Under the pieces are notes generated by a model. The model did not search any database. It saw nothing but the letters and a program-made list of their open reading frames with translations, and was not told the DNA's origin. Positions 1 to 64,000 of a stretch of 64,000 bases of DNA are shown in pieces. The stretch spans positions 1,426,001 to 1,490,000 of the forward strand of contig NZ_CP011308.1 in assembly GCF_000987835.1 (NCBI RefSeq). Reading direction: 5' to 3'. Positions within the stretch are counted from its first letter, which is position 1, and every line of letters starts with the position of its first letter. The translations under genes and the position numbers were made by a program. Origin of the DNA: Sulfurovum lithotrophicum. GTDB taxonomy: Bacteria > Campylobacterota > Campylobacteria > Campylobacterales > Sulfurovaceae.

Positions 1-53
1 CTGTCAAATAACGATACACCTCTCTGTTTTACTTCATTGGCTGAAATTGTCAC
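1..53 (-). CDS. Phd/RelB-like antitoxin, 5' end only (partial)
   Basis: The reverse complement reads GTG followed by codons for TISANEVKQRGVSLFD and runs off the left edge of the window. An AAGGA ribosome site lies at 61-65, 7 nt before the GTG. The 'ISANEVKxRGV' opening is typical of Phd/YefM-type antitoxin N-termini, which bind the operator of their own toxin-antitoxin operon. Only 17 residues are visible, so the family is a tentative assignment. The leader of this gene (53-100) is duplicated at 2238-2285. Confidence 0.45.
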   Translation of the reverse strand, partial: MTISANEVKQRGVSLFD

Positions 54-100
54 AATAGTATCCTTTAAAGTACTTTTAAAAGTATTATATCATAAATTAT
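53..100. repeat. 48-bp duplicated segment, copy 1
   Basis: Positions 53-100 and 2238-2285 match at 46 of 48 bases by eye. The segment contains AAAGTACTTTTAAAAGTATT, a near-palindrome centred on TTTTAAAA, plus on the minus strand an AAGGA ribosome site and a TATAAT box. Here it forms the leader of the partial antitoxin gene; in copy 2 it is fused to a broken nucleotidyltransferase gene. Confidence 0.8.
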
Positions 101-419
101 ATGCCTTAAGTATTTCATTTATTCTTTCATCAGAAATGTTTTCCAATTCTGTTTTGGAGTACATTGCCATGAGGTAAAGATTATTCTCATCATCTACATA
201 GTAGTAAACAACTCTAAATCCGCCACTCTTCCCTGTAGGTACAGAAGAGTTTTTCAAACGTATTTTATAACAGGCATTTCCAAGGTTTACACCACACTTG
301 GGATTCTCTTGTAACTCACTTTCCAAAATCCGAAGATCACTCGCTATACCCTTATACTTCTTATGCAGTTTTTTGACATCTTTCGCAAAACTCTCCAGGC
401 TAATGATTTTCAAGTTCAT
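90..419 (-). CDS. RelE/ParE-superfamily toxin
   Basis: This 109-residue protein has the size and layout of RelE/ParE mRNA-interferase-type toxins: an N-terminal helical hairpin rich in lysine (FAKDVKKLHKKYKG), a central strand with Y-K-I-R-L around residues 51-55, and the FRVVYYYVDDENNLYLMAMYSK core around residues 68-90. RelE-type members cleave mRNA on the ribosome; ParE-type members hit gyrase, and the sequence alone does not decide between them. The start overlaps the 3' end of the upstream RHH antitoxin gene by 20 nt, the usual translationally coupled arrangement. The gene ends inside the 48-bp repeat. Confidence 0.75.
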   Translation of the reverse strand: MNLKIISLESFAKDVKKLHKKYKGIASDLRILESELQENPKCGVNLGNACYKIRLKNSSVPTGKSGGFRVVYYYVDDENNLYLMAMYSKTELENISDERINEILKAYNL

Positions 420-675
420 CTATCAGACCATTCAAACTTTGTATCTCTTTATCCTTTTTCGAGCTGCGTATTTCTTGTAACTCTTGTGCTGCATTTTCAA
501 AATTATCATAAAATAGTTTTGATTTCTGCTCGGAAATATATGACTTTATCGCTTCCGTGATGATATCGGTTCTATTCACAGAGTATTTTTCTGTAAATGC
601 ATCTATGTCATCTACGAGGTACTTCGGAAGTCTCAATCCAACTTGCTGCTTTTCCAACTGTTCTACACTAAGCAT
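400..675 (-). CDS. Ribbon-helix-helix antitoxin
   Basis: This is a 91-residue protein with an N-terminal ribbon-helix-helix signature: a short strand (QQVGLRLPKYLVDDIDAF) followed by a helix-turn-helix (SVNRTDIITEAIKSYI), as in CopG/ParD/RelB-type antitoxins. The charged C-terminal half (residues 50-91) would wrap the toxin. The start at 675 has AAGGAG at 683-688 with 7 nt spacing. It is the first gene of a two-gene operon with the RelE-like toxin and is expected to repress its own promoter at 706-734. Confidence 0.75.
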   Translation of the reverse strand: MLSVEQLEKQQVGLRLPKYLVDDIDAFTEKYSVNRTDIITEAIKSYISEQKSKLFYDNFENAAQELQEIRSSKKDKEIQSLNGLIDELENH

Positions 676-705
676 ACCATAACTCCTTACTATTTGTTTT
701 ACAAT

Positions 706-734
706 ATTATATATTATTTATATACATATGTCAA
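706..734 (-). promoter_or_regulatory. Sigma70-type promoter of the RHH/RelE module
   Basis: On the minus strand TTGACA (729-734) and TATAAT (706-711) are separated by exactly 17 bp, a perfect consensus match, 31 bp upstream of the antitoxin start codon. Confidence 0.8.
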
Positions 735-771
735 CTCTCTTGCTATTCACCCTGTACACGCACTACCTCTT

Positions 772-960
772 CTACCCATCCACAGTAACTACGTTGCCTG
801 TTCGGATCGACTCCAAGATCTTAAACGTCATCTTGGTTGTATTGTAAATACTCTCAAAACTAGCGAAGACGGTTGATGTATCAAAGTTTCCCTGAAAACT
901 TATGGCAGGTGTTCCGCTCTTCATAGAAGTTTTAAAGGCTTCGAACTCACCTCTGAATCC
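772..960 (-). pseudogene. Orphan coding-like remnant, unknown family
   Basis: The minus strand is open for 63 codons between TAA (961-963) and TAG (772-774). The translation has balanced composition (for example AISFQGNFDTSTVFASFESI) but no start codon at its 5' end; the first ATG is at 922-924, leaving 50 residues with no ribosome site. It is probably the 3' end of a gene cut off by the repeat at 964-1006. I do not recognise the family. The rest of 676-1118 holds the toxin promoter and that repeat, and nothing else I can identify. Confidence 0.25.
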
Positions 961-963
961 TTA

Positions 964-1006
964 ATTAAGTTTTGTTCCTTAAACAGGGTCAGCCCCCTTG
1001 TCTTTT
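964..1006. repeat. GGGTCAG(A/C)CCCC-type repeat, copy 1
   Basis: The pattern TTAAGTTTTGTTCC(T)TAA followed by AGGGTCAGCCCCCTT recurs at 1922-1960 (with GGGGTCAGACCCC) and in shortened form at 2371-2393. The core is palindromic. Similar motifs are, from memory, found beside IS200-like/REP-associated transposases, but no transposase is present here. Confidence 0.6.
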
Positions 1007-1118
1007 ATAGGTTTTATGGCCATTTATAACTCCTCGAGATTTATTGTCCCAAACATGCTAGTCCAAAAGGTTAGAAGTGTCTTTGATATGACAAAAACAA
1101 ATATTTTAGATACGTGTT

Positions 1119-1442
1119 TTATAGTCCTATGCCACTATCAACCAGGCGGCGATACGCTTCATCATAAACGATACCGCCGGCTCTTGGTCCGACAGCAATC
1201 AGTTCCACTATCTGTATTTCGTTATTTTTGACACGTATGACCATTCTTATCGTGGCATTTGCAATATATATTTTTCGACATTCCGAAAGTAGATTGTCTC
1301 CCAGGTTTTCAAGGGGAAGACTTACAAGAAAAGGATTGACCTTTAATTTTTCTATGTAGGCATCCACTTCTAAAAACTCGTCATCAGACAATGCTTCCAG
1401 ATCTTCAAAAACTTCCGGATAATACTGGATCTTAAATGGCAT
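1119..1442 (-). CDS. RelE/ParE-superfamily toxin (Phd partner)
   Basis: This 107-residue protein opens with MPFKIQYYPEVFEDLEAL, the usual first strand and helix of RelE/ParE toxins, has a central P-L-x-x-L-G...CRKIYI block, and then IRMVIRVKNNEIQIVELIAVGPR, which matches the strands that carry the active-site basic residues in RelE relatives. The gene overlaps the 3' end of the Phd-like antitoxin gene by 11 nt. The C-terminal tail (IVYDEAYRRL) is common in RelE proteins paired with Phd-type antitoxins. The substrate is not deducible. Confidence 0.75.
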   Translation of the reverse strand: MPFKIQYYPEVFEDLEALSDDEFLEVDAYIEKLKVNPFLVSLPLENLGDNLLSECRKIYIANATIRMVIRVKNNEIQIVELIAVGPRAGGIVYDEAYRRLVDSGIGL

Positions 1443-1737
1443 GCTTTATCTTTGACCTTCTCTGTTTTGCATATTCATCATAATCGAGCAGTTCTCTTTT
1501 GCCATCACCTATACGCTCATGTACCATTTGCTGAATACTAAGATCTTCTGCTAAGTTCGCCAGCATTTTAATACGTTCATATTCTGCGATGCTGATCACA
1601 ACGGCTTCTGGTTTATTGTTCTTTACAATAGCAAGTTTTTCAACACTTCCTTTAATGATCTTGGAAATAAAACCACCAAATCCTTTTGCAAATTCTGTTG
1701 AAGGGATCAGCTCTTCTGTTGTATAAGAGACTTTCAT
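1432..1737 (-). CDS. Phd/YefM-family antitoxin
   Basis: This 101-residue protein shows the Phd/YefM N-terminal DNA-binding fold (IPSTEFAKGFGGFISKI) with the conserved 'KNNKPEAVVISIAEYERI' strand-helix segment around residues 39-56, followed by a charged toxin-binding tail. It starts at 1737 after AAAAGGA (1743-1750). It is the first gene of a pair with the RelE-like toxin and should autorepress through the palindrome at 1758-1773. Confidence 0.8.
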   Translation of the reverse strand: MKVSYTTEELIPSTEFAKGFGGFISKIIKGSVEKLAIVKNNKPEAVVISIAEYERIKMLANLAEDLSIQQMVHERIGDGKRELLDYDEYAKQRRSKIKHAI

Positions 1738-1757
1738 AAAAATCCTTTTAAATTCTT

Positions 1758-1773
1758 TATTATACGTATAATA
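1758..1773. promoter_or_regulatory. Palindromic operator/-10 of the Phd/RelE module
   Basis: TATTATACGTATAATA is a perfect 16-bp palindrome that contains the minus-strand -10 box TATAAT (1759-1764), 21 bp upstream of the antitoxin ATG. Operators of this kind overlap the promoter in Phd-type autoregulated modules. Confidence 0.65.
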
Positions 1774-1921
1774 GCACGTACAATGTTAAGTGTTCATTAA
1801 AATAGTTCAGTTGTTCTAGTTCCTCATCGATTGACAATGTGATACATACCAGGATATATTATTCTATGCTTCCGTGCCATTATGTCACCTTTATGAGATA
1901 CAAAGAATATAGCAGAATTAT

Positions 1922-1960
1922 TTAAGTTTTATTCCCTAAGTGGGGTCAGACCCCTTTTCC
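1922..1960. repeat. GGGGTCAGACCCC-type repeat, copy 2
   Basis: TTAAGTTTTATTCCCTAA followed by GTGGGGTCAGACCCCTTTTC closely matches the copy at 964-1006; a third partial copy (CTTAAACTCAGACCCCTTTT) lies at 2371-2393. Confidence 0.65.
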
Positions 1961-2305
1961 GGTACCGCACCCTTGCCTCATCGCCATATCACAGAGACTA
2001 TTACGGCTCTTGGCGGTACCAAACTCAAAGATGCCAATGCCATGGCACTGCGGCTTGCCGGACTCTTCCCTGATGAACATATGTTGAAATTCAATCTTCA
2101 TGGAATCAAACTGGAGTTTTTTGCAGCATCCTCACCACTACAAAAAGAGATCGTCAAAACAGCATCGGTCCAACCCTACAAAAATAGCAAACTGCATATC
2201 CTTGATCTGCAATCCATCGCAAAACTCAAACTGATTGCAATAGTATCCTTTAAAGTACTTTTAAAAGTATTAAATCACAAATTATTAATTTACAACAATT
2301 TCTAA
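1960..2305 (+). pseudogene. Truncated nucleotidyltransferase (AbiEii/type IV toxin-like) remnant
   Basis: The plus strand encodes LNLHG-type sequence 'KLEFFAASSPLQKEIVKTA' and 'LHILDLQSIAKLKLIA', which resembles the C-terminal part of nucleotidyltransferases related to AbiEii (pattern: VDLF...FQKEIL.RA...v.sleDLiamKL.A). The resemblance stops at about 2237, where the duplicated 48-bp segment takes over and the frame ends in unrelated residues. The 5' end is also joined abruptly to the GGGGTCAGACCCC repeat at 1922-1960. It therefore appears truncated at both ends. The formal open frame starts at 1940 but its first residues come from the repeat. Confidence 0.5.
2238..2285. repeat. 48-bp duplicated segment, copy 2
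   Basis: This matches 53-100 with two differences. It interrupts the nucleotidyltransferase remnant and marks a recombination junction. Confidence 0.8.
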
Positions 2306-2410
2306 TGCCCCGTAAGGAAATCCCCTTAGGATACACCCACGACTTGTCCAAGTCGCATCGATTTGAGTATCTTAAACTCAGACCCCTTTTCCTTCCACTT
2401 TTCCACAAGG

Positions 2411-4190
2411 CTAAGGTTTATGATCAAACTCCGGCACGATCTCTTTAAGTTTGCCGAGTTTGTTTTCTGTATTCAACAGCTCTTCAATGTCATGATTCAA
2501 CTTCCCAATATCATAAGAGGTTCTTTTACCCACCATAATAGATTCATATTTTGTTTTGCTTTCCGCATCATCGATCAGCAGTTCTTCATAGAGCTTTTCT
2601 CCCGGTCGAAGTCCGGTAAAAACTATCCCGATATCATCACGACCTGAAAGATCGATCATTTTTTGGGCAAGGTCCACGATCTTTACCGGCTCTCCCATAT
2701 CCAAAATAAAAATCTCTCCTCTTGTCCCGATCGCACCTGCCTGAAGTACCAGTTCACAGGCTTCAGGTATCAGCATAAAGTATCTGGTGATATCAGGGTG
2801 TGTTACAGTAATATCCTGCCCCTTTTCGATCTGTGCCATAAATTTCGGTATCACAGATCCACTACTTCCAAGAACATTACCAAAACGTACAGCAACGATA
2901 TCCGTTCCGTTACCAAGTGAATTTTGGGCATAGAGCTCACAAACTCTTTTAGTCGCTCCCATGACATTTGTCGGCCGTACTGCTTTGTCTGTAGAGACCA
3001 GAATGCACTTTTGGACACCATGTTTGATAGACATATCAATAATATTTTTAGTTCCTAAAATATTGTTAACGATCCCTTCTTCGATGTTCGCTTCCACCAT
3101 AGGCACATGTTTATAGGCTGCAGCGTGGATGACGATCTGCGGTCTGTAGCGCTCAAATGTTTTTTCCATATCTTCTCTATTGACCACAGACTGCAGCACA
3201 GGAACAATCTCCACATGGTTACGCTTTTCCAGTTCCTGTTCAATACTGTAAAGATTATATTCACTATGATCGATCAAGATCAGTTTTTGGACACCAAAGT
3301 TTTGGCATTGTCTTGCGATCTCACTTCCTATACTTCCACCTGCCCCAGTGATCAGGACAACTTTTTCTTTTAGGAACCCGACAATCACCTCTTTATCCAG
3401 ATCCTTCGGGTGGCGTGCCATCAAATCTGCGACCGAAAGATTTTTCAACTGACTTGCAAAATCTTTCTCCCTGAGTATCTCGTCCATCGAAGGAAGTATC
3501 TTTATCTCTTTAAAATAGTCACCCAGTCTTTCATAGACCTCTTTTATTCTTTCCTGTGGTGCACTGGGCATAGCGATGACAAGCAGATCACAACGGCCAT
3601 ACTGATCTATTTTGCTTTCCAATTTCTTTTTGGAGAGGACATCTATACCATCTATGGATCTTTTCTGCATCTTCTTGTCATCATCGACAAAATATCTGAC
3701 TTTATACTCACTGTCCCTAAATTCCTCTTCAAGTTTCGTTCCTGCTTTTCCTGCACCGTATATCACAACATTTTTTGTCTTCTCAACATGGCTCCTGTTG
3801 ATCAGAAAATAGTAGAAATAGACCATAAAATTAATGACAAAAAGATAAAGCAGAAGTTCAGATGTTAGAAATGAGATACTGACATGGCCGTAAAAAAAAG
3901 GCATATAAACCATAAATGCCGCGACATAAACCACGCTTTTTAACAGGAATGTTTTGACAGAAGATTTTGACCAGGAGAGTGAATAATCTTTGAAAAAAGC
4001 AGTGATGCAAGCATGCGTACAGCTATGACTATCAGTACCAGATCCATGTCAAAAGGCAGATGAAAGATAAAAAAAGTCCACCAGAACGTACCCAACGTCA
4101 ACAGAGCGATCACTAAAAAGTTTGCTATTCTTTTATCAATAAGTAAAATAGTAAGCCTTTTTTTATATAATATATAATCTATTTTTGTTA
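2411..4190 (-). pseudogene. pglF: PglF-like UDP-N-acetylglucosamine 4,6-dehydratase, frameshifted
   Basis: PglF/WbpM/CapD enzymes are membrane-anchored dehydratases that turn UDP-GlcNAc into the 4-keto-6-deoxy sugar. The 3' reading frame (2411-3934) carries a first Rossmann motif (VVIYGAGKAG), a second (VLITGAGGSIGSE) and the STDKAVRPTNVMGATKR active-site block in which Met replaces the usual Tyr. The N-terminal membrane helices are in a different frame (3940 to about 4190). The two frames join as one protein if a run of six A (3993-3998) had seven, giving ASLLFFKDYSLSW into FLLKSVVYVAAF. No ATG exists in 4110-4190 and the formal TTG at 4206 overlaps a -10-like box, so the start is unclear. 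It could be inactive, phase-variable or a sequencing error. Together with PglE it would make UDP-4-amino sugar. Confidence 0.8.
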
Positions 4191-4196
4191 GAGTGT

Positions 4197-4241
4197 AGAA
4201 TAGCAATTTTTTTAAAAAAAATCTGTAAGAATAATCCTACA
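4197..4241 (-). promoter_or_regulatory. RcsAB-box-like operator and promoter upstream of pglF
   Basis: TGTAAGAATAATCCTACA (4224-4241) is a near-perfect inverted repeat. On the minus strand it is followed by a T/A-rich spacer and TTGCTATTCT, an extended -10 type box (TATTCT at 4197-4202). The same arrangement recurs at 19465-19509 and 23872-23916. Confidence 0.6.
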
Positions 4242-4376
4242 AACCAAAATTTAAATCTAAAATTCAATATTTTAAGAGGGAAAAAAGCTCACTTTATTGG
4301 CTTTATTATTTTATCCGTCCTTATTTATTAATCAAAAAATATTTCACTAAACAGGATACCCACATTCAGTAGCTGA

Positions 4377-6092
<1,716 letters not shown>

Positions 6093-6109
<17 letters not shown>

Positions 6110-7052
6110 TTACAATCACCTCTGCATCATATCTCAACATTATATTTCCATCAGTCCAGCTTTCATCATATTCCAAATCCATACCAAGATAATCCTTGAT
6201 CAAATACTCCGCAAAATTGGCTCCTGACAATGGAGAAAGTGGATAACCACCACCGAACCGGGGATTGATCTCGATGAACACCACCCTATCATCTGTTTTG
6301 AACAGTTGTACAGTAATACACCCATAAGCACCATCTAACGAACTACACAGTGTTTTAACATCTTTGATGATGTTTTCATCTTTGACTGTTTTTGCTTTGC
6401 TGACCTCGCCTGCCCTTACCTCAAGTCTCTGTCTCGGCACTACCGAGATCACTTCACCTTTTTTATCGATGAACACATCTACCGTATATTCATCACCTTC
6501 TATAAACTCCTGAAATACATAGTTTTCATCTTGTGCCAACTCTTTTGCAGTATCCAGTGAATTTACAATCTGAGCCCCTATGGAACATGAAGAGTTGTTG
6601 AGCTTTGCAAAAATAGGATAACTGCTCTCTTCGATGTTCTCAACACTTCTTGGCGTATCAAAGCCGTTATCGACAAAAAACTTTTCTGTAGAGTCTTTCA
6701 GGTAAAATGTATCGCAGATCTCTTTGGAAGAGATCGCTATAAATATATTATCTTTTAAAAACTCATCTTTGACATCAGCCAATATGTGCAGTTCAGTATC
6801 GATAGTGGGCACAATAATGGAAATATTCTTATCTATACAGTAATTCTTCAATATAGACAGATATTCTTTATCGGTAACTCTTGGTACCTCCAGAAAGCCA
6901 TCAGAAATCTGACAGGCACTGCTTAAAACAGGATTCATATCAGTAGTATATACTTTTCCGTTTTCATTAAAAGCTTTAAGTGTATCCTGGAAATTTCTGA
7001 CCAGACTGACTCTTCTTCCTGCACTCGTTATCAATATATTATTTATCATCAC
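6093..7052 (-). CDS. ATP-grasp ligase (carbamoyl-phosphate-synthase-like)
   Basis: This 319-residue ATP-grasp enzyme has an N-terminal pre-ATP-grasp Rossmann-like part ([17 protein letters not shown]), a central lid ([19 protein letters not shown]), a hinge of acids ([16 protein letters not shown]) and the metal-binding end [15 protein letters not shown]. Such enzymes join a carboxylate to an amine through an acyl-phosphate. The gene lies between pglC and the HAD gene with overlaps on both sides (14 and 17 nt). Because pglD is missing, I infer that it may ligate an amino acid or another acid to the 4-amino group made by PglE; this is a hypothesis from position only. Confidence 0.8.
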
Positions 7053-7644
7053 TTGTTCCTTTAAATACTTCCATAGTAGCCTGCCCCTCCTGGCTTATAT
7101 CGCTGCGTTTTACCACTTTCAGAAATGTCATCCAGAGTATCTTCATATCAAGCCAAAAAGACTGGTGGTCCACATACCAGACATCATACTCGAATTTCTG
7201 CTCCCAGCTTATGGCGTTCCGTCCGTTCACCTGTGCCCATCCGGTGATGCCGGGTTTTACATCATGTCTTCTCTTTTGCTCTTCGCTATATAGAGGCAGG
7301 TATTGTATTAAAAGTGGTCGAGGTCCTACAAAGCTCATGTCGCCTTTAAGCACATTGAAGATCTGTGGCAGTTCATCAAGAGAAGCACTGCGTATAAACT
7401 TACCGATCCCCACAAGTCTTTGTTCATCAGGCAGAAGCTCACCATTTTCATCTTTATCATTTGTCATCGTCCTGAATTTATAGATACCAAAGATCTTTTC
7501 ATGCAATCCCGGTCTTTGCTGTCTGAAAAATATGGGTCGCCCCATTTTAAGCCATATCAACAATGATACGATCAGATATATTGGGGAAAACAGCACGATA
7601 AGGACAGATGCCAAAACAACATCAAATACACGTTTTACATTCAT
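7039..7644 (-). CDS. pglC: PglC-like phosphoglycosyl transferase (initiating enzyme)
   Basis: This is a monotopic bacterial sugar transferase of 201 residues, the usual short PglC size. It would move a sugar-1-phosphate from a UDP-(di-N-acyl)amino-6-deoxy sugar to undecaprenyl phosphate and so start the repeat unit at the inner membrane. It has a reentrant N-terminal helix (residues 5-35, with SPIYL), IYKFRTM, the catalytic Asp90-Glu91 dyad in [19 protein letters not shown], and [12 protein letters not shown]. From memory it is very close to C. jejuni PglC. It overlaps the ATP-grasp gene by 14 nt and lies just after the nucleotidyltransferase-like gene. Confidence 0.9.
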
Positions 7645-7656
7645 ATGCTCAATACC

Positions 7657-8832
7657 TTATAGTTTGGCTCGTTTGATGATCAGATCAGACAATCTTTTAA
7701 TGTAGAAAAAAGGAAGCAGCATACTGTTCTCAACACCATATAAATCCTTGATTGTTTGTGGTGAAGGTACTATGGCAACGAAAAGATTTCCTAAACTGTC
7801 ATAAAGACTCATATTGAAAAGAATATATCCTATCTTGGAAAATTTTTTCTTTTTCTGATCAAAAATATCGGCCTTTTTAATGAAGTGCCTAATTAAAGAT
7901 CCACGTATTATATTGGGTTTCAATTCATCCAGTACATTTTCTGGAATAGGTGTATTTAACAAATTTTTAGCAAAACACAAAGAAAAATATACTGAAGTTT
8001 TCAACTGGAGTTCTTCAACTTGTTTAACAAATTTATCCCAGTCAATATCTGTATAGCGGACGATTCTGTCAACATCTGAGTGAAGCCTAAACCCGGGTGC
8101 CCGTACATAGGAGTGTTTTGTCGTATGCAAAGCAACTTGCAAAAGGTTATCTTCTGGTGCCAGTATTCTGACCTTACTACCTGCCGCCTGATAGGATCTT
8201 TTAACAAGCTCATTGCCATTGGGTTCATTCTCAGGCTGTATCCATCTTCCTGCAATCGGCCTCCACTGCAGCTCCAGCCAAACCTTATAGCCATTGATAT
8301 CCTGATAATACTCCGTTCCGCCGCCACGAAATGCTTCTTCTATATCTTCATGCTCATATTCGGATCGAAATTTAAAGGTATAGCCCAATTCCTCCATGAT
8401 GATCTCATGTGCTTTGTGAAAGTGATCTGTTTCGATCAACAGGTCAATATCTCCCATGGGAGAGCATGCAACATTTTTATATATACCTTTGGTTATGCCG
8501 GCATTTTTAAGTGCAACGATCGGTATATTGTATTCATCAAGCTTAGCAGCGACTCTCTCAAGTTCCTCCATCAGGTTCGTAATTCTTTTCTCAACTTCAT
8601 CAAAAGACGCATTCCACTTTTCATCCAATGAAATGCCAGTCTCTTTCATCAAGTATGCAACATGAGAATCTACTTCATCAATTTTAGCTTCATTGTAAAG
8701 TTGCTCGTCATCAACTTCATTATATAGTTCAAGAAATTTCTCTTTTTTTTCATCTGGTGTATTAGATGCCAGTGCCAGACACATTATCTCTTGTATTTTC
8801 GACTTATTATTTACAAAATCACAATAATTCAT
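7657..8832 (-). CDS. NTP_transf_5-type nucleotidyltransferase family protein
   Basis: This 391-residue protein has a core VALKNAGITKG...SPMGDIDLLIE around residues 105-132, the G-D-x-D metal-binding pattern of the uncharacterised nucleotidyltransferase family (Pfam NTP_transf_5, assignment from memory). Further features are a His-rich strand (LLQVALHTTKHS) and conserved RLHSDVDRIVRY. Members are frequent in polysaccharide loci but their substrate is not established. It follows a glycosyltransferase gene by 15 nt and precedes pglC by 12 nt in the same operon. Confidence 0.75.
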   Translation of the reverse strand: MNYCDFVNNKSKIQEIMCLALASNTPDEKKEKFLELYNEVDDEQLYNEAKIDEVDSHVAYLMKETGISLDEKWNASFDEVEKRITNLMEELERVAAKLDEYNIPIVALKNAGITKGIYKNVACSPMGDIDLLIETDHFHKAHEIIMEELGYTFKFRSEYEHEDIEEAFRGGGTEYYQDINGYKVWLELQWRPIAGRWIQPENEPNGNELVKRSYQAAGSKVRILAPEDNLLQVALHTTKHSYVRAPGFRLHSDVDRIVRYTDIDWDKFVKQVEELQLKTSVYFSLCFAKNLLNTPIPENVLDELKPNIIRGSLIRHFIKKADIFDQKKKKFSKIGYILFNMSLYDSLGNLFVAIVPSPQTIKDLYGVENSMLLPFFYIKRLSDLIIKRAKL

Positions 8833-8847
8833 TTATTTATTCACCTT

Positions 8848-9948
8848 TTATTTTTTAGTAATTCCAAGAAAGTTTTTGATGTTTGCATGGTAACTTTCTT
8901 CAGAATATTTTCTTTTTGATTCAGCTATGTTGTGCATAGATATTTTATTTAACAATTCACGATTATCAATTATAGACTCGATTTTATCAGCAACATCTCT
9001 AGGGCTTTTAATTCCAACTAACCCACCATTAATATTATCTTTGACTAATGATGGCAAAAATTTATACTTGGTTGCAATGATATAACATCCCATCCTCATA
9101 GCTTCTATAATAGATAGTGGTACTGCTTCCGATTTGTAATAAGAGGGTAACGCAAAAACATGACTCTGTGCCAACAAATTAAACTTTGTTTCCGCATCAA
9201 CAACACCTACATATTCAATATATTCTTTATCTGAGATGATCTCATAAAAAGTTTTTTCAACCTCAGAAAGACTTAATTCAGTATCACCCACAAAACCACC
9301 AGCAATAACCAGTTTAATGTTATGCTCTTTCTCTTGTAATATATCTACAGCATCTATTAAGTCAAATATTCCCTTGCTTTTCATAATACTTGATAAATAT
9401 AGTATTTGTATTTTATTGTCCTGATGGCTTTTTACTGTTAAATCTACTTTTGGAACATTCGAGTAAAAATTTGGTATAACTTTTACTATGTCCGGTTTTC
9501 CAAGAAAATCAAATTCACTTTCCATACCTTTTATTAAAACAGCATGAGCATCAACATGTTTATATAGTTTAATATAAATTTTTCTTAATATTGGAGGTAA
9601 TCCCGAAATAAATTCTGAAAGATCCGAACCATGCAAATGATTATAAAACTTCGCAGATGAAAGATATGTAAACAATAATAAATATATATCACGCAAACTG
9701 CCAATTTTAGATCGTGAACACAGGAAATACACTATAGTAGGTCTATATACTATAAAATAATATGGTACTTTTACAAAATAAAGAAGCAATCTTGCAATGG
9801 ATCCCAATGAACCCTTAGATCGGAATGAACTTTCAATTATTTTCATATCGTTGCCCTCCAGGCAATCGACAACACTTTGAAAAGCAATTGATTGTCCATG
9901 CCATGGAGGTGGTAATGAACCAATTAATAATAATTTAGTTTTTTTCAT
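8848..9948 (-). CDS. Family 4-type glycosyltransferase
   Basis: This 366-residue GT-B fold glycosyltransferase begins KLLLIGSLPPPWHGQSIAF, has the C-domain opening IQILYLSSIMKSKGIFDLI and ends with the donor-binding motif SEAVPLSIIEAMRMGC, in which the E-x7-E acids bind the nucleotide sugar. It would add one sugar of the lipid-linked repeat unit on the cytoplasmic face. It overlaps the wzy gene by 4 nt. The donor sugar cannot be predicted; GDP-fucose and GDP-mannose are available from the locus. Confidence 0.85.
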   Translation of the reverse strand: MKKTKLLLIGSLPPPWHGQSIAFQSVVDCLEGNDMKIIESSFRSKGSLGSIARLLLYFVKVPYYFIVYRPTIVYFLCSRSKIGSLRDIYLLLFTYLSSAKFYNHLHGSDLSEFISGLPPILRKIYIKLYKHVDAHAVLIKGMESEFDFLGKPDIVKVIPNFYSNVPKVDLTVKSHQDNKIQILYLSSIMKSKGIFDLIDAVDILQEKEHNIKLVIAGGFVGDTELSLSEVEKTFYEIISDKEYIEYVGVVDAETKFNLLAQSHVFALPSYYKSEAVPLSIIEAMRMGCYIIATKYKFLPSLVKDNINGGLVGIKSPRDVADKIESIIDNRELLNKISMHNIAESKRKYSEESYHANIKNFLGITKK

Positions 9949-11123
9949 TTGCTGTTTATCCTTTGAAACATAAATGGTAACATCACAATACTTCCAAAAA
10001 ACAATGAAGCTGGTGAGAAAAAACTAGTGAAATTGGTAACAAAAAAACTTTGAGCTAAAGCTGATACCCATATAGCTGTAAGAACTCTCCTTTGATTAAA
10101 TTCCATATATTTTATTTTCCTGTATACATATATATATGGTAAAGAAAAAATAAAGATTCCAACTATCCCCCCCTCTACCAATAATTCTACAAACATATTG
10201 TCGGCATGAAATTTAACTGGGCCACCTGTTGCTTCATTAAGTTTATTATAACTATGCACCAATACAGAAAGATCAGGATTGTCTTTTGCTCCAAAAAATA
10301 ATCCTATGTTTGTAGAGATATCTTGCAATGCATATGACCATATTACCAATCTACCACTACTGGCTGTATTTAAAAAGCTTGTATCTACAACTGCAAAAAA
10401 TATTATTATACTAATAACAAATAAAGATTTTAAAAGGATCTTTATTTTTAAATTATATATATAATATACTACATAGAACATTATCATTGCGAGCATGACA
10501 TTTCTAGAGTGAGCTGCATAAGCTATACTAAAAATAATCAACGGCATTAATACTTTCCAAAAAAAGTTATATTTTTTAATTCCATCAAAAACTATCAATA
10601 ATAGAATGGAATAAAATGCTACTTGCCCATACTGTGCAAAAAAATTAGGGTTCTCATATAAAAAAGAGAATCTATTATTAAAATAAGCCAGATCCATTCC
10701 CTTTGTACTAATTGCATAAATCCCAAATAAAATAATAATAAAAAATACAATTATCATAGAATTCATAAACTTATTAAGAAACTTTTTATTTATAGTCCAA
10801 TAATTTGAGAATATAAATACATAAAAACTCCATGCAAAGTATAAGGCTATTACTTGTATATGATAGGTATTTTTATATAGTATTGATATCACTAAATAAT
10901 AAAAAGGAAATAGTAGCGATAGAAAAAATATTTTAATTTTAATTTTTTTCTTATATCGAATAAAAGCAATTGTAAGAACTAGTAATAAAACAGCAAGTAA
11001 AGGCTGTTTCATTTTTGATGCATTTACCATTTGCTCATAAGATAAAGATAAATTATTACTAATTCCAGTCCATATCATAAATAATACAAGGAAAAAATAG
11101 GGTAGATATCTTAATAGTTTCAT
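9945..11123 (-). CDS. Wzy-type polymerase / O-antigen ligase-like membrane protein
   Basis: This 392-residue integral membrane protein has about 10-12 hydrophobic segments from residue 5 onward. It carries the large periplasmic loop signature of the Wzy_C family near residue 300 (FHADNMFVELLVEGGIVG, equivalent to HNxxLxxLxExGxxG) and Arg in NTASSGRLVIW. In a locus with wzx, wza and wzc this is most simply the repeat-unit polymerase; a ligase role cannot be excluded. The A+T content is higher than in the neighbouring housekeeping genes, as is usual for variable polysaccharide genes. Confidence 0.8.
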   Translation of the reverse strand: MKLLRYLPYFFLVLFMIWTGISNNLSLSYEQMVNASKMKQPLLAVLLLVLTIAFIRYKKKIKIKIFFLSLLFPFYYLVISILYKNTYHIQVIALYFAWSFYVFIFSNYWTINKKFLNKFMNSMIIVFFIIILFGIYAISTKGMDLAYFNNRFSFLYENPNFFAQYGQVAFYSILLLIVFDGIKKYNFFWKVLMPLIIFSIAYAAHSRNVMLAMIMFYVVYYIYNLKIKILLKSLFVISIIIFFAVVDTSFLNTASSGRLVIWSYALQDISTNIGLFFGAKDNPDLSVLVHSYNKLNEATGGPVKFHADNMFVELLVEGGIVGIFIFSLPYIYVYRKIKYMEFNQRRVLTAIWVSALAQSFFVTNFTSFFSPASLFFGSIVMLPFMFQRINSK

Positions 11124-11125
11124 AG

Positions 11126-12394
11126 TTAAATCAATACTTTCATACTTTTTAAGGAATAAATCCTTATTATTACTATAATAAATAATAAAAAACTATTCAA
11201 AATAGCTAAGCCTATCATACCAAACTGCATTACGATAAAATAACCCCCAAAGATAAGTATTAAAACAAAAAATAAATTTAAGTAAAACTCGTATTTTTTC
11301 TTTTCATTGATTATGAGCATAGTTGCATTTAATCCATTCATAGATACAAAAGAAAACCCTACCAGTAGTGTAATAAAGACATTCTTTCCGGAACTATATT
11401 CCTGACCAAATAAAAGTATGATATAGTCATACCCAACAAACAGTATGACAAATAACAAGAGTGTCAAATACAACATTCTCTTTTGTAACACTTTAAATAA
11501 ACTGTGAAGTTTATCATACTCATGCGCAGTGTGAAGTTTGGAAAGTTTTGTTGCATATATGACATTAAAAGCCAAATAGATCATCAATGGAACAATAGCC
11601 AGACGATAATTTACAGCATATATGCCAACCTCATCAGCAGTCATAAAATGAGACAACAACAATAAGTCAATTACAGGTTGTTCAGCCATATACTGAATAA
11701 GTGTAATAAATATAAGAGCAAATGACAATTTATGGTATTTTTTAATAGTAGTAATACTTAAAGATTTTTTCTCATCTTTTCGCAGACACCAAAAAATATA
11801 TACAATACCAATGAATGCCAATATTAGAAACGTATAAATTCTAAAATCATATACTAATGTCAATTTCAATGAATTTGCATAAAGAATGTAAACCCATAAC
11901 AACAATAAAAATAGTGAAGGAGCCAAATAGTAAGTCAGCAATGCTCTTACATTAAATTTTTCAAGTCCTCTCATCAACGATGCCATAGTTGTAAACAGAA
12001 CAAAAGCAGGCAAATACAAAATAATTATTTTCAATTCGTATTCAAAATCGAATTGACTAATTAAATATTTATTAATCAATGCGTGATTACTTCCAACAAG
12101 CAAACCAATAATTATGGACATTACAGTCACAAAGAACAGAATATATGAAATAAGGAGTTTTGTACTCTCATTATATTTTTTTAACTTGGCTATAAAAAAT
12201 ATAAAGCCTTCATCCATACCAAGCTTTGCTATGATCGCCAATGTTGTAACCATTGTAAAAAGCAATTGAAATTTACCAAAATCACCAGCACTCAGATACC
12301 TTGCCAATAAAATAGCTATAAGGAAGTTAACTGCCTGTAAAAAAACCATTCCCCCGGCAGTCATCATGAAAGAAACAATGTTTTTTTCCTTCAT
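11126..12394 (-). CDS. Wzx-type repeat-unit flippase (MATE/MOP superfamily)
   Basis: This 422-residue protein has roughly twelve membrane-spanning segments. The N-terminal FQLLFTMVTTLAIIAKLGMDEGFIFFIAKL region is characteristic of polysaccharide transporters of the MOP superfamily (the family signature is G-x-x-F-x-L). It would flip the undecaprenyl-linked repeat unit across the inner membrane for Wzy. It overlaps the upstream glycosyltransferase gene by 4 nt and is followed 2 nt later by wzy. Confidence 0.85.
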   Translation of the reverse strand: MKEKNIVSFMMTAGGMVFLQAVNFLIAILLARYLSAGDFGKFQLLFTMVTTLAIIAKLGMDEGFIFFIAKLKKYNESTKLLISYILFFVTVMSIIIGLLVGSNHALINKYLISQFDFEYELKIIILYLPAFVLFTTMASLMRGLEKFNVRALLTYYLAPSLFLLLLWVYILYANSLKLTLVYDFRIYTFLILAFIGIVYIFWCLRKDEKKSLSITTIKKYHKLSFALIFITLIQYMAEQPVIDLLLLSHFMTADEVGIYAVNYRLAIVPLMIYLAFNVIYATKLSKLHTAHEYDKLHSLFKVLQKRMLYLTLLLFVILFVGYDYIILLFGQEYSSGKNVFITLLVGFSFVSMNGLNATMLIINEKKKYEFYLNLFFVLILIFGGYFIVMQFGMIGLAILNSFLLFIIVIIRIYSLKSMKVLI

Positions 12395-13545
12395 TTACTA
12401 TTTACACTTTCATAAAATTTCATAGCATTTTTCATAGTAAAATCATTAGAAGCATTTCTTGCATTTATACATTTTTTATCAAATTCAGATCGGTTCTCTT
12501 TCATTTGCAATATAAAATCAGATATTACAGCAACATCCCCCGGATTACAAATAGCACCGCAATCATATTTTTCGATCAAATTACCAAGTTCCGAATTCCT
12601 AAGTGCAATCGCTAAAATGCAATTACCCGCACTCAGCATATAATACGTTTTACTCGGTACAGACAGGGCTTCCGCTCCTACGCCCAAAGTAACAACTCCA
12701 ATATCTGCAGCCGTCATGGAAAACGGAATGACTTCAGGGGCCTGAAAAGGAAGCATAAGAACATTTTTCAAGTCATAAGCCTCAATCATTTTCATAAGTG
12801 AAGCTTTCTTAACCCCTTCCCCTATGATAAGAAACTGGATCTCTTTATGATCTCTCAGCAGATTCGCAGCCTCGATTAAAGATTCTAGATCATGTGTTTG
12901 CCCCAGGTTTCCGGAATACATCACAACAAATTTGTCTTTCAGATCATGTTTGTCAACAAACCAGTTTTCCGATTTATCCATAGGCTTTATAAAAGATGTA
13001 TCTACCCAGTTATGCACCACCACAGGTTTGGCTTCCGGAGCGTAGTAGAGTATCGTTTGAGACATATTTTCACTGATAGTAAAAACTGTTTTCGCTTCAT
13101 TGAACAGCTTTTTGTTTATCTTCGCCCATATTTTGTATATAAAAGAATCTTTTTTGATATAACCGAAATTGACCAAAGCATCCGGATAAATATCATATAT
13201 CAAAAGATGAAAGGTTTGATGGAAAAACTTTTTAAAGAACAGGCTCAGTATAGGAACAAAAGGTGGATTGCTTACCAAAAACAGTTCACTGTTTTTGTCC
13301 AGGAACAAAAGCTTCCAAAAAGTCTGAATGGTAAACATCAACCATGTATAAATACGGTATACGGCCTTCATCCGGTTGTACTTTATAAGATACTGCACTT
13401 CAATGGTTGGATCCAGTGAAGCCGATGCCTTTTCTACCTCACCTGTCAATAATATAACTTTGCAATTCTCTTTGCTTGCAAAGTCATTGAGAATATCTAT
13501 GAACAAAGGACCAGTCACCTGATTTACAAATACAAATGTCTTCAT
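12391..13545 (-). CDS. Family 4-type glycosyltransferase (WbuB-like)
   Basis: This is a 384-residue GT-B glycosyltransferase. N-terminal residues 1-20 form the first strand and loop (FVFVNQVTGPLFIDIL), FHLLIYDIYPDALV occupies the middle, and the C-domain starts with FVVMYSGNLGQTHDLESLI and includes LIIGEGVKK and LSVPSKTYYMLSAGNCI. The usual E-x7-E is replaced by a PSKTYYMLSAG-type loop, as in several GT4 members that transfer N-acetyl-aminosugars or fucose derivatives. It overlaps both neighbours by 4 nt. Confidence 0.85.
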   Translation of the reverse strand: MKTFVFVNQVTGPLFIDILNDFASKENCKVILLTGEVEKASASLDPTIEVQYLIKYNRMKAVYRIYTWLMFTIQTFWKLLFLDKNSELFLVSNPPFVPILSLFFKKFFHQTFHLLIYDIYPDALVNFGYIKKDSFIYKIWAKINKKLFNEAKTVFTISENMSQTILYYAPEAKPVVVHNWVDTSFIKPMDKSENWFVDKHDLKDKFVVMYSGNLGQTHDLESLIEAANLLRDHKEIQFLIIGEGVKKASLMKMIEAYDLKNVLMLPFQAPEVIPFSMTAADIGVVTLGVGAEALSVPSKTYYMLSAGNCILAIALRNSELGNLIEKYDCGAICNPGDVAVISDFILQMKENRSEFDKKCINARNASNDFTMKNAMKFYESVNSK

Positions 13546-14735
13546 AACTTCAGATCCTTCACAATTTTCTCCATGATTTCTAAATAATCAACAAGATATG
13601 TATCAAATGAATAAAACATTTCATTATTATTTTGCTGCAAGGCAAAAATAAGGTTTTCTACTAAAAAGACTCTTAACATTCGTTCTACATCATTATCATC
13701 AAGGCAGGATATACTCTTTTTGAAAAGATCATATTCCTTATTTTTCCCTTGTTGATAGAACATAACAAATGCATCATAAAACAGTTCAATTGATCTTGCC
13801 TTTAATACAAAGGTCAACGCATCATAGTCAACAGAACGTTTTTTTGCATTTTCCCAGTCGATCAACCAGATATTATCTTTGTCCAACAATATATTTGCAG
13901 CCTGGAAATCTCCATGTGTCATAGCAAGACTGATCGTTTCTCTATTTGACTCGAAAGAAAATAACTTATCGCAAAGCGACAATACCCTGTCACGAATAGA
14001 TGAAAAAACCTTATTGTCAAGAAGACCGTCTATCTCACTGTGAAGTTGTGATTCATAACTTGGCAGCTCTATTTCTTCAATAGTTTGTCCATACAGTGTC
14101 TGAAGATTGGAGATTGCTTTTTCTAATGCTTCTTGAGCGGTTTGATCGTCTTGAAGTCTGTTTATCGGTGTTCCAGATATAATCTCTTCTGAAAAAAAAG
14201 AGTGCGCAGGGTTACATGAGAGAAGTTTTGGTATATCCATATCTTTCATCTTCTCTCTAAGCAGTACTTCATTGTCAAAAAAATATCGGCTAAAACCCTT
14301 CTTCAAAATAACGATCATCGAATCTGACTTGAGATCCATAATTCGTAATCTATTGTTCCCACCCAGAATTAAAATATCTTTGGCATGGGGAACCAAAGGG
14401 TTTATCTCCAGGACACTTTCAGCGAAGAAAAAAGAAAAAGGGAAAGTCGTTGCCAAATTTACATAGGCAGTTTGCATCCAACGTTTTAGTCTCTTTGGAT
14501 GATATGAAAATTCTTTCTTTGTTTGACCAAATATATTTTTGTCTACGTGTGGATTGAAGATAATATTAAGTTTACTATTCACTAAAAAAATATTTCTATT
14601 AAATAAATCTTTGATTTTCTTGCTTCTTAATTGAATGTTTCTCTTCTTACCGTCAATATTGTGATAATACGCATCTAAAGTACGAAATAGTATATCCCAA
14701 AATGGTTCACGCTCAATAAGTAACTCTATTTTCAT
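13542..14735 (-). CDS. APH/choline-kinase-like phosphotransferase
   Basis: This 397-residue protein contains the kinase catalytic loop MTHGDFQAANILLD (HGDxxxxN) followed by IWLIDWENAKK (the metal-binding D-W-E motif), diagnostic of the aminoglycoside phosphotransferase/choline kinase family. The N-terminal 100 residues are a separate part rich in basic residues. It probably phosphorylates a small metabolite or a carrier-linked sugar; the target is unknown. It overlaps both the upstream thymidylate-kinase-like gene and the downstream glycosyltransferase by 4 nt, so the three are co-translated. Confidence 0.8.
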   Translation of the reverse strand: MKIELLIEREPFWDILFRTLDAYYHNIDGKKRNIQLRSKKIKDLFNRNIFLVNSKLNIIFNPHVDKNIFGQTKKEFSYHPKRLKRWMQTAYVNLATTFPFSFFFAESVLEINPLVPHAKDILILGGNNRLRIMDLKSDSMIVILKKGFSRYFFDNEVLLREKMKDMDIPKLLSCNPAHSFFSEEIISGTPINRLQDDQTAQEALEKAISNLQTLYGQTIEEIELPSYESQLHSEIDGLLDNKVFSSIRDRVLSLCDKLFSFESNRETISLAMTHGDFQAANILLDKDNIWLIDWENAKKRSVDYDALTFVLKARSIELFYDAFVMFYQQGKNKEYDLFKKSISCLDDNDVERMLRVFLVENLIFALQQNNNEMFYSFDTYLVDYLEIMEKIVKDLKL

Positions 14736-15382
14736 ATCAATTCTTTAACTATATCGCTATGAACTTTCTCGATAGGCTGCATAGCATCAATAGACTTCCA
14801 TTTTGCCTGTTCATTTAATTCTTTGTAATTGTCCAGTCTGTTACTTAATGTCTCTTTTGAGTCAGGAAACGGTTCATCTTTCCTTGACAATCTATCTACT
14901 GAAATATCCAAAGGAATATCCAGATAGAGAGGTACGTCAGGTACAGGAGCACAAAAGACCAATACTTTCCATAAAAACATCTTTTCAACATTTATATTTT
15001 CAAAATTCAATCTGAAATCTATCAAAGTATCCCAAATATACCTGTCAGCAATTATGGTTCTGCCAAAAAGCATCAAAAGTCTAAAATAAACAGCATATAA
15101 AAAGAATAGATCTATAATCGCAATTGTCAACCATAACTTTGCAATTTTTGGATTTTTAAGCTTCTTTTCCCGTTCTGAGGTCCGGCCTGCACTTGGTACT
15201 TTTTTACCTGCTAATTTTCTAATGATGTCTTTTAGTAAAAGAAAACCTGGTGTATATCCGCCTCGTGACCAGATATATTTGACAGAGATATTTTTTTTGT
15301 TTAGATATTCGGTCATTAAATCAATCTGAGTTGTTTTACCTGCGCCATCCAAGCCGCTTATTGTAATTAATTTACCAAGCAT
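14732..15382 (-). CDS. Thymidylate-kinase-like P-loop kinase
   Basis: This 216-residue protein opens with a P-loop (ITISGLDGAGKTTQIDLM) and has the DR(Y/x)-type motif IIADRYIWDTLIDF near residue 110 and a LID-like RLSRKDEPFPDS segment, matching the dTMP kinase family. A hydrophobic stretch (LWLTIAIIDLFFLYAVYF) is unusual for a housekeeping dTMP kinase, and the location in the polysaccharide operon argues for a dedicated role, perhaps phosphorylating a nucleotide or lipid-linked intermediate. The true substrate is unknown. Confidence 0.75.
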   Translation of the reverse strand: MLGKLITISGLDGAGKTTQIDLMTEYLNKKNISVKYIWSRGGYTPGFLLLKDIIRKLAGKKVPSAGRTSEREKKLKNPKIAKLWLTIAIIDLFFLYAVYFRLLMLFGRTIIADRYIWDTLIDFRLNFENINVEKMFLWKVLVFCAPVPDVPLYLDIPLDISVDRLSRKDEPFPDSKETLSNRLDNYKELNEQAKWKSIDAMQPIEKVHSDIVKELI

Positions 15383-15383
15383 T

Positions 15384-16607
15384 TTAAGAATTCCCCAAAT
15401 ACCAGGTATAGATTTTTTCTATACCATCTTTTAATTCAACACTATGCTTCCACCCAAGACTATGAAGCTTGGAAACATCTGTCAGCTTCTTCATGGTTCC
15501 GTCGGGTTTGTCCGTGTTAAAATAAAGCTCACCGTTAAAACAAATGAGATCTTTTATCATATAAGCTAAATCTTTTATACTAATATCTGTTCCTGTTCCA
15601 ATGTTGATGTGAGTGTTTCGCACTTCAGTGATAGTGGATTGTGATAGTGACTGTGGTTGGGTTAGTGCTTCGCAGGACTTTTCATCAGCCATTGGCTGTG
15701 TGATAGTGGATTGTGATAGTGATAGGTTATTGGTTATTGGTGTATTTGTAAATTGTTGAGAGATGATATCTTTGAAATCTCTGTTTTCCATGAGAAAGAC
15801 ACAGGCATCTGCCATATCGGTCGAGTATAGAAATTCGCGTTTCGGGTTCCCCGAACCCCAAATTTCTATACTAATGTTTAATTTTGAATGTTCAATGTTT
15901 AATGATTTGATTCCATATTTATCTAGAATAGACAATATCTCTTTTTCAGATGCACTGCCATCTATACCTTCAATCGGGAGTTTATTTAAATCATTTCTAA
16001 TAGCTTCCCAATTGTTCTCTTCAAGAGCTTTACCCAGATGAACCTTACGGATTAAAGCGGGTAATACATGCGACTTCTCAAGATCGAAGTTGTCGTTGGG
16101 GCCGTAAAGGTTGGTCGGCATGACGGAGATATAGTTGGTTCCGTACTGCAGGTTGTAACTCTCACACATCTTGATACCCGCGATCTTGGCGATGGCATAA
16201 GGTTCGTTGGTGTACTCCAGCTCGCTTGTCAGCAGGTATTCCTCTTTCATAGGCTGAGGGCAGTTTTTGGGGTAGATGCAGGTGGACCCCAGGAACATCA
16301 GTTTCTTCACACCGTTAAGGTAACTCTGGTGGATGATGTTATTCTGGATCTGGAGGTTTTCATAAATGAAGTCGGCACGGTAGGTGTTGTTCGCCACAAT
16401 ACCGCCCACTTTCGCGGCTGCGAGAAAAACATAGTCTGGTTTTTCCGTCTCGAAGAATTCCTTGACGGCATTCTGGTCCAAGAGGTCCAGTTCACTGTGC
16501 GTCCTGCCTATGACATTGGTATAGCCCTTGGCTTTGAGGTTGTTGACAATGGCGGAGCCTACCAGTCCCCTGTGACCGGCAACGTAGATCTTGCTGTTTT
16601 TTTGCAC
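15384..16607 (-). CDS. fcl: GDP-L-fucose synthase with internal repeat insertion
   Basis: This bifunctional epimerase/reductase converts GDP-4-keto-6-deoxy-mannose to GDP-L-fucose. The Rossmann motif [12 protein letters not shown], the Ser-Tyr-Lys set ([17 protein letters not shown]) and the C-terminal [14 protein letters not shown] are intact. At 407 residues it is about 85 longer than usual. The extra length is in two places: around residues 200-241, which include [12 protein letters not shown], and about 284-329, encoded by 15621-15755, which contains two identical 22-bp direct repeats 72 bp apart. The inserts keep the frame. Whether the enzyme remains active is open. It lies 8 nt after gmd. 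Confidence 0.9.
15629..15722. repeat. Direct repeats inside fcl
   Basis: Identical 22-bp sequences (TGATAGTGGATTGTGATAGT plus GA) lie at 15629-15650 and 15701-15722. The 72-bp offset is exactly 24 codons, so the reading frame is preserved. The encoded serine/threonine-rich stretch has no counterpart in ordinary fucose synthases. Confidence 0.85.
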
Positions 16608-16615
16608 TGTACTGC

Positions 16616-17767
16616 CTATTCGAAATAGTTCATGATGGTGTAACCGCCCTCTTTGAGGTACTGGTCTTTGGTCATCAGGTGGAGGTCTGACTTCATCATA
16701 TCATTGACGAGCTCTTCGAGTTTGTATTCACGCTTCCAGCCGAGTTTCTGTTCCGCTTTTGTCGGATCACCGATAAGCAGGTCCACTTCGGTTGGACGGA
16801 AGTAGCGCGGATCAACGGCGACCACTGCTTTGCCTGCAAGCTCCTGGAGTCTTTGGACGTCAAGCCCGGCATTCTTCGCCTTTGTCTCATCGATGGACTT
16901 GACGATACCCACTTCATCGACACCTTCGCCTTTGAATTCCAGTTCGATACCCACATAACCAAACGCCATACGTACAAAGTCACGTACAGCCGTGGTGACA
17001 CCTGTAGCGATGACCCAGTCTTCGGGTTCATCCGCCTGAAGGATCAGCCACATCATCTTCACGTAGTCTTTGGCATGTCCCCAGTCACGCTTGGCATCGA
17101 GATTACCCAGGTAGAGTTTGTCCTGAAGGCCCAGAGCGATCTTGGAAGCAGCCCTTGTGATCTTTCTGGTTACGAAGGTTTCACCACGTACGGGAGATTC
17201 ATGGTTGAAGAGAATGCCGTTACAGGCAAACATGTCATACGCTTCACGGTAGTTGACCGTGATCCAGTAGGCATACATCTTTGCCACGGCATAAGGAGAA
17301 CGCGGATAGAACGGTGTCGTCTCTGTCTGAGGAACTTCCTGTACTTTTCCATAAAGCTCTGAAGTGGATGCCTGGTAGATGCGTGTCTTCTCTGTAAGTC
17401 CAAGCAGTCTGACCGCTTCGAGGATACGAAGTGTTCCCGTTCCGTCCGCATTGGCCACGTATTCGGGTGTTTCGAACGAGACGGCTACGTGAGACATGGC
17501 GGCGAGGTTGTAGATCTCGTCTGGCTGGACTTCCTGGATGATACGCGTCAGGTTCATGGAATCCGTCATCTCGCCATAATGCAGGATGAAGTTCCTGTGC
17601 TCTACATGTGGGTCCTGATAGAGGTGGTCGATACGGTCCGTGTTAAAAAGAGATGCTCTTCTTTTGATACCATGTACAATATACCCTTTCTTTAAAAGGA
17701 ATTCAGCCAGGTAGGACCCGTCCTGTCCAGTGACTCCGGTGATAAGTGCTACTTTTTGTTCTGCCAT
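16616..17767 (-). CDS. gmd: GDP-mannose 4,6-dehydratase
   Basis: This 383-residue short-chain-dehydrogenase-family enzyme makes GDP-4-keto-6-deoxy-D-mannose, the substrate of the next gene. Visible are the NADP-binding [15 protein letters not shown], the RRAS motif, the catalytic Thr/Glu/Tyr/Lys set in [14 protein letters not shown] and [15 protein letters not shown], and the [15 protein letters not shown] block typical of Gmd. The length is normal. The stop is adjacent to the manC-side gene order manC-gmd-fcl, the standard GDP-fucose cassette; the G+C content is higher than in the glycosyltransferase genes downstream. Confidence 0.95.
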
Positions 17768-19171
17768 TTAATTCTCCATTCTTTTAAAATCATCAGCAAG
17801 ACGAACGATATCATCTTCGCCCACATACTCGCCTACCTGCGCTTCGATCATTACCAGGTCGATCTTTCCTACGTTTTCCAGACGGTGTATTTCTCCCATA
17901 GGGATATAGGTCGATTCATTCGCACGTACGAGATACTCTTTGTTGCCACGTGTAACGGTGGCTGTACCTGAGACAACGATCCAGTGTTCAGAACGGTGGA
18001 AATGTTTCTGCAGAGAAAGGCGTTTACCCGGTTTGACCACGATACGTTTGACCTTGTATCCATTGGATTCATCCAGTATAGTATAGGTTCCCCAAGGTCT
18101 GTGTGCAGTGACATGGATGTTGGGCAGCTCGGAGTTACGCTCTTTAAGCTTTTTCACTACTTCCTTGACCTTCTGTGAGCTACCCTTTTGGGAGACCAGA
18201 AGCGCATCGGCGGTGTCAACGATGAGCAGGTCATCCACATCAATGGCGGCGACCAGCTTTTCAGAGAGGATGAGATTGTTGCTGGCCTGCTGTGTGATGA
18301 TCTCTGAGTTCAGGGAAGAAGAAGCATTGCCGTTACTGTCCTGCGGCAGTTCCTCATATAGTGCGTCGAAACTTCCAAGATCGCTCCATGCAATGTCCGA
18401 AGGCACGACTTTGACACGGCTGCTCTGCTCCATCACCGCATAGTCGATGCTGTCTTCGGGGATGGCCATCATATCTTCATGGGATATACGGATCATGTCA
18501 TCTTTCTTTGCCTGTCCATAAGCCTTTACCGATGCTTCGAAGATCTCCGGTGCGTAGCTTTGGAGTTCATCAAGGAACGTACCCGCCTTGAAACAGAACA
18601 TCCCTGAGTTCCAGTAGTAGTTTCCTGCATCAAGATAGGACTGGGCGGTCTGTGCATCAGGCTTCTCCCTGAAGGAGCGGACATCTTCACCTTCTGCTTC
18701 AATATAACCAAACCCCGTTTCGGGATATTGTGGAGTGATACCGAAGGTAACGAGACTGCCCTGCACTGCCAGAGCTTTTGCTCTCTCTACAGCTTCCAGG
18801 TAGGCAACTTCATCCTTGATGAGATGATCGGAAGGTGTGACAAGGACTGTCTCTTCGGGGTCAAGCGCTAGACAGGCAAGCGCGATGGCCGGAGCTGTAT
18901 TCCTCCCTACCGGCTCCAACAGGAATGTTAAATGTTGAATGTTTAATTTTGAATGATCGTCGTTATGTTCTTCTATCTGGTCTACTGCCAGAAAGTACTG
19001 TTCTGTGTTGGAGACAATGAACTGAGAGTCGCAGGCTTTCTGGTTACGCTCCACGGTCTTCTGGAAGAGGGACTCTCCTTCGAAGAGCTTGACGAACTGT
19101 TTGGGCATAAGCGTACGGCTGAGTGGCCACAGCCGGGTACCGCTGCCGCCGCATAATATGATATTAGTCAT
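17768..19171 (-). CDS. manC: Mannose-1-phosphate guanylyltransferase / mannose-6-phosphate isomerase
   Basis: This 467-residue protein is fused in the usual AlgA/ManC way. The N-terminal nucleotidyltransferase half has the signature LCGGSGTRLWPLSR, VTPSDHLIKD and FREKPD, and produces GDP-mannose. The C-terminal cupin half, from about residue 350 (HRPWGTYTILDES, KRLSLQKHFHRSEHW), is the isomerase-type domain. A small insertion around residues 70-80 (NDDHSKLNIQHLTF) is encoded by the ATTCAAAATTAAACATT repeat that also occurs in fcl. It starts at 19171 and is followed directly by gmd. Confidence 0.92.
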   Translation of the reverse strand: MTNIILCGGSGTRLWPLSRTLMPKQFVKLFEGESLFQKTVERNQKACDSQFIVSNTEQYFLAVDQIEEHNDDHSKLNIQHLTFLLEPVGRNTAPAIALACLALDPEETVLVTPSDHLIKDEVAYLEAVERAKALAVQGSLVTFGITPQYPETGFGYIEAEGEDVRSFREKPDAQTAQSYLDAGNYYWNSGMFCFKAGTFLDELQSYAPEIFEASVKAYGQAKKDDMIRISHEDMMAIPEDSIDYAVMEQSSRVKVVPSDIAWSDLGSFDALYEELPQDSNGNASSSLNSEIITQQASNNLILSEKLVAAIDVDDLLIVDTADALLVSQKGSSQKVKEVVKKLKERNSELPNIHVTAHRPWGTYTILDESNGYKVKRIVVKPGKRLSLQKHFHRSEHWIVVSGTATVTRGNKEYLVRANESTYIPMGEIHRLENVGKIDLVMIEAQVGEYVGEDDIVRLADDFKRMEN

Positions 19172-19175
19172 CTAT

Positions 19176-19330
19176 TTATAATCTCCACGTAGGATCTTCC
19201 ATGATCCCTTTAATACCGATAAGCACCGGTTCATCTATACTGATACTTTCATACTTACTTCTTCCAAGTTCTTTAAACATTTTATGCCCCATAGTAACTC
19301 CGAGCATGTCATAATTCCTGTTTTCAGGTA
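19176..19330 (-). pseudogene. C-terminal remnant of a nucleotide-sugar dehydrogenase
   Basis: The minus strand ends with codons for VTMGHKMFKELG and DEPVLIGIKGIMEDPTWRL, which resembles the C-terminus of UDP-/GDP-sugar 6-dehydrogenases of the TviB/WbpA type (pattern: V..H..FK.L....vl.DIKG......RL). An open frame extends to 19412 but its first 35 residues look unrelated, and the rest of a roughly 420-residue enzyme is missing. It sits just downstream of the second operator, so it is likely the scar of a deleted gene that once headed this transcript. Confidence 0.5.
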
Positions 19331-19464
19331 AAATCATTAAAGGCCAATGTAGCCAGTTCCAGCAATAGCTATTTAATATTGCAAGGATAGGTAAAGGAAT
19401 GGGAATATGCATTATTTTGTTCCATCTTAACTATCCCCTTGTCCCCTGCCTTTTATTTTTCATA

Positions 19465-19509
19465 ATAATAGCTTTTTTACTCAAGAATGTATGTAGGAAT
19501 AATCTTACA
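19465..19509 (-). promoter_or_regulatory. RcsAB-box-like operator and promoter of the manC-gmd-fcl transcript
   Basis: TGTAGGAATAATCTTACA (19492-19509) is followed on the minus strand by ACATTCTTGAGTAAAAAAGC and TATTAT (19465-19470). The spacing and A-rich spacer match those of the copy at 23872-23916. It would drive manC and downstream genes. Confidence 0.65.
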
Positions 19510-19706
19510 CGTTGGATTTAAATTCGGGTATATCCCCGCTTTATCTTCTCCTGAAGCCTCCGCATACAGGGTGAGATTCCGGAAGCCATTCGGGAGTGTC
19601 AGCATAGCGGTGAAGCCACCTTTCTATCTCAAAACAAAGTGGATTACCAAGCGGGATATCGTATATAACCAAATGATATATTTAAAAACTTTTCATCCAA
19701 TCTTCT
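19510..19706. other. Structured intergenic segment between wza and the second operator
   Basis: This 197-bp gap contains several short inverted repeats, including GGTGGCTTCACC (minus strand), CCGGAAGCCATTCGGG (plus strand) and GCGG/CCGC arms around 19555-19620 that could close a branched fold. No gene or intrinsic terminator with a T-run was seen. The identity is unknown. Confidence 0.3.
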
Positions 19707-20465
19707 TTAATCGCTCAGGTATTTGAGCGTCGCGAACGGTGCAGCAATCTTTGTGATGGTCTCGAACGGCGCGGTAAAGTTGTCGGATTTGACCCTGAAC
19801 TCTTTCCAGCCGTCCGGCTGTACATAGACGATATCGTTGGGACGCAGCATCAGTGAGGCATACTTCATTGTTTTAAAGTTCGTCAGGTCGACACTTCGCA
19901 TGCGCAACCCGTGTCTTGGATCACTGGAAATAATAATGATGTTGTCTCTGACTGCATTGTCGGTCAAGTCACCGGAAAAGGCTATCGCTTCAAAGAGTGT
20001 CATTTTCTCTCTGTCAAGCTTCACTACGCCCGGCTTTTTCACCTCTCCCAACACATACACTCGTTTATTGAGCACTTCTACATAGACCGAAGGTGCATTG
20101 ACATATTTTCTAAGACGCTGTGTAATGCGGTCGGCTGCCTGTGACTGTGACAGGCCTGCCACTTTAACCTTCCCTATGAGTGGCAGCCTTACGTAGCCTG
20201 CCACATCGACAAGAATTCCATCGGTTGTCATTTCCTGTCCCAGTTCACCGATCGGAACCTGTACACTTTGCTGAGGATCACGATAGAATACGACCTTCAG
20301 TCTGTCCTGTGGCTGAATGCGGTACTCGATACTTCCCCTCATCACCGCTGTTTCTCTCTGTGTCTTCATTTGCTCATTCTGTACAAGCTGGTATTCCGAA
20401 TCGAGACTCCCGCATCCTGCCAGCAGAAACAGTACCCCCATTGATAGTATGATTTTTTTGATCAT
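19707..20465 (-). CDS. wza: Wza/KpsD-type polysaccharide export lipoprotein
   Basis: This 252-residue outer-membrane export protein has a lipoprotein signal peptide ending LLAGC (lipid-carrying Cys18), the Poly_export domain (YRIQPQDRLKVVFYRDP, GYVRLPLIGKVKVAGLS, YVEVLNKRVYVLGEVKKPGVV) and an SLBB-like second half. It would form the channel through which the polymer leaves the periplasm together with Wzc. It is shorter than E. coli Wza (379 residues), as in many non-enteric systems. It lies 35 nt after the phosphatase gene. Confidence 0.88.
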   Translation of the reverse strand: MIKKIILSMGVLFLLAGCGSLDSEYQLVQNEQMKTQRETAVMRGSIEYRIQPQDRLKVVFYRDPQQSVQVPIGELGQEMTTDGILVDVAGYVRLPLIGKVKVAGLSQSQAADRITQRLRKYVNAPSVYVEVLNKRVYVLGEVKKPGVVKLDREKMTLFEAIAFSGDLTDNAVRDNIIIISSDPRHGLRMRSVDLTNFKTMKYASLMLRPNDIVYVQPDGWKEFRVKSDNFTAPFETITKIAAPFATLKYLSD

Positions 20466-20500
20466 TATCCTCTCCTTTTATTCCTGTGTTATTTTAACAT

Positions 20501-21232
20501 TTATAGTTTATCGTTCATAATCTCATTATGCGCGAATATCTCTCTGTAAGCATCAGACTTCAAAACCGCTTCCAGTGTGTCAACATGTTTTTGACGATGC
20601 ACATCAGAACCGAGAAAATCGATCATTCCGTTCCGGCTTAAAAATTCAGCCAGGACTTTTGCCGATTTTCCGTAATAGCCGCCGAAAGAGTTTAGATTGA
20701 CCTGAAACAGTACGCCAAGCTCTTTGAATCGACCGTACTCTTTTAGAGGCTCTTTGATGTAGCGGTACCGTTCCGGATGTGCCATAACAGGTGTGTAGCC
20801 TGCCAAGGTGATTTCAAAGATCATCTCTTCGGTTCGCAGCGGTTTGGAGACATAGGAAGTTTCAAAAAGCAGATACGTCCCGTTAATCGCCATCACCTCT
20901 TCTTCTCCGAGAAGATCAATGAAACCGTCATCGAGGTAATACTCGGCAGCAGCATCGATCTCCATTTCTATGCCCTCCTCTCGGGCAGCGTTACGAAGTT
21001 CTTCCAGACCTGTCTTGATGATCTTCGGCGTATTTTTGTAGGCATCGGCCATGATATGCGGTGTGGTAATGAGCTTTTCATAGCCCAGAGCTTCCATACC
21101 TTTGAGCAGAGTGAGGCTCTCTTCCATACTTTGGGAACCGTCATCGATACCGGGGATAAGGTGGGAATGCAAATCTACCTTCAACTGCGGGGCAGGCTTC
21201 CTCTCCTCTTTTTTTCTAAAGAAAGAGAACAT
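20501..21232 (-). CDS. PHP-type protein tyrosine phosphatase (CpsB/YwqE-like)
   Basis: This 243-residue metal-dependent phosphatase belongs to the PHP family, which removes phosphate from the tyrosine cluster of BY-kinases and so controls polymer length and export. Metal ligands are visible in VDLHSHLIPGIDDGS (HxH), TTPHIMADAY, VMAHPERYRYI and FLGSDVHRQKH. The stop/start junction with wzc overlaps by 1 nt. Pairing of this phosphatase type with a Wzc kinase is usual in Gram-positive bacteria and several Campylobacterota. Confidence 0.88.
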   Translation of the reverse strand: MFSFFRKKEERKPAPQLKVDLHSHLIPGIDDGSQSMEESLTLLKGMEALGYEKLITTPHIMADAYKNTPKIIKTGLEELRNAAREEGIEMEIDAAAEYYLDDGFIDLLGEEEVMAINGTYLLFETSYVSKPLRTEEMIFEITLAGYTPVMAHPERYRYIKEPLKEYGRFKELGVLFQVNLNSFGGYYGKSAKVLAEFLSRNGMIDFLGSDVHRQKHVDTLEAVLKSDAYREIFAHNEIMNDKL

Positions 21233-23544
21233 TACTTTTGATCATCCTCGTAGTAGCCGTAGCCATATCCGTAACCGTAACCATAGCCGTTTCTGTCCAT
21301 GCTTATATCGTTGAGCAGTATGCCCAGTCCTTCGATCTCTTCATGCTTATAGAGTTCATCGATCCCTCTGATGAAGCCTTTTTTCGAGTACTCGGCTCTG
21401 AGTACAAAGATGCTGGTATCTGAAAGGTGCATCAATGTTCTCGCATCCGTTACAAGACCGATAGGCGGAGTATCCATGATGATGACATCATACGTTTCAC
21501 CCAGTTTCTCAAGTACCTTTTTCATCAACTCCCCCTGGATCAGTTCACTCGGGTTGGGAGGAACCGGACCGGAAGTAATGACATCGAGGTTACTGTACTC
21601 TGAATGCTGGATCACATCGGACAACGCCGTATGTTTGGAAAGCAGCGTACTCATGCCTTTGGTATTCTTCAGCCCAAACCTTTCATGCAGTGTCGGTTTC
21701 CTCATATCCATATTCAGCAGGATCGTTTTTTTGTCAGCCATACTCATGATCGCTGCCAGGTTCATACTGACCGTACTTTTACCTTCCCCGCCTATCGTTG
21801 ATGTAATAGAGATGATATGGGAGCTTTTTTCTTTTTCCATGAATTGCAAATTGGTACGAAGGTGCCTGAACGATTCCGCAACAGCGGATTTTGGTGAAGC
21901 GACCACCGTCAACTTCTCGGCATCTTTTTTGATATGGGGGATCATCCCCAGCAACGGTACATTCGTTGCACGAGAGACATCCTCCTCGCTTTTGATACGG
22001 TCATCGAGGAATGCCCTCAGGAATGCCAGGGCGATCCCGACGATCAAGCCTAGGATCATCCCCACCAGTACGATGAGTTTTCGTTTAGGCTTGATGGGGT
22101 CTTTCGGGTAGAGCGCTGTATCGATGATACGGTTCTTGCTGACTGTCGCCGCCTTGATGATGGCGGTTTCCGAGCGTTTCTCCAGCAGGTAGGAGTAGAT
22201 CTTTTCATTCACCGAGAACTTACGCTGAAGCTGGCCGAACATTCTTTCGTCTGCAGGCAGCTTGTCGAGCAGTTTCTGCGACTGTGCTATGGACTTCTGC
22301 AGAAGCACCTTTCGCTCTTTGATGTTCTTCTCCATATTCTTGATCGTGGAGATGATCACTTTTTTAAGCTGGACGATAGTCTTTCTGAGTTTCACGACTT
22401 CCGGGTGCATCTCCGTGTAGTCCGCACGCAGGATCTTTTTCTTGATGATCGCATCCTGGAGCTCCTTGATCATTCCGGCAAGTGAAGACTTTGACTTGTC
22501 TACACCTACAAGCGCCAGACTTTCCAGATTTTTTCCGGATTTGACACTCTGGTAGAGCTTGGTGAGCATCTCTTCTTCTATACTTATCTCGGAGAGCTGG
22601 GTCTCCTTTTCGCTCATTTGTCTGATAATAGTCTCGGCCTTGGCGCTCAGACTGATGGTGCTGGAGCTTTTTTTGAACTCTTCAAGCTTCACCGCCGAGC
22701 TTTTCAGGTTTTCCGTGATGAACTTCAGCTGCTTGTCGATGAATTCAAGTTTCTGGGTCGCCTCTTTAGTCTTCTTTTCAATGCTCTGCTGCAAGTATGC
22801 TTTTGCCAGGGCATTGGCAAACTCTTGGGCACGCAGAGCGACATTGTCTTCATAGGAGATCTGCAGGACCATAGAGTATTTGGAAAGTTGGCTGACGCTT
22901 ACACCTTCCTGTGCAATGGAACCTTCCTCTTTGGGATCATAGACGACAAAACGGTACTTTTTGTCTGTCATCTTTCCTGTTTTAACAACATTGAGGTGGA
23001 AATAGGGGGTATCTATCTCTTGGCCATAAGGCAGGACTTTGTCATAATTGACAACGGTAACGGTTTTGTTCTCATCCTCGTATTCCGGCAGTACCAGACG
23101 GTAGCGCTTCTCATCGACAGGATAAAGCTCGAATGATATATCATAGCCCCTGAGCATCCCTACCCGGAACGGACTGGACGTGTAGAGTTCCACCTCCCTG
23201 AATAGGCGCGTGGTATAGTAGCGGTGCAGTACATCCACCTCTTCAGCCGCTTTGCCTGCCAGAAACCTGGACTTGATGATCTCCATCTCCGTTTCGGTAT
23301 TTTCCGCACCCGGTGACATCGCCATGGAAAGAATATCCTGCCCTCCTCCATAGCTGCCGTAACCCTCAGTACCCACTTCGACTGTGGAAGAAGCTTTATA
23401 GACGTTGGGTTTGAAATAGGCGATACCGGCACTTGCAAGGGTAAAAATGACCACAAAGAGTATGATCATATATCTGTAGCGGTAAATCGTTCTGAATACC
23501 TCTTTGAGGTCTATTTCGTCTTCATCAATCTGTGTATCATTCAT
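21232..23544 (-). CDS. wzc: Wzc-type polysaccharide co-polymerase and BY-kinase
   Basis: This 770-residue protein has a Wzz domain with two membrane segments (about residues 29-48 and 485-505) enclosing a long coiled-coil periplasmic part, then a cytoplasmic tyrosine kinase with Walker A (TIGGEGKSTVSMNLA), Walker A' (TILLNMDMRKP) and Walker B (VIIMDTPPIGLV). The tail holds seven tyrosines in an alternating Gly-Tyr run ending YYEDDQK, the autophosphorylation cluster. That run is encoded by six near-identical 6-bp units (about 21250-21285), which invites slippage. The kinase drives Wzy-dependent polymerisation and export; its partner phosphatase overlaps by 1 nt. Confidence 0.93.
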   Translation of the reverse strand: MNDTQIDEDEIDLKEVFRTIYRYRYMIILFVVIFTLASAGIAYFKPNVYKASSTVEVGTEGYGSYGGGQDILSMAMSPGAENTETEMEIIKSRFLAGKAAEEVDVLHRYYTTRLFREVELYTSSPFRVGMLRGYDISFELYPVDEKRYRLVLPEYEDENKTVTVVNYDKVLPYGQEIDTPYFHLNVVKTGKMTDKKYRFVVYDPKEEGSIAQEGVSVSQLSKYSMVLQISYEDNVALRAQEFANALAKAYLQQSIEKKTKEATQKLEFIDKQLKFITENLKSSAVKLEEFKKSSSTISLSAKAETIIRQMSEKETQLSEISIEEEMLTKLYQSVKSGKNLESLALVGVDKSKSSLAGMIKELQDAIIKKKILRADYTEMHPEVVKLRKTIVQLKKVIISTIKNMEKNIKERKVLLQKSIAQSQKLLDKLPADERMFGQLQRKFSVNEKIYSYLLEKRSETAIIKAATVSKNRIIDTALYPKDPIKPKRKLIVLVGMILGLIVGIALAFLRAFLDDRIKSEEDVSRATNVPLLGMIPHIKKDAEKLTVVASPKSAVAESFRHLRTNLQFMEKEKSSHIISITSTIGGEGKSTVSMNLAAIMSMADKKTILLNMDMRKPTLHERFGLKNTKGMSTLLSKHTALSDVIQHSEYSNLDVITSGPVPPNPSELIQGELMKKVLEKLGETYDVIIMDTPPIGLVTDARTLMHLSDTSIFVLRAEYSKKGFIRGIDELYKHEEIEGLGILLNDISMDRNGYGYGYGYGYGYYEDDQK

Positions 23545-23614
23545 CTGTAGTTCATACCTTGGAAAATATGTTGTAGTAAGTGGAGGTTACCTCTGCCTTC
23601 CTCTACAAAGAAAG

Positions 23615-23648
23615 CCTTTTCGGCAAAACTCACCTCTTACCGAAAAGG
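23615..23648 (-). terminator. Attenuator/terminator-like hairpin in the wzc leader
   Basis: On the minus strand CCTTTTCGG (23640-23648) pairs with CCGAAAAGG (23615-23623) across a 16-nt loop, giving a 9-bp stem followed by CTTTCTTT. It lies between the promoter at 23872 and wzc at 23544, directly after the stop of the decayed upstream gene. Confidence 0.5.
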
Positions 23649-23652
23649 GTAA

Positions 23653-23820
23653 CTATTGGAACGTGTCAGTTACACCCAGGTTAAATGCATCGGCATCACA
23701 TGTACTGATAACAGTTAATGCAAGACCGGCATAAAAACTGCTGTCATCTGCTATCGCTGCCCGGTTCTTCGACAACAGGTGCTACGGCAAGCAAGTCTCC
23801 ACAACTCCCAACATACTCAT
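23653..23820 (-). pseudogene. Decayed small outer-membrane/surface protein gene in the wzc leader
   Basis: A strong ribosome site (GAGGAGGG) precedes an ATG at 23820, but the frame stops at codon 13 (TAG, 23782-23784). The same frame then continues to 23653 with ADDSSFYAGLALTVISTCDA, which looks like the first strand of a small beta-barrel protein. In a neighbouring frame the sequence GDLLAVAPVVEEPGSDS precedes it, so one frameshift joins the two parts. It reads as a broken gene between the promoter and the terminator-like hairpin. An alternative is a 12-residue leader peptide. The remaining leader sequence to 23871 holds nothing else I recognise. Confidence 0.45.
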
Positions 23821-23871
23821 CCCTCCTCTTCTTTCATTTTAAATATTCACTGCATTATATTTTATAGTGAT

Positions 23872-23916
23872 ATAATAGCTTTTTTCCTCCAGAATATCTG
23901 TAGGAATATTCTTACA
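23872..23916 (-). promoter_or_regulatory. RcsAB-box-like operator and promoter of the wzc operon
   Basis: TGTAGGAATATTCTTACA (23899-23916) is an almost perfect palindrome. On the minus strand TAAGAATATTCCTA forms its core, followed by GATATTCTGGAGGAAAAAAGC and TATTAT (23872-23877) as a -10 box. The 5' leader to wzc would be about 320 nt. Confidence 0.7.
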
Positions 23917-23942
23917 CGCTCACTGAATAGACCGGAAGAGAA

Positions 23943-24317
23943 TCAATCCTCAAAAATAACAATATCGTACGAATTCTTGGTTACCAGCGCTTTGCTGACA
24001 TGTACCGAACCGTTACGGTTGACCTTGCTGAGCTCGTCTCTGAGCTGCTCGATCTCTTTTTGCATTTCCTCTATCTGCTCCTTGAGCTGCAGGACGATGT
24101 CGACCCCTGCAAGGTTTACACCCATCTGCCGTGTCAGGCGCAAAATGAGTTTCATACGGTCGATATCTCTCTGGGAATAGAGACGCATACGCCCCTGCGT
24201 ACGGGAAGGTTCGACCAATCCTTCTCTCTCGTACTGCCGGAGCGTCTGGGGATGGATGTCCAGCATCGTTGCCACTACGGAAATGAGATAGACGGGTTCA
24301 TCATAGCTATGCATCAA
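23943..24317 (-). CDS. hspR: HspR, MerR-family heat-shock repressor
   Basis: This 124-residue protein has an N-terminal winged helix (VYLISVVATMLDIHPQTLRQYEREGL, then RLYSQRDIDRMKLI) and a coiled coil (residues 75-105, QLKEQIEEMQKEIEQLRDEL). It lacks the metal-binding cysteines of sensor MerR proteins, as HspR does. In Campylobacterota HspR represses chaperone operons by binding CTTGAGT-N7-ACTCAAG (HAIR) sites. It lies 9 nt after cbpA in one operon, and a HAIR-like site overlaps that operon's promoter at 25535-25555, so it probably represses itself. Confidence 0.9.
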   Translation of the reverse strand: MMHSYDEPVYLISVVATMLDIHPQTLRQYEREGLVEPSRTQGRMRLYSQRDIDRMKLILRLTRQMGVNLAGVDIVLQLKEQIEEMQKEIEQLRDELSKVNRNGSVHVSKALVTKNSYDIVIFED

Positions 24318-24326
24318 TTACTCCTT

Positions 24327-25205
24327 CTATAATTTTTCTTCAAGTATTTTTCTGACTTCGGGATCGAGACTGTCCACATCGGGCAGCACCACATTGGCAA
24401 TGAGATAGAGATCGCCTCTCATAGCGGTCTTTCTGTCGGGAACACCTTTGCCTTTAAGTCTGAACTTTTGTCCGTTCCTGGTGTTCTTGGGTACTTTAAG
24501 GGAAACCTCTTTCTCAGGTGTCTGCACCTGTACCTTGCCGCCGAACAGCGCTTCTTTCAGAGGCACATCGAACGTTTTGTAAAGATCGCTTCCTTTTCTT
24601 TCGTATTCGGTAGATTCTGCAACTTCTACCTTGATGAGAAGGTCGCCTCTCTGCCCCTGGTAGGACTTTCCTTTGCCTCTGACACGCAGTGTTTCACCGC
24701 TTTTGATACCGGCGGGGATCTTGATGTCAAAGCTCTCGCCTTCCACATTGATCTTGTACTTTCCGCCCTGAATGGCCGTCATAAAAGGTACGGTGATACG
24801 CGCGGAGACATTGAGGTCCGGGCCGCCAAAGCCACCGAAACCTCCGAAACCGCCCTGCGCGCCGCCAAAGCTGCCGGAGAAACCGCCGCCTCCGCCAGCA
24901 GCGCCACCACCGAACATCTGGCGAAGGATCTCGTCAAGGTCTACTCCCTGCCCCTGTCCGCGCGCAAAGTCATGGAAATTCTGACCGCCGAACATCTGGT
25001 CGCCGTACTGGTCATACTGTGCCTTTTTCTCAGCATCGCTCAGGACTTCATACGCCGCATTGATCTCTTTGAATTTATCTACGGCACTCTCATCTTTGTT
25101 GATATCCGGGTGGTATTTTCTCGCCAGTTTTCTGTAAGCCTTTTTTATTTCGTCAGCACTGGCATTTTCACTGACCCCTAATGTTTCATATAAACTTTTT
25201 GACAT
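24327..25205 (-). CDS. cbpA: CbpA-type DnaJ co-chaperone
   Basis: This 292-residue Hsp40 has an N-terminal J domain (residues 3-70) with the HPD motif in KYHPDINKD, a Gly/Phe-rich linker (about 85-130, [20 protein letters not shown]) and two C-terminal substrate-binding domains without the zinc-finger repeats, which identifies the CbpA class rather than DnaJ. It stimulates DnaK ATPase. The start at 25205 has AGGAAG 8 nt upstream. A 270-bp repeat element separates this ribosome site from the probable promoter. Confidence 0.92.
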
Positions 25206-25226
25206 TGTTCACTTCCTATCTAACTT

Positions 25227-25496
25227 AAGGGCACCTCTAATAACCCTAAATACTCATAATGGGTTTTGCAAATGTGAGATTTTGCAAGAGGCTTTCAAGT
25301 CCTAGCCAAAGCTAAGACGAAGTAAGCATCTTGTGAAAGATTGCGTTTGCAAAGCCCACCCTCTGGGCATCACTAGCTTTCGCCTATGCGTCGTTACTCT
25401 TTTTTGACTTAGCTACGGCTAGGCCTTCAAAAGAGTGCCTAGCCTAGACAAAAGCTAGAGATGTTATGAGCATCCAGGGTTATTAGAGGTGCCCTT
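25227..25496. mobile_element. MITE-like element with 21-bp perfect terminal inverted repeats
   Basis: The 270-bp segment begins AAGGGCACCTCTAATAACC at 25227 and ends with the exact reverse complement at 25476-25496 (21 of 21 bp). Internally, CCTAGCCAAAGCTAAG near 25292 faces CTTAGCTACGGCTAGG near 25408, giving a second inverted pair. There is no open frame of note. The terminal repeats recall IS5-family ends, from memory. It lies in the leader of cbpA-hspR; the rest of the 25206-25589 gap holds the two divergent promoters. Confidence 0.85.
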
Positions 25497-25520
25497 GAAT
25501 TACTGCTTAATTTTAAAAGT

Positions 25521-25555
25521 ATTATATCAAAAAACCTTAGTCAATGTCAATCAAG
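25521..25555 (-). promoter_or_regulatory. cbpA-hspR promoter with HAIR-like HspR site
   Basis: On the minus strand TTGACA (25545-25550) and TATAAT (25521-25526) are 18 bp apart. CTTGATT-N7-ACTAAGG (25535-25555) overlaps the -35 region and matches the HAIR consensus CTTGAGT-N7-ACTCAAG at 11 of 14 positions. The element at 25227-25496 lies between this promoter and cbpA. Confidence 0.65.
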
Positions 25556-25589
25556 TTTGGAATAATTTAAATATTTTGTACAATACGCT

Positions 25590-26366
25590 ATGAATTTTAT
25601 AGAAGTGAACGATATCAACCTTCCGGAAGTACAGATATACCAGAGATTGCGGGAAAACGCATTCTCCAAAGACGGCTCTTTCATCGCGGACAGTCCCAAA
25701 GTGGTTGATCTGCTGATCGCATCGGGTATAGAGATCAAAAGTATCTTTGCGACACGGGAATATTTTGAGAGCCATAGAACATTCCTGGAGCACTATACCA
25801 TCCCTATCGCCTATGTCGCCCCCAAATCCGTACTCGAACAGATCGTCGGCCACAGGCTTCACCATAATGTCATGATGCACGGTGTTCGCCCCGAAGAGAG
25901 CAGCATCGAAGCCCTGGATGATCACATCATTATGCTGGATGAGATCAGCAATACGGACAATGTCGGTGCCATAGCCCGCTCTGCCGCTGCACTGGGTGTA
26001 GGCTCACTCCTTGTTCCCGGACAGGGGCCGCATCCCTATGCCAGACGTGCACTGCGTGTCTCCATGGGCCACATAGGCAAACTGAAGTTCCGCCGCTACG
26101 ACAATATCAAAGAGACCATAGAGGCATTGAAAAAGAGAGGCTACCGCATCTTCGCCGCGGAGGTCACCCAAAACTCCACCCCGCTCTCACAAGTCAAAGT
26201 ACCGTCCAAATGGGTACTCCTGATGGGGCATGAACAGCTGGGCATATCAGACGAAATACTGGCACTCTGCGATGAAGTGGTCACCATAGAAATGGAAGAG
26301 GGGATCAAGAGTTTCAATGTCGCTGTGGCAGCGTCGATCATGATGTATCAGTTCAAACATGCGTAG
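25590..26366 (+). CDS. TrmH/SpoU-family RNA 2'-O-methyltransferase
   Basis: This 258-residue SPOUT methyltransferase would methylate a ribose 2'-OH in tRNA or rRNA with S-adenosylmethionine. The three SpoU motifs are present: SNTDNVGAIARSAAALGV (motif 1), WVLLMGHEQLGIS (motif 2) and EEGIKSFNVAVAASIM (motif 3, knot). The N-terminal 100 residues form the usual substrate-binding extension. No Shine-Dalgarno sequence precedes the ATG, and TACAAT at 25579-25584 would place transcription start at or next to the ATG, so the mRNA may be leaderless. The TAG stop lies inside a REP-like repeat. Confidence 0.87.
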   Translation: MNFIEVNDINLPEVQIYQRLRENAFSKDGSFIADSPKVVDLLIASGIEIKSIFATREYFESHRTFLEHYTIPIAYVAPKSVLEQIVGHRLHHNVMMHGVRPEESSIEALDDHIIMLDEISNTDNVGAIARSAAALGVGSLLVPGQGPHPYARRALRVSMGHIGKLKFRRYDNIKETIEALKKRGYRIFAAEVTQNSTPLSQVKVPSKWVLLMGHEQLGISDEILALCDEVVTIEMEEGIKSFNVAVAASIMMYQFKHA

Positions 26367-26388
26367 GGTGCTGTCCCCTGACGGCACC
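26363..26388. repeat. REP-like hairpin at the TrmH-family gene's stop
   Basis: GTAGGGTGCTGTCC continues to GACGGCACC, giving a GGTGC/GCACC stem. The TAG of GTAGGG is the stop codon of the preceding gene. It belongs with the GTAGGGTG family at 51893, 52978 and 55074. Confidence 0.5.
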
Positions 26389-26426
26389 ATTTTTAATGCG
26401 AACGTAAATGAGCAAAGCCCATTTTT

Positions 26427-27959
26427 TTAATGCAAGAAGTGTCTTACAGTAGTAAAGTAAAGAGAGATGCCATGCTCATTGGCCGCTTCGATGACTTCGT
26501 CGTCACGGATGGAACCGCCCGGTTCGATGATGGCCTTGACACCGGCTTCGGCTGCAGCATCTATGCTGTCTCTGAACGGGAAGAAGGCTTCGGAAGCCAT
26601 GGCTGCGCCTGAGACATCCAGCCCCATCTCTTTGGCTTTTTTAAGCGCACACTGCGCCGCATCGACACGGCTGGTCATACCCATACCCACCGCTACCATG
26701 GCAGAGTCTTTGACATAGACCACACAGTTGGACTTGGTAAGACCTGCCACTTTCCATGCGATCTCAAGGTCTTTCATCTCCTGCTCCGATGCAGAGCGCT
26801 TTGACTTTTTCTGTGCATTATGCACTTCATTGTCACAGATACAGTCAGAGTTCTGGTACACAAAACCGCCGTCGATATGTTTGAAGTCATGGGAATCATG
26901 GCTCATAAGCAGCTTTGCATTGCCCTGAGAGAAAAGTTTGATACGTTTTTTCTTTTCGAAGACAGCCACGGCATCTTCTTCAAAATCAGCCGCGATGATC
27001 ACTTCAAGGAAGATCTCATTCATCTTTTCAGCCATCTCTTTGGTCACGATACCGTTGACTGCAACCACACCGCCGAAGGCTGAAACAGGGTCGCACTTAA
27101 GCGCTTCCACATAGGATTCGGTCAGCGTAGACTTGATAGCAAATCCGCAGGGATTGCCGTGTTTGACGATACAGACCGCCGGTTCGTCACCAAAACTCGC
27201 CGCTATTTTCAATGCACCGTTCACATCGGTAAGGTTGTTGAAACTCGCTTCTCCCTTGATCTGCCTGAAATTCTCAGAGAAAAAGCTGCCGAATTCATAA
27301 AGCGCACCGTCCTGATGCGGGTTCTCTCCGTAACGTGTCTGGAACACTTTTTTACCGGTAATGAACTGGTACGCACCGAATCCGTTGTTGAAACGACCGT
27401 TCATGTAGTTGGCGATCATCGAATCGTACGCTGCCGTATGCTCGAAAGCCTTGATCATCAATCCTCTTCTGAACTCCAGACTGTCACGTCCGTTCTCCAG
27501 CGCGCCAAGTACTTCTTCATAATCATTCACATCGGTCACGATGAGTACATCGTTGAAGTTCTTCGCCGCAGAGCGTACCATTGTCGGCCCGCCGATGTCG
27601 ATATTTTCAATGATCTCATCGAAATCATCCGTTCTCTCGATGGTCTCTTTGAACGGGTAGAGGTTTACACAGACAAGGTCGATACCTTCCACACCAAGCT
27701 CTTTGGCCTGCTCTACATGCGCTTTGTCACCGCGCTTGTGAAGGATACCGCCATGTACATAAGGGTTCAGTGTCTTCACACGTCCTTCGAAACACTCGGG
27801 GAACTTCGTCACTTCATCGATCTCGATGACGTTGATGCCTGCCGTTGACAGTGCCTTGTAGGTACCTCCCGTAGAGATGATCTCCCACCCCAGTTTTTCC
27901 AGACCTCTTGCAAATTCTACAATGCCGCTTTTGTCGCTCACGCTTAGTAATGCTCTCAT
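26427..27959 (-). CDS. purH: Bifunctional AICAR transformylase / IMP cyclohydrolase
   Basis: This enzyme carries out the last two steps of IMP synthesis. The cyclohydrolase domain (MGS-like) opens with [22 protein letters not shown] and includes [10 protein letters not shown] and [20 protein letters not shown]; the transformylase domain contains [15 protein letters not shown] and [12 protein letters not shown] with its catalytic Lys-His pair, ending [16 protein letters not shown] prefer the ATG at 27959 (510 residues, AGAGAG 5-6 nt upstream) over the in-frame ATG at 27977, because family members begin MRALLS. Confidence 0.95.
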
Positions 27960-27984
27960 TTTTCTCTCTTTCATCAAATTATAG

Positions 27985-28262
27985 TTTTTATGTTACTTTT
28001 ACACTTTTTGTGCAGGTGCGTAATCGCCCATATTTGCGAAGCAAGGCGATGGAGCACCGTCCGCACAATTGTAAAAGTGACGCTTTTGCCCTACTTTTTT
28101 AAAAAGTAGAAACAGTTTCACATTCAGGATTTCTTCTCTACTTTTTTAGAAAAAGTAGACAAAAATCGGTCACTTCGCAAGTGTACTTCGATGTTCCCGG
28201 CACGTTGCTTCGCAATATGCGCGCCTCCACATCGGTACACCCGTGCTCAGTGACCCAAAAAA
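27985..28262. repeat. Double long-hairpin element between purL and purH
   Basis: The gap holds two long hairpins with loops in mirrored orientation. The left arm pair runs from ACTTTTACA...GTGCAGGTGCG...ATCGCC to GGCGATGGAGCACC...GCAC...TTGTAAAAGT with loop CATATTTGCGAAGCAA. The right one runs from GGTCACTTCGCAAGTGTAC to GTACACCCGTGCTCAGTGACC with loop GTTGCTTCGCAATATG, the reverse complement of the first loop. Between them are CTACTTTTTTAAAAAGTAG (28093) and CTACTTTTTTAGAAAAAGTAG (28138). This looks like a REPIN-type mobile palindrome or a structured RNA; no gene was seen. Confidence 0.6.
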
Positions 28263-28276
28263 CCTATGAATAAATG

Positions 28277-30499
28277 TTACAAGTCCTGTTCAATAGTCCG
28301 TTTAAAGGTATTGAAATAAACATCCTTCACTTTCTCAAGCGGAAGTGCCACATCGTTCACCTTCACTTCTTCGCCGCCGACCTTTCCGATCACTTCGGCT
28401 CTGAGTCCAAGCCCTTTGGCCATTAGCAGAATCTCTTCAAGATCTTCATCTTTGACTTCCAGCAGTGCCCTGCTCTGAGATTCGTCGAAAATATCCCGGC
28501 TCTCTTTGACAGATACCTTTGCCGTGATCCCCTTGTCTGAAACCGCTGCCATTTTGGAAAGCGCAATAGCGATACCACCGACATTCACATCTTTGGCTGC
28601 CTGTAACAGGCCTACCCTGTTTGCTTCGATGACAAGTTCCCAGAGCTTCAATTCTGTTTTATAGTCAAAAGAAGGCAGTGTTCCCACCGTCTCTCCAAAG
28701 AGTTCTTTAAGGTAGAGTGAACCGCCGAACTCTCCCCTGGTTTCACCGATGAGGACAATGTTGTTCCCCTCATGCTGGAAAACGGACGGCAATACTTTGT
28801 TCTGGTCATCGTTCAAGCCCACCATTGCAATAGCCGGTGTCGGGAATACGGAAACACCGTTGGTTTCGTTGTAAAGCGAAACGTTCCCTGAAACGACCGG
28901 GGTATTGAGCTCGAGACAGGCTTCCTTGATCCCTTCGCATCCCTGTGCAAACTGCCACATCACTTCAGGGTTCTCGGGGTTTCCGTAGTTGAGACAGTCT
29001 GTGATAGAGAGCGGCCTTGCACCGCTCATCGCCACATTCCTTCCCGACTCAACAACCGCCAGTGCCGCACCGCCTTTGGGGTCTATGTAACAGTAGCGCG
29101 GGTTACAGTCGGAACTCATTGCCAGCGCCCTGCCGTTCTCTTTGATACGGATACAGGAGGCATCGAGGCTTCCCGGATGCTTGGTCGTGTTAGTCTGCAC
29201 CATAGAGTCATACTGGTTGTAGACCCAGGCTTTGTCCACCACTTCAAGCGGGGCAAGAAGCTTTTCATACGCTTCCTGATCATCCACTTTGGCATAATCG
29301 TCCACCGTTTTGGCATTGACCTCGTCGAGATAGGCCGGTCTTGCTACCGGCCTGTCGAGGATAGGCGCCTCTTCACTGACCGGAGCGATCGGCATATCAC
29401 ACACCTGCTCACCGTGCCAGAAAAGTTCCATTCTTTCCGTATCGGTCACTTCACCGATGACGGCGACATCAAGCTCCCATTTTTCAAAGATATCGATGAT
29501 CGCCTGCTCACTTCCTCTTTTCGCACAGATAAGCATACGCTCCTGGGACTCTGAAAGCATGAAGTCGTATGGGGTCATCCCCTCTTCTCTTGCAGGTACT
29601 TTGTCGAGATGCATAATAAGTCCTGCACCTGTTTTACCCGCCATTTCAAATGCCGAAGAGGTAAGGCCGGCCGCACCCATATCCTGAATCCCTACGACAT
29701 GATCTGTCTTGAAGAGTTCAAGACAGGCTTCAAGCAGAAGCTTTTCCGTGAACGGGTCGCCCACCTGAACGGTCGGACGAAGTGATTTGGACTCTTCGGT
29801 GAACGAGTCAGAACTCATCACTGCGCCTCCAAGGCCGTCCCGTCCCGTTTTGGACCCCACATACATGACCGGGTTGCCGACACCCGATGCAACGCCGAGG
29901 AAGATCTCGTCAGACTTGACCAGTCCCAGAGAGAAGGCATTGACAAGAATGTTGCCGTTATAGCTTTCATCGAAGCTTACTTCACCCCCGATGGTAGGTA
30001 CCCCCATACAGTTGCCGTAAGAACCGATACCGTCGACCACACCGCGGACAAGGTGTCTCTGGTACTTGTTGATGTCACTGTCACCTCTGACCCTGCCGAA
30101 ACGAAGTGCGTTCAGGTTCGCCACCGGTCTTGCTCCCATAGTGAAGATGTCTCTCAAAATACCGCCCACACCGGTCGCCGCACCCTGAAAAGGTTCGATG
30201 AACGAAGGGTGGTTGTGGCTCTCCATCTTGAAAACAGCCGCCATACCGTCACCGATGTCGATGACACCGGCATTCTCACCCGGCCCCTGGATGACCCATG
30301 GCGCTTTGGTCGGGAATCCGTTCAGGTATTTTTTACTTGATTTGTAGGAACAGTGCTCCGACCACATTGCAGAAAAGATCCCGATCTCGACGATATTGGG
30401 ATGACGCCCGTCAAGAATACGAAGAATATCTTCGTACTCCTCTTTGCTGAGCTTGTGATTCTTTAACACTTCATCTAGATTTTCAACTGGTTGTGACAT
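28277..30499 (-). CDS. purL: Phosphoribosylformylglycinamidine synthase II
   Basis: This is the 740-residue short-form PurL, which works with PurS and PurQ and makes FGAM from FGAR and glutamine-derived ammonia using ATP. Typical blocks are [15 protein letters not shown] with the active-site His, [29 protein letters not shown]-type and [21 protein letters not shown], and in the second half [11 protein letters not shown] and [14 protein letters not shown]. The length is normal. It lies upstream of purH in the same orientation but separated by the double-hairpin element. Confidence 0.95.
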
Positions 30500-30603
30500 A
30501 AAATGTGTCCTTTAATTGGGGATGAACCCGGGTTAAATAAGGGGTATATTTTACTTAAAAAGTACTAAATAAGTGATGAAAAGGTAGAATAACGCATCGG
30601 TAT

Positions 30604-30702
30604 CTCGTTCCTATGCTAAATGCGGGAACGTATATATTAATTTAAAATTTCCTCTACGTAAAAATACCACATATGCGTTCCCATACGCAGCGTGGGAACG
30701 AG
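30604..30702. repeat. REPIN-like inverted pair (CGTTCCCA...TGGGAACG family)
   Basis: Left hairpin CTCGTTCCTATGC...GCGGGAACG (30604-30630) and right hairpin GCGTTCCCATACGC/GCGTGGGAACGAG (30675-30702) lie in opposite orientation 44 bp apart. GCGTGGGAACGAG-type palindromes are common dispersed repeats in proteobacteria. It sits between the divergent purL and dUTPase genes. Confidence 0.7.
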
Positions 30703-30731
30703 GAATAACACATATTGACACAAGGCAATCC

Positions 30732-31412
30732 ATGAACAAAATATTACAAATGCTGAAACTTCAGCAACAACTCAATGATGCGACCAACGGCGAAGGCTGG
30801 GAAAAAGGCGTGACCAGGAACGGTAAGCTTATCGACTGGAAACGCTGTACCTACCTGGAGTGTGCCGAACTCATTGAGAGTTACCCATGGAAACACTGGA
30901 AGAACATTGATGCAGAACCGGACTACGAGAACATCAAGATCGAAGCGGTGGACATCTGGCATTTCATCATGTCACAGGGGCTTGAAGATTACAAAATAAA
31001 AGGATTGGGAAACATCGAAGATCTTGCCGATGCCATTTGCAGTCTGAAAAATTACCAAAGTTTTCGTGAAAAGACCACGCCTACAGACAAGAACTATTAT
31101 GAACAGATCGAAGTGGTCGAAAAACTGATGAAAGTACTTTTCTGCAATGGTTCGACCACTGAACTGATGGAAACCTTCATCGATGTGGCCATGCAGTCAG
31201 GATTGAATCTCGACAGCCTCTATAAACTCTATGTCGGAAAGAACATTCTTAACCAGTTCAGGCAGGACCATGGGTACAAAGAGGGAAGCTACATCAAAAT
31301 ATGGGACGGAAAAGAGGATAATGTGACGATGCAGCATATTCTTGATGAGAAGGATGAGATTACGCCTGAAGACCTTTATACTGCTTTGGAAGAGGCGTAC
31401 CCAAACGAATAA
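30732..31412 (+). CDS. dut: Dimeric dUTPase (dUTPase_2 family)
   Basis: This 226-residue all-alpha NTP pyrophosphohydrolase hydrolyses dUTP (and often dUDP) to dUMP and keeps uracil out of DNA. The metal-binding helix pair is seen as RCTYLECAELIESYPWKHWK (E-x2-E) and ENIKIEAVDIWHFIMSQ (E-x2-D), as in the Campylobacter and trypanosome enzymes. It is not the trimeric beta-type. AAGG lies 6 nt before the ATG. It stands alone on the plus strand. Confidence 0.88.
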   Translation: MNKILQMLKLQQQLNDATNGEGWEKGVTRNGKLIDWKRCTYLECAELIESYPWKHWKNIDAEPDYENIKIEAVDIWHFIMSQGLEDYKIKGLGNIEDLADAICSLKNYQSFREKTTPTDKNYYEQIEVVEKLMKVLFCNGSTTELMETFIDVAMQSGLNLDSLYKLYVGKNILNQFRQDHGYKEGSYIKIWDGKEDNVTMQHILDEKDEITPEDLYTALEEAYPNE

Positions 31413-31481
31413 GAAGGCATACGCCATGCATTTTTAGTGCGTAGTCACACACCGTGAATCAATACGCATCCCCAAATTTCA

Positions 31482-32135
31482 TCAATCCACCGGTCTTGCA
31501 AGATCCGCTTCGAGGACCTGGTTGCCACGTATGGAAATCTTTTTGGCTATGCGGATACTCTGTGGTGTATCATACCCGCATTCCGTTCCGCATTTGACCG
31601 TCCCGATAAGATAGTAGCTGCCCGTCGGTACACCGTAGAAGGCAAAGTGACCGTCATTGTCAGCTGCCGTAAAGCGCAGATAGTTGAAGAGTCTTGAATC
31701 GGCTTTCTCCATCTTCTGTCCGCCGAGATAGCTCTCTGTGTACCACTGGTCCGAATAGCTTGTCGCCGGATTGAGGTAGAGTCTCGTGCCTCCTCCGGGA
31801 ATTTTATTGCCTGAATAGTCCGTGACGTAGATCGTACCTTTGACCGTACCTTTTCCGATGCGCGCGAGACGGTTGTACTCACCTGAAGGGAAAGGAATAC
31901 GCCTCACGACCGACGCTGTACTCTCTTCCGTGATCCTCGTTTCTGATTCAGTCATGTTCTCGTCCAGATCGTCGATATAGACATCATCGATACTGGTATC
32001 GTCCGCCCAGGTATTGCCGCTTTGTGAAGGTGTCTTGCCCGAACCCATTCCCGGGAAAGCCAGGTTGTTGACACATCCCGAAAAGATGAATGCCATGGCC
32101 ATAAGAAATGAAAATAATATATGTTTTTTCGTCAT
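31482..32135 (-). CDS. Lipoprotein with carboxypeptidase-regulatory-like domain
   Basis: The protein (217 residues from the ATG at 32135) has a lipoprotein signal ending IFSGC (Cys21), an acidic linker with DDTSIDDVYIDDLDE, and a C-terminal beta-sandwich-like part: GTVKGTIYVTDYSGNKIPGGG, then NDGHFAFYGVPTGSYYLIGTVKC, the pattern of CarboxypepD_reg/SpaA-type folds. AAGGAAG lies 8 nt before this ATG, which is why I prefer it to the in-frame codon at 32168. The function is unknown; it is likely anchored in the outer membrane and faces the periplasm. Confidence 0.75.
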   Translation of the reverse strand: MTKKHILFSFLMAMAFIFSGCVNNLAFPGMGSGKTPSQSGNTWADDTSIDDVYIDDLDENMTESETRITEESTASVVRRIPFPSGEYNRLARIGKGTVKGTIYVTDYSGNKIPGGGTRLYLNPATSYSDQWYTESYLGGQKMEKADSRLFNYLRFTAADNDGHFAFYGVPTGSYYLIGTVKCGTECGYDTPQSIRIAKKISIRGNQVLEADLARPVD

Positions 32136-32177
32136 AAAAGAGCTTCCTTGTTTATAAATAAGTGCCATTATACACTA

Positions 32178-32507
32178 TTAACACTTTTTCTTTTGATGGT
32201 TTTGCAGGAACTTCTCCAGATGGCCTTTGGCTTTCTCGTCGCCCTTCAGCGCCGCGCTGTGGTACCAGAATGCTGCCCTGTCACAGTTCTTCTTCACAAA
32301 GTTCCCCTTCTGATAACGCTGTGCAAGGTCATGCTGCGCCTCCCTTTCGCCCTCTCTGGCAAAGCGGTGCAGGTTTTTGACCTTTCGCTTTTCTCCGCGG
32401 TAGTGATGCACGGTATTGCGAATGAGCCACAGGGTAAAAAAGACCAGAAAGACGATCAGGTAGAGTTCAATGTTCTCGATATTCATGACCTTCTCAATAA
32501 ACTGCAT
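32178..32507 (-). CDS. Small membrane-anchored Sel1-like repeat protein
   Basis: From the ATG at 32507 the protein is 109 residues. It has one N-terminal membrane helix (IELYLIVFLVFFTLWLI), a basic stretch, and then a Sel1/TPR-like pair of helices (EREAQHDLAQRYQKGNFVKKNCDRAAFWYHSAALKGDEKA). GGGGAAA precedes the ATG, which lies 1 nt beyond the mnmE stop. The longer open frame to 32564 overlaps mnmE and is less likely. It may be a protein-protein adaptor; the role is unknown. Confidence 0.7.
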   Translation of the reverse strand: MQFIEKVMNIENIELYLIVFLVFFTLWLIRNTVHHYRGEKRKVKNLHRFAREGEREAQHDLAQRYQKGNFVKKNCDRAAFWYHSAALKGDEKAKGHLEKFLQNHQKKKC

Positions 32508-32508
32508 A

Positions 32509-33849
32509 CTATTTCCCCAGACAGAATTCACCGAACATCTTGTCCAGTATCTCTTCACTGTCATAAGGCTTCGAGATGGAAGAGATGGCCTTCACCGCCT
32601 CCTGAAGGTGATAGGAGAAAAATTCGAGTTCACCCTTTATCAGGGGCTCTTTTGCTTCGGTAATGGCATTTTTCGCCCTGTTCACCGCTTCGATCTGACG
32701 CGCAGAGATCAGCATAAGCTCCTCCCCTTCACCAATACTGTCAAGCAGCGCTTCCATCCGTGTCGTCAGCTTCACAAAGCCTTTTTTCGCACTGACCTCT
32801 ATGGGGTCGAAACGGTCAAGCATCTCTTTATCAAGTTTCATCTCCAGGTCGGACTTGTTGATGGCAACGATCACATGCTTGTCATGCAGCGCATCGATGA
32901 TCGAAATTATTTTCTCATCCTCACTGTCGAGCTCCCTTGAAGCATCGAAAAGTGCGATGATCACATCGGCATCTTCCACCGAGGACAGGGAACGTTCTAT
33001 GCCGATCTTCTCGATAGTGTCTTCCGACTCGCGTATGCCCGCCGTATCGACCAGTCTGATAATATGCGAACCGATGCGTACCTGCTCTTCGATAGTATCT
33101 CTGGTCGTACCGGCGATATCGCTTACGATCGCACGCTCATAGGAGAGCAGGGCATTGAGCAGGGAACTTTTACCTACATTGGGCTTGCCGATGATCGCTA
33201 CCTTGAATCCTTCTATCAGGCCCCGTCTTCTATGGCTGGTATCCACGATCTTCGTGATCTGTTCATTCAGATTGTCCAATTGCGTGACGATACTTTGCAT
33301 AATGTCTTCAGGGATATCTTCTTCGGCATAATCGATCATTACTTCGGAGTATGCCAGAGACCTCAGCAGGGCATCCCTGCTCTCATCGACAAAGTATTTC
33401 AGCTCGCCCTTCATCTGCCTGGCAAGAATTTTCGCGGCATCCACACTTTTGGCTTCGATCAGCTTGGAGATCGCTTCCGCTTCTGTGAGGTCTATCTTCC
33501 CGTTGAGAAAGGCCCGTTTGGAGAATTCTCCGGGTTCCGCCAGTCTCACACCGTAAGAGAGCACCGTATCGAGTATCTCCTGTGCAACGATCATACCCCC
33601 GTGGCACTGGAACTCAACGATCTCTTCACCCGTAAAGGAGAAAGGGGCTTTGAAGTAGATCATGATCGCCTGGTCTATCAAATCATTTTGGCCGTTATAG
33701 AGGGAAGTCAAATGGGCATATCGGGGTTTTATCTCTTCGAGATGCGAGATCTTTTTTGCAACTTCCAGAGCGGAATCACCGCTGACACGAATGATAGAAA
33801 TGGAAGAGACGCCATGCGCTGTGGCTATGGCGGCTATCGTATTATGCAT
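32509..33849 (-). CDS. mnmE: tRNA modification GTPase MnmE
   Basis: With MnmG, this GTPase installs the 5-(carboxymethyl)aminomethyl group on wobble uridines. The N-terminal domain opens NTIAAIATAHGVSSISIIRVSG and binds the one-carbon donor. The inserted G domain has GKPNVGKSSLLNALL (G1), DIAGTTRDT (G2/G3 region), DTAG and NKSD. The protein ends FCLGK; the C-x-G-K motif is the family signature. I chose the ATG at 33849 (446 residues, GGAG 6 nt upstream) over the TTG at 33861. The perfect palindrome AAGTGACTAGTCACTT sits just upstream at 33861-33876. Confidence 0.94.
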   Translation of the reverse strand: MHNTIAAIATAHGVSSISIIRVSGDSALEVAKKISHLEEIKPRYAHLTSLYNGQNDLIDQAIMIYFKAPFSFTGEEIVEFQCHGGMIVAQEILDTVLSYGVRLAEPGEFSKRAFLNGKIDLTEAEAISKLIEAKSVDAAKILARQMKGELKYFVDESRDALLRSLAYSEVMIDYAEEDIPEDIMQSIVTQLDNLNEQITKIVDTSHRRRGLIEGFKVAIIGKPNVGKSSLLNALLSYERAIVSDIAGTTRDTIEEQVRIGSHIIRLVDTAGIRESEDTIEKIGIERSLSSVEDADVIIALFDASRELDSEDEKIISIIDALHDKHVIVAINKSDLEMKLDKEMLDRFDPIEVSAKKGFVKLTTRMEALLDSIGEGEELMLISARQIEAVNRAKNAITEAKEPLIKGELEFFSYHLQEAVKAISSISKPYDSEEILDKMFGEFCLGK

Positions 33850-33860
33850 CTTTTTCTCCA

Positions 33861-33876
33861 AAGTGACTAGTCACTT
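33861..33876. other. 16-bp perfect palindrome upstream of mnmE
   Basis: AAGTGACTAGTCACTT lies between jag and mnmE, immediately before the mnmE ribosome site. It could be an operator or a processing hairpin; no T-run follows on either strand. Confidence 0.4.
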
Positions 33877-33944
33877 GAGCCCACTGCTGAAGTGAACTCA
33901 GCGTTAGCGTAGCATATGGGGCTTTGCACTATATGCGTACTGTT

Positions 33945-34817
33945 TTATGATTGCTTGTTATTGAAATCATTGATGACAACAAATTTGTTGCCCGCCTTCC
34001 CGGTTTTTATCGCGACATATTTGTTCGGAAAGACTTCGCGAAGCTGTTCAAGCGCGATCTGTACCAGAATACCGTCCAGGGTACGGGTTTTACCTCTCCC
34101 CTTCTTCTCTACGGTCTCGATGACCGGTTTGATGTAGTTTCGGATCATCTCCTGCTGTGAAGTGAGGAATTCTGCGATCTCGAGTTTGATGAAGAGTTCA
34201 TACTTTGTATGCAGCCAGTTGAAAAGCATGTAGGAGAGCGCATTGTAGCGGTAGCCCTCTTTTCCGATAAGCAGTGCCGCATCGTCACCGTCTATGAAGA
34301 TCAATGCCGTATTGTCAACCACATCCACCTCCACTACATCAATGGCGAAACAGGTATGCGAAAGGAGCTCTTTGAGTTCATCCTCTATCACTCTTGCCAA
34401 TTCATCATAGACCACGCTCTCCTCTTCGACGCTCTCAGTCTCTTCCTCTTTGTTTTCTACGTTGAAAAAGCTGTCAAGTACGGCATCCTTCTCCACGCCT
34501 CGGTGAACGATTCCGCTCTCTTCTTTTACGGCAGAAATCACTTCGGAGGCAAGGCTCTCTTCTACCGTTTCAAAGGATTCAACTGTTTCAGTTTCTGTTA
34601 TATTGGTTTCTTCAGCCTCGGCAGGAGTATCTTCCTCTGTAAGTGTAGAAGGTTGTTTGCAGGTCGCTACGATAATGGCATTTTTCTTTAGTAAACCCAG
34701 GATCCCTTTGGAAGGGTATTGCACCACTTCATACCGAAGATCGGCAATAGAACAGGAGAGTTGTGTTGCAGCTTTCTCGTACGCCTCTTCAAGCGTAGGT
34801 GCTTCAACTTTTTTCAT
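33945..34817 (-). CDS. jag: Jag/KhpB-type RNA-binding protein (Jag_N, KH, R3H)
   Basis: This 290-residue protein has an N-terminal Jag_N domain (KKVEAPTLEEAYEKAATQL, GLLKKNAIIVA), a long acidic linker (residues 58-140, very rich in Glu), a KH domain (DGDDAALLIGKEGYRYNALSYML) and an R3H domain near the end (RTLDGILVQIALEQLREVF). It binds RNA and is usually encoded beside yidC. The start overlaps the yidC stop by 1 nt. The acidic linker is longer than in Firmicutes homologues. Confidence 0.88.
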   Translation of the reverse strand: MKKVEAPTLEEAYEKAATQLSCSIADLRYEVVQYPSKGILGLLKKNAIIVATCKQPSTLTEEDTPAEAEETNITETETVESFETVEESLASEVISAVKEESGIVHRGVEKDAVLDSFFNVENKEEETESVEEESVVYDELARVIEDELKELLSHTCFAIDVVEVDVVDNTALIFIDGDDAALLIGKEGYRYNALSYMLFNWLHTKYELFIKLEIAEFLTSQQEMIRNYIKPVIETVEKKGRGKTRTLDGILVQIALEQLREVFPNKYVAIKTGKAGNKFVVINDFNNKQS

Positions 34818-36436
34818 CAGCTCTCCTTTTCCTTCTTGTGATGTGCAGCAATAGCCGCTTCTTTATGTCTGGCATATGCTTTGTTGATCACATACTGCTG
34901 ACCGATGGTAAAGATGTTGTTCACGACCCAGTAAAGTACCAGTCCCGAAGGGAAAGGCATGATAATGAACATACCCGCCATCAGTACAGGGAACCACTTA
35001 AATATCTTTTCCTGCAATGGATCGGTAAAGTTGTTCGGTGTGATCCTCTGCTGGAACCACATCGTGACACCCATCAGTACAGGAAGGATATAGTACGGAT
35101 CCGCACCGGCAAGGTTGCTGATCCAGCCAGAGATCCATGTGGCACCCTGAAGTTCATCCGCATTGAGAAGTACACGGTACAATGCAAAAAATACCGGGAT
35201 CTGCAAAATCATAGGCAGACATCCACCCATAGGATTGGCCCCGTTCTTCTTGTAAAGTTCCATCATCTGGGCATTGAGCTTTGCCGGATCTCCTTTGTAT
35301 TTTGCTTTAAGGTCCTTCATTTTAGGCGCAAGGTCTTTAAGCTTCTGCATGGACATCATACCTTTATAGGAGAGCGGGAACAGTGTCAGTTTGACCAACA
35401 ATGTAAAGAGAATGATCGCCCAGCCCCAGTTGCCTATGAGGCCGTGGATCCATAAAAGTACCTTGAAGAAAGGCCTGGAGAGGAAAGTGAACCATCCGAA
35501 CTCAATCGTATTCGTCAACTCCGGATTGATATTCTTCAGGATGTTGTACTCTTTTGGCCCGATATATCCGCCAAGATGCAGGTTCTGCCCGCCTTCGACA
35601 AATATCAGGGGATCATCATTGCCCACTTTGAGAATGGAGACATTCATACCCTTCTTAAAATCGTAGAACATTGTTGCAACATACCGGTCAAAAGCGGAAG
35701 CGATCTTTGCATTTTTAAATGTTTCTGTACCTTTGGCATCGCCGTCAGGAATAGTGGTAATGACACCATCCGCTCCTTCGACCAAAGCACCTCTAACCAG
35801 CATATATCTGGAACTGTCCGCCATCGGTCTGTGGCCCGGTGTGATGAAATACGGTGCAGGCGAAGAGGTCGTCACATCAATATCGTACGATCCGTCCGGT
35901 TTGACAGTGATCTTTTTGGTCACTGTCAGTGTTGAGAGTTTTTGTGTCAATATCAGTATCTGTGCATTACTGCTTACATCTACCGATGCCGATCCGTCAA
36001 GGGTATAGGGTGTTTTGAACGCTTCATCATTGATTTTCGCATCGGAAAAACGTACTTCAAGAGGTTTGACCTCGTTCGTACCAAGGATCTGAAGGTTGTG
36101 GCCTTCTGCGTCTTTGTATTTTGCTTCAAGCAGTTCATACTGGGCAATACGTCCAAACTCATCAATGGTGATCTTGAAAGTATTGGAAGTCACTGTTGCA
36201 AGTGCTTTCCCGGTACTGGCACTCTTCGGAGCATTTTGTGCTTTGTCCATGTTAACAGGTGTGCTTTTTGGCGTGCTCTGAGTCGTCACTGCCTTGGGTG
36301 TTTGTGTATTACTGATATTCTGTTCTGTTTGAGCCACTTGCTTTTGCGGAGGAAAAAGATAACTGTATCCTACAAATACAAAAAATGAGAGGGCAAGTGC
36401 GAGAAGAAGTCGTTTATTCAGATCTTGTTGTTCCAA
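34817..36436 (-). CDS. yidC: Membrane protein insertase YidC
   Basis: This 539-residue Gram-negative YidC inserts and folds inner-membrane proteins alone or with SecYEG. It has an N-terminal signal-anchor (LLLALALSFFVFVGYSYLF), a large periplasmic beta-domain (residues 60-330), and the conserved five-helix core: WGWAIILFTLLVKLTLFPLS with its hydrophilic-groove Lys, MSMQKLKDLAPKMKDLKAKY (coiled coil), NPMGGCLPMILQIPVFFALY and the LYWVVNNIFTIGQQ end. No yidD lies between this gene and rnpA. Confidence 0.95.
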   Translation of the reverse strand: MEQQDLNKRLLLALALSFFVFVGYSYLFPPQKQVAQTEQNISNTQTPKAVTTQSTPKSTPVNMDKAQNAPKSASTGKALATVTSNTFKITIDEFGRIAQYELLEAKYKDAEGHNLQILGTNEVKPLEVRFSDAKINDEAFKTPYTLDGSASVDVSSNAQILILTQKLSTLTVTKKITVKPDGSYDIDVTTSSPAPYFITPGHRPMADSSRYMLVRGALVEGADGVITTIPDGDAKGTETFKNAKIASAFDRYVATMFYDFKKGMNVSILKVGNDDPLIFVEGGQNLHLGGYIGPKEYNILKNINPELTNTIEFGWFTFLSRPFFKVLLWIHGLIGNWGWAIILFTLLVKLTLFPLSYKGMMSMQKLKDLAPKMKDLKAKYKGDPAKLNAQMMELYKKNGANPMGGCLPMILQIPVFFALYRVLLNADELQGATWISGWISNLAGADPYYILPVLMGVTMWFQQRITPNNFTDPLQEKIFKWFPVLMAGMFIIMPFPSGLVLYWVVNNIFTIGQQYVINKAYARHKEAAIAAHHKKEKES

Positions 36437-36493
36437 AATTCTACCTTTAGTGATATATCGGTGATAGTATAGTCTTAACTCTGTTAAATTGTG

Positions 36494-36784
36494 CTAAGGT
36501 TTTTGTAATGCTGTACACTTTTTAAGGGCGTGAAGATAGGCTTTTCGACTCTCTGAAAAACTTTTGCTTAGAAGGGCAGGTTTTGCAACCAATACATATG
36601 ATCCAGGCTTGAGCTGATCGATATTTTCTATGAAATGTGCTCTTAGCAAACGCTTTGCTCTGTTTCGGTGAACTGCATTTCCGATTTTTTTACTGGCAAC
36701 AAATCCAACTTTGTACTCTTCTGATCTTTTGTAGAAGAGTACGAAATAAGGTGAGTGCCATGTTTTTGTGGAGTGCTTGTACAC
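36494..36784 (-). CDS. rnpA: Ribonuclease P protein component
   Basis: RnpA binds the catalytic RNA and the 5' leader of pre-tRNA. The RNR motif is seen as GNAVHRNRAKRLLRAHF, preceded by VGFVASKKIG and followed by YVLVAKPALL. The GTG at 36784 gives 96 residues but omits a conserved N-terminal stretch: the frame is open further upstream and encodes KHFTRIKSSKEFNGVYKHS, which matches the usual RnpA start. No ATG, GTG or TTG exists there before the rpmH stop; an ATT at 36836-36838 is a possible unconventional start. The true 5' end is thus uncertain. Confidence 0.85.
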   Translation of the reverse strand: MYKHSTKTWHSPYFVLFYKRSEEYKVGFVASKKIGNAVHRNRAKRLLRAHFIENIDQLKPGSYVLVAKPALLSKSFSESRKAYLHALKKCTALQKP

Positions 36785-36859
36785 TCCGTTAAACTCTTTA
36801 CTGCTCTTTATCCGCGTAAAATGTTTAATCTTGCTAATGGTCTTATACCGGCAGCCGTA

Positions 36860-36994
36860 TTATACTGACAGTCTTTTTCTGCCTTTGGCTCTTCTTGCAG
36901 AGATCACTTTTCTACCGTTCTTTGTCTTCATTCTTGTTCTGAAACCGTGTGTTCTTTTTCTTGGTGTGTTATGTGGTTGGTATGTTCTTTTCAT
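36860..36994 (-). CDS. rpmH: Large ribosomal subunit protein bL34
   Basis: This 44-residue, highly basic protein is read directly from the minus strand. It begins [19 protein letters not shown] and ends [14 protein letters not shown], the invariant bL34 sequence. AAGGATAA precedes the ATG. It stands in front of rnpA, jag and yidC as in most bacteria. The frame of its TAA stop is continuous with the upstream extension of rnpA. A -10-like TAAAAT lies near 37053. Confidence 0.95.
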
Positions 36995-37098
36995 TCCGAT
37001 TATCCTTATCTGTTTTGGCTACATACTAGTAGGCCATTATTTGGACGCGATTTTACCTTAAAATTGCTTAAGGAAAGCTCTTTAGGGGAGGTATATCA

Positions 37099-37578
37099 TC
37101 AATTCAATGCTTTAAAGACAATCTCTCCATGTTTGTTTGCCTTTTTAGCCTTCAGGAATAGTTCCATAAGCCGGTAAATGATATATTTTATTTTGTGGGA
37201 CGTGGTGCGCACTTCAAGTTCCGTACAGTAGACATCTTTCCCTCCCCCTGTAACAGCATTGCGCACCACTCTTTGTGCAAAATGGTATCCACCGTCTATT
37301 TTTGTATCCTGGCAGATAAGTGCGTAAAGCGGCTCGCATGCATCGATCTCAAACAGCATGTCGGTCTCCCTTTTCTCTTTTTCAAGTAGGGCTTTGAGAT
37401 CGATATTCTGGGCGGAAACAAGCATTGTAACAAAATTCCTCTCCTCTTTTCGTTCCATAAGAAAGAACATGATATCGATCGTATGACTGAGTTGTTCAAG
37501 CATCGTGGCCATCATTGATATATCATGCGCAGTAAATCTGGTATTGCCTCTTTTCTGTTCGTTCTCTCTTACTTTCAT
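37099..37578 (-). CDS. Hypothetical protein, 159 residues
   Basis: I do not recognise the family. The protein is soluble, with an N-terminal helical part (AHDISMMATMLEQLSHTIDIMFFLMERKEER) and then alternating strands and helices, including LFEIDACEPLYALICQDTKI and a second half with VYCTELEVRTTSHKIKYIIYRLMELFLKA. Neither metal-binding Cys/His sets nor a nucleotide-binding loop are evident; the weak HTH-free sensor-like layout is only an impression. It has its own start upstream near 37578 and is followed by the rpmH leader, facing away from nspC. Confidence 0.6.
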   Translation of the reverse strand: MKVRENEQKRGNTRFTAHDISMMATMLEQLSHTIDIMFFLMERKEERNFVTMLVSAQNIDLKALLEKEKRETDMLFEIDACEPLYALICQDTKIDGGYHFAQRVVRNAVTGGGKDVYCTELEVRTTSHKIKYIIYRLMELFLKAKKANKHGEIVFKALN

Positions 37579-37639
37579 ATATATAAAACCTTTTCACATT
37601 CATCATTTTTTATTTTAACTAAAAAAGTTATAATTTTCT

Positions 37640-38779
37640 ATGAAAAGTACAAAAATAGACCATCTTCCCTCTCCCTGCTGGCTGCTTGAGGAGGAGAAAC
37701 TGATAGAAAACCTTGAACTGCTGCAAGAGATCAAAGAAAAAAGCGGTGCTAAAATACTGCTTGCCCTGAAAGGCTATGCCCTCTGGAAAAGTTTCCCGCT
37801 TATCCGGCAATATCTTGACGGATGCTGTGCAAGCGGCCTGCACGAAGCCAGACTTGCACGGGAAGAGTTCAACAGAGAGGTACATACCTATTCCCCTGCA
37901 TTCAAAGAGGAGGAGATCGGCGAGATTGCCTCTCTCTCCCAGCATCTCGTTTTCAACTCCCCCGCCCAGTTCAGGAGGTTTGCCGCACAGGCAAAAGAGG
38001 CCAACCCCTCTCTCTCACTTGGCCTGCGTATCAATCCTGAATATTCGGAATCTCCCAAAGAGATCTACAATCCCTGCGGCCTACATTCCAGACTGGGAAC
38101 CACCATCCAAAACTTTGATGAGTCCATCCTTGAGACTTGCGAGGGCTTACACTTCCATGCCCTCTGCGAACAGGACAGCTCTTCGCTTGAAAAAGTCCTT
38201 GAACATTTTGACATGAAATTCGGAACTTACCTTTCGAAAATGAAATGGATCAACTTTGGCGGCGGCCACCACATTACCAGAAAAGGGTACGATGTTGAGA
38301 AGCTCGTCACCCTGATACGTGATTTCAAAGCGCGTTACGATGTAGAGGTCTATCTGGAACCGGGAGAGGCTGTGGGCTGGGAGACAGGGCCTCTCATCGC
38401 TACGGTACTCGACATCATTCACAACGGCATTGACATTGCCATTCTGGACACATCGGCAGAAGCACATATGCCCGACACCATCATCATGCCCTACCGCGCA
38501 GAGGTACGCGGTGCAGGTGAAGCAGGGGACAAAGCCCATACCTACCGTCTTGCCGGCAATACCTGTCTTGCCGGTGACATTATGGGAGACTACAGTTTTG
38601 ATGAACCTTTAAAGGTAGGCGATAGAATATTCTTTGAAGACCAGATGCACTACACCATGGTCAAAGCGACTACCTTCAACGGTGTCAAATTGCCGGCCAT
38701 CGCCATACAAAGACTTGATGGCACCATAGAAGTAGTAAGAGAATTCAGCTATGAGGATTTCAAAAAAAGGCTCTCATAA
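37640..38779 (+). CDS. nspC: Carboxynorspermidine/carboxyspermidine decarboxylase
   Basis: This 379-residue fold-III PLP enzyme removes CO2 from carboxy(nor)spermidine in the alternative polyamine route that is usual in Campylobacterota. The PLP lysine lies in ILLALKGYALW (about residue 41), the domain includes CCASGLHEARLA, the glycine loop is in KWINFGGGHHITRKGYD, and the C-terminal part has ILDTSAEAHMPDTI and RLAGNTCLAGDIMGDY with the catalytic Cys region. The partner dehydrogenase gene is not in the window. It is divergent from the hypothetical gene upstream. Confidence 0.92.
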   Translation: MKSTKIDHLPSPCWLLEEEKLIENLELLQEIKEKSGAKILLALKGYALWKSFPLIRQYLDGCCASGLHEARLAREEFNREVHTYSPAFKEEEIGEIASLSQHLVFNSPAQFRRFAAQAKEANPSLSLGLRINPEYSESPKEIYNPCGLHSRLGTTIQNFDESILETCEGLHFHALCEQDSSSLEKVLEHFDMKFGTYLSKMKWINFGGGHHITRKGYDVEKLVTLIRDFKARYDVEVYLEPGEAVGWETGPLIATVLDIIHNGIDIAILDTSAEAHMPDTIIMPYRAEVRGAGEAGDKAHTYRLAGNTCLAGDIMGDYSFDEPLKVGDRIFFEDQMHYTMVKATTFNGVKLPAIAIQRLDGTIEVVREFSYEDFKKRLS

Positions 38780-38781
38780 GC

Positions 38782-41700
38782 CTACTTCTTTTTATCTCCT
38801 CCGACGAACTTAATAATATCATCCTCACTCATATCTCTTTTATAGACGATATCGTAGGATTGTGAAATTTCATCGAACTTGAGAACACTTTCTGTACGTG
38901 GTGAGTGCCTGTATTTCAAAATAACTTTGGAAACCTCATCATTTTCATAGATCACGGTGATCTTGTCTGTCAGCTTTTTGCCGATCGCCATACTGCCGTC
39001 CGCTCCAATGGCAAGATAGTCTATCTTGACTCCGGCATTGGCAAGTGCCGATTTTGCCATGGCACCGCCCATCATTTTCATCATGTCTTCACTGCTGTTG
39101 CTGCCTGCTCCCTCCTCAGAATCAAAAAGGATCACAGAGAGTATCTGCTCTCGTGTCAAACTCGGTTTGGATGAGAAGTTGATCACCGGTACTGCAGGCG
39201 TTCCCGACACATTGATGGTAATCAGATAATTCTCCGCCTGGTACTCCACTTCAATATCCAAAAGCGGTTTGTTGGGATCACCGGTCAAATAGATATCTCC
39301 TTTTTTGACGACAAAACGTTTTCCCTGAAAGTCGTAGCTCCCTCCTTTGACCAGTTTGACTTCTCCAAGGACCATGGGGTCCGAATGGATCGATTTAAGG
39401 ACTTTTATATCAAGATTGGCCTTCATATCTATATCACCCTGCTTATAAACCAGAGGTTTTTCCGAGTTAATAATCATATCGACGCTAAGATTGTCCATAA
39501 AGGGGCTTGGTTCCTCTTTTTTCATATCCTGTACGATGAGTATGTCACTGTCACTCGGAAAACTCTTGGCACCAAGGTCATAGTGTACATTCCCTCCGAG
39601 CAAGGTGACCTTTCCGTTCACATCGGTAGCTGCACCGTTGAATTTGGTCTTGATGTTGATCCTGCTGTCAAGGTCTACCATCTCGTGAGCGAGGTGAAAG
39701 GTCGGTGCGTCCGCAAGGATCTCACCCTTCATTGTTTTGGTATCGAGTTGCCCTGTCACTTTCAGCTGATCGTTCAGCCACAGTTGCGCAATAGTGAGCG
39801 TACCTTCTTTCATCTCCACGACGGAAGGCTTGGTCGCAAAGAATTTCATTTTGCTGTAGGTTATCTTATAATTGCTCAGTTCTACGGTATCGCCCTTTTT
39901 AGCAAGTACCACCTGGACATCATCTATTATCTGGTCGGTCTTTCGGTCTACATGATAGATGATTTGAGGAGAGGTGATCTTCAGTGCTGCTTCCCGCTTT
40001 TTATTGATCACGAGTGAAAGGTCCAGTTTTCCGTCCACTTTTGGAAGGTCTTTTACCGTATAGAACTCCTTGACCGTTCCCAGCAGCGTACTGAAAGAGC
40101 CGATATCGCTCTTAATGACGATATCCTCTCCTACTTTACCTTTCAGGGTGGTTGTCAATCCGGCAAGGCGTATCTTTCCGTTTACCGTACCGTCGGCAGG
40201 CTTCATATCCATCGTTGCAGATATCTTGCTGGATTTGAGTGAAGCAATGATGTTTTTTTTACCCATTTTCGCATTGGCTGTCAAAGGAAAAATGGCATTC
40301 CAGTGAATGTTCTTGTCGAAATTCTTTAGCAGTGAATCATCGGGTATCTTTGTAACCGCTTTGAGTGTCACAGCGTCACCGTACACAATATCGGCATCTA
40401 CATTTGCCACATTGGAGCTGATTTTCGCTTTTCCATTGATCGGAGTGAGTTTGGCAAAATTGAGCGGAACATCGATAACGGCATTGACCTTCGTACCATT
40501 GAGTTCGGCAGGCAAAGCCACCATTTTCCCTACTTCTACGGCTTCTTTGGTCTCCAGATGGAATTCACCCTGTTTTTTCAGGTCTTTGGCGACAAAATAA
40601 CCTTTAAGTCCCTGGGCATCGATATCGGTTTTGATACTTTTAAGATCGCCGCTGTACGTCACATGAAGATTGTTCACGGGTTTGACCAGCTTCGCATCAA
40701 GGCCGATGATCTCTCCTGCTTTGATCTCACCGGAATAGGAGATATTCTTATCCATTTCAAAATGGTTCGTCAACATGATATCTTTGGCATAAGGTGTTGT
40801 TACCATGATCTTTGTATCTGCATTGAGTTTTTTCTCTTTCACTCCAAAGGTTACATGACTTTTGAGTAAATCGACATTGATGTTGAATTCTGTAGCATTT
40901 GATTCATTACTGTCACTACTCTTTGGCATAAGTAAAAGGTTTTTTGCCTGTGAACTTATGTCCGCAACTACTTTTTCTTTGCTTGCATTAATATCAATGG
41001 TAACATTGCCTATCGCTTTTTTACGTATTGGGAGATCATACATCTTATATAATCTGTTGCGCGGGGTCAAGATGATCTCAGCCTCAAACTTATTGTTTTT
41101 GATGTGGCCGTGCTCACTGATATTGCTCAGGTTTGTCGTACCGTTCAGATCGATCATACCCTTCTCGACCATACGCTTCTCCACATCAACTTTCAGATCT
41201 TTGGCATCCATGGCAAATGCCAGAATATGAACGGGATCGAAAGTGGCAGGCAGGATATCCGTATGTAATGATTCAAGTACAATTTTTTTCGGGATCAGAT
41301 TGTTTTTCTTTTGCTGAGTGCTTGTATTGTTCTCTTCGTTTGTTTCTGTCTGGGCAATTTCTTCAGCAGGTTCAGCTGTGGTATTCGTTTCATTGCTGTC
41401 CGGAGCGAACATGGCTTTCAGTGCCATGGTATCTACTTTGATGACATTCACCTTCTTCAAGGTAAGTACATCTTTCTTCAGAAAGCCTGCTATGTCGGCC
41501 TGACCCAGATCACTCTTGAGCTCAAGCGCGTAATTTCCGACAGAGATGGCATTTTGTTCATTATCGAGGATCCTGACGATATCCGCTTTGAGATCATCGA
41601 TGTTCACTTTGAGTTTATCTATGCTGGCAGCAAGATAGCTTCTCGGCTTCAGTGAAGCGGAAAAATGCTCTATGACCGCTTCTTTGGGGATGAGAGGGTT

Positions 41701-42393
41701 CATCGGTTCGCTCTTCTTCTCTGCAACTGTTTTGGCCTCTGCTTCTTCTGTGGTGTTGCCCTCTTTCGGCATGAACATCGCCTGCAGTGTTTCACTGTCT
41801 ATTTCATCGATACGCAACTCTTTGACCGTCACTGTTCCATCTTCCAGAGCTGCCTGCAGTTTCAGCTGTGTGATATTGGTATCGACCTGCGCAGAAAGAT
41901 CTCCTACTTCCACTTCATCGCTTGCATAGGAAATATCTTTAGCATTCAAAAGCGTTTTTTCAAACAATATCCCCTGTTCTTTAAAAGGATCGACACTGAC
42001 ATGGACCTTGCCAACAGTCACCACAACAGGAAAAGGTTTGGAGGAACTGCTGTTGTCCTCTTGGCCCGGAGGCAAAGAGGCAATGAGCGCTTTTACAGTA
42101 TCTATATTGAGATTCTCCATACCGATCTCATTGATCGCAATACGTCCGTAAAGGATTTTGGAGGGATTCCATGAAAAACGGATCTGCCTGCTGATGTTCC
42201 TGCCGGCATATTTCAGTCCGTCTATCTTGACACCGGTAAAAATATTTCCTTTAATGTCACTGTAACTGATATTATAGTCAGGCGCAAACACATCTGCCAC
42301 TTTTTTGATGACGAACGAAGAGTTTGCAGCGACCACGATGATCACGATGAGTGAGACAAAAAAGATCAAGATACCATAAAAAAACTTCTTCAT
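38782..42393 (-). CDS. tamB: TamB/DUF490 inter-membrane bridge protein
   Basis: This 1203-residue AsmA-like protein has an N-terminal membrane anchor (FFYGILIFFVSLIVIIVVAANSS, residues 4-26), a long repetitive beta-groove middle, and the conserved C-terminal DUF490 domain (GGSYDFQGKRFVVKKGDIYLTGDPNKPLL, then SKPSLTREQILSVILFD). It spans the periplasm and is now thought to carry phospholipids to, or help assemble proteins in, the outer membrane. The stop is 2 nt from that of the convergent nspC. Its start overlaps the stop of tamA by 1 nt. Confidence 0.9.
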   Translation of the reverse strand: MKKFFYGILIFFVSLIVIIVVAANSSFVIKKVADVFAPDYNISYSDIKGNIFTGVKIDGLKYAGRNISRQIRFSWNPSKILYGRIAINEIGMENLNIDTVKALIASLPPGQEDNSSSSKPFPVVVTVGKVHVSVDPFKEQGILFEKTLLNAKDISYASDEVEVGDLSAQVDTNITQLKLQAALEDGTVTVKELRIDEIDSETLQAMFMPKEGNTTEEAEAKTVAEKKSEPMNPLIPKEAVIEHFSASLKPRSYLAASIDKLKVNIDDLKADIVRILDNEQNAISVGNYALELKSDLGQADIAGFLKKDVLTLKKVNVIKVDTMALKAMFAPDSNETNTTAEPAEEIAQTETNEENNTSTQQKKNNLIPKKIVLESLHTDILPATFDPVHILAFAMDAKDLKVDVEKRMVEKGMIDLNGTTNLSNISEHGHIKNNKFEAEIILTPRNRLYKMYDLPIRKKAIGNVTIDINASKEKVVADISSQAKNLLLMPKSSDSNESNATEFNINVDLLKSHVTFGVKEKKLNADTKIMVTTPYAKDIMLTNHFEMDKNISYSGEIKAGEIIGLDAKLVKPVNNLHVTYSGDLKSIKTDIDAQGLKGYFVAKDLKKQGEFHLETKEAVEVGKMVALPAELNGTKVNAVIDVPLNFAKLTPINGKAKISSNVANVDADIVYGDAVTLKAVTKIPDDSLLKNFDKNIHWNAIFPLTANAKMGKKNIIASLKSSKISATMDMKPADGTVNGKIRLAGLTTTLKGKVGEDIVIKSDIGSFSTLLGTVKEFYTVKDLPKVDGKLDLSLVINKKREAALKITSPQIIYHVDRKTDQIIDDVQVVLAKKGDTVELSNYKITYSKMKFFATKPSVVEMKEGTLTIAQLWLNDQLKVTGQLDTKTMKGEILADAPTFHLAHEMVDLDSRINIKTKFNGAATDVNGKVTLLGGNVHYDLGAKSFPSDSDILIVQDMKKEEPSPFMDNLSVDMIINSEKPLVYKQGDIDMKANLDIKVLKSIHSDPMVLGEVKLVKGGSYDFQGKRFVVKKGDIYLTGDPNKPLLDIEVEYQAENYLITINVSGTPAVPVINFSSKPSLTREQILSVILFDSEEGAGSNSSEDMMKMMGGAMAKSALANAGVKIDYLAIGADGSMAIGKKLTDKITVIYENDEVSKVILKYRHSPRTESVLKFDEISQSYDIVYKRDMSEDDIIKFVGGDKKK

Positions 42394-44180
42394 TAGAATG
42401 ACTGCCCTATCTGGAACTGGATACCGTAAATGGAAGTATCATTTACATTGAAACCCACATCGAGTTTCAGCGGCCCGACCGGTGTCATGTACCGTACACC
42501 TACACCTGCAGAGCTTATAATGTCACCGTTAAAATCCATACTCTCTTTGGCCAGCATGGTATTGTCACTGAAAACCGCACCGTAAAGGTCTCCCCATATA
42601 GGGTAATCCGCTTCTATACTCAGGTTAACCCATGTCTGGGCACCATCCACGAGATCGGTGGTCGGAGAGGTGATCGCACCGATCTCTCTGAAGCCGTAGG
42701 CACGGTTGGAGTACATACCCCCGGCAAAGAATTTCTTCGATTCCGGAATCCCGTGATTGTTGCTTTCATTCCCGATCTCGATGACACCCACTTTTCCAAC
42801 TGTTGCCAAAGTAAGATCGGCAACTGTATAAATTCCCCTGAGTTCCAAAAGATATTTCTGATAGGCACTGGTTTCGCTATTGGTAGGAATACCCCATTCT
42901 CCATACCCTCTGATGTAATATCCGTATTTTGGGTTGAGTTTGGAATCCCTGCCGTCATACGTCACATCCAGGTAGGGGTAGGTCAATAAAAAAGTATTAT
43001 ACGCTCCGGGAGGCAGTTCAGGTTGACCGTCATCACGTTTTGAAATATCTATAGATTCAAAAGTAAGACCCAGTTTGATATCAAAACGTTCCGTTGCATG
43101 ATTCAGGTATGTTGTAAAAAAAAGTTTCTTTTCCCGGAATCCGTCATATCCGAGATTCGAATACCCGCCTTTTGTCCCAAGGTCAAGCCAGAAACCAAAA
43201 GGTTCCCAGACCACCGGCTTGAAAAAACTCAATACCGCAAGCTGTTCGAGCTGCGACCAGGCAAGGTCTAGCTGAAGCTTCTGGGCGTTTCCCATAAAGT
43301 TATGCTTGAGAACCTGTCCATGCATACGCATACCTACATAACTGTCATACCCCGCACCCACTTCAAAATGGTATGGCTGATCCATTTCCGATACCGTGAT
43401 ATCTACCGGGACGACATTGTAGAATTTCCTGTCTATATTGACCAGAACGGAATCAAAAGAGTTCAGGCCATACAGGGCATCATAGGTATCTTTCACTTTT
43501 TCCAGATCGAACCGTTGTCCTTTTCTGGCTCTGACACGTGATTTGATAATATTCTCATCAATGGTTTCATTGCCCTGAACGGTTACATTTCCAAACGTAC
43601 AGATATCACCCTTTTTAAGTACAAATGTCATATCGACAGTATGTTTATTCAGGTCAACATAAGCCTTGGTATCCAGGTAGTAACTGCAGTATCCCTGCTT
43701 GAGCATCTCTTCCGAGATCCTTCCCTTGACAGCAATGAACTCCTTTGCCTTGAAGATATCTCCCTTATGAAAGGTGATCATATCGTCAATCTTGTAGTCA
43801 CTGCTGATATTGATATCGTTGACAAGGACCGGCTTGTTCTCTTTAACGCTGACTTTCACCGTTGTTTTGGTCTGTTTGATCTTGAATTCGGCATCATAGT
43901 AGCCTTCGGCATCAAAGTAATTGCGCAGTGTTGCCCCAAGCGTGGGAAGAAGTTTATCCTTAATGCGCGCCGTGTCATCTTTCCAGAATTGGTAGAAACT
44001 TTTATGGTCGGCACTGACAGCGTCAAGGAGGTCTGACTCATCAAAAACCTCTTCTCCGCCAAACTTGATGATATGCGTGGAAAGCCCGACCTCTTTACTC
44101 TCATTGTTGTCACTGAAAAAACCCGCAGAGGCAAAACTGTTCAAGAGCAGTAATAATAAAAATGAGTGCTTGAAATACAT
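42393..44180 (-). CDS. tamA: TamA-type Omp85 outer-membrane protein
   Basis: This 595-residue protein has a signal peptide (FLLLLLLNSFASAGFF), POTRA domains from about residue 55 (KVSVKENKPVLVNDI; YCSYYLDTKAYVDLNKHTVDMTFVLKKG; TVQGNETIDENIIKSRVRARKGQRF) and a 16-stranded barrel from about residue 265, including the lid-loop-type motif GGMYSNRAYGFREIGAI and a C-terminal YGIQFQIGQSF ending in Phe. Gene fusion-like overlap with tamB shows that the two are co-translated partners of the TAM complex. Confidence 0.9.
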   Translation of the reverse strand: MYFKHSFLLLLLLNSFASAGFFSDNNESKEVGLSTHIIKFGGEEVFDESDLLDAVSADHKSFYQFWKDDTARIKDKLLPTLGATLRNYFDAEGYYDAEFKIKQTKTTVKVSVKENKPVLVNDINISSDYKIDDMITFHKGDIFKAKEFIAVKGRISEEMLKQGYCSYYLDTKAYVDLNKHTVDMTFVLKKGDICTFGNVTVQGNETIDENIIKSRVRARKGQRFDLEKVKDTYDALYGLNSFDSVLVNIDRKFYNVVPVDITVSEMDQPYHFEVGAGYDSYVGMRMHGQVLKHNFMGNAQKLQLDLAWSQLEQLAVLSFFKPVVWEPFGFWLDLGTKGGYSNLGYDGFREKKLFFTTYLNHATERFDIKLGLTFESIDISKRDDGQPELPPGAYNTFLLTYPYLDVTYDGRDSKLNPKYGYYIRGYGEWGIPTNSETSAYQKYLLELRGIYTVADLTLATVGKVGVIEIGNESNNHGIPESKKFFAGGMYSNRAYGFREIGAITSPTTDLVDGAQTWVNLSIEADYPIWGDLYGAVFSDNTMLAKESMDFNGDIISSAGVGVRYMTPVGPLKLDVGFNVNDTSIYGIQFQIGQSF

Positions 44181-44226
44181 CGGTCTTTCCCTTTAAAGGG
44201 ATATTCTATCGTAAAAAAATTAAGAC

Positions 44227-45117
44227 CTATCCCAAAAGGTCATGTACGCTTTCATGCGGATCTTTACCCTCTTCGATCATAGCGTAGACCTCCTCTGCAA
44301 TGGGAAGATAAATGCCTTTCTCCTGCGCGATACGGTGAAGCGCTTTGGCCGTAGGAACCCCCTCTGCCACTTCGCCGAGTTCTTTCAGAATGGTATCCAT
44401 ATCTTTCCCCTCTGCCAGACCCAGTCCGACCCTGTAATTTCGAGAAAGTCTGGAACTAGCAGTCAGGAAAAGGTCACCGGCACCTCCCAGAGAAAGAAAA
44501 GTCTCCGTTCTGGCACCAAAGCTCTTTCCAAAACGCGCCATTTCCACAAGACCGCGGGAGATCAGTGCCGCTCTGGCGTTGTTTCCCAACCCCAATCCGT
44601 CACAGACGCCACTGGCAATGGCTATGACATTCTTGTAGGCTCCGGAGACTTCCGCACCCACCACATCGTCATCCACATAGCCTTTGATATAGGAAGGCAG
44701 ATGATCCGCAAAAGTCTGCGCCAGTGAAAGGTTGGTCGAAGAGATCATCAGAGCCGTGGGGAGTGACTTCTGTACTTCCGCGGCAAAAGAGGGACCCGAA
44801 ATGTATGCCAGACGCTCCGGCGGTAAGAACTGTGTAAAGATGTCATTGAGAAATGCACCGGTGGATGTCTCTATGCCTTTGGCTGCAACCAGTATTTTCT
44901 GGCCTTTGTCCACAAAATTCTCTTCCATCCAGTGACGTACGAACTGTGCAGGAATGGCCATGACCAGATACTCCCTCTCCAACGCCTCACCCAAAGAAAC
45001 AAAATGCTCGATATTCCTTGGGGTACGCGAATGGATCACCACCTCATTGTTCTCACTGTAGGCATGGTACAGTGCCTGTCCCCATTTTCCCGCACCGATT
45101 ATCGCCATTTTCATCAT
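44227..45117 (-). CDS. gpsA: Glycerol-3-phosphate dehydrogenase [NAD(P)+]
   Basis: This 296-residue cytoplasmic enzyme makes sn-glycerol-3-phosphate for phospholipids. The NAD(P) motif is MAIIGAGKWGQALYHAYSE (GxGxWG). The catalytic and substrate residues are in AAKGIETSTGAFLNDIF, YISGPSFAAEVQKSLPTA, GAYKNVIAIASGVCDGLGLGNN (the conserved Lys) and RTETFLSLGGAGDLFLTASS. The length is slightly shorter than the E. coli enzyme (339). It overlaps the upstream TrkA-like gene by 4 nt. Confidence 0.94.
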   Translation of the reverse strand: MMKMAIIGAGKWGQALYHAYSENNEVVIHSRTPRNIEHFVSLGEALEREYLVMAIPAQFVRHWMEENFVDKGQKILVAAKGIETSTGAFLNDIFTQFLPPERLAYISGPSFAAEVQKSLPTALMISSTNLSLAQTFADHLPSYIKGYVDDDVVGAEVSGAYKNVIAIASGVCDGLGLGNNARAALISRGLVEMARFGKSFGARTETFLSLGGAGDLFLTASSRLSRNYRVGLGLAEGKDMDTILKELGEVAEGVPTAKALHRIAQEKGIYLPIAEEVYAMIEEGKDPHESVHDLLG

Positions 45118-45818
45118 AATTCTTTCTCCTTTTTCAGCACCGCTTCAAATTCATCCAATTTATCTTTGGGGCCTATGCAGACCAGGGTATCTCCCGCATC
45201 AACCCTGTGATTGATCCCCGCCGTGATAAAGACGAAGGTATGCCCCAGCTCTTCGTCGATCATACCGATCAGCAAAATCCCGTAAGGGGCCAGATCGAGA
45301 TCATCCGTCATAACATCTTCAAGAAATGACCTTTCAGGGACAGGAATTTCACGGAAAACCACCCCGTCTCTTTCCATAACGATCCCTTCAAGGATCTTGG
45401 TCGCTACAGGACGCCTGAGGATATTGTATATCTTGTTGGCACTCACTTCATAGAGATCGATCACTTTATCGGCACCTGCCATCTTCAGTTTTTTGGTCGT
45501 ATGCATGGAGTCTGAAATCGAAAGGATATAACACTCCTTGAAAAGCGAACGCAGAGAGAGAGTGAGGAAGACATTGAGATGTTCATCTTCCATCACGCAG
45601 ACCAGCTGATCAAAATGTTGCGGATTAAGTGCCTGAAGTATACTGTCGCTGGTCACATCTGCATACTCGACATCGATATAGCCGTCTTCCCTCGCCTGCT
45701 CATAATAGTCCGGGTTCGATTCCACGATCTTGATCTTGAATCCGTCTTCATGCAGTCCGCTGGCAATGAACCTGCCGTGACTCCCATAACCAAAGAGCAG
45801 AATAGACTGTGATACCAT
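45114..45818 (-). CDS. TrkA-N/RCK potassium-channel regulatory protein
   Basis: This 234-residue cytosolic protein consists of one RCK_N Rossmann domain (ILLFGYGSHGRFIASGL, VESNPDYYEQAREDG, YADVTSD) and one RCK_C domain (residues 150-225, ILLIGMIDEELGHTFVFITAG...GDTLVCIGP). It has no membrane segment. It directly overlaps the preceding channel gene by 1 nt, which suggests that it is a separate gating subunit of that channel, or the second RCK module of an ancestrally longer protein. Confidence 0.8.
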   Translation of the reverse strand: MVSQSILLFGYGSHGRFIASGLHEDGFKIKIVESNPDYYEQAREDGYIDVEYADVTSDSILQALNPQHFDQLVCVMEDEHLNVFLTLSLRSLFKECYILSISDSMHTTKKLKMAGADKVIDLYEVSANKIYNILRRPVATKILEGIVMERDGVVFREIPVPERSFLEDVMTDDLDLAPYGILLIGMIDEELGHTFVFITAGINHRVDAGDTLVCIGPKDKLDEFEAVLKKEKEL

Positions 45819-47353
45819 CAGTGGATCCCCCCATGCATTTCTTTATAGTACCGTATACTGATCTGCTGTCCCATCAGCAAAAGGATATCGTAGCTCTCTA
45901 TCCGTTCTGCCGGCAACGGATTGAAAAGGAATTCACCGTTGCGTTCTATACCGATCAGCAGGAGCTTGTATGCTTTAAAGTCAAGCTCACCAACAATACG
46001 GCCTACCATGGAGTGATTCTCATGCACATGGATTTCATCGATACGCGCAACACTCTTTCCCGTCAAAATAGCATGGATCGCCTTGTACATCGTCGGTTGG
46101 GTAATTGCCGTACGGATCATCGTATTGGCTACCTGGTTAGGCATGAGAAGATGGTCAGCACCGGCATATCTGAATTTGGTGACGATATTCATATCGTTCA
46201 CTCTGGCGATCACCCTGATCTTGCGGGAAATACTCTTGGCATTGAGCGTAATATAGATATTCTCCACATCGCTTCCCGTCAGACACAATATAGTGATATT
46301 GGAGTGCTCCACATTGAATTTTTTCAGGGTCTCGAAACGGCTGGCATCTTCAACGATCGCCCGGTAACCGTCCTTGTGCGCCTGCTCCACCCGTTTTGGA
46401 TCATTGTCGAGAATAATATAGTTGTCGATCTTCTCATTTTTCTGCCTGAAGAACATTTTCGTCATCTGCCCATAGCCACAGATAATGAGAAAAGATCTGC
46501 TTTTATTGATCTGCTCGACAATACGGTTCTCTTTGAGTTCATTCAATCTTTCCGAAAAGGCTGAAACAATGACAGAGGTAGCAAAAGAGATCATCGCAAT
46601 ACCGCTGACAATGACCAGCATAGAGATGCTGCGTCCAAGATCGGTCACAGGAGAAATATCGCCATATCCCACAGTCGAAATAGTGATCAGCGCCCAATAG
46701 AGTGAATCAAAAAGGGAGTTGATATTTGGGTTGATATGTTCTTCAAGGACATAAATGGCGATTCCGGCCGTCATCACAATAAAAACAAGCAAAAAGAGCA
46801 GCGTTAAAAGTTCAAAGCGCTTGTTGACAAGTACATCGACGAACTGATGGATGCTTTTGGTATAGCGCAGAAGCTTCAGGACCCGGAAAAGTACGAAGAT
46901 ACGCAGTACCCTCAGTGGTCTGTAGGCAGGAAAGATCGCCAAAAGGTCAATGATCGCCGCCGGAGTGACCATATAGTGGAACTTCTCTTTCAGTCCTGCT
47001 TTCACCACCGGCCAAAGTTCAAATTTTGCATGCAGGAACTGTGCATTGTGGTACTCTTCAGCGATATGCTTTGAAAAATCATTGTGTATCCACAGACGAA
47101 GCAGATACTCTACCAGAAAGACAAAAGAGACAAAATAGATATCGTAATTATCCAGCCATTCCGGCACAGGATGCTTCACTTCATAAATGAGGATAAAAAC
47201 AGAGGTAACGATCAGGAATATGATAAAAATATCGAAAACCCTCTTATAGGGGTTTTCGGAATTGGTAAGAACGTCACATACCTTTTCTTTGCTTTCGCGG
47301 TACCGCTTTGATTGGTTCAGGAAGAGCGCCCATGACAAGATCAACTGCTTCAT
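45818..47353 (-). CDS. Voltage-gated-type potassium channel with RCK domain
   Basis: This 511-residue Kch/KvAP-type channel has six transmembrane helices between residues 38 and 265. An Arg-bearing S4-like helix (YRPLRVLRIFVLFRVLKLLRYTKS) and the selectivity filter TISTVGYGDISP are visible. The C-terminal half is an RCK domain (FLIICGYGQMTKMFF, DNDPKRVEQAHKDGY, TGSDVENIYITLNAKSI) with a TrkA_C end (IHVHENHSMVGRIVGELDF). It exports or equilibrates K+. It is translationally linked to the following RCK-only gene. Confidence 0.88.
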   Translation of the reverse strand: MKQLILSWALFLNQSKRYRESKEKVCDVLTNSENPYKRVFDIFIIFLIVTSVFILIYEVKHPVPEWLDNYDIYFVSFVFLVEYLLRLWIHNDFSKHIAEEYHNAQFLHAKFELWPVVKAGLKEKFHYMVTPAAIIDLLAIFPAYRPLRVLRIFVLFRVLKLLRYTKSIHQFVDVLVNKRFELLTLLFLLVFIVMTAGIAIYVLEEHINPNINSLFDSLYWALITISTVGYGDISPVTDLGRSISMLVIVSGIAMISFATSVIVSAFSERLNELKENRIVEQINKSRSFLIICGYGQMTKMFFRQKNEKIDNYIILDNDPKRVEQAHKDGYRAIVEDASRFETLKKFNVEHSNITILCLTGSDVENIYITLNAKSISRKIRVIARVNDMNIVTKFRYAGADHLLMPNQVANTMIRTAITQPTMYKAIHAILTGKSVARIDEIHVHENHSMVGRIVGELDFKAYKLLLIGIERNGEFLFNPLPAERIESYDILLLMGQQISIRYYKEMHGGIH

Positions 47354-47381
47354 AAGCTCCCCTCTCTTTTTTCTATACTAA

Positions 47382-48815
47382 CTAAGAACTCAGACGCTGC
47401 TTCAGCAACGCGTTCACTTTGCCCGGATTGGCGGAGCCTTTGCTTGCTTTCATTGTCTGCCCGACAAAGAAGCCCAGGAGTTGCTCTTTGCCGCCTTTGT
47501 ACTGCTCTACCTTATCCTGGTTATTGGCAAGGATCTCATCGATGATCGCCAGAATGGCACCGTCATCACTGATCTGTGCAAGCCCAAGCTCATCGATGAT
47601 CGCATCGATGTCACGGCTTTCATTCTCCATCATATAGTCAAGCACCTCTTTGGCACCTTTCCCTGATACCGTATCGTCTGCAATCTTGGCCACAAGCCCG
47701 CCCAGGGTTGCAGCACTTACAGGGGAATTTTCTATCTCCAGTCCTGCTTTGTTCAGTCGGCCCAACAGTTCGGAGGTCAGCCATGTCACTGCTGTTTTGG
47801 CCACTGCACCCTGCGCGATCATCTCTTCGAAGTAGTACGCCAACTCTTTTTTGGAGGTAATGACCAGCGCATCATCATGTTTGATACCAAGTTCATCCAC
47901 ATAGCGTTTCACTTTGGCATCAGGCAGTTCCGGCATGACTTTCGCCTCCTCGATCATCTCCTCCGTTACGACCAGCGGCCGAAGGTCAGGGTCCGGAAAA
48001 TAGCGGTAGTCCGCCGCCTCTTCTTTTCCGCGCATCGAACGGGTCTCACCTTTGGTCACATCAAACAGTCTGGTCTCCTGTACGACCTCCTCTGCATAAA
48101 CACCGTCTTCATACGCTTCTATCTGTCTCTGCACCTCATAGGCGATCGCCTGTGCCACGAAACGGAAAGAGTTGATATTCTTGATCTCCACTCTCGTACC
48201 GAACGCCTCCTGACCTTTGGGACGAATAGAGACGTTCACGTCACAGCGGAAAGAGCCTTCCTGCATATTTGCATCACTGATATCGAGATAACGGACGGTA
48301 GAGTGCAGTTTTTTCAGATAGTCCACCGCTTCATCCGAAGAGCGCATATCGGGTTCGGAGACGATCTCCATCAATGGCGTACCCGCACGATTCAGATCTA
48401 CTTTGGAATAGTTACCCTCATGTATATTCTTTCCCGCATCCGCTTCAAGGTGTGCCTGTGTGATACCGATACGCTTCTGCGTTCCATCCTTGAGATCGAT
48501 ATAGAGTTCACCGTTCTGTACAATCGCTTTACTCAGCTGCGTGATCTGATATGCTGACGGACTGTCCGGATAGAAATAGGATTTTCTGTCAAAGATGGAA
48601 ATATGGTTCACGTCTGCATTGACCGCATAGCCGAAACGCATCGCTTTGATGGCAGCTTCCTTGTTTACAACCGGAAGTGCTCCGGGCAGTGCCAGACAGG
48701 TAGGACAGGTATTTTTGTTCTGATGCTCGGCAAAAGAGGTAGGGCAGGCGCAGAAAAGTTTCGTTTTTGTGTTGAGTTGAACGTGGACTTCAAGACCGAT
48801 CACGGTTTCAAACAT
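47382..48815 (-). CDS. gatB: Asp-tRNA(Asn)/Glu-tRNA(Gln) amidotransferase subunit B
   Basis: This 477-residue subunit of GatCAB selects mischarged tRNA and phosphorylates it for amidation. It opens with [21 protein letters not shown], has the zinc site CACPTSF...[15 protein letters not shown], the catalytic block [12 protein letters not shown] and [11 protein letters not shown], and the C-terminal YqeY-like tail. The length is normal. gatA and gatC are not adjacent. Confidence 0.95.
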
Positions 48816-48875
48816 AGCGGTATTCCTTACTGAAATAATAAGGCAGATTATAGCGTTTTGGTCATTTGAGAGAGT

Positions 48876-49160
48876 TTAGGATACGTAGTGAATTGCATCC
48901 TCTTTTTTTGATATCTCTTCAAGAAGTTTGGTCTGCTTCCTAAGTTCTGCCAGCTTCTCTTTGCCGGTGATAATATGTTCCAGTACCAGGATGGCGGCCA
49001 GACCGGGAAGGGCACCGATCAATGCTGAGACAATGGCAAAAAAGATGCTAGTCTGATAAAAAGAATAAAAGGAGGAAACGGCACCGATGAGCACAAAGGC
49101 CCATGCGACACCCAGGAGAAAATTGATTACAAAACCAAGTGTTTTGTCAGTCAGTCTCAT
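48876..49160 (-). CDS. Small two-helix membrane protein, unknown
   Basis: The 94-residue protein has two hydrophobic segments (FVINFLLGVAWAFVLIGAV and FFAIVSALIGALPGLAAILVL), followed by a charged coiled-coil tail (KEKLAELRKQTKLLEEISKKEDA). It starts 10 nt after atpB stops, so the two may be co-transcribed. It is not clearly AtpI. The function is unknown. Confidence 0.65.
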   Translation of the reverse strand: MRLTDKTLGFVINFLLGVAWAFVLIGAVSSFYSFYQTSIFFAIVSALIGALPGLAAILVLEHIITGKEKLAELRKQTKLLEEISKKEDAIHYVS

Positions 49161-49169
49161 ATAGATCGC

Positions 49170-49895
49170 TTACACTGCACCCATGGTATCTATGGCCGGA
49201 TTAGGCGCTTTTTCATGTTCTTCGTCGATTGCCACGGCACCTGCAAGGTATACGTAGATAAGGATCATGAAAACGAATGTCTGCAAGAGTGCCGAGAAAG
49301 TAAGCAGCAGATAGGCAGGCAGCGGTGCAATGAAAGGAACGAGCATCAAAAGTACCCATAGGAAAAGGTCATCACCTTTGATGTTACCGAAAAGTCTGAA
49401 TGAAAGTGAAATGATCCTTGAAATGTGGGATACGATCTCAATTGGGAACATCAATGGAGCAAGCAGTTTTACCGGTCCGGCAAAGTGTGCGAAATAATGT
49501 ACCACACCATGCTTTCTGATACCTTCATAATTATAGTAGAAGAAGACCATAAGTGCCAGCGGAAGCGTTACATTGATGTTGGAGGTCGGAGACTCGAAAC
49601 CGGGAATGATACCGATCACGTTCGAAACAAAAATAAACAGTCCGACAGCAGCGACAAGCGGAAGATACTTTCTTGCAAGTTCTTCACCGATCACATCTTT
49701 ACCCATAGCAATCACACCGCCAAGGTAAGCTTCCATAACGTTCTGCGCTCCGTTTGGAACCGCTCTGAAACTCTTTGTAGCCATTTTTGCAACCATCATT
49801 ACGATCACAGCTACCAAAATCAAGTGTGCGATCAATACTGCCGAGTGGCTGTCCTCGCCTAAAATACCGCCAAGGTAAGTAAATACACCTTCCAT
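49170..49895 (-). CDS. atpB: ATP synthase F0 subunit a
   Basis: Subunit a forms the proton half-channels of the F0 motor in the inner membrane. From the ATG at 49895 (GAGGAT upstream) it is 241 residues with five to six membrane helices. The essential arginine lies in [23 protein letters not shown] and the conserved C-terminal helix in [25 protein letters not shown]. The ORF can be extended to 49922, but family members start near MEGVFTYLG. Epsilon-type genomes often carry atpB away from the main atp operon, as here. Confidence 0.93.
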
Positions 49896-49975
49896 AAAAC
49901 ATCCTCTTGTAATAATTTGCATGTATTATACAAAAAAGGAGTTAAACAGCCGGTTAAAAAAGTAAGAATTTTAAC

Positions 49976-50734
49976 TTATAGTTCTACCAACTTTTCCTGA
50001 CCCAGCCGGTAAAGCGCAAAATCATATTTGACAGGATCTGCGGGGTCCCATTTTCGGAAACGTTCTGTCAGCTCTATGGCAGCTTTCATATCATAACTTT
50101 TTCGCTTGAGCAAGCCCAGTTTGCCTGACATTTTGAAGGTATGGGTATCCAAAGGCATCAGAAGGTCCTTCTTGTCTATTTTACTCCATAAGCCCATATC
50201 AAGATCGTCTTTTCTGACCATCCAGCGCAGATACATCATATAGCGTTTGTAGGTACCTGCACCATCCACACACTTTGGCATATTTCCCGTCAGGAAGCCA
50301 TACCCATATGAGCTGTGAGGATAACTCTTTTTCAGTACTGCTATGAAATGCCACAGTCCATCGAGTATATTCTCCTCTTTACGGTACCCCTGATAAAAGA
50401 TGTTTTCAATAGAGTCATACTCCTTTAAACGCTTAAGCGCAATGAATATTGCGATCACGTCCTCGGGTTTCTGAAAGCGGTAGTAGTATTTGGAGAGTGA
50501 TCTGCGTATCTCTTTTTCAGAAGCCTTCAGCAGAGAAAAATCAAGACTTTCCAGAAACTTCACAATCTGCCCGGCATTGCCGTACCCGAACAGTGCACAG
50601 ATCAGCGCAACGGATTCTTCTTTGTATTTTGAAGCGACAAGCAGGGGGTCAGGTTTGTCATAGGAGAGTTCGAAAAGATCATTTCGCTTTGCCGCTTCTG
50701 CGTCGAGAAGTACTTTGACTTCGGAAAGGTTCAT
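49976..50734 (-). CDS. TIGR02757-family protein (DUF2400)
   Basis: This 252-residue protein matches the DUF2400/TIGR02757 family, whose members are helical and carry a helix-hairpin-helix-like core similar to DNA glycosylases. Visible blocks are DPLLVASKYKEESVALICALFGYGN, FLTGNMPKCVDGAGTYKRYMMYLRWMVR and LLMPLDTHTFKMSGKLGLLKRK. The biochemical function is not established. It lies 18 nt after lptB and could be co-expressed with it. Confidence 0.82.
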   Translation of the reverse strand: MNLSEVKVLLDAEAAKRNDLFELSYDKPDPLLVASKYKEESVALICALFGYGNAGQIVKFLESLDFSLLKASEKEIRRSLSKYYYRFQKPEDVIAIFIALKRLKEYDSIENIFYQGYRKEENILDGLWHFIAVLKKSYPHSSYGYGFLTGNMPKCVDGAGTYKRYMMYLRWMVRKDDLDMGLWSKIDKKDLLMPLDTHTFKMSGKLGLLKRKSYDMKAAIELTERFRKWDPADPVKYDFALYRLGQEKLVEL

Positions 50735-50752
50735 TACGTACCCATCATGGCA

Positions 50753-51475
50753 TCAAAACGTAAAATGTTCACCAAGGTAATGCTTTCGTACATTTTCGTC
50801 ATTGGTGATCTCTTCGCTTGTTCCCGCAGCCAGCATTTCACCGTTTCGCATGACATAGGCCCTGTCACATATCCCCAGGGTTTCACGTACATTGTGGTCG
50901 GTAATAAGTATGCCCATATCGAGTTCAACAAGCTGACGGATGATGTTCTGTATGTCAAGCACCGCTATGGGGTCGACTCCTGCAAAAGGTTCATCAAGGA
51001 GCAGGAATTTCGGCTCGCCCACCAGTGCCCTGGCGATCTCCACCCTTCTTCTCTCCCCTCCGCTCAGACGGATACCGATACGTGAACGGATGGGTTCAAT
51101 ATTGAATATCTCCAAAAGTTTCTCTATACGCGGCTGTACCGTCTCTTTGGGAAGTTCAAGTGCTTCTGCGGCAATCAGAAGATTCTCTTCGACCGTCAAG
51201 TCCTTGAAGATGCTCGACTCTTGCGGAAGATAGCCTATGCCCATCTGTGCACGTTTGCTCAAAGGCAACCGGGTAAGCTCTTCGCCATCGAGAAAAACCT
51301 CTCCCTCCGTTGCACCGGTCAATCCGCAGACCATATAGAAAGAAGTGGTCTTACCTGCACCGTTGGGCCCCAGAAGCCCGACGATCTCCTTACTTTTGAC
51401 AGACAGAGAGATATCGTGAACGATCCTGGTCTTCCTAATGGTTTTGGCAAGATGTTTGGCTTCAAGTGTGTGCAT
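50753..51475 (-). CDS. lptB: LPS export ABC transporter ATP-binding protein
   Basis: This 240-residue ATPase powers LPS extraction by LptFG. Walker A is GLLGPNGAGKTTSFYMVCGL, the Q-loop is YLPQESSIFKDLTVEENLL, the signature LSGGERRRVEIARALV and Walker B PKFLLLDEPFAGVDPIAV, followed by the H-loop ILITDHNVRE. The TVEENL and DEPFAGVDPIAV strings are LptB-specific. It overlaps nothing; tsaE ends 1 nt before its start. Confidence 0.94.
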   Translation of the reverse strand: MHTLEAKHLAKTIRKTRIVHDISLSVKSKEIVGLLGPNGAGKTTSFYMVCGLTGATEGEVFLDGEELTRLPLSKRAQMGIGYLPQESSIFKDLTVEENLLIAAEALELPKETVQPRIEKLLEIFNIEPIRSRIGIRLSGGERRRVEIARALVGEPKFLLLDEPFAGVDPIAVLDIQNIIRQLVELDMGILITDHNVRETLGICDRAYVMRNGEMLAAGTSEEITNDENVRKHYLGEHFTF

Positions 51476-51883
51476 TCAGTACTCTATTGTATATTTTCGT
51501 TTCTCTTCATAAGGTTCTATCCCGATCATGGCCACATTATACCCTACACCCTCTAAAAAGGTTTTAAGCGCATCACTGCCCCACTCCACCATATGCCAGC
51601 CCGGCTTCTCGAACTCTTCAAAGAGTCCCATCTGCATGAACTCCTCATGGTCCAGACGGTAGAGGTCGTAATGGCACAGCCCTTCCCCGTAACAGTGCTG
51701 CAGGGAAAAGGTCGGTGAAGTCACTTCGCCCTCCACACCTCTTGCCTTGGCGATGGCCTGTGTCAATGTGGTTTTTCCCGCGGCCAGGTCACCGCGGAGA
51801 AAAACAACAGCGTTCTCGGGCAGGACCTCATCGAGATATTCAACAACTTTATTTAATTCCTGCTCTGATGCGATGATTTCCAT
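51476..51883 (-). CDS. tsaE: tRNA t6A biosynthesis ATPase TsaE
   Basis: TsaE is the ATPase of the TsaBDE complex that makes N6-threonylcarbamoyladenosine at position 37 of ANN-decoding tRNAs. The P-loop is VFLRGDLAAGKTTLTQAIA, followed by EVTSPTFSLQHCYGEG, CHYDLYRLD and MVEWGSDALKTFL. The ATG at 51883 (GAGG upstream, 135 residues) fits the family; an upstream ATG at 51913 would start inside a REP element and is rejected. Confidence 0.92.
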   Translation of the reverse strand: MEIIASEQELNKVVEYLDEVLPENAVVFLRGDLAAGKTTLTQAIAKARGVEGEVTSPTFSLQHCYGEGLCHYDLYRLDHEEFMQMGLFEEFEKPGWHMVEWGSDALKTFLEGVGYNVAMIGIEPYEEKRKYTIEY

Positions 51884-51892
51884 AAATACCTC

Positions 51893-51992
51893 GTAGGGTG
51901 TGCAACTGCACACCGTTGATTGTGTTCGGCCTTTCGGCGTAAATTTTATTTTATTCCGATTTTATTACATGGTGTGCAATTGCACACCCTAC
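51893..51992. repeat. REPIN-like pair of GTAGGGTG(TGCAATTGC) palindromes, copy A
   Basis: GTAGGGTGTGCAACTGCA plus CACC at 51893-51914 and its inverted partner at 51971-51992 flank a 56-bp A+T-rich spacer. Each half is itself a palindrome. The right half supplies the stop codon of trpD (TAG within CCCTACGC, read on the minus strand). Confidence 0.85.
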
Positions 51993-52966
51993 GCTAATTT
52001 CCGTGACACCTCTGCCATGAAATTCAAATGTGTTGCGGCTTTGCCGCTGTCAAGACCCTCTTCTGCCATAGCGATGGCTTCTTCAATATCTCTAACATTT
52101 CCATCAACAAAAAGGGCAAAGGCTGCATTGAGCAGTACAATATCCCTTTTGGCTCCTCGTTCAGTACCGGAAAAAATGTCTCTGGTGATCTGGGCATTAT
52201 GTACTGCATCTCCACCCAAAATGGCTTCTTTGGGCGCCAGTTTGAACCCTAAAGCTTCAGGACTGATCTCCCCTTCACTGATACGTCCGCTCTCCACGTA
52301 GGCAAAAGAGCTGTTCCCTGACAAGGAGAGTTCATCCATTCCATCATGGCTGCTCACAACATAGGCTCTTTGGGTATCGAGTGCAAGCAGTGCCTCGGCC
52401 ATACGTTTGATATAGGCAGGGTCGAACACGCCCAAAAGATATTTTCTCGCTCCCGCAGGATTGGTAAGTGGGCCAAGAATATTGAAGATCGTCCTGTGGG
52501 GTATGGACTTTCGTATGGGCATGATGTGTTTCATCGCAGGGTGATGGTTCATCGCAAAAATAAAACAGAAACCGGTCTCTTCAAGCATCTTCACCTGTTC
52601 TTCCACCGAGAGGTTCAGGTTGATCCCCAGTGCTTCGAGTACATCGGCAGAACCGGAATTGGAGGTAATGCTCCTGTTGCCGTGCTTGGCGACCACAGAT
52701 CCCAGGGACGCAAGCAGCAGGGAAACCGTGGTAGAAATGTTGAACGAACCACTCTGGTCTCCCCCGGTACCAACTACATCGATGGCTTTTTGGCGAAGTT
52801 CCTCGGAAAGAGGGACTTTGATGGAGTGTTCACGCATCACAGAAGCGGCAGCAGCGATATCTGAACCGCTCTCCCCTTTTTCATAGAGGTCTATGAGAAA
52901 TTGACGTGCTTCAGTCTCATTCATCTCGTTGTTGAACAGTTTTTCAAATTCTTGTTTAATATCCAT
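51989..52966 (-). CDS. trpD: Anthranilate phosphoribosyltransferase
   Basis: This 325-residue enzyme transfers phosphoribosyl from PRPP to anthranilate in tryptophan synthesis. The PRPP loop is VVGTGGDQSGSFNISTTVS, followed by KHGNRSITSNSGSADVLEALG and the conserved RKSIPHRTIFNILGPLTNPA and GMDELS blocks. Its last codons are GCG TAG, in which the TAG is part of the adjoining REP element, so the native 3' end was probably replaced. No other trp gene is present nearby. Confidence 0.95.
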   Translation of the reverse strand: MDIKQEFEKLFNNEMNETEARQFLIDLYEKGESGSDIAAAASVMREHSIKVPLSEELRQKAIDVVGTGGDQSGSFNISTTVSLLLASLGSVVAKHGNRSITSNSGSADVLEALGINLNLSVEEQVKMLEETGFCFIFAMNHHPAMKHIMPIRKSIPHRTIFNILGPLTNPAGARKYLLGVFDPAYIKRMAEALLALDTQRAYVVSSHDGMDELSLSGNSSFAYVESGRISEGEISPEALGFKLAPKEAILGGDAVHNAQITRDIFSGTERGAKRDIVLLNAAFALFVDGNVRDIEEAIAMAEEGLDSGKAATHLNFMAEVSRKLA

Positions 52967-52977
52967 CTATTATCTCC

Positions 52978-53032
52978 GTAGGGTGTGCAATTGCACACCG
53001 TCAATTATTTGGTGTGCAATTGCACACCCTAC
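52978..53032. repeat. REPIN-like pair of GTAGGGTG palindromes, copy B
   Basis: GTAGGGTGTGCAATTGCA plus CACC (52978-52999) and its exact inverse (53011-53032) are separated by 11 bp only. It lies 12 bp upstream of trpD, between that gene and the S4-domain gene. Confidence 0.85.
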
Positions 53033-53060
53033 AACTACGACCATTCCGGTTTCGAAGCTA

Positions 53061-53084
53061 TAAAGGCAAAGCAGTTTGCCTTTA
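53061..53084 (-). terminator. Hairpin at the 3' end of the S4-domain gene
   Basis: TAAAGGCAAA and TTTGCCTTTA form a perfect 10-bp stem around a 4-nt loop, and the stem includes the stop codon of the gene. No clear U-run follows on the minus strand, so it may be a processing or stabilising hairpin rather than a true terminator. Confidence 0.4.
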
Positions 53085-53330
53085 TTCAACGCTTCTCACA
53101 AATTCCTCTTTCTGGGACTTGGGGATCGTCTTCGTCGCAGGTATCTGTAACACTTCATAGGACTTTGGGCCTTTGAGATACTCAATGGTCACTTTATCTC
53201 CCACCTTGAGATCTTTGGATGCCTTGGCTTTCATACCGTTGACGAATACCACGCCACTTTTAAGCATATCGGTCGCGATGGTCCGGCGTTTTACCACATT
53301 GACGGCACTGAGCCATTTATCTACACGCAT
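53082..53330 (-). CDS. S4-domain RNA-binding protein (Hsp15/RlbA-like)
   Basis: This 82-residue protein is almost only an S4 domain: MRVDKWLSAVNVVKRRTIATDMLKSGVVFVNGMKAKASKDLKVGD, then VTIEYLKGPKSYEVLQIP. It resembles Hsp15 and RqcP proteins, which bind stalled 50S subunits with peptidyl-tRNA. It is preceded 3 nt upstream by an 80-residue protein gene. Which of the S4 subgroups it belongs to is not resolved. Confidence 0.82.
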   Translation of the reverse strand: MRVDKWLSAVNVVKRRTIATDMLKSGVVFVNGMKAKASKDLKVGDKVTIEYLKGPKSYEVLQIPATKTIPKSQKEEFVRSVE

Positions 53331-53333
53331 TCG

Positions 53334-53576
53334 TCACCCCTGTTTGAACATTGCTTCAGCTGCTTTGGCCTCAGTAATGCCTTTTAGCGTCAAGCAGCCA
53401 TCCACCAGATATTTATCGGCTTTGAGCTCTTTAAATATTTGTTTTGCCTCTTTCATACTGTACATCCCTGTATCAACCAGCATCACCATGACATCATTAA
53501 GCGTTTCATCAGGCTTCTTTTTCATAATACCAAGCAGTGTTACCTGCTTCAACAGTTCTTTGTCATCAGTATTCAT
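53334..53576 (-). CDS. Small conserved-looking hypothetical protein, 80 residues
   Basis: The product is mainly helical and acidic at the N-terminus (MNTDDKELLKQVTLLGIMKKKPDETLNDVMVMLVDTG when read as a whole of short helices). A middle block, YSMKEAKQIFKELKADKYLVDGCLTLKGITEAK, looks like a winged-helix-type hairpin. I do not recognise a named family. It is tightly linked to the S4-domain gene and probably co-translated with it. Confidence 0.65.
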   Translation of the reverse strand: MNTDDKELLKQVTLLGIMKKKPDETLNDVMVMLVDTGMYSMKEAKQIFKELKADKYLVDGCLTLKGITEAKAAEAMFKQG

Positions 53577-53628
53577 TCTATTTCCTATCGCTTTTTCGTA
53601 ACATGTAGCACGTAATTCTCAGCACTGT

Positions 53629-54822
53629 TTAATGCAAGTCTTCGTTGAGCTTCACTTCTCTCGTACTTCTTCTCGCGATGATCTCACCTGTCATGGAATT
53701 CTGTCTGAAGTGGATACCGTTGAGCCCCTGAAGTTCTTCGCCTTTGAAGGTCGTCTTGTTCTCAAGCTTTGCATCCGGGTTGGCCGCTTTGATCTTCTCA
53801 AGCTCTTCGGGAGCGATCTTGATCTTCGTACCTGCCAGAATAGTGATACCCGCATCTACGATACAGCCGTCTCCCAAAGGAAGGCCAGTCACAGAGTTCG
53901 CACCAAGCAGTGTGTTTTCTCCAATGCTGATGGGGTTGCCGTCCGTTCCGGAAAGTACACCGAGGATACTCGCACCCCCGCCGACATCCGAACCGGCACC
54001 CACGATCGCTGAGGAAGAGATACGTCCTTCGACCATAACCGGCCCGAGTGTACCTGCATTGAAATTGATATAGGACGCGCCCGGCATGACCGTTGTACCT
54101 GCCGCTAATTGCGCACCCATTCTGACTTTGGAAGCTTCAAGGATACGTGTGTTGTCATCAGGGATCACATGCTGGAGGAATCTTGGGAATTTGTCCACAG
54201 AGTCCACTGTCGGATACGTACCATTGAGCTTCATCTCTATCTCATTCTCTCTGAGGTAATCCAGTTCGTACGGTGTATTACCAACCCATGCCACGTTTGA
54301 GAGGATACCGAAGGCACCGTTCAGATTGATCTTTCTGAGTTCCGCTTTTCTCAAAGAGAGTGCATAGAGCTTCAGATAAACTGCTTCGACAGACTCAGGA
54401 TTGACATCTTCAAAAAGAAATACAATACGGAAATTCTTACCGATATCTTCCATTTTGGCCAATGTTTTAATGACTTGAACATTTTTGTGTGAATCGCCTG
54501 TTGCTTCTGCCAGGTACGGAGCAAATGCCGCCATAGCATTGGCGACAAAATTGTCATTGATGGTCGCAACAAACTCACTGCCGCTGAAATCAACATCGCA
54601 TTTCGCTTCCTGCAGCGCCTTGATAAAAACGGCAGCAGAACCGAAATTCTCTTTCCAGTTGATCAGGCCGAAGTTCGCCTGAAGTACTTTCTCCGCATTC
54701 TTCTGACCTCTGTCCACTCTTGCGATACCGAATGCCATAGACTCTCTGTACCCTTCCTGTGAAGTTACTTCCGCTACCAATGCCTTAAATGCATCTGTCG
54801 ATGCTACTGTCTCAATTGCCAT
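53629..54822 (-). CDS. dapD: Tetrahydrodipicolinate N-succinyltransferase (epsilon-type DapD)
   Basis: This 397-residue enzyme of the lysine/diaminopimelate pathway has a long N-terminal region (about 200 residues) and a C-terminal left-handed beta-helix with hexapeptide repeats: VRMGAQLAAGTTVMPGASYINF, GRISSSAIVGAGSDVGGGASI, and GENTLLGANSVTGLPLGDG. It is longer than E. coli DapD (274) but fits the large Campylobacter/actinobacterial class. The start at 54822 follows AGGAGAT. Confidence 0.92.
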   Translation of the reverse strand: MAIETVASTDAFKALVAEVTSQEGYRESMAFGIARVDRGQKNAEKVLQANFGLINWKENFGSAAVFIKALQEAKCDVDFSGSEFVATINDNFVANAMAAFAPYLAEATGDSHKNVQVIKTLAKMEDIGKNFRIVFLFEDVNPESVEAVYLKLYALSLRKAELRKINLNGAFGILSNVAWVGNTPYELDYLRENEIEMKLNGTYPTVDSVDKFPRFLQHVIPDDNTRILEASKVRMGAQLAAGTTVMPGASYINFNAGTLGPVMVEGRISSSAIVGAGSDVGGGASILGVLSGTDGNPISIGENTLLGANSVTGLPLGDGCIVDAGITILAGTKIKIAPEELEKIKAANPDAKLENKTTFKGEELQGLNGIHFRQNSMTGEIIARRSTREVKLNEDLH

Positions 54823-54899
54823 GAAATCTCCTAAAATATAATAAAAATAATTGAGTTGGATTATACTTTATTTTATTTAAAATAGTGTAAAATTCGCGC

Positions 54900-55058
54900 A
54901 TGAAACACTTACGGGGCTATACCAGACGTTACTTTTCACTGGCGATCATCGCCATGTACTCGACCCTAAACAAACTCTGCAGGGTCGACAGTAATTTCCA
55001 GTACCATAGGTATGCCTTTAAAATAGAAGAGTACAAAACTTCTCCTCCTTCTCTGTAA
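54900..55058 (+). CDS. Possible small basic protein, 52 residues
   Basis: ATG at 54900 to TAA at 55056-55058 encodes a basic protein starting MKHLRGYTRRYFSLAIIAMY and ending YKTSPPSL. It has one hydrophobic stretch and one cysteine. There is no Shine-Dalgarno sequence; TAAAAT lies 7-12 nt upstream of the ATG, which would imply a leaderless transcript. No relative is recognised. The remaining parts of the 54823-55199 gap hold the REP pair and the btuB leader. Confidence 0.3.
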   Translation: MKHLRGYTRRYFSLAIIAMYSTLNKLCRVDSNFQYHRYAFKIEEYKTSPPSL

Positions 55059-55073
55059 ATAATACAATTTCGC

Positions 55074-55168
55074 GTAGGGTGCGTAACCACGCACCACATC
55101 ATACAATCTGTATACAATAATTATATGCCGAAAAGGCCAACAAAAAGGTACGTGTCTGCGTACCCTGC
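55074..55168. repeat. REPIN-like pair of GTAGGGTGCG palindromes, copy C
   Basis: GTAGGGTGCGTAACCACGCA plus CC (55074-55095) and GGTACGTGTCTGCGTACCCT plus GC (55147-55168) are in inverted orientation. It differs in the loop from copies A and B. It lies in the leader of the TonB receptor gene; TACAAT between the arms may serve as its -10. Confidence 0.7.
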
Positions 55169-55199
55169 AATACTATATTACACCATAGGAAACATTATT

Positions 55200-57062
55200 A
55201 TGAAATTCAAACAACTCAGCCTCATTACAGCGACACTGCTGCTTTCAAACACTGCTTTTGCCGAAGAGAGTTTAGGAGAGATCACTGTTACAACCGCAAC
55301 ACAGACAACACAAACACTTAATGATGTCACCTCCAATATTGATGTGATAACAGCTCAGGAAATTCAGGATAGAGGCTATACAACAGTTGCCCAGGCACTT
55401 AGTTCGGTAGCAGGTATCAGCTTTGTCAGCAATGGAGGAATCGGACACAGCACTTCTGTATTTCTCCGAGGTATGGACAGTAAACACATTCTTGTACTGA
55501 TCGATGGTGTAAGATACAACGACCCCACCTCTCTCAGCGGTGCACCGTTTTCCGATCTGATGGTCGATGATATTGCACAGATCGAGATAGTCAAAGGGGC
55601 ACAATCAGGTATCTGGGGGGCAGATGCCAGTGCCGGTGTTATCAATATTATCACAAAAAAAGCAAAAAAAGGTACCCATGCTTCAGCCCATATCGAAGGT
55701 GGAAGTTTCGGAACATGGAAGTATGGTGCAAGCGTTTCTACCGCAACTGATATTTACTATGCCAACATCAGCTACAATGTGGTTGATACTGACGGATTCA
55801 CTACCGTAGCGCCCTATGGTACCGACATTGACCAGTATGAGGACGATGAATACAAAAATGAAACCATCAATATGAAGGCAGGGTATCATTTTAACGAAAA
55901 TAACAGACTTTCACTTTCCTATAGTCAGATCAAAGGTGACGGTGATGCCGATCCTTACGACAGTACAACCTATTCTTTTGATCCGAATGGACAATACAGG
56001 TTTGAAAGTACCTATAAATTCACCAAAGCGAATTTCAACCATAAAGACAGCTATGAGACACTGAATCTCTATGCACAGCGTTCTGACTTCAGCCGGACAT
56101 ATCCGGATGCACTGTTTGGTAAGCATTTTGACGGATCAGTCGATGAGTTTGGTATCAATTCCAAGATCGACTATCGAAGCAAAGACTTCCTGCTTGTCGG
56201 TGTAGATAAAAAAGACTACAGTTATGAAAACGACATTGATAAAAATTATGATTCCACAGGAATATTTGCTACCAATGCCAATACGTTTGAAGGAATACTC
56301 GGAGGTACAACCATCTTGACTGAATCACTGCGTTACGATAACTACAGTGACTTTGACAGTAAAGCTACAGGAAAAATCGGTATCAAGCATGTTCATAGTC
56401 ACATCGAGGGGCTGGTCACTTCCTTTAACTATGGAACGGCCTACAACGTACCGACCATGTATCAGCTTTTCGACCCATTCAGCGGTAATACCAACCTCAA
56501 CCCCGAAACAACCGACAGTTACGATGTGACTCTTGCCTACAAAGATTTAAAGATCACCTACTTCAACAACAAAATCAAAGACATGATTGATTATGTCAGT
56601 AATTATGATGCAAACGGAAACTGGATCGGCGGTGGCTATGACAATGTTTCAGGCACTTCAAAAATAGATGGGCTTGAGTTAGCTTACCAGAAAGAAGTAT
56701 ATGAGGGGGTTCTGCTGAACAGCAACTATACCCATCTTTTCAAAGCCGAAAACAATGACGGCAAAACACTGGCAAGACGCGCAAAGGATACCTTCAATCT
56801 TGGTGTTGATTACTACGGTATCGACAAACTGCATATCGGTGCGGATGCACAGTACATCGGTGAACGCTACGATAGAGCCGGGGAACAAGGCGAACAAACC
56901 GGAAAATACACCGTGTTTAACATGACAGCTGACTACCAGGTCACCGATGCACTACAGGTTTATGGTAAAATCGAGAATATCGGTGATAAATACTACCAGA
57001 CGGTCTATGGTTACGCAACAAGCCCACGAGCCTTCTTTATCGGTGTAAGAGGAAACATCTAA
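55200..57062 (+). CDS. btuB: TonB-dependent outer-membrane receptor, BtuB-like
   Basis: The 620-residue protein (from ATG 55200) has a signal peptide ending NTAFA, a TonB-box-like ITVTTATQT, a plug domain (TVAQALSSVAGISFVSNGG, VFLRGMDSKHILVLIDGVRYND, IEIVKGAQSGIWGADASAGVINIITKK) and a 22-strand barrel ending FFIGVRGNI. Plug sequence and its position before btuF/D/C and cob genes identify corrinoid as the likely substrate. The ORF extends upstream to 55125 but that part lies in a REP element and is basic, not a signal peptide. Confidence 0.9.
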   Translation: MKFKQLSLITATLLLSNTAFAEESLGEITVTTATQTTQTLNDVTSNIDVITAQEIQDRGYTTVAQALSSVAGISFVSNGGIGHSTSVFLRGMDSKHILVLIDGVRYNDPTSLSGAPFSDLMVDDIAQIEIVKGAQSGIWGADASAGVINIITKKAKKGTHASAHIEGGSFGTWKYGASVSTATDIYYANISYNVVDTDGFTTVAPYGTDIDQYEDDEYKNETINMKAGYHFNENNRLSLSYSQIKGDGDADPYDSTTYSFDPNGQYRFESTYKFTKANFNHKDSYETLNLYAQRSDFSRTYPDALFGKHFDGSVDEFGINSKIDYRSKDFLLVGVDKKDYSYENDIDKNYDSTGIFATNANTFEGILGGTTILTESLRYDNYSDFDSKATGKIGIKHVHSHIEGLVTSFNYGTAYNVPTMYQLFDPFSGNTNLNPETTDSYDVTLAYKDLKITYFNNKIKDMIDYVSNYDANGNWIGGGYDNVSGTSKIDGLELAYQKEVYEGVLLNSNYTHLFKAENNDGKTLARRAKDTFNLGVDYYGIDKLHIGADAQYIGERYDRAGEQGEQTGKYTVFNMTADYQVTDALQVYGKIENIGDKYYQTVYGYATSPRAFFIGVRGNI

Positions 57063-57099
57063 GTCACATATACCATGACACACACTGGCCAAAAGGAAA

Positions 57100-57933
57100 A
57101 TGATGAAATATGTGCTACTATCCTGTCTTAGTGTCCTTGCAATAGCACAGGAGCGTATTGTCACACTCTCTCCTGCCATCAACGAGATAGTCTATGCCCT
57201 TGGAGCGGGTGATATGGTCGTGGGAAACACTACCTATTCTACCTACCCCGAAGCTTCCAAGCACGTAGCAAAAGTTGGCGGGTACTTCTCCCCCGATCTC
57301 GAGAAGATACTTGCATTGCATCCCACGATCGTATTTATGCAGCCCAATAACCGAAAACTCCTCGCACAACTTGAGAAGCTAGGTATACAGACACGGATCA
57401 TCCCTATCGACAGCCTCCCTCACATCACTACGGCTATTTTGCAATTGGGGAAGCAACTTCATAAAGAGGAAAAGAGCCGCTATATCGTTACACAGATAGA
57501 CAGGGCACTCAAGGCACTCAACGGTATCGTAACAGGAAAAAGAATACTTATGGTCATCGGTCACAATACCTCTCTGGTCGGAAATATCTTCGTGGTAGGC
57601 CAGAACCTCTACCTCAATGATATCATCAACGCTTCCGGCAACACCAACGCTCTGCAATCTGCACGCAAAGGACAGCCCATTCTTAACATAGAGAATCTCA
57701 TTGCCGCCAATCCAGACATCGTTATTCTTCTTGTACACGATATGAAAAAAAGCGGCCTCAGTAAGAATGACCTCATCCAACCCTGGCTGGAACTGCCCAT
57801 TACCGCAGTGAAAAATCGCGACATTTATATTATTGACAAAGAGTATACCGGTATCCCCAGTGACCGTCTGATCTATTTTTTGCAGGATTTTAAAAAGATA
57901 TTGACCCATGTTAACAATCACCAACTACAATAG
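57100..57933 (+). CDS. btuF: Periplasmic cobalamin-binding protein BtuF-like
   Basis: This 277-residue protein has a short signal peptide (YVLLSCLSVLAIA) and a helical-backbone binding-protein fold of the BtuF/FepB type: RIVTLSPAINEIVYALGAGDMVVGNT, VGGYFSPDLEKILALHPTIVFM, and the C-domain GKRILMVIGHNTSLVGNIFVVGQN. It hands corrinoid from BtuB to BtuCD. It starts 38 nt after btuB and overlaps the ATPase gene by 26 nt. Confidence 0.88.
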   Translation: MMKYVLLSCLSVLAIAQERIVTLSPAINEIVYALGAGDMVVGNTTYSTYPEASKHVAKVGGYFSPDLEKILALHPTIVFMQPNNRKLLAQLEKLGIQTRIIPIDSLPHITTAILQLGKQLHKEEKSRYIVTQIDRALKALNGIVTGKRILMVIGHNTSLVGNIFVVGQNLYLNDIINASGNTNALQSARKGQPILNIENLIAANPDIVILLVHDMKKSGLSKNDLIQPWLELPITAVKNRDIYIIDKEYTGIPSDRLIYFLQDFKKILTHVNNHQLQ

Positions 57934-58603
57934 TGATATCCTCAGAGACATCTCCTTTTCACTCAGGAGGGGCAGACATCTTACTATCCTGGGTGCCAAC
58001 GGTACAGGTAAGACCACCCTTGCCAAAGTTCTTGCCGGGCTCATTCCGACAGAGAGTGTCTGCATTGAAGGTATTTCTCCCTCCAGAGTCTATGGCAAGA
58101 AACGGGCCGAATGTATCAATTACATACCTGCAAAACTGGAAATCTATGATGATTACCTGCTGGTGGAAGACTTTCTTTCCCTGGCACAGTTCGAATCCCA
58201 AATCACCACTGACACTACACTGCAGAAGCTCGGCATAAGCCATCTCATGGGCAAACCGTGCAAAACGCTTAGTTCCGGAGAATCACAGATGCTTCTTATC
58301 GCTTCTGCACTGATGCATCAAGCAGATTTCACCATCTTCGATGAGCCTACCGCCAATCTTGACCCAATACGGATGCGGTTGCTTTTTACACTGCTCCAAG
58401 AGGACACAACACTAAAAAGCAAGATCATCATCACCCACAATCTTGACCTTGCCTACCGCCTGGACTTTGATATCCTTTTCCTACATGAGGGCAAGATAGC
58501 CTTTGAAGGCAGCGCCAAAGCCTTCTTCTCCCAGCCACAGCTTGATACGTTCTACGGTGGTGCAGTCAAGAATCTCGGTAACCACGTGGTAGTGTCATTA
58601 TGA
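57908..58603 (+). CDS. btuD: Cobalamin ABC transporter ATPase BtuD-like
   Basis: This 231-residue ATPase has Walker A ILGANGTGKTTLAKVLAGL, signature CKTLSSGESQMLLIASALM and Walker B FTIFDEPTANLDP with the following H-loop IIITHNLDLAY. The Q-loop region is degenerate. It overlaps the permease gene by 4 nt. Confidence 0.88.
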   Translation: MLTITNYNSDILRDISFSLRRGRHLTILGANGTGKTTLAKVLAGLIPTESVCIEGISPSRVYGKKRAECINYIPAKLEIYDDYLLVEDFLSLAQFESQITTDTTLQKLGISHLMGKPCKTLSSGESQMLLIASALMHQADFTIFDEPTANLDPIRMRLLFTLLQEDTTLKSKIIITHNLDLAYRLDFDILFLHEGKIAFEGSAKAFFSQPQLDTFYGGAVKNLGNHVVVSL

Positions 58604-59541
58604 AAAGAGTTCTACTTGTATCAGGTTTTCTGATCCTTCTTTTTGCACCTTTTTTTGGAGAGATCAAGCTTACACTCTCAAGCCTTTGGGACACTCACAG
58701 TCTCGAACATCAGGTCTTTTTCCAAATACGCCTGCCACGTGTACTGCTGGCCTTCTTCGTAGGCGGTATTCTCTCTTTGGGCGGTATGGTCTTCCAGGTG
58801 GTCTTCCGCAATCCCATGAGCACACCATTTACTCTCGGTGTTGCCAGCGGTGCCACACTTTTCACTGCTGCGGCCATTGTGATGGGCTTCTCTTTTCTTT
58901 CACCATTGTTTGCCTTTGCAGGGGCGGTACTGACCGTACTGATACTCTTTGGGGTCGCTTCACGCTTCAAAGGATACGATCCGACCTCTTTACTACTTGT
59001 AGGCATTGCCCTTTCGTTCTTCTATGCAGCAGCACTAATGCTGATGTTCTACCTCTCATCACTCCAGGAGAGCTACGAGATAATGCGCTTTACGATGGGA
59101 AGCCTCGATGTAGTCGGCTACCGCAACATTCTGCTTCTGGCATTCACTTCCCTGCTGCTTGTATGGCTTGTCATTGTCTACCGTATGCCACTGCGTGCCC
59201 TGCTGACCTCTTATGAGTTTGCTTTCATGCAGGGCATCCATGTCAGACGTGTCAGCTACATCCTGCTTCTGGGCGTATCTCTGGCCGTGGGGGTTGCTGT
59301 CAGCCTGACAGGCCCTATCGGTTTTGTCGGACTTATCATTCCGCACATACTGCTGCGTATCTATCGCCAAAGTACCGACAGGATCATCATGCCCGTTTTC
59401 TTTTACGGAGGTGTATTCCTGGTCCTTTCCGACCTCATTGCCCGCAATCTCGGTAACACTGATCTGCCTATTGGAGTGGTTACCTCCTTTCTGGGAGCGC
59501 CATTCTTCATCTATATTTTGCTCAAAAGGAATACAGCATGA
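58600..59541 (+). CDS. btuC: Cobalamin ABC transporter permease BtuC-like
   Basis: This 313-residue FecCD-family permease has about nine to ten transmembrane helices. Conserved blocks are RLPRVLLAFFVGGILSLGGMVFQVVFRNPMSTPFTLGVASGATLF and the coupling-loop SLTGPIGFVGLIIPHILLRIY, followed by IARNLGNTDLPIGVVTSFLGAPFFIYIL. It belongs to the type II importer BtuCDF. Confidence 0.9.
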   Translation: MKRVLLVSGFLILLFAPFFGEIKLTLSSLWDTHSLEHQVFFQIRLPRVLLAFFVGGILSLGGMVFQVVFRNPMSTPFTLGVASGATLFTAAAIVMGFSFLSPLFAFAGAVLTVLILFGVASRFKGYDPTSLLLVGIALSFFYAAALMLMFYLSSLQESYEIMRFTMGSLDVVGYRNILLLAFTSLLLVWLVIVYRMPLRALLTSYEFAFMQGIHVRRVSYILLLGVSLAVGVAVSLTGPIGFVGLIIPHILLRIYRQSTDRIIMPVFFYGGVFLVLSDLIARNLGNTDLPIGVVTSFLGAPFFIYILLKRNTA

Positions 59542-59584
59542 TCCTCTCATCACCATACTACCGTCTCAAGTATAAAGGGTTCTC

Positions 59585-61294
59585 ATGAAACGCTTCTCTT
59601 TCCAGGATGCCAAGGTTCTTGAAGAGATCATCAAGGCCAGACGTGACGTAAGGGGCAACCACTTTACCAGTGAGCCGGTCACTCAGGCAGAGATAGATAC
59701 TATACTCTCTGCGGCCCATTATGCACCTTCCGTAGGTTACTCCCAGCCATGGAAATTCATTGTCATCACCGATAAAATCATACAGGATGCCGTCTACAAA
59801 AATTATGAACACACTTACAAAAAAAGCAAAAAGAAGTTCAAATACCGTCCCATGTACAAAGAACTGAAACTCGAAGCACTGAGAGAGACTTCTGTGCATA
59901 TTGCCGTTTTCTATCATAATCAGGGAGGCAATATCCTCGGCCAGACTTCGCAGTCCGATACCGGACGCTATAGTGTAGCCACCGCCATACAAAATATGTG
60001 GCTGATGGCACGTGCCATGAATATCGGTATCGGATGGGTCAGCATCCTTACACCAAAGAAGATACGCAAACTGCTTGGTATGGGAAAAGCCTATGAACTG
60101 GTCGGCTATCTCTGTGTCGGAAAAGTCAGTACATTTCTCAAGGAGCCGGAACTCAAGCTCAAAAAATGGCAAGAAAAGAAAAAAAGGAGTCAAACCGTAC
60201 TGCATATGGATGGTAGGACACAACGGGGATCGGTAGAAGCGATCAAGACTATTACAGGGGACAAAAGCTTCCTGCATCCTCTTGTGGACAAAAAAGCCAC
60301 CTTCATGCTTGCCATGAGCAATACCAAAACAGCAAAGATAAAAGGTATCTCACAGGCAGGACTTCCAGGACTGCTGCACCTGACCCCGACACTCGATGCG
60401 GAGTTCCTCTCCCGGGGGAAACTCAAAAGCCTCAAAAAACTGCCCAAAACAAAAAATGGTATTCCCACACCGGCACTTATTAGCCGTGCCATACATCTGC
60501 TGTACCCTTACGGACACATCGAAGCCATGGACCTTGGGTTGAAAATACCACCAAAGTTAAAATGCCCACAATACCGTTTTGATATTAAACCTTCAGGCTC
60601 CATTGACAAAGGGGCAAATATCGAGGCAAGAACACTGTTTGAAAAAGGTATGGCATTTGGCAGGAGTTATCAATGCAAAGAGCATTATCTTATTTTGGGA
60701 GAGTCTGTCCCTTCAGGAACCACTACAGCAGCAGCAAGTGCATTAGCACTAGGCTATCATGCCAGATCACTCTTCTCTTCGAGCTTCAAAAATGTACCCA
60801 AAAATATAAAAAAAAGGACTATTGACAAAGCCCTCTCCAAGATAAAAGAAAAGACCGATCCCTTTGACATCCTAAGCTCTGTGGGTGACAATATGCTTAT
60901 ATTTATTGCAGGGTTCATATTGGGGGTCAACAGTCGCTTCCCCCTTATCCTTGCCGGAGGGACACAAATGGCTGCCGTACTGCTTGTGGCCGATACACTT
61001 GCCAAGCACCTCGATATAAAAATAGACAGCTCGCAACTTGCGCTGTGTACCACCAAATGGGTAGCAGAGGATCCAAATTCAGATATCGATGCACTTTTGC
61101 ATATGCTTGATTTCCCCATCAATGCCTATTATGCCGATTTTACTTTCTCTTTAAGCCATCACCCGCTTCTCAAGCTGTATGACAAAGGAGAGGCAAAAGA
61201 GGGGGTCGGTGCCGGTGGTGCTTTGGTATATGGTATGCTAAACGGGTTGACACCCGCAGAGATCACCAGACAGGTGGAGGGACTGCTCCCATGA
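59585..61294 (+). CDS. BluB-CobT fusion: dimethylbenzimidazole synthase and archaeal-type phosphoribosyltransferase
   Basis: This 569-residue protein combines two steps. Residues 1-215 match BluB, the flavin-destroying enzyme that makes 5,6-dimethylbenzimidazole: IKARRDVRGNHF, AAHYAPSVGYSQPWKFI, QNMWLMARAMNIGIGWVSIL. Residues 222-569 match the TIGR00303/UPF0284 (archaeal-type CobT) family: YLILGESVPSGTTTAAASALALGYHARSLFSS, DPFDILSSVGDNM, FPLILAGGTQMAAVLLVAD. That half would activate the base with nicotinate mononucleotide. A basic linker (KKWQEKKKRSQ) joins them. BluB needs oxygen, which suits microaerobic life. It overlaps cobU by 4 nt. Confidence 0.9.
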   Translation: MKRFSFQDAKVLEEIIKARRDVRGNHFTSEPVTQAEIDTILSAAHYAPSVGYSQPWKFIVITDKIIQDAVYKNYEHTYKKSKKKFKYRPMYKELKLEALRETSVHIAVFYHNQGGNILGQTSQSDTGRYSVATAIQNMWLMARAMNIGIGWVSILTPKKIRKLLGMGKAYELVGYLCVGKVSTFLKEPELKLKKWQEKKKRSQTVLHMDGRTQRGSVEAIKTITGDKSFLHPLVDKKATFMLAMSNTKTAKIKGISQAGLPGLLHLTPTLDAEFLSRGKLKSLKKLPKTKNGIPTPALISRAIHLLYPYGHIEAMDLGLKIPPKLKCPQYRFDIKPSGSIDKGANIEARTLFEKGMAFGRSYQCKEHYLILGESVPSGTTTAAASALALGYHARSLFSSSFKNVPKNIKKRTIDKALSKIKEKTDPFDILSSVGDNMLIFIAGFILGVNSRFPLILAGGTQMAAVLLVADTLAKHLDIKIDSSQLALCTTKWVAEDPNSDIDALLHMLDFPINAYYADFTFSLSHHPLLKLYDKGEAKEGVGAGGALVYGMLNGLTPAEITRQVEGLLP

Positions 61295-61785
61295 AATTCC
61301 TTTACTTTGGCGGACAGAAATCAGGGAAAAGCCTGCTTGCAGAACAGAAGGCACTCAACCTTGCAGGGAACACCAGGCCCTACTACATCGCTACCTACGA
61401 CAATAGTTACGGTGATGACGAGATGCAAAAGCGCATCACGACACACCAAGAACAGCGTAAAAAGAAGTTCACGACCATCGAAGAGACGCTATACCCAAGT
61501 ATACATATACAACAGGAAGGGACCTACCTCATCGACTGTATGAGTATGTGGATACTCAATACGATATCATGGAACTTTGAAGATGTTCTGGCCGAAGTGA
61601 AAACACTCTACGAGGCAAAAGCAAATATTGTCTTCGTACTCAACGATGTAAACTCGGGCATCATACCCATCGACGGCATAAGCAGAGAGTACGTGGACCG
61701 TTCTGGCATTGTAGGACAGAAGCTTGCACAGCTGTGTGATACTGTTTATGAAGTGAGACTGGGTCTGGAGCACAAACTGAAATGA
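61291..61785 (+). CDS. cobU: Adenosylcobinamide kinase / guanylyltransferase CobU
   Basis: This 164-residue enzyme phosphorylates adenosylcobinamide and adds GMP. The P-loop is FGGQKSGKSLLAE (residues 6-18), the guanylylation histidine is in KRITTHQEQRKKKF, and DCMSMWILN and FVLNDVNSGIIPID complete the core. It is slightly shorter than E. coli CobU (181). It overlaps fusion and cobD genes by 4 nt each. Confidence 0.9.
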   Translation: MKFLYFGGQKSGKSLLAEQKALNLAGNTRPYYIATYDNSYGDDEMQKRITTHQEQRKKKFTTIEETLYPSIHIQQEGTYLIDCMSMWILNTISWNFEDVLAEVKTLYEAKANIVFVLNDVNSGIIPIDGISREYVDRSGIVGQKLAQLCDTVYEVRLGLEHKLK

Positions 61786-62792
61786 CACGCTATCAACATG
61801 GTGGAGACATTGCAGCATTTGCCAGAGCCTGCGGATGCTCTCGGGGTGAAGTCATCGACCTCTCTTCTAACATCAACTTCGTTAAACCACACATCAGTAC
61901 AGACTTCAATACATTGCAAATCGCTCCCTACCCCAACTATGATGCGCTCTATAATGCCATTGCATCTCATTACAGCGTAGAGTCTACCACCCTGGAACTT
62001 TTTAACGGTGGCAGCAGTGCCATATTCTCCTTCTTTCGGGAACTCTCAACCGCAATATCTGTATGCACAATCTATTCACCTGCCTATCTCGAATACAAAA
62101 AAGCAGCCACTCTTTTTGGATACAGGCTCCACCTTATCGACAGGTTCACGCACCTGGACACAAAGATACCAGGAGAAAGCCTTGTAATCTTTGTTAACCC
62201 TGCTACCCCAGATGGAAAATTCTATGACATGGAACCCCTGCTTGAGATGTGGCACGCCCAAGAGTGCCTCGTGCTCATAGACGAATCATTCATAGAATTC
62301 ACGTCTCATCCTTCAGCGACCAGGTTCCTGAAACAGTACCCCAACCTCACCATCCTCAAGTCAATGACCAAGTTTTTCGGTGCGGCAGGCATACGTATGG
62401 GCACACTCATTTCACACCCGGACAACATTACCAGACTGAGGGCGAAAGAACCGTTGTGGAAACTCTCGGCCTTCGACAGTACCTACATACAGCTTGCCCT
62501 GAAAGACAGCGGTTTCAAGGAACGTTCGGACAGAGAAAACCACCTTGCCAGAACATTCCTTCTCGACAGTCTTGAAAACAGCCCGCTCGTAGAGAAGATC
62601 TACCCCTCAGAAGCGAACTACATACTTGTCAGACTCCACATCAGTACCGGGGAATTCCAGCAGAAACTTATCACGCACAGGCTATTGGTACGCAACTGCA
62701 TGAACTTCGACGGACTGGACGACCATCATGTACGCATTGCCGTTAAAAGCATTGGAGAACTCAGACAGCTGAAAGAGGTGCTCCATGCATAA
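61782..62792 (+). CDS. cobD: L-threonine-O-3-phosphate decarboxylase CobD-like
   Basis: This 336-residue PLP enzyme of the aminotransferase class I/II fold makes (R)-1-aminopropan-2-ol phosphate, the linker between corrin ring and nucleotide loop. Visible blocks are IDLSSNINFVKPHI, APYPNYDALYNAIASHY, LFNGGSSAIFSFFREL, FVNPATPDGKFYDM, LVLIDESFIEFTS and the PLP lysine in LTILKSMTKFFGAAGIRMG. It overlaps the next gene by 8 nt. Confidence 0.88.
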   Translation: MTRYQHGGDIAAFARACGCSRGEVIDLSSNINFVKPHISTDFNTLQIAPYPNYDALYNAIASHYSVESTTLELFNGGSSAIFSFFRELSTAISVCTIYSPAYLEYKKAATLFGYRLHLIDRFTHLDTKIPGESLVIFVNPATPDGKFYDMEPLLEMWHAQECLVLIDESFIEFTSHPSATRFLKQYPNLTILKSMTKFFGAAGIRMGTLISHPDNITRLRAKEPLWKLSAFDSTYIQLALKDSGFKERSDRENHLARTFLLDSLENSPLVEKIYPSEANYILVRLHISTGEFQQKLITHRLLVRNCMNFDGLDDHHVRIAVKSIGELRQLKEVLHA

Positions 62793-64000
62793 CTTCAGTA
62801 TCTTTGGCAGCAGTTCAGATGCAGGGAAAAGTACACTCACCTGGGTCATCGGACGAATTTTACAGGAAGCAGGCTACAGCATTGCCCCTTTCAAGGCACA
62901 GAATGTCTCCAACAATGCACACGTTGCGGATGACGGTTCCGAAATAGCCGTTGCGCAGTATTTTCAGGCAAAAGCACTCGGGGTATCAACCTCATGGCAC
63001 AACAATCCCATTTTACTCAAGTCCGGTCAGGGCTCGTCCGCTTCACTCATTGTAAGCGGCAAGAGCATTGCAGACAAAGATGTCAGAGCCTACTACCGGG
63101 AACTCGACAGCCTCAAACCCGTTGTCAAAGAAGCCTTTGAATGGCTTGATGCGCGTTATGATATAGTCATCGCTGAGGGAGCAGGTTCCCCGGTAGAGCT
63201 CAACCTGATGGATAAGGATCTCTCCAATATCTTCATTGCTACTGAGTTCAATACCCGCATCATCCTCGTAGCCGACATTGAAAAAGGTGGTGTTTTCGCT
63301 TCGATATACGGGGTTTACAATTTACTGCCAAAGCAGCTGAAAGAAAATGTCATAGGCGTCATTATCAATAAGTTCAGGGGTGATATCAGCCTCTTTGACG
63401 AGGGCATACACATCATTGAAAAGGAGTTTGGTATCCCGGTACTCGGTGTCCTCCCCTACCTGCCGTTCAACCTCGGCTTTGAGGACTCGCAGAGTCTGAC
63501 AGGGTACACCCAGGACTGTACCCGATCCACTAGACACGTTGCCGTCATCGCCTACCCAACCATGAGCAACTACACCGATTTTGAACCGCTACTGGCCGAC
63601 CCAAACACCTGTGTGGAGTTTATAAAGGCCAATGTCAACCTCTCCGGTTTTGAGTGTATTATACTTCCCGGTTCCAAACGCGTCATCGATGATCTCCGAT
63701 GGCTCAAACACAACAGCCTCTTTTCACAGCTACAGCGACATTACAAAGAAGGAAAGATACATCTCATCGGTATCTGCGGCGGGTATCAGATGATGTTTGA
63801 ACATATCCAGGATAAAGAGGGTGTGGAGGCAAATGGATCGGCAAATGAAGAGGCACTTGGTTTTATAGACGACACCATCGTTTTCAGGAAAGAAAAGGTT
63901 CTTGAACGCTGCAATGATACCTACGAGATACACCATGGTATTTCAAAAAAGTATCCGGACGGATACAAAAAAGGCAAACTCTACGGTACTTTTTCACACG
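62785..64000 (+). CDS. cobQ: Cobyric acid synthase CobQ (5' part, runs off the window)
   Basis: The ATG at 62785 opens a frame that stays open to the end of the window (405 codons). The product is the glutamine-dependent amidase that amidates four side chains of adenosylcobyrinic acid a,c-diamide. The N-terminal ATP-binding part has IFGSSSDAGKSTLTWVIGRIL, FKAQNVSNNAHVADDG and VIAEGAGSPVELNLMDKD; the glutamine amidotransferase part begins with ILPGSKRVIDDL and has the nucleophile Cys in IHLIGICGGYQMMF. E. coli CobQ is 506 residues, so about 100 residues are missing to the right. Confidence 0.93.
   Translation, partial: MHNFSIFGSSSDAGKSTLTWVIGRILQEAGYSIAPFKAQNVSNNAHVADDGSEIAVAQYFQAKALGVSTSWHNNPILLKSGQGSSASLIVSGKSIADKDVRAYYRELDSLKPVVKEAFEWLDARYDIVIAEGAGSPVELNLMDKDLSNIFIATEFNTRIILVADIEKGGVFASIYGVYNLLPKQLKENVIGVIINKFRGDISLFDEGIHIIEKEFGIPVLGVLPYLPFNLGFEDSQSLTGYTQDCTRSTRHVAVIAYPTMSNYTDFEPLLADPNTCVEFIKANVNLSGFECIILPGSKRVIDDLRWLKHNSLFSQLQRHYKEGKIHLIGICGGYQMMFEHIQDKEGVEANGSANEEALGFIDDTIVFRKEKVLERCNDTYEIHHGISKKYPDGYKKGKLYGTFSH

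Follow-up and report, generated by a model that had tools for sequence, protein, structure and literature searches.

In the group 1 capsule loci of E. coli and Klebsiella (wzi-wza-wzb-wzc), the polysaccharide cluster is headed by an outer-membrane barrel gene. Wzi itself has been described as an outer-membrane lectin (PMC3791409), and a stem-loop between wzc and wbaP in these loci has been proposed to act as an attenuator (PMC3438125). Among the titles listed in the literature on wzc attenuators or stem-loops and on group 1 capsules, nothing concerned the Campylobacterota. Here we describe the EPS cluster of Sulfurovum lithotrophicum in a stretch of 64,000 nucleotides (hereafter the window), which resembles the group 1 loci in having a barrel gene, here a relic, at the head of the cluster and a stem-loop inside it. 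However, Wzi is a different and larger barrel than the OMP_b-brl gene found here, and the Klebsiella stem-loop is placed past wzc, whereas that of the window lies ahead of it. We put a probability of roughly 0.88 on a reading in which the region ahead of wzc is a pseudogene, its hairpin is inherited, the wzc message probably carries both, and no sensing switch is involved.

Organisation of the wzc leader

The first gene of the EPS cluster, wzc, is followed by a CpsB/CapC-type gene, a Wza-type export gene, a manC-like gene and more sugar genes. On the other side, the leader is bounded by a MerR-type gene, presumably hspR-like, which adjoins a DnaJ gene. The features between these limits are as follows, where L012 denotes the locus of the closest relative (Wzc 89% identical).

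23943-24317: MerR-type gene, upstream limit of the minus-strand leader region ahead of wzc
23899..23916, minus strand: 18-bp palindromic box TGTAAGAATATTCCTACA, resembling the GacA site TGTAAG-N6-CTTACA
23872..23877, minus strand: candidate -10 TATTAT, exactly 21 nt past the box, with a predicted start near 23865
23854..23859, minus strand: alternative -10 TATAAT (6/6), 39 nt past the box, for which the start would be near 23847
23821..23830, minus strand: polypurine, ribosome-site-like AAGAGGAGGG
23782..23820, minus strand: 12-codon frame MSMLGVVETCLP, with ATG at 23820 and TAG at 23784-23782
23744..23821, minus strand: first piece of the OMP relic, in a shifted frame, ending GSCGDLLAVAPVVEEPGSDSR and a stop (compare GSFAVAGGDIVPVPVVAES in L012), placed by eye
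23653..23748, minus strand: second piece of the OMP relic, first strand (DDSSFYAGLALTVIST) joined directly to the last one (DADAFNLGV), terminal stop TAG
23693..23697, minus strand: GATGC where the two sides of the deletion meet; compared with L012, 134 codons (402 nt) have been lost in frame
23615..23648, minus strand: terminator-like hairpin with imperfect T tract CTTTCTTT, most likely derived from the OMP gene's 3' end
23545..23614, minus strand: rest of the leader before wzc, in which the closest match to a -10 hexamer is just 4/6
21232..23544, minus strand: wzc (polysaccharide co-polymerase / tyrosine autokinase)

The ribosome site, 12-codon frame, β-barrel-like continuation and hairpin of the original prediction are thus all present on the minus strand where it had placed them. 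Three terminator-like sites were detected between 23300 and 24400, the one at 23648-23615 having the most pairs, and a sigma-70 scan of the same interval found no promoter. At Rfam gathering thresholds, the whole window gave no match to a known RNA family, and hence no known riboswitch is supported.

An outer-membrane protein gene precedes wzc in related genomes

Homologues of Wzc were sought in 60 genomes, including that of S. lithotrophicum (a single contig of 2,217,891 bases), and were present in 35. The upstream DNA was compared at 28 loci, comprising the window's own and those of 27 relatives; four more genomes, G018, G025, G032 and G033, in which Wzc matched in part, contributed no locus. 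Wzc was at least 54% identical in 19 of the 27 relatives' loci, all from the same genus. In 15 of the 19, the DNA directly upstream of wzc encodes an intact ORF of 197-235 residues; an intact OMP gene also lies ahead of wzc in a Sulfurovum MAG (L010). These are the intact homologues of the β-barrel fragment for which the original prediction had proposed a search. Elsewhere the position is altered: an in-frame TAG interrupts the ORF in L023, which comes from a draft genome, the 5' part of the OMP gene is missing in L013, other genes occupy the place in L025, and in L020 the contig provides just 450 bases upstream of wzc, within which the OMP ORF is absent. No such ORF adjoins wzc in the other eight loci, where Wzc is at most 49% identical and one of which (L038) had just 375 bases upstream; in several of these eight a Wza-type gene stands ahead of wzc.

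All four intact copies that were scanned matched PF13505 (OMP_b-brl), with E-values from 5.5e-17 to 5.8e-12, and the alignment of 17 copies (the 15, that of L010 and a tandem copy in L016) contained 26 invariant columns. The β-barrel assignment follows from Pfam; an AlphaFold model of the intact L010 protein, run without an alignment, reached a pLDDT of 35 and was set aside. Two barrel genes in tandem occupy the position ahead of wzc in L016 (3-1289), and a second frame-broken, barrel-like reading was seen by eye upstream of the OMP gene of L023. Other members of the family are retained in the S. lithotrophicum genome, where a profile of the intact copies gave four matches over 177-204 of its 204 positions and a fifth spanning 64 of 204.

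The window retains a relic of this gene

Pairwise alignment of the leader with L012 showed that the flanks, both ends of the relic and the hairpin are collinear around one large gap. The gap corresponds to the 402-nt deletion, and L012 has the GATGC of its junction at each of the two break points. The reading changes frame twice, once out and once back: frame 0 gives MSMLGVVETCLP and a stop, another frame gives GSCGDLLAVAPVVEEPGSDSR and a stop, and frame 0 again gives DDSSFYAGLALTVISTCDADAFNLGVTDTFQ, which runs from 23748 to a stop ending at 23653 in the same frame as the 12 codons and has its counterparts in L012 in NSSFYLGLAVTAMSTRDAS and, at the C-terminus, DADAFNLGVIYKF. The inactivating changes comprise the deletion, the two frame changes and the stop codons. 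The 12-codon frame overlaps, in a different reading frame, the signal-peptide region of the relic, and that end is too scrambled for the old start codon to be placed.

With a profile built from 17 intact homologues, the second piece scored 7.8 bits, while the best of 6000 shuffled frames reached 6.4; the first piece, scored alone against the profile of intact copies, gave -1.0 bits, is no evidence on its own and was placed by eye. At the DNA level, the local score of the relic exceeded that of all 200 shuffles for three of the six relatives tried (46 versus a shuffle maximum of 29 for L012, 48 versus 27 for L017 and 31 versus 27 for L016), equalled the maximum for L014 and fell below it for L018 and L021. 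The 40-aa piece had no Pfam match, and a search of the S. lithotrophicum genome with the 40-aa fragment returned that fragment alone.

Assignment as an OMP_b-brl (PF13505) pseudogene comes from homologues at the same gene position together with inactivating changes, the relic itself having no Pfam match. It keeps the first and last strands of the relatives' intact homologues but, in contrast to intact members of the family, is deleted, frameshifted and not translatable. What stands ahead of the EPS genes is the remnant of a gene for a small outer-membrane protein, for the most part a case of ordinary gene decay. The original prediction had raised the possibility of a scar left by a small surface protein gene, and the intact homologues at the same place in relatives bear this out.

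The hairpin and its descent

The hairpin at 23648-23615 has nine outer Watson-Crick pairs, or 14 when G-T pairs are counted, followed by CTTTCTTT, and is stronger than 40 of 40 shuffles of its own intergenic stretch (z -3.2). A 14-pair stem lies at the equivalent place in L012, just past the stop codon of the intact gene. Six bases differ between the two stems, yet all 14 pairs are kept and two of them are changed on both sides; random substitutions of 2+4 bases preserve all pairs with a frequency of 6.7e-4. Stem pairs were counted by script, the MAFFT alignment of the two stems having shifted the 3' arm by one base. Among 17 relatives, 11 have a hairpin matched by at most 1 of 40 shuffles within 75 nt past the OMP stop, although these include near-sister loci and are not independent cases. 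Over the same distance, no hairpin stood clearly above shuffles in L013, L017, L024, L027, L028 and L032, and none was found by eye in the short gap ahead of wzc in L010. L012 is the only close relative that aligns through the hairpin, so the case for descent is built on one sequence pair; on this comparison, the barrel gene most likely had the stem at its 3' end before the scar arose.

Whether such a stem would terminate transcription is borderline. Its folding energy is -18.2 kcal/mol, its T run is broken by a C, and its terminator score is -4.7 against a cut-off of 0. It could instead have stabilised the 3' end of the OMP message, or stopped an RNase there, without ever terminating transcription, and be neutral today, as would fit the scores below 0 of 10 of the 11 hand-picked stems scored among the 17 relatives. 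We consider this unlikely in view of the T-rich runs past the stems of the window (CTTTCTTT) and L012 (ATTCTTCTTTTTT) and of one L017 stem scoring 16.5.

A putative regulator box upstream of the scar

The consensus for the GacA upstream activating sequence is TGTAAG-N6-CTTACA, and GacA sites lie at -75 or -196 at rsmY/rsmZ (PMC4950607). The box of the window, TGTAAGAATATTCCTACA, differs from this consensus at one position and would lie about 42 bp ahead of its predicted start, compared with -75 or -196 at rsmY/rsmZ. Six sites with at most one mismatch to TGTARGAWTAWTCYTACA occur in the genome and none for a reversed control pattern; with a looser pattern allowing two mismatches, the control gave two sites per strand. 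The six precede wzc, manC and a 507-aa Polysacc_synt_2 gene, all within the EPS cluster, as well as two FIST genes and a GGDEF response regulator; their locations are 23899-23916, 19492-19509 and 4224-4241 in the window, and L004, L008 and L009. A TAnnnT hexamer follows at exactly +21, in one orientation, in 15 of the 17 box sites examined (20 were found), the exceptions being L041 and L042 and the count having no shuffle control.

A NarL-type regulator gene (G000:C1:367809-368456) adjoins one of the boxes, and its best NCBIfam match is UvrY/SirA/GacA at 130 bits, below the curated cut-off of 280. Among 28 same-genus genomes (G000-G027), the regulator is encoded (E 1e-30 or better) in all six that bear the box and in 2 of the 22 that do not, in one as a fragment. 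Outside the family, G038 has a single one-mismatch site inside an ORF and no match to the regulator, and the genome of L012 has neither the box nor a regulator match. By its box-to-hexamer spacing and the co-occurrence of the regulator, the site ahead of wzc is a predicted GacA/UvrY-type activated promoter.

Only one other of the 28 loci, that of G020, has the box ahead of wzc, and there the box lies past the OMP remnant. At this locus (L013; G020:C65), the OMP gene without its 5' part stands beside an unrelated ORF, with the box promoter directly ahead of wzc, and the regulator gene of G020 is about 5 kb away on the same contig. Within the window, about 535 nt without a recognised gene (19172-19706) separate the Wza-type gene from manC and contain a box site; a 43-aa ORF inside them (19179-19307, minus strand) had no Pfam match, and the stretch is possibly another gene remnant.

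Where wzc transcription would begin

Both -10 choices past the box, TATTAT and TATAAT, would place the start of the message upstream of the scar. The interval between the OMP gene and wzc in the window has no TATAAT, and together with the box promoter candidate upstream of the scar this suggests that the wzc message probably starts near 23865. Transcripts of wzc would then probably cross the old hairpin.

It is also conceivable that wzc, like its counterparts in relatives, is transcribed from a separate promoter downstream of the hairpin, such that the scar and hairpin leave EPS expression untouched. TATAAT occurs between the OMP stop and wzc in 8 of 16 relatives against 1.65 expected from shuffles (P 3.8e-5, a value that treats sister loci as independent and is hence too small); a 17th, L032, has none in this interval. 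The box promoter of L013 is itself past the OMP remnant. We nevertheless regard a separate wzc promoter in S. lithotrophicum as doubtful, as the best hexamer in its interval matches at 4/6, 26 nt ahead of wzc, and the box promoter candidate, which shows the 21-nt spacing seen at other boxes, is upstream of the scar.

Attenuator or inherited hairpin

The original prediction had noted that a leader peptide followed by a terminator-like stem is also the layout of an attenuator for the EPS operon. In a functional attenuator, translation of the 12 codons or binding at the ribosome site would decide whether EPS transcription terminates at 23648-23615. The order of promoter candidate, ribosome site, short frame and terminator-like stem is what such a device would have, the stem is unbroken despite the dead gene, and the purines of the ribosome site can pair with the 5' arm of the hairpin before the 3' arm is made (ddG -9.8 kcal/mol), a capture equalled or bettered in 5 of 200 shuffles. 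This pairing is a lead and no evidence of a switch. Leader-peptide attenuators have codons for the sensed residue and a stop close to the alternative structures; here, the 12 codons (MSMLGVVETCLP) contain no run of one regulatory amino acid, and their stop (23784-23782) is 133 nt ahead of the stem, which starts at 23648. In the fold of the full leader, the nine outer hairpin pairs have probabilities of 0.96-1.0, except the outermost at 0.21, which argues against an equilibrium antiterminator, and the terminator score is slightly below 0. Moreover, the same stem follows a gene that is still intact and full-length in L012, and the 12 codons are a misread piece of the relic. A purpose-built attenuator for the EPS operon is therefore not supported, and we consider a functional one of any origin very improbable.

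Slightly less credible still is that the parts were exapted, in that the EPS cluster came under the UvrY/GacA-like regulator, the OMP gene was destroyed and its ribosome site and terminator became an attenuator, with ribosome occupancy of the dead start freeing the 5' arm and stopping EPS transcription. The OMP gene is truncated in the second box-driven lineage, G020, as well. Given that the best promoter candidate is upstream of the scar, a passive and constant leaky-terminator effect of the old hairpin on wzc is possible.

Under the favoured reading, that of a pseudogene with an inherited hairpin, the layout to start from is that of most relatives examined, an outer-membrane β-barrel gene of about 200 residues directly ahead of wzc, often with a 3' hairpin. 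An internal deletion at the short GATGC repeat took out 134 codons, and the frame changes, one out and one back, and the stop codons also broke the gene. The ribosome site and 12-codon frame are its degenerate 5' end, and the terminator-like stem is the hairpin formerly 3' of it. A wzc message beginning near 23865 would carry scar and hairpin as an untranslated leader of about 320 nt. The sequences show the homology, the deletion, the frame breaks, the kept pairing of the stem and the box with its spacing, and from them we infer the start site, the read-through and any effect on the level of EPS. If active at all, the hairpin would act as a constant partial terminator or as an RNA-stabilising stem, not as a sensing switch.

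Implications for Sulfurovum EPS clusters

The comparison suggests that EPS clusters in Sulfurovum usually begin with a gene for a small outer-membrane barrel, and that this gene was lost to damage in several lineages, at least two. In S. lithotrophicum, the arrangement of box, hexamer and scar suggests that EPS transcription probably starts at the regulator-box promoter upstream of the scar. There is no need to pursue this wzc leader as a novel riboregulator. Should the old hairpin still act as a terminator, the decay of one gene would here have left the operon behind it with a brake.

Follow-up and report, generated by a model that had tools for sequence, protein, structure and literature searches.

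A single gene of Sulfurovum lithotrophicum joins BluB, the flavin-destroying 5,6-dimethylbenzimidazole (DMB) synthase, to a CobT of the archaeal MjCobT type, and we consider it very probable that its product has two activities in the cobamide nucleotide-loop pathway. The window analyzed here, a stretch of 64,000 nucleotides of this genome, contains the gene as one open reading frame with an ATG start and no internal stops, within an operon for corrinoid uptake and assembly (Table 1). Two NCBIfam models exceed their cut-offs on its product, TIGR02476 (BluB) at residues 8-203 with 200 bits against 150 and TIGR00303 (CobT) at residues 235-565 with 262.9 bits against 240; NF003372 is also over its cut-off at residues 221-566 with 363 bits, while the Salmonella/E. 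coli-type CobT model TIGR03160 gives 25.9 bits against a cut-off of 319.3. The original prediction had placed BluB and CobT in one gene and assigned the second half to the TIGR00303/UPF0284 type rather than the E. coli type, and both assignments are borne out by the single reading frame and these scores. Relatives of the fusion in PDB are MjCobT (4e-48), Pyrococcus CobT (1.1e-40) and Sinorhizobium meliloti BluB 2isj (8.5e-37), and the PDB chains of MJ1598 bear the name "UPF0284".

Table 1. The bluB/cobT fusion gene and its operon within the window. Several operon gene names are best matches below the curated cut-off, combined with context.
Feature	Position	Strand	Remarks
btuB-like TonB-dependent corrinoid receptor	55125..57062	+	TIGR01779 best NCBIfam match, 302 bits, under cut-off
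btuF-like periplasmic binding protein	57100..57933	+	PF01497
btuD-like ABC ATPase	57908..58603	+	PF00005
btuC-like permease	58600..59541	+	PF01032; best NCBIfam match PRK03784 BtuC, below cut-off
bluB/cobT fusion gene	59585..61294	+	single ORF, 569 aa; same fusion in 6 other genomes
BluB domain (flavin-destroying DMB synthase)	59585..60193	+	residues 1-203; TIGR02476, 2isj match, invariant residues
linker TVLHMDGRTQRGSVE	60194..60238	+	residues 204-218; length fixed in 7/7 fusions
MjCobT-type NaMN:base phosphoribosyltransferase domain	60239..61291	+	residues 219-569; TIGR00303, NF003372, kept ligands
cobU, cobinamide kinase/guanylyltransferase	61291..61785	+	PF02283
cobD, threonine-phosphate decarboxylase	61782..62792	+	TIGR01140 best match, 222 bits, below cut-off
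cobQ, cobyric acid synthase	62785..63999	+	PRK00784, 431 bits; extends beyond window end

Conservation of the active sites has been compared for each half. In MjCobT the roles of the ligand residues have been described, with Asp52 as the proposed general base replacing Glu317 and Val317 as the equivalent of SeCobT Glu317 (PMC9561151). By pairwise alignment, S38, D52, E150, V152, T156, T240, Q241 and G311 of MjCobT correspond to S256, D271, E373, V375, T379, T460, Q461 and G535 of the fusion; V541 aligns with Val317, and the catalytic Glu317 of the Salmonella-type CobT is absent. On the BluB side, D21 and S153 do not vary among the 32 separate BluBs or the three fusions compared, and they align with positions 35 and 170 of the 2isj chain, which were taken as residues 32 and 167 with an inferred offset of three. 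The catalytic residues of the S. meliloti enzyme, Asp32 and Ser167, would be the equivalents of D21 and S153. Among columns near-invariant in separate homologues, the fusion keeps all 68 for CobT and 48 of 52 for BluB, and this per-domain test is unaffected by the misplacement of some BluB tails in the joint BluB and CobT alignment. The four altered BluB positions (A98, H105, A132 and T133, the last being T or A across fusions) are altered in the other two fusions too, and the BluB halves of the fusions sit on a long stem branch (0.8); both features speak against the bifunctional reading. The original prediction would have been refuted by loss of key flavin or NaMN residues on alignment; the tested MjCobT ligands are all kept, as are the BluB signature residues.

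By NG86, dN is 0.13-0.30 for each domain and dS is about 1 or saturated, so that the estimate of selection is rough; dN was higher in the linker (0.5-1.8). Because dN is far below dS in both domains and much less so in the linker, both halves appear constrained and the linker much less. Judged from family and residues, the BluB half would make DMB and the CobT half would activate it. A different reading is that the CobT half serves mainly to activate a base other than DMB, such as adenine or imported benzimidazole, and that BluB works only with oxygen. MjCobT does accept adenine and 5-hydroxybenzimidazole (PMC9561151), and many members of the genus have the same CobT with BluB undetected; we nevertheless hold this reading unlikely, because purifying selection acts on the BluB half, which is tied 1:1 to CobT. 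Since MjCobT alone accepts adenine, a preference for DMB here could stem from the coupling to BluB.

In the pathway that we propose, corrinoid precursors would be imported by BtuB/BtuFCD and the corrin GDP-activated by CobU. The N-terminal BluB half would convert reduced FMN and O2 to DMB, and the C-terminal half, with an aspartate as general base, would convert DMB and NaMN to alpha-ribazole phosphate and nicotinate; CobS would then join the alpha-ribazole phosphate to the GDP-activated corrin, and the phosphate would be removed by CobC. The genes are in the order btuB-btuF-btuD-btuC-bluB/cobT-cobU-cobD-cobQ-cbiB-APH-type kinase-cobS-cobC; from cobT onward they overlap by 4 to 28 bases, and the true start of the btuB-like gene is probably the ATG at about 55203. 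A compact operon of uptake plus assembly had been predicted, and this view stands and is strengthened by the missing corrin-ring genes; it was incomplete, in that cbiB, the kinase gene, cobS and cobC follow cobQ past the window end. Much the same set of operon genes is found in relatives, where bluB is separate, adjacent or absent. No cobalamin riboswitch was matched by Rfam in the window, and a relaxed threshold gave none just ahead of btuB either.

The genome was covered by family searches and by stretches close to the locus. The family searches of the whole genome found no CbiC or CbiZ and only two TP-methylase genes, and on these grounds de novo corrin synthesis was rejected; MetH is present. 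From this combination the likely role of the operon is the completion of imported precursors, and most likely the host finishes them as true cobalamin. The retention of cobQ points to the additional use of precursors that precede cobyric acid.

Two further genes of the operon were noted. The APH-family kinase gene (1981-2790 of the locus past the window, and 8585-9378 in another locus) recurs beside cobD, cobT or bluB; its best NCBIfam match, below cut-off, is homoserine kinase, and it is a candidate L-threonine kinase feeding CobD, a GHMP-type PduX being excluded by family. A small Cys-rich protein with a weak PF04071 match is encoded at the operon end and overlaps cobC (4068-4493 of the past-window locus). 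Elsewhere in the window, the minus strand carries an exopolysaccharide/O-antigen cluster at 2411-23544 (Polysacc_synt_2, DegT aminotransferase, PF14907 nucleotidyltransferase, Wzy_C and Wzz-type tyrosine kinase) and, at 38782-44180, a TamB-like gene adjoining an Omp85/POTRA gene.

A domain search across Campylobacterota had been suggested as a check; in searches of this phylum the fusion was found in seven genomes of one family including that of S. lithotrophicum, three of its genus and four of a sister genus. Of 397 genomes sampled from the phylum, 70 matched, and the two domains were fused only in the S. lithotrophicum genome and one congener; an order sample of 399 genomes added the third fusion of the genus and none outside the family. 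The original prediction had left open how widespread the combination is, and this is now answered in part; the pairing of BluB with CobT in itself was already known elsewhere. No match to the fusion covering 80% of the query was found in a plasmid search. The same fusion recurs in all seven genomes, the relatives have 67-75% protein identity, and two of the genomes are single-contig, which refutes a sequencing or assembly error as the source of the joined frame; rarity alone speaks for such an error, and we give it practically no weight. The fusions cluster together as a single group in each of the two trees, for CobT and for BluB (100/100 each), and by these sequences the seven are of one origin. 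No in-frame start between BluB and the CobT core is shared among the seven, and an internal start for a separate CobT was rejected, since M208 is unconserved and no start codon is common to the fusion linkers.

In other Campylobacterales genomes bluB and cobT are separate and often adjoining, neighbours with an 8-base gap or a 14-base overlap being among them. The separate genes of other Campylobacterota belong to the same two families, BluB and TIGR00303-type CobT, and have the same operon partners as the fusion; differently from it, they are two genes, sometimes with the kinase gene between them and sometimes far apart. In another Campylobacterales family, one genome (G665:C1:394679-396361) has bluB and cobT in a shared reading frame, separated by one TAG and three further codons ahead of the CobT start, showing how little is needed to join the two. 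In many congeners the operon is likewise btuBFDC-cobT-cobU-cobD, with cobT alone in place and BluB undetected in the assembly, some of these assemblies being incomplete. The fusion probably arose when bluB came to stand directly before cobT in the operon, followed by in-frame joining. In a further genome (G355:C42:1262-2545), the CobT match continues on its upstream side into a stretch that resembles BluB but holds five in-frame stops, possibly a decayed bluB or a match run over the gap.

These arrangements bear on the possibility that the fusion is an operon accident, in which the stop between neighbours was lost with no special advantage and the product was kept by drift. The existence of separate neighbouring genes, the relative that is a single TAG away and the rarity of the fusion (seven genomes, one origin) agree with it; against it, the fusion has persisted across two genera at the above identities with constant linker length, no re-split into two genes was found within the fusion clade, and analogous fusions are known in Actinobacteria. 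We regard drift as a possible but rather doubtful explanation.

An AlphaFold model of the 569-residue fusion has a pLDDT of 87.5 and a pTM of 0.65, and it resembles MjCobT with a TM score of 0.88-0.90 (by target length) and BluB with 0.79, each over its own half. At residues 185-194 and 196-210 the pLDDT falls below 50, and the linker, of about 15 residues without proline and of variable sequence, is predicted to be disordered. Because of this predicted disorder and the pTM, which gives no relative placement of the two domains, no channel is visible in the model. True channelling, in which DMB made at the BluB site would reach the CobT site without entering the bulk, can be put forward tentatively. 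It would agree with the constant linker length in the seven fusions and with the domain order shared with the Propionibacterium freudenreichii BluB/CobT2, which is reported to channel its metabolite efficiently (PMC4657239), and the analogy with that fusion makes a direct handover of the base plausible. The unconserved sequence and predicted disorder of the linker speak against channelling, as does the fact that closely related organisms manage with separate proteins. Most likely the benefit of the fusion would be the guaranteed 1:1 co-production of both activities and a high local concentration of DMB, tipping the cell towards true cobalamin over other bases, rather than a tunnel, for which nothing observed here speaks.

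Comparison with known systems defines what is new. BluB/CobT2 of P. freudenreichii carries out both the synthesis and the activation of DMB in vitro, and adenine was not used by it; BluB/CobT fusions are "rather widespread among Actinobacteria", and other classes have isolated entries (PMC4657239). The actinobacterial enzyme likewise has an N-terminal BluB and a C-terminal CobT in one chain, and from FMN and NaMN it yields alpha-ribazole phosphate, the product predicted here (PMC4657239, PMC10038948). It differs in having a Salmonella-type CobT, about 30% identical to S. enterica CobT, where the present fusion has an MjCobT-type half whose general base is a different one, and in its proline-rich linker of about 34 residues. 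MjCobT (MJ1598, UPF0284, TIGR00303) shares fold, active-site residues and the aspartate general base with the C-terminal half, and S. meliloti BluB (2isj) shares fold and signature residues with the N-terminal half, both being stand-alone enzymes, MjCobT without BluB in its chain. In the searchable literature, which is limited in extent, we found no description of BluB fused to the MjCobT type; the pairing of BluB with an archaeal-type CobT appears to be undescribed, while BluB/CobT fusion as such is already known. The Campylobacterota fusion is most likely convergent with the actinobacterial one.

We see about an even chance that BluB and CobT have been fused at least twice independently, in two CobT lineages that are unlike in catalytic base and dimer interface. 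If this is true, physical coupling of DMB synthesis and activation would itself be selected, here in corrinoid scavengers near the oxygen limit. Since the two CobT types differ in general base and dimer interface, they would provide a natural comparison for asking whether coupling, rather than a structural tunnel, sets the lower base of B12. BluB was undetected in close relatives with the same CobT, and some scavenging Campylobacterota probably turn imported precursors into true cobalamin with oxygen.
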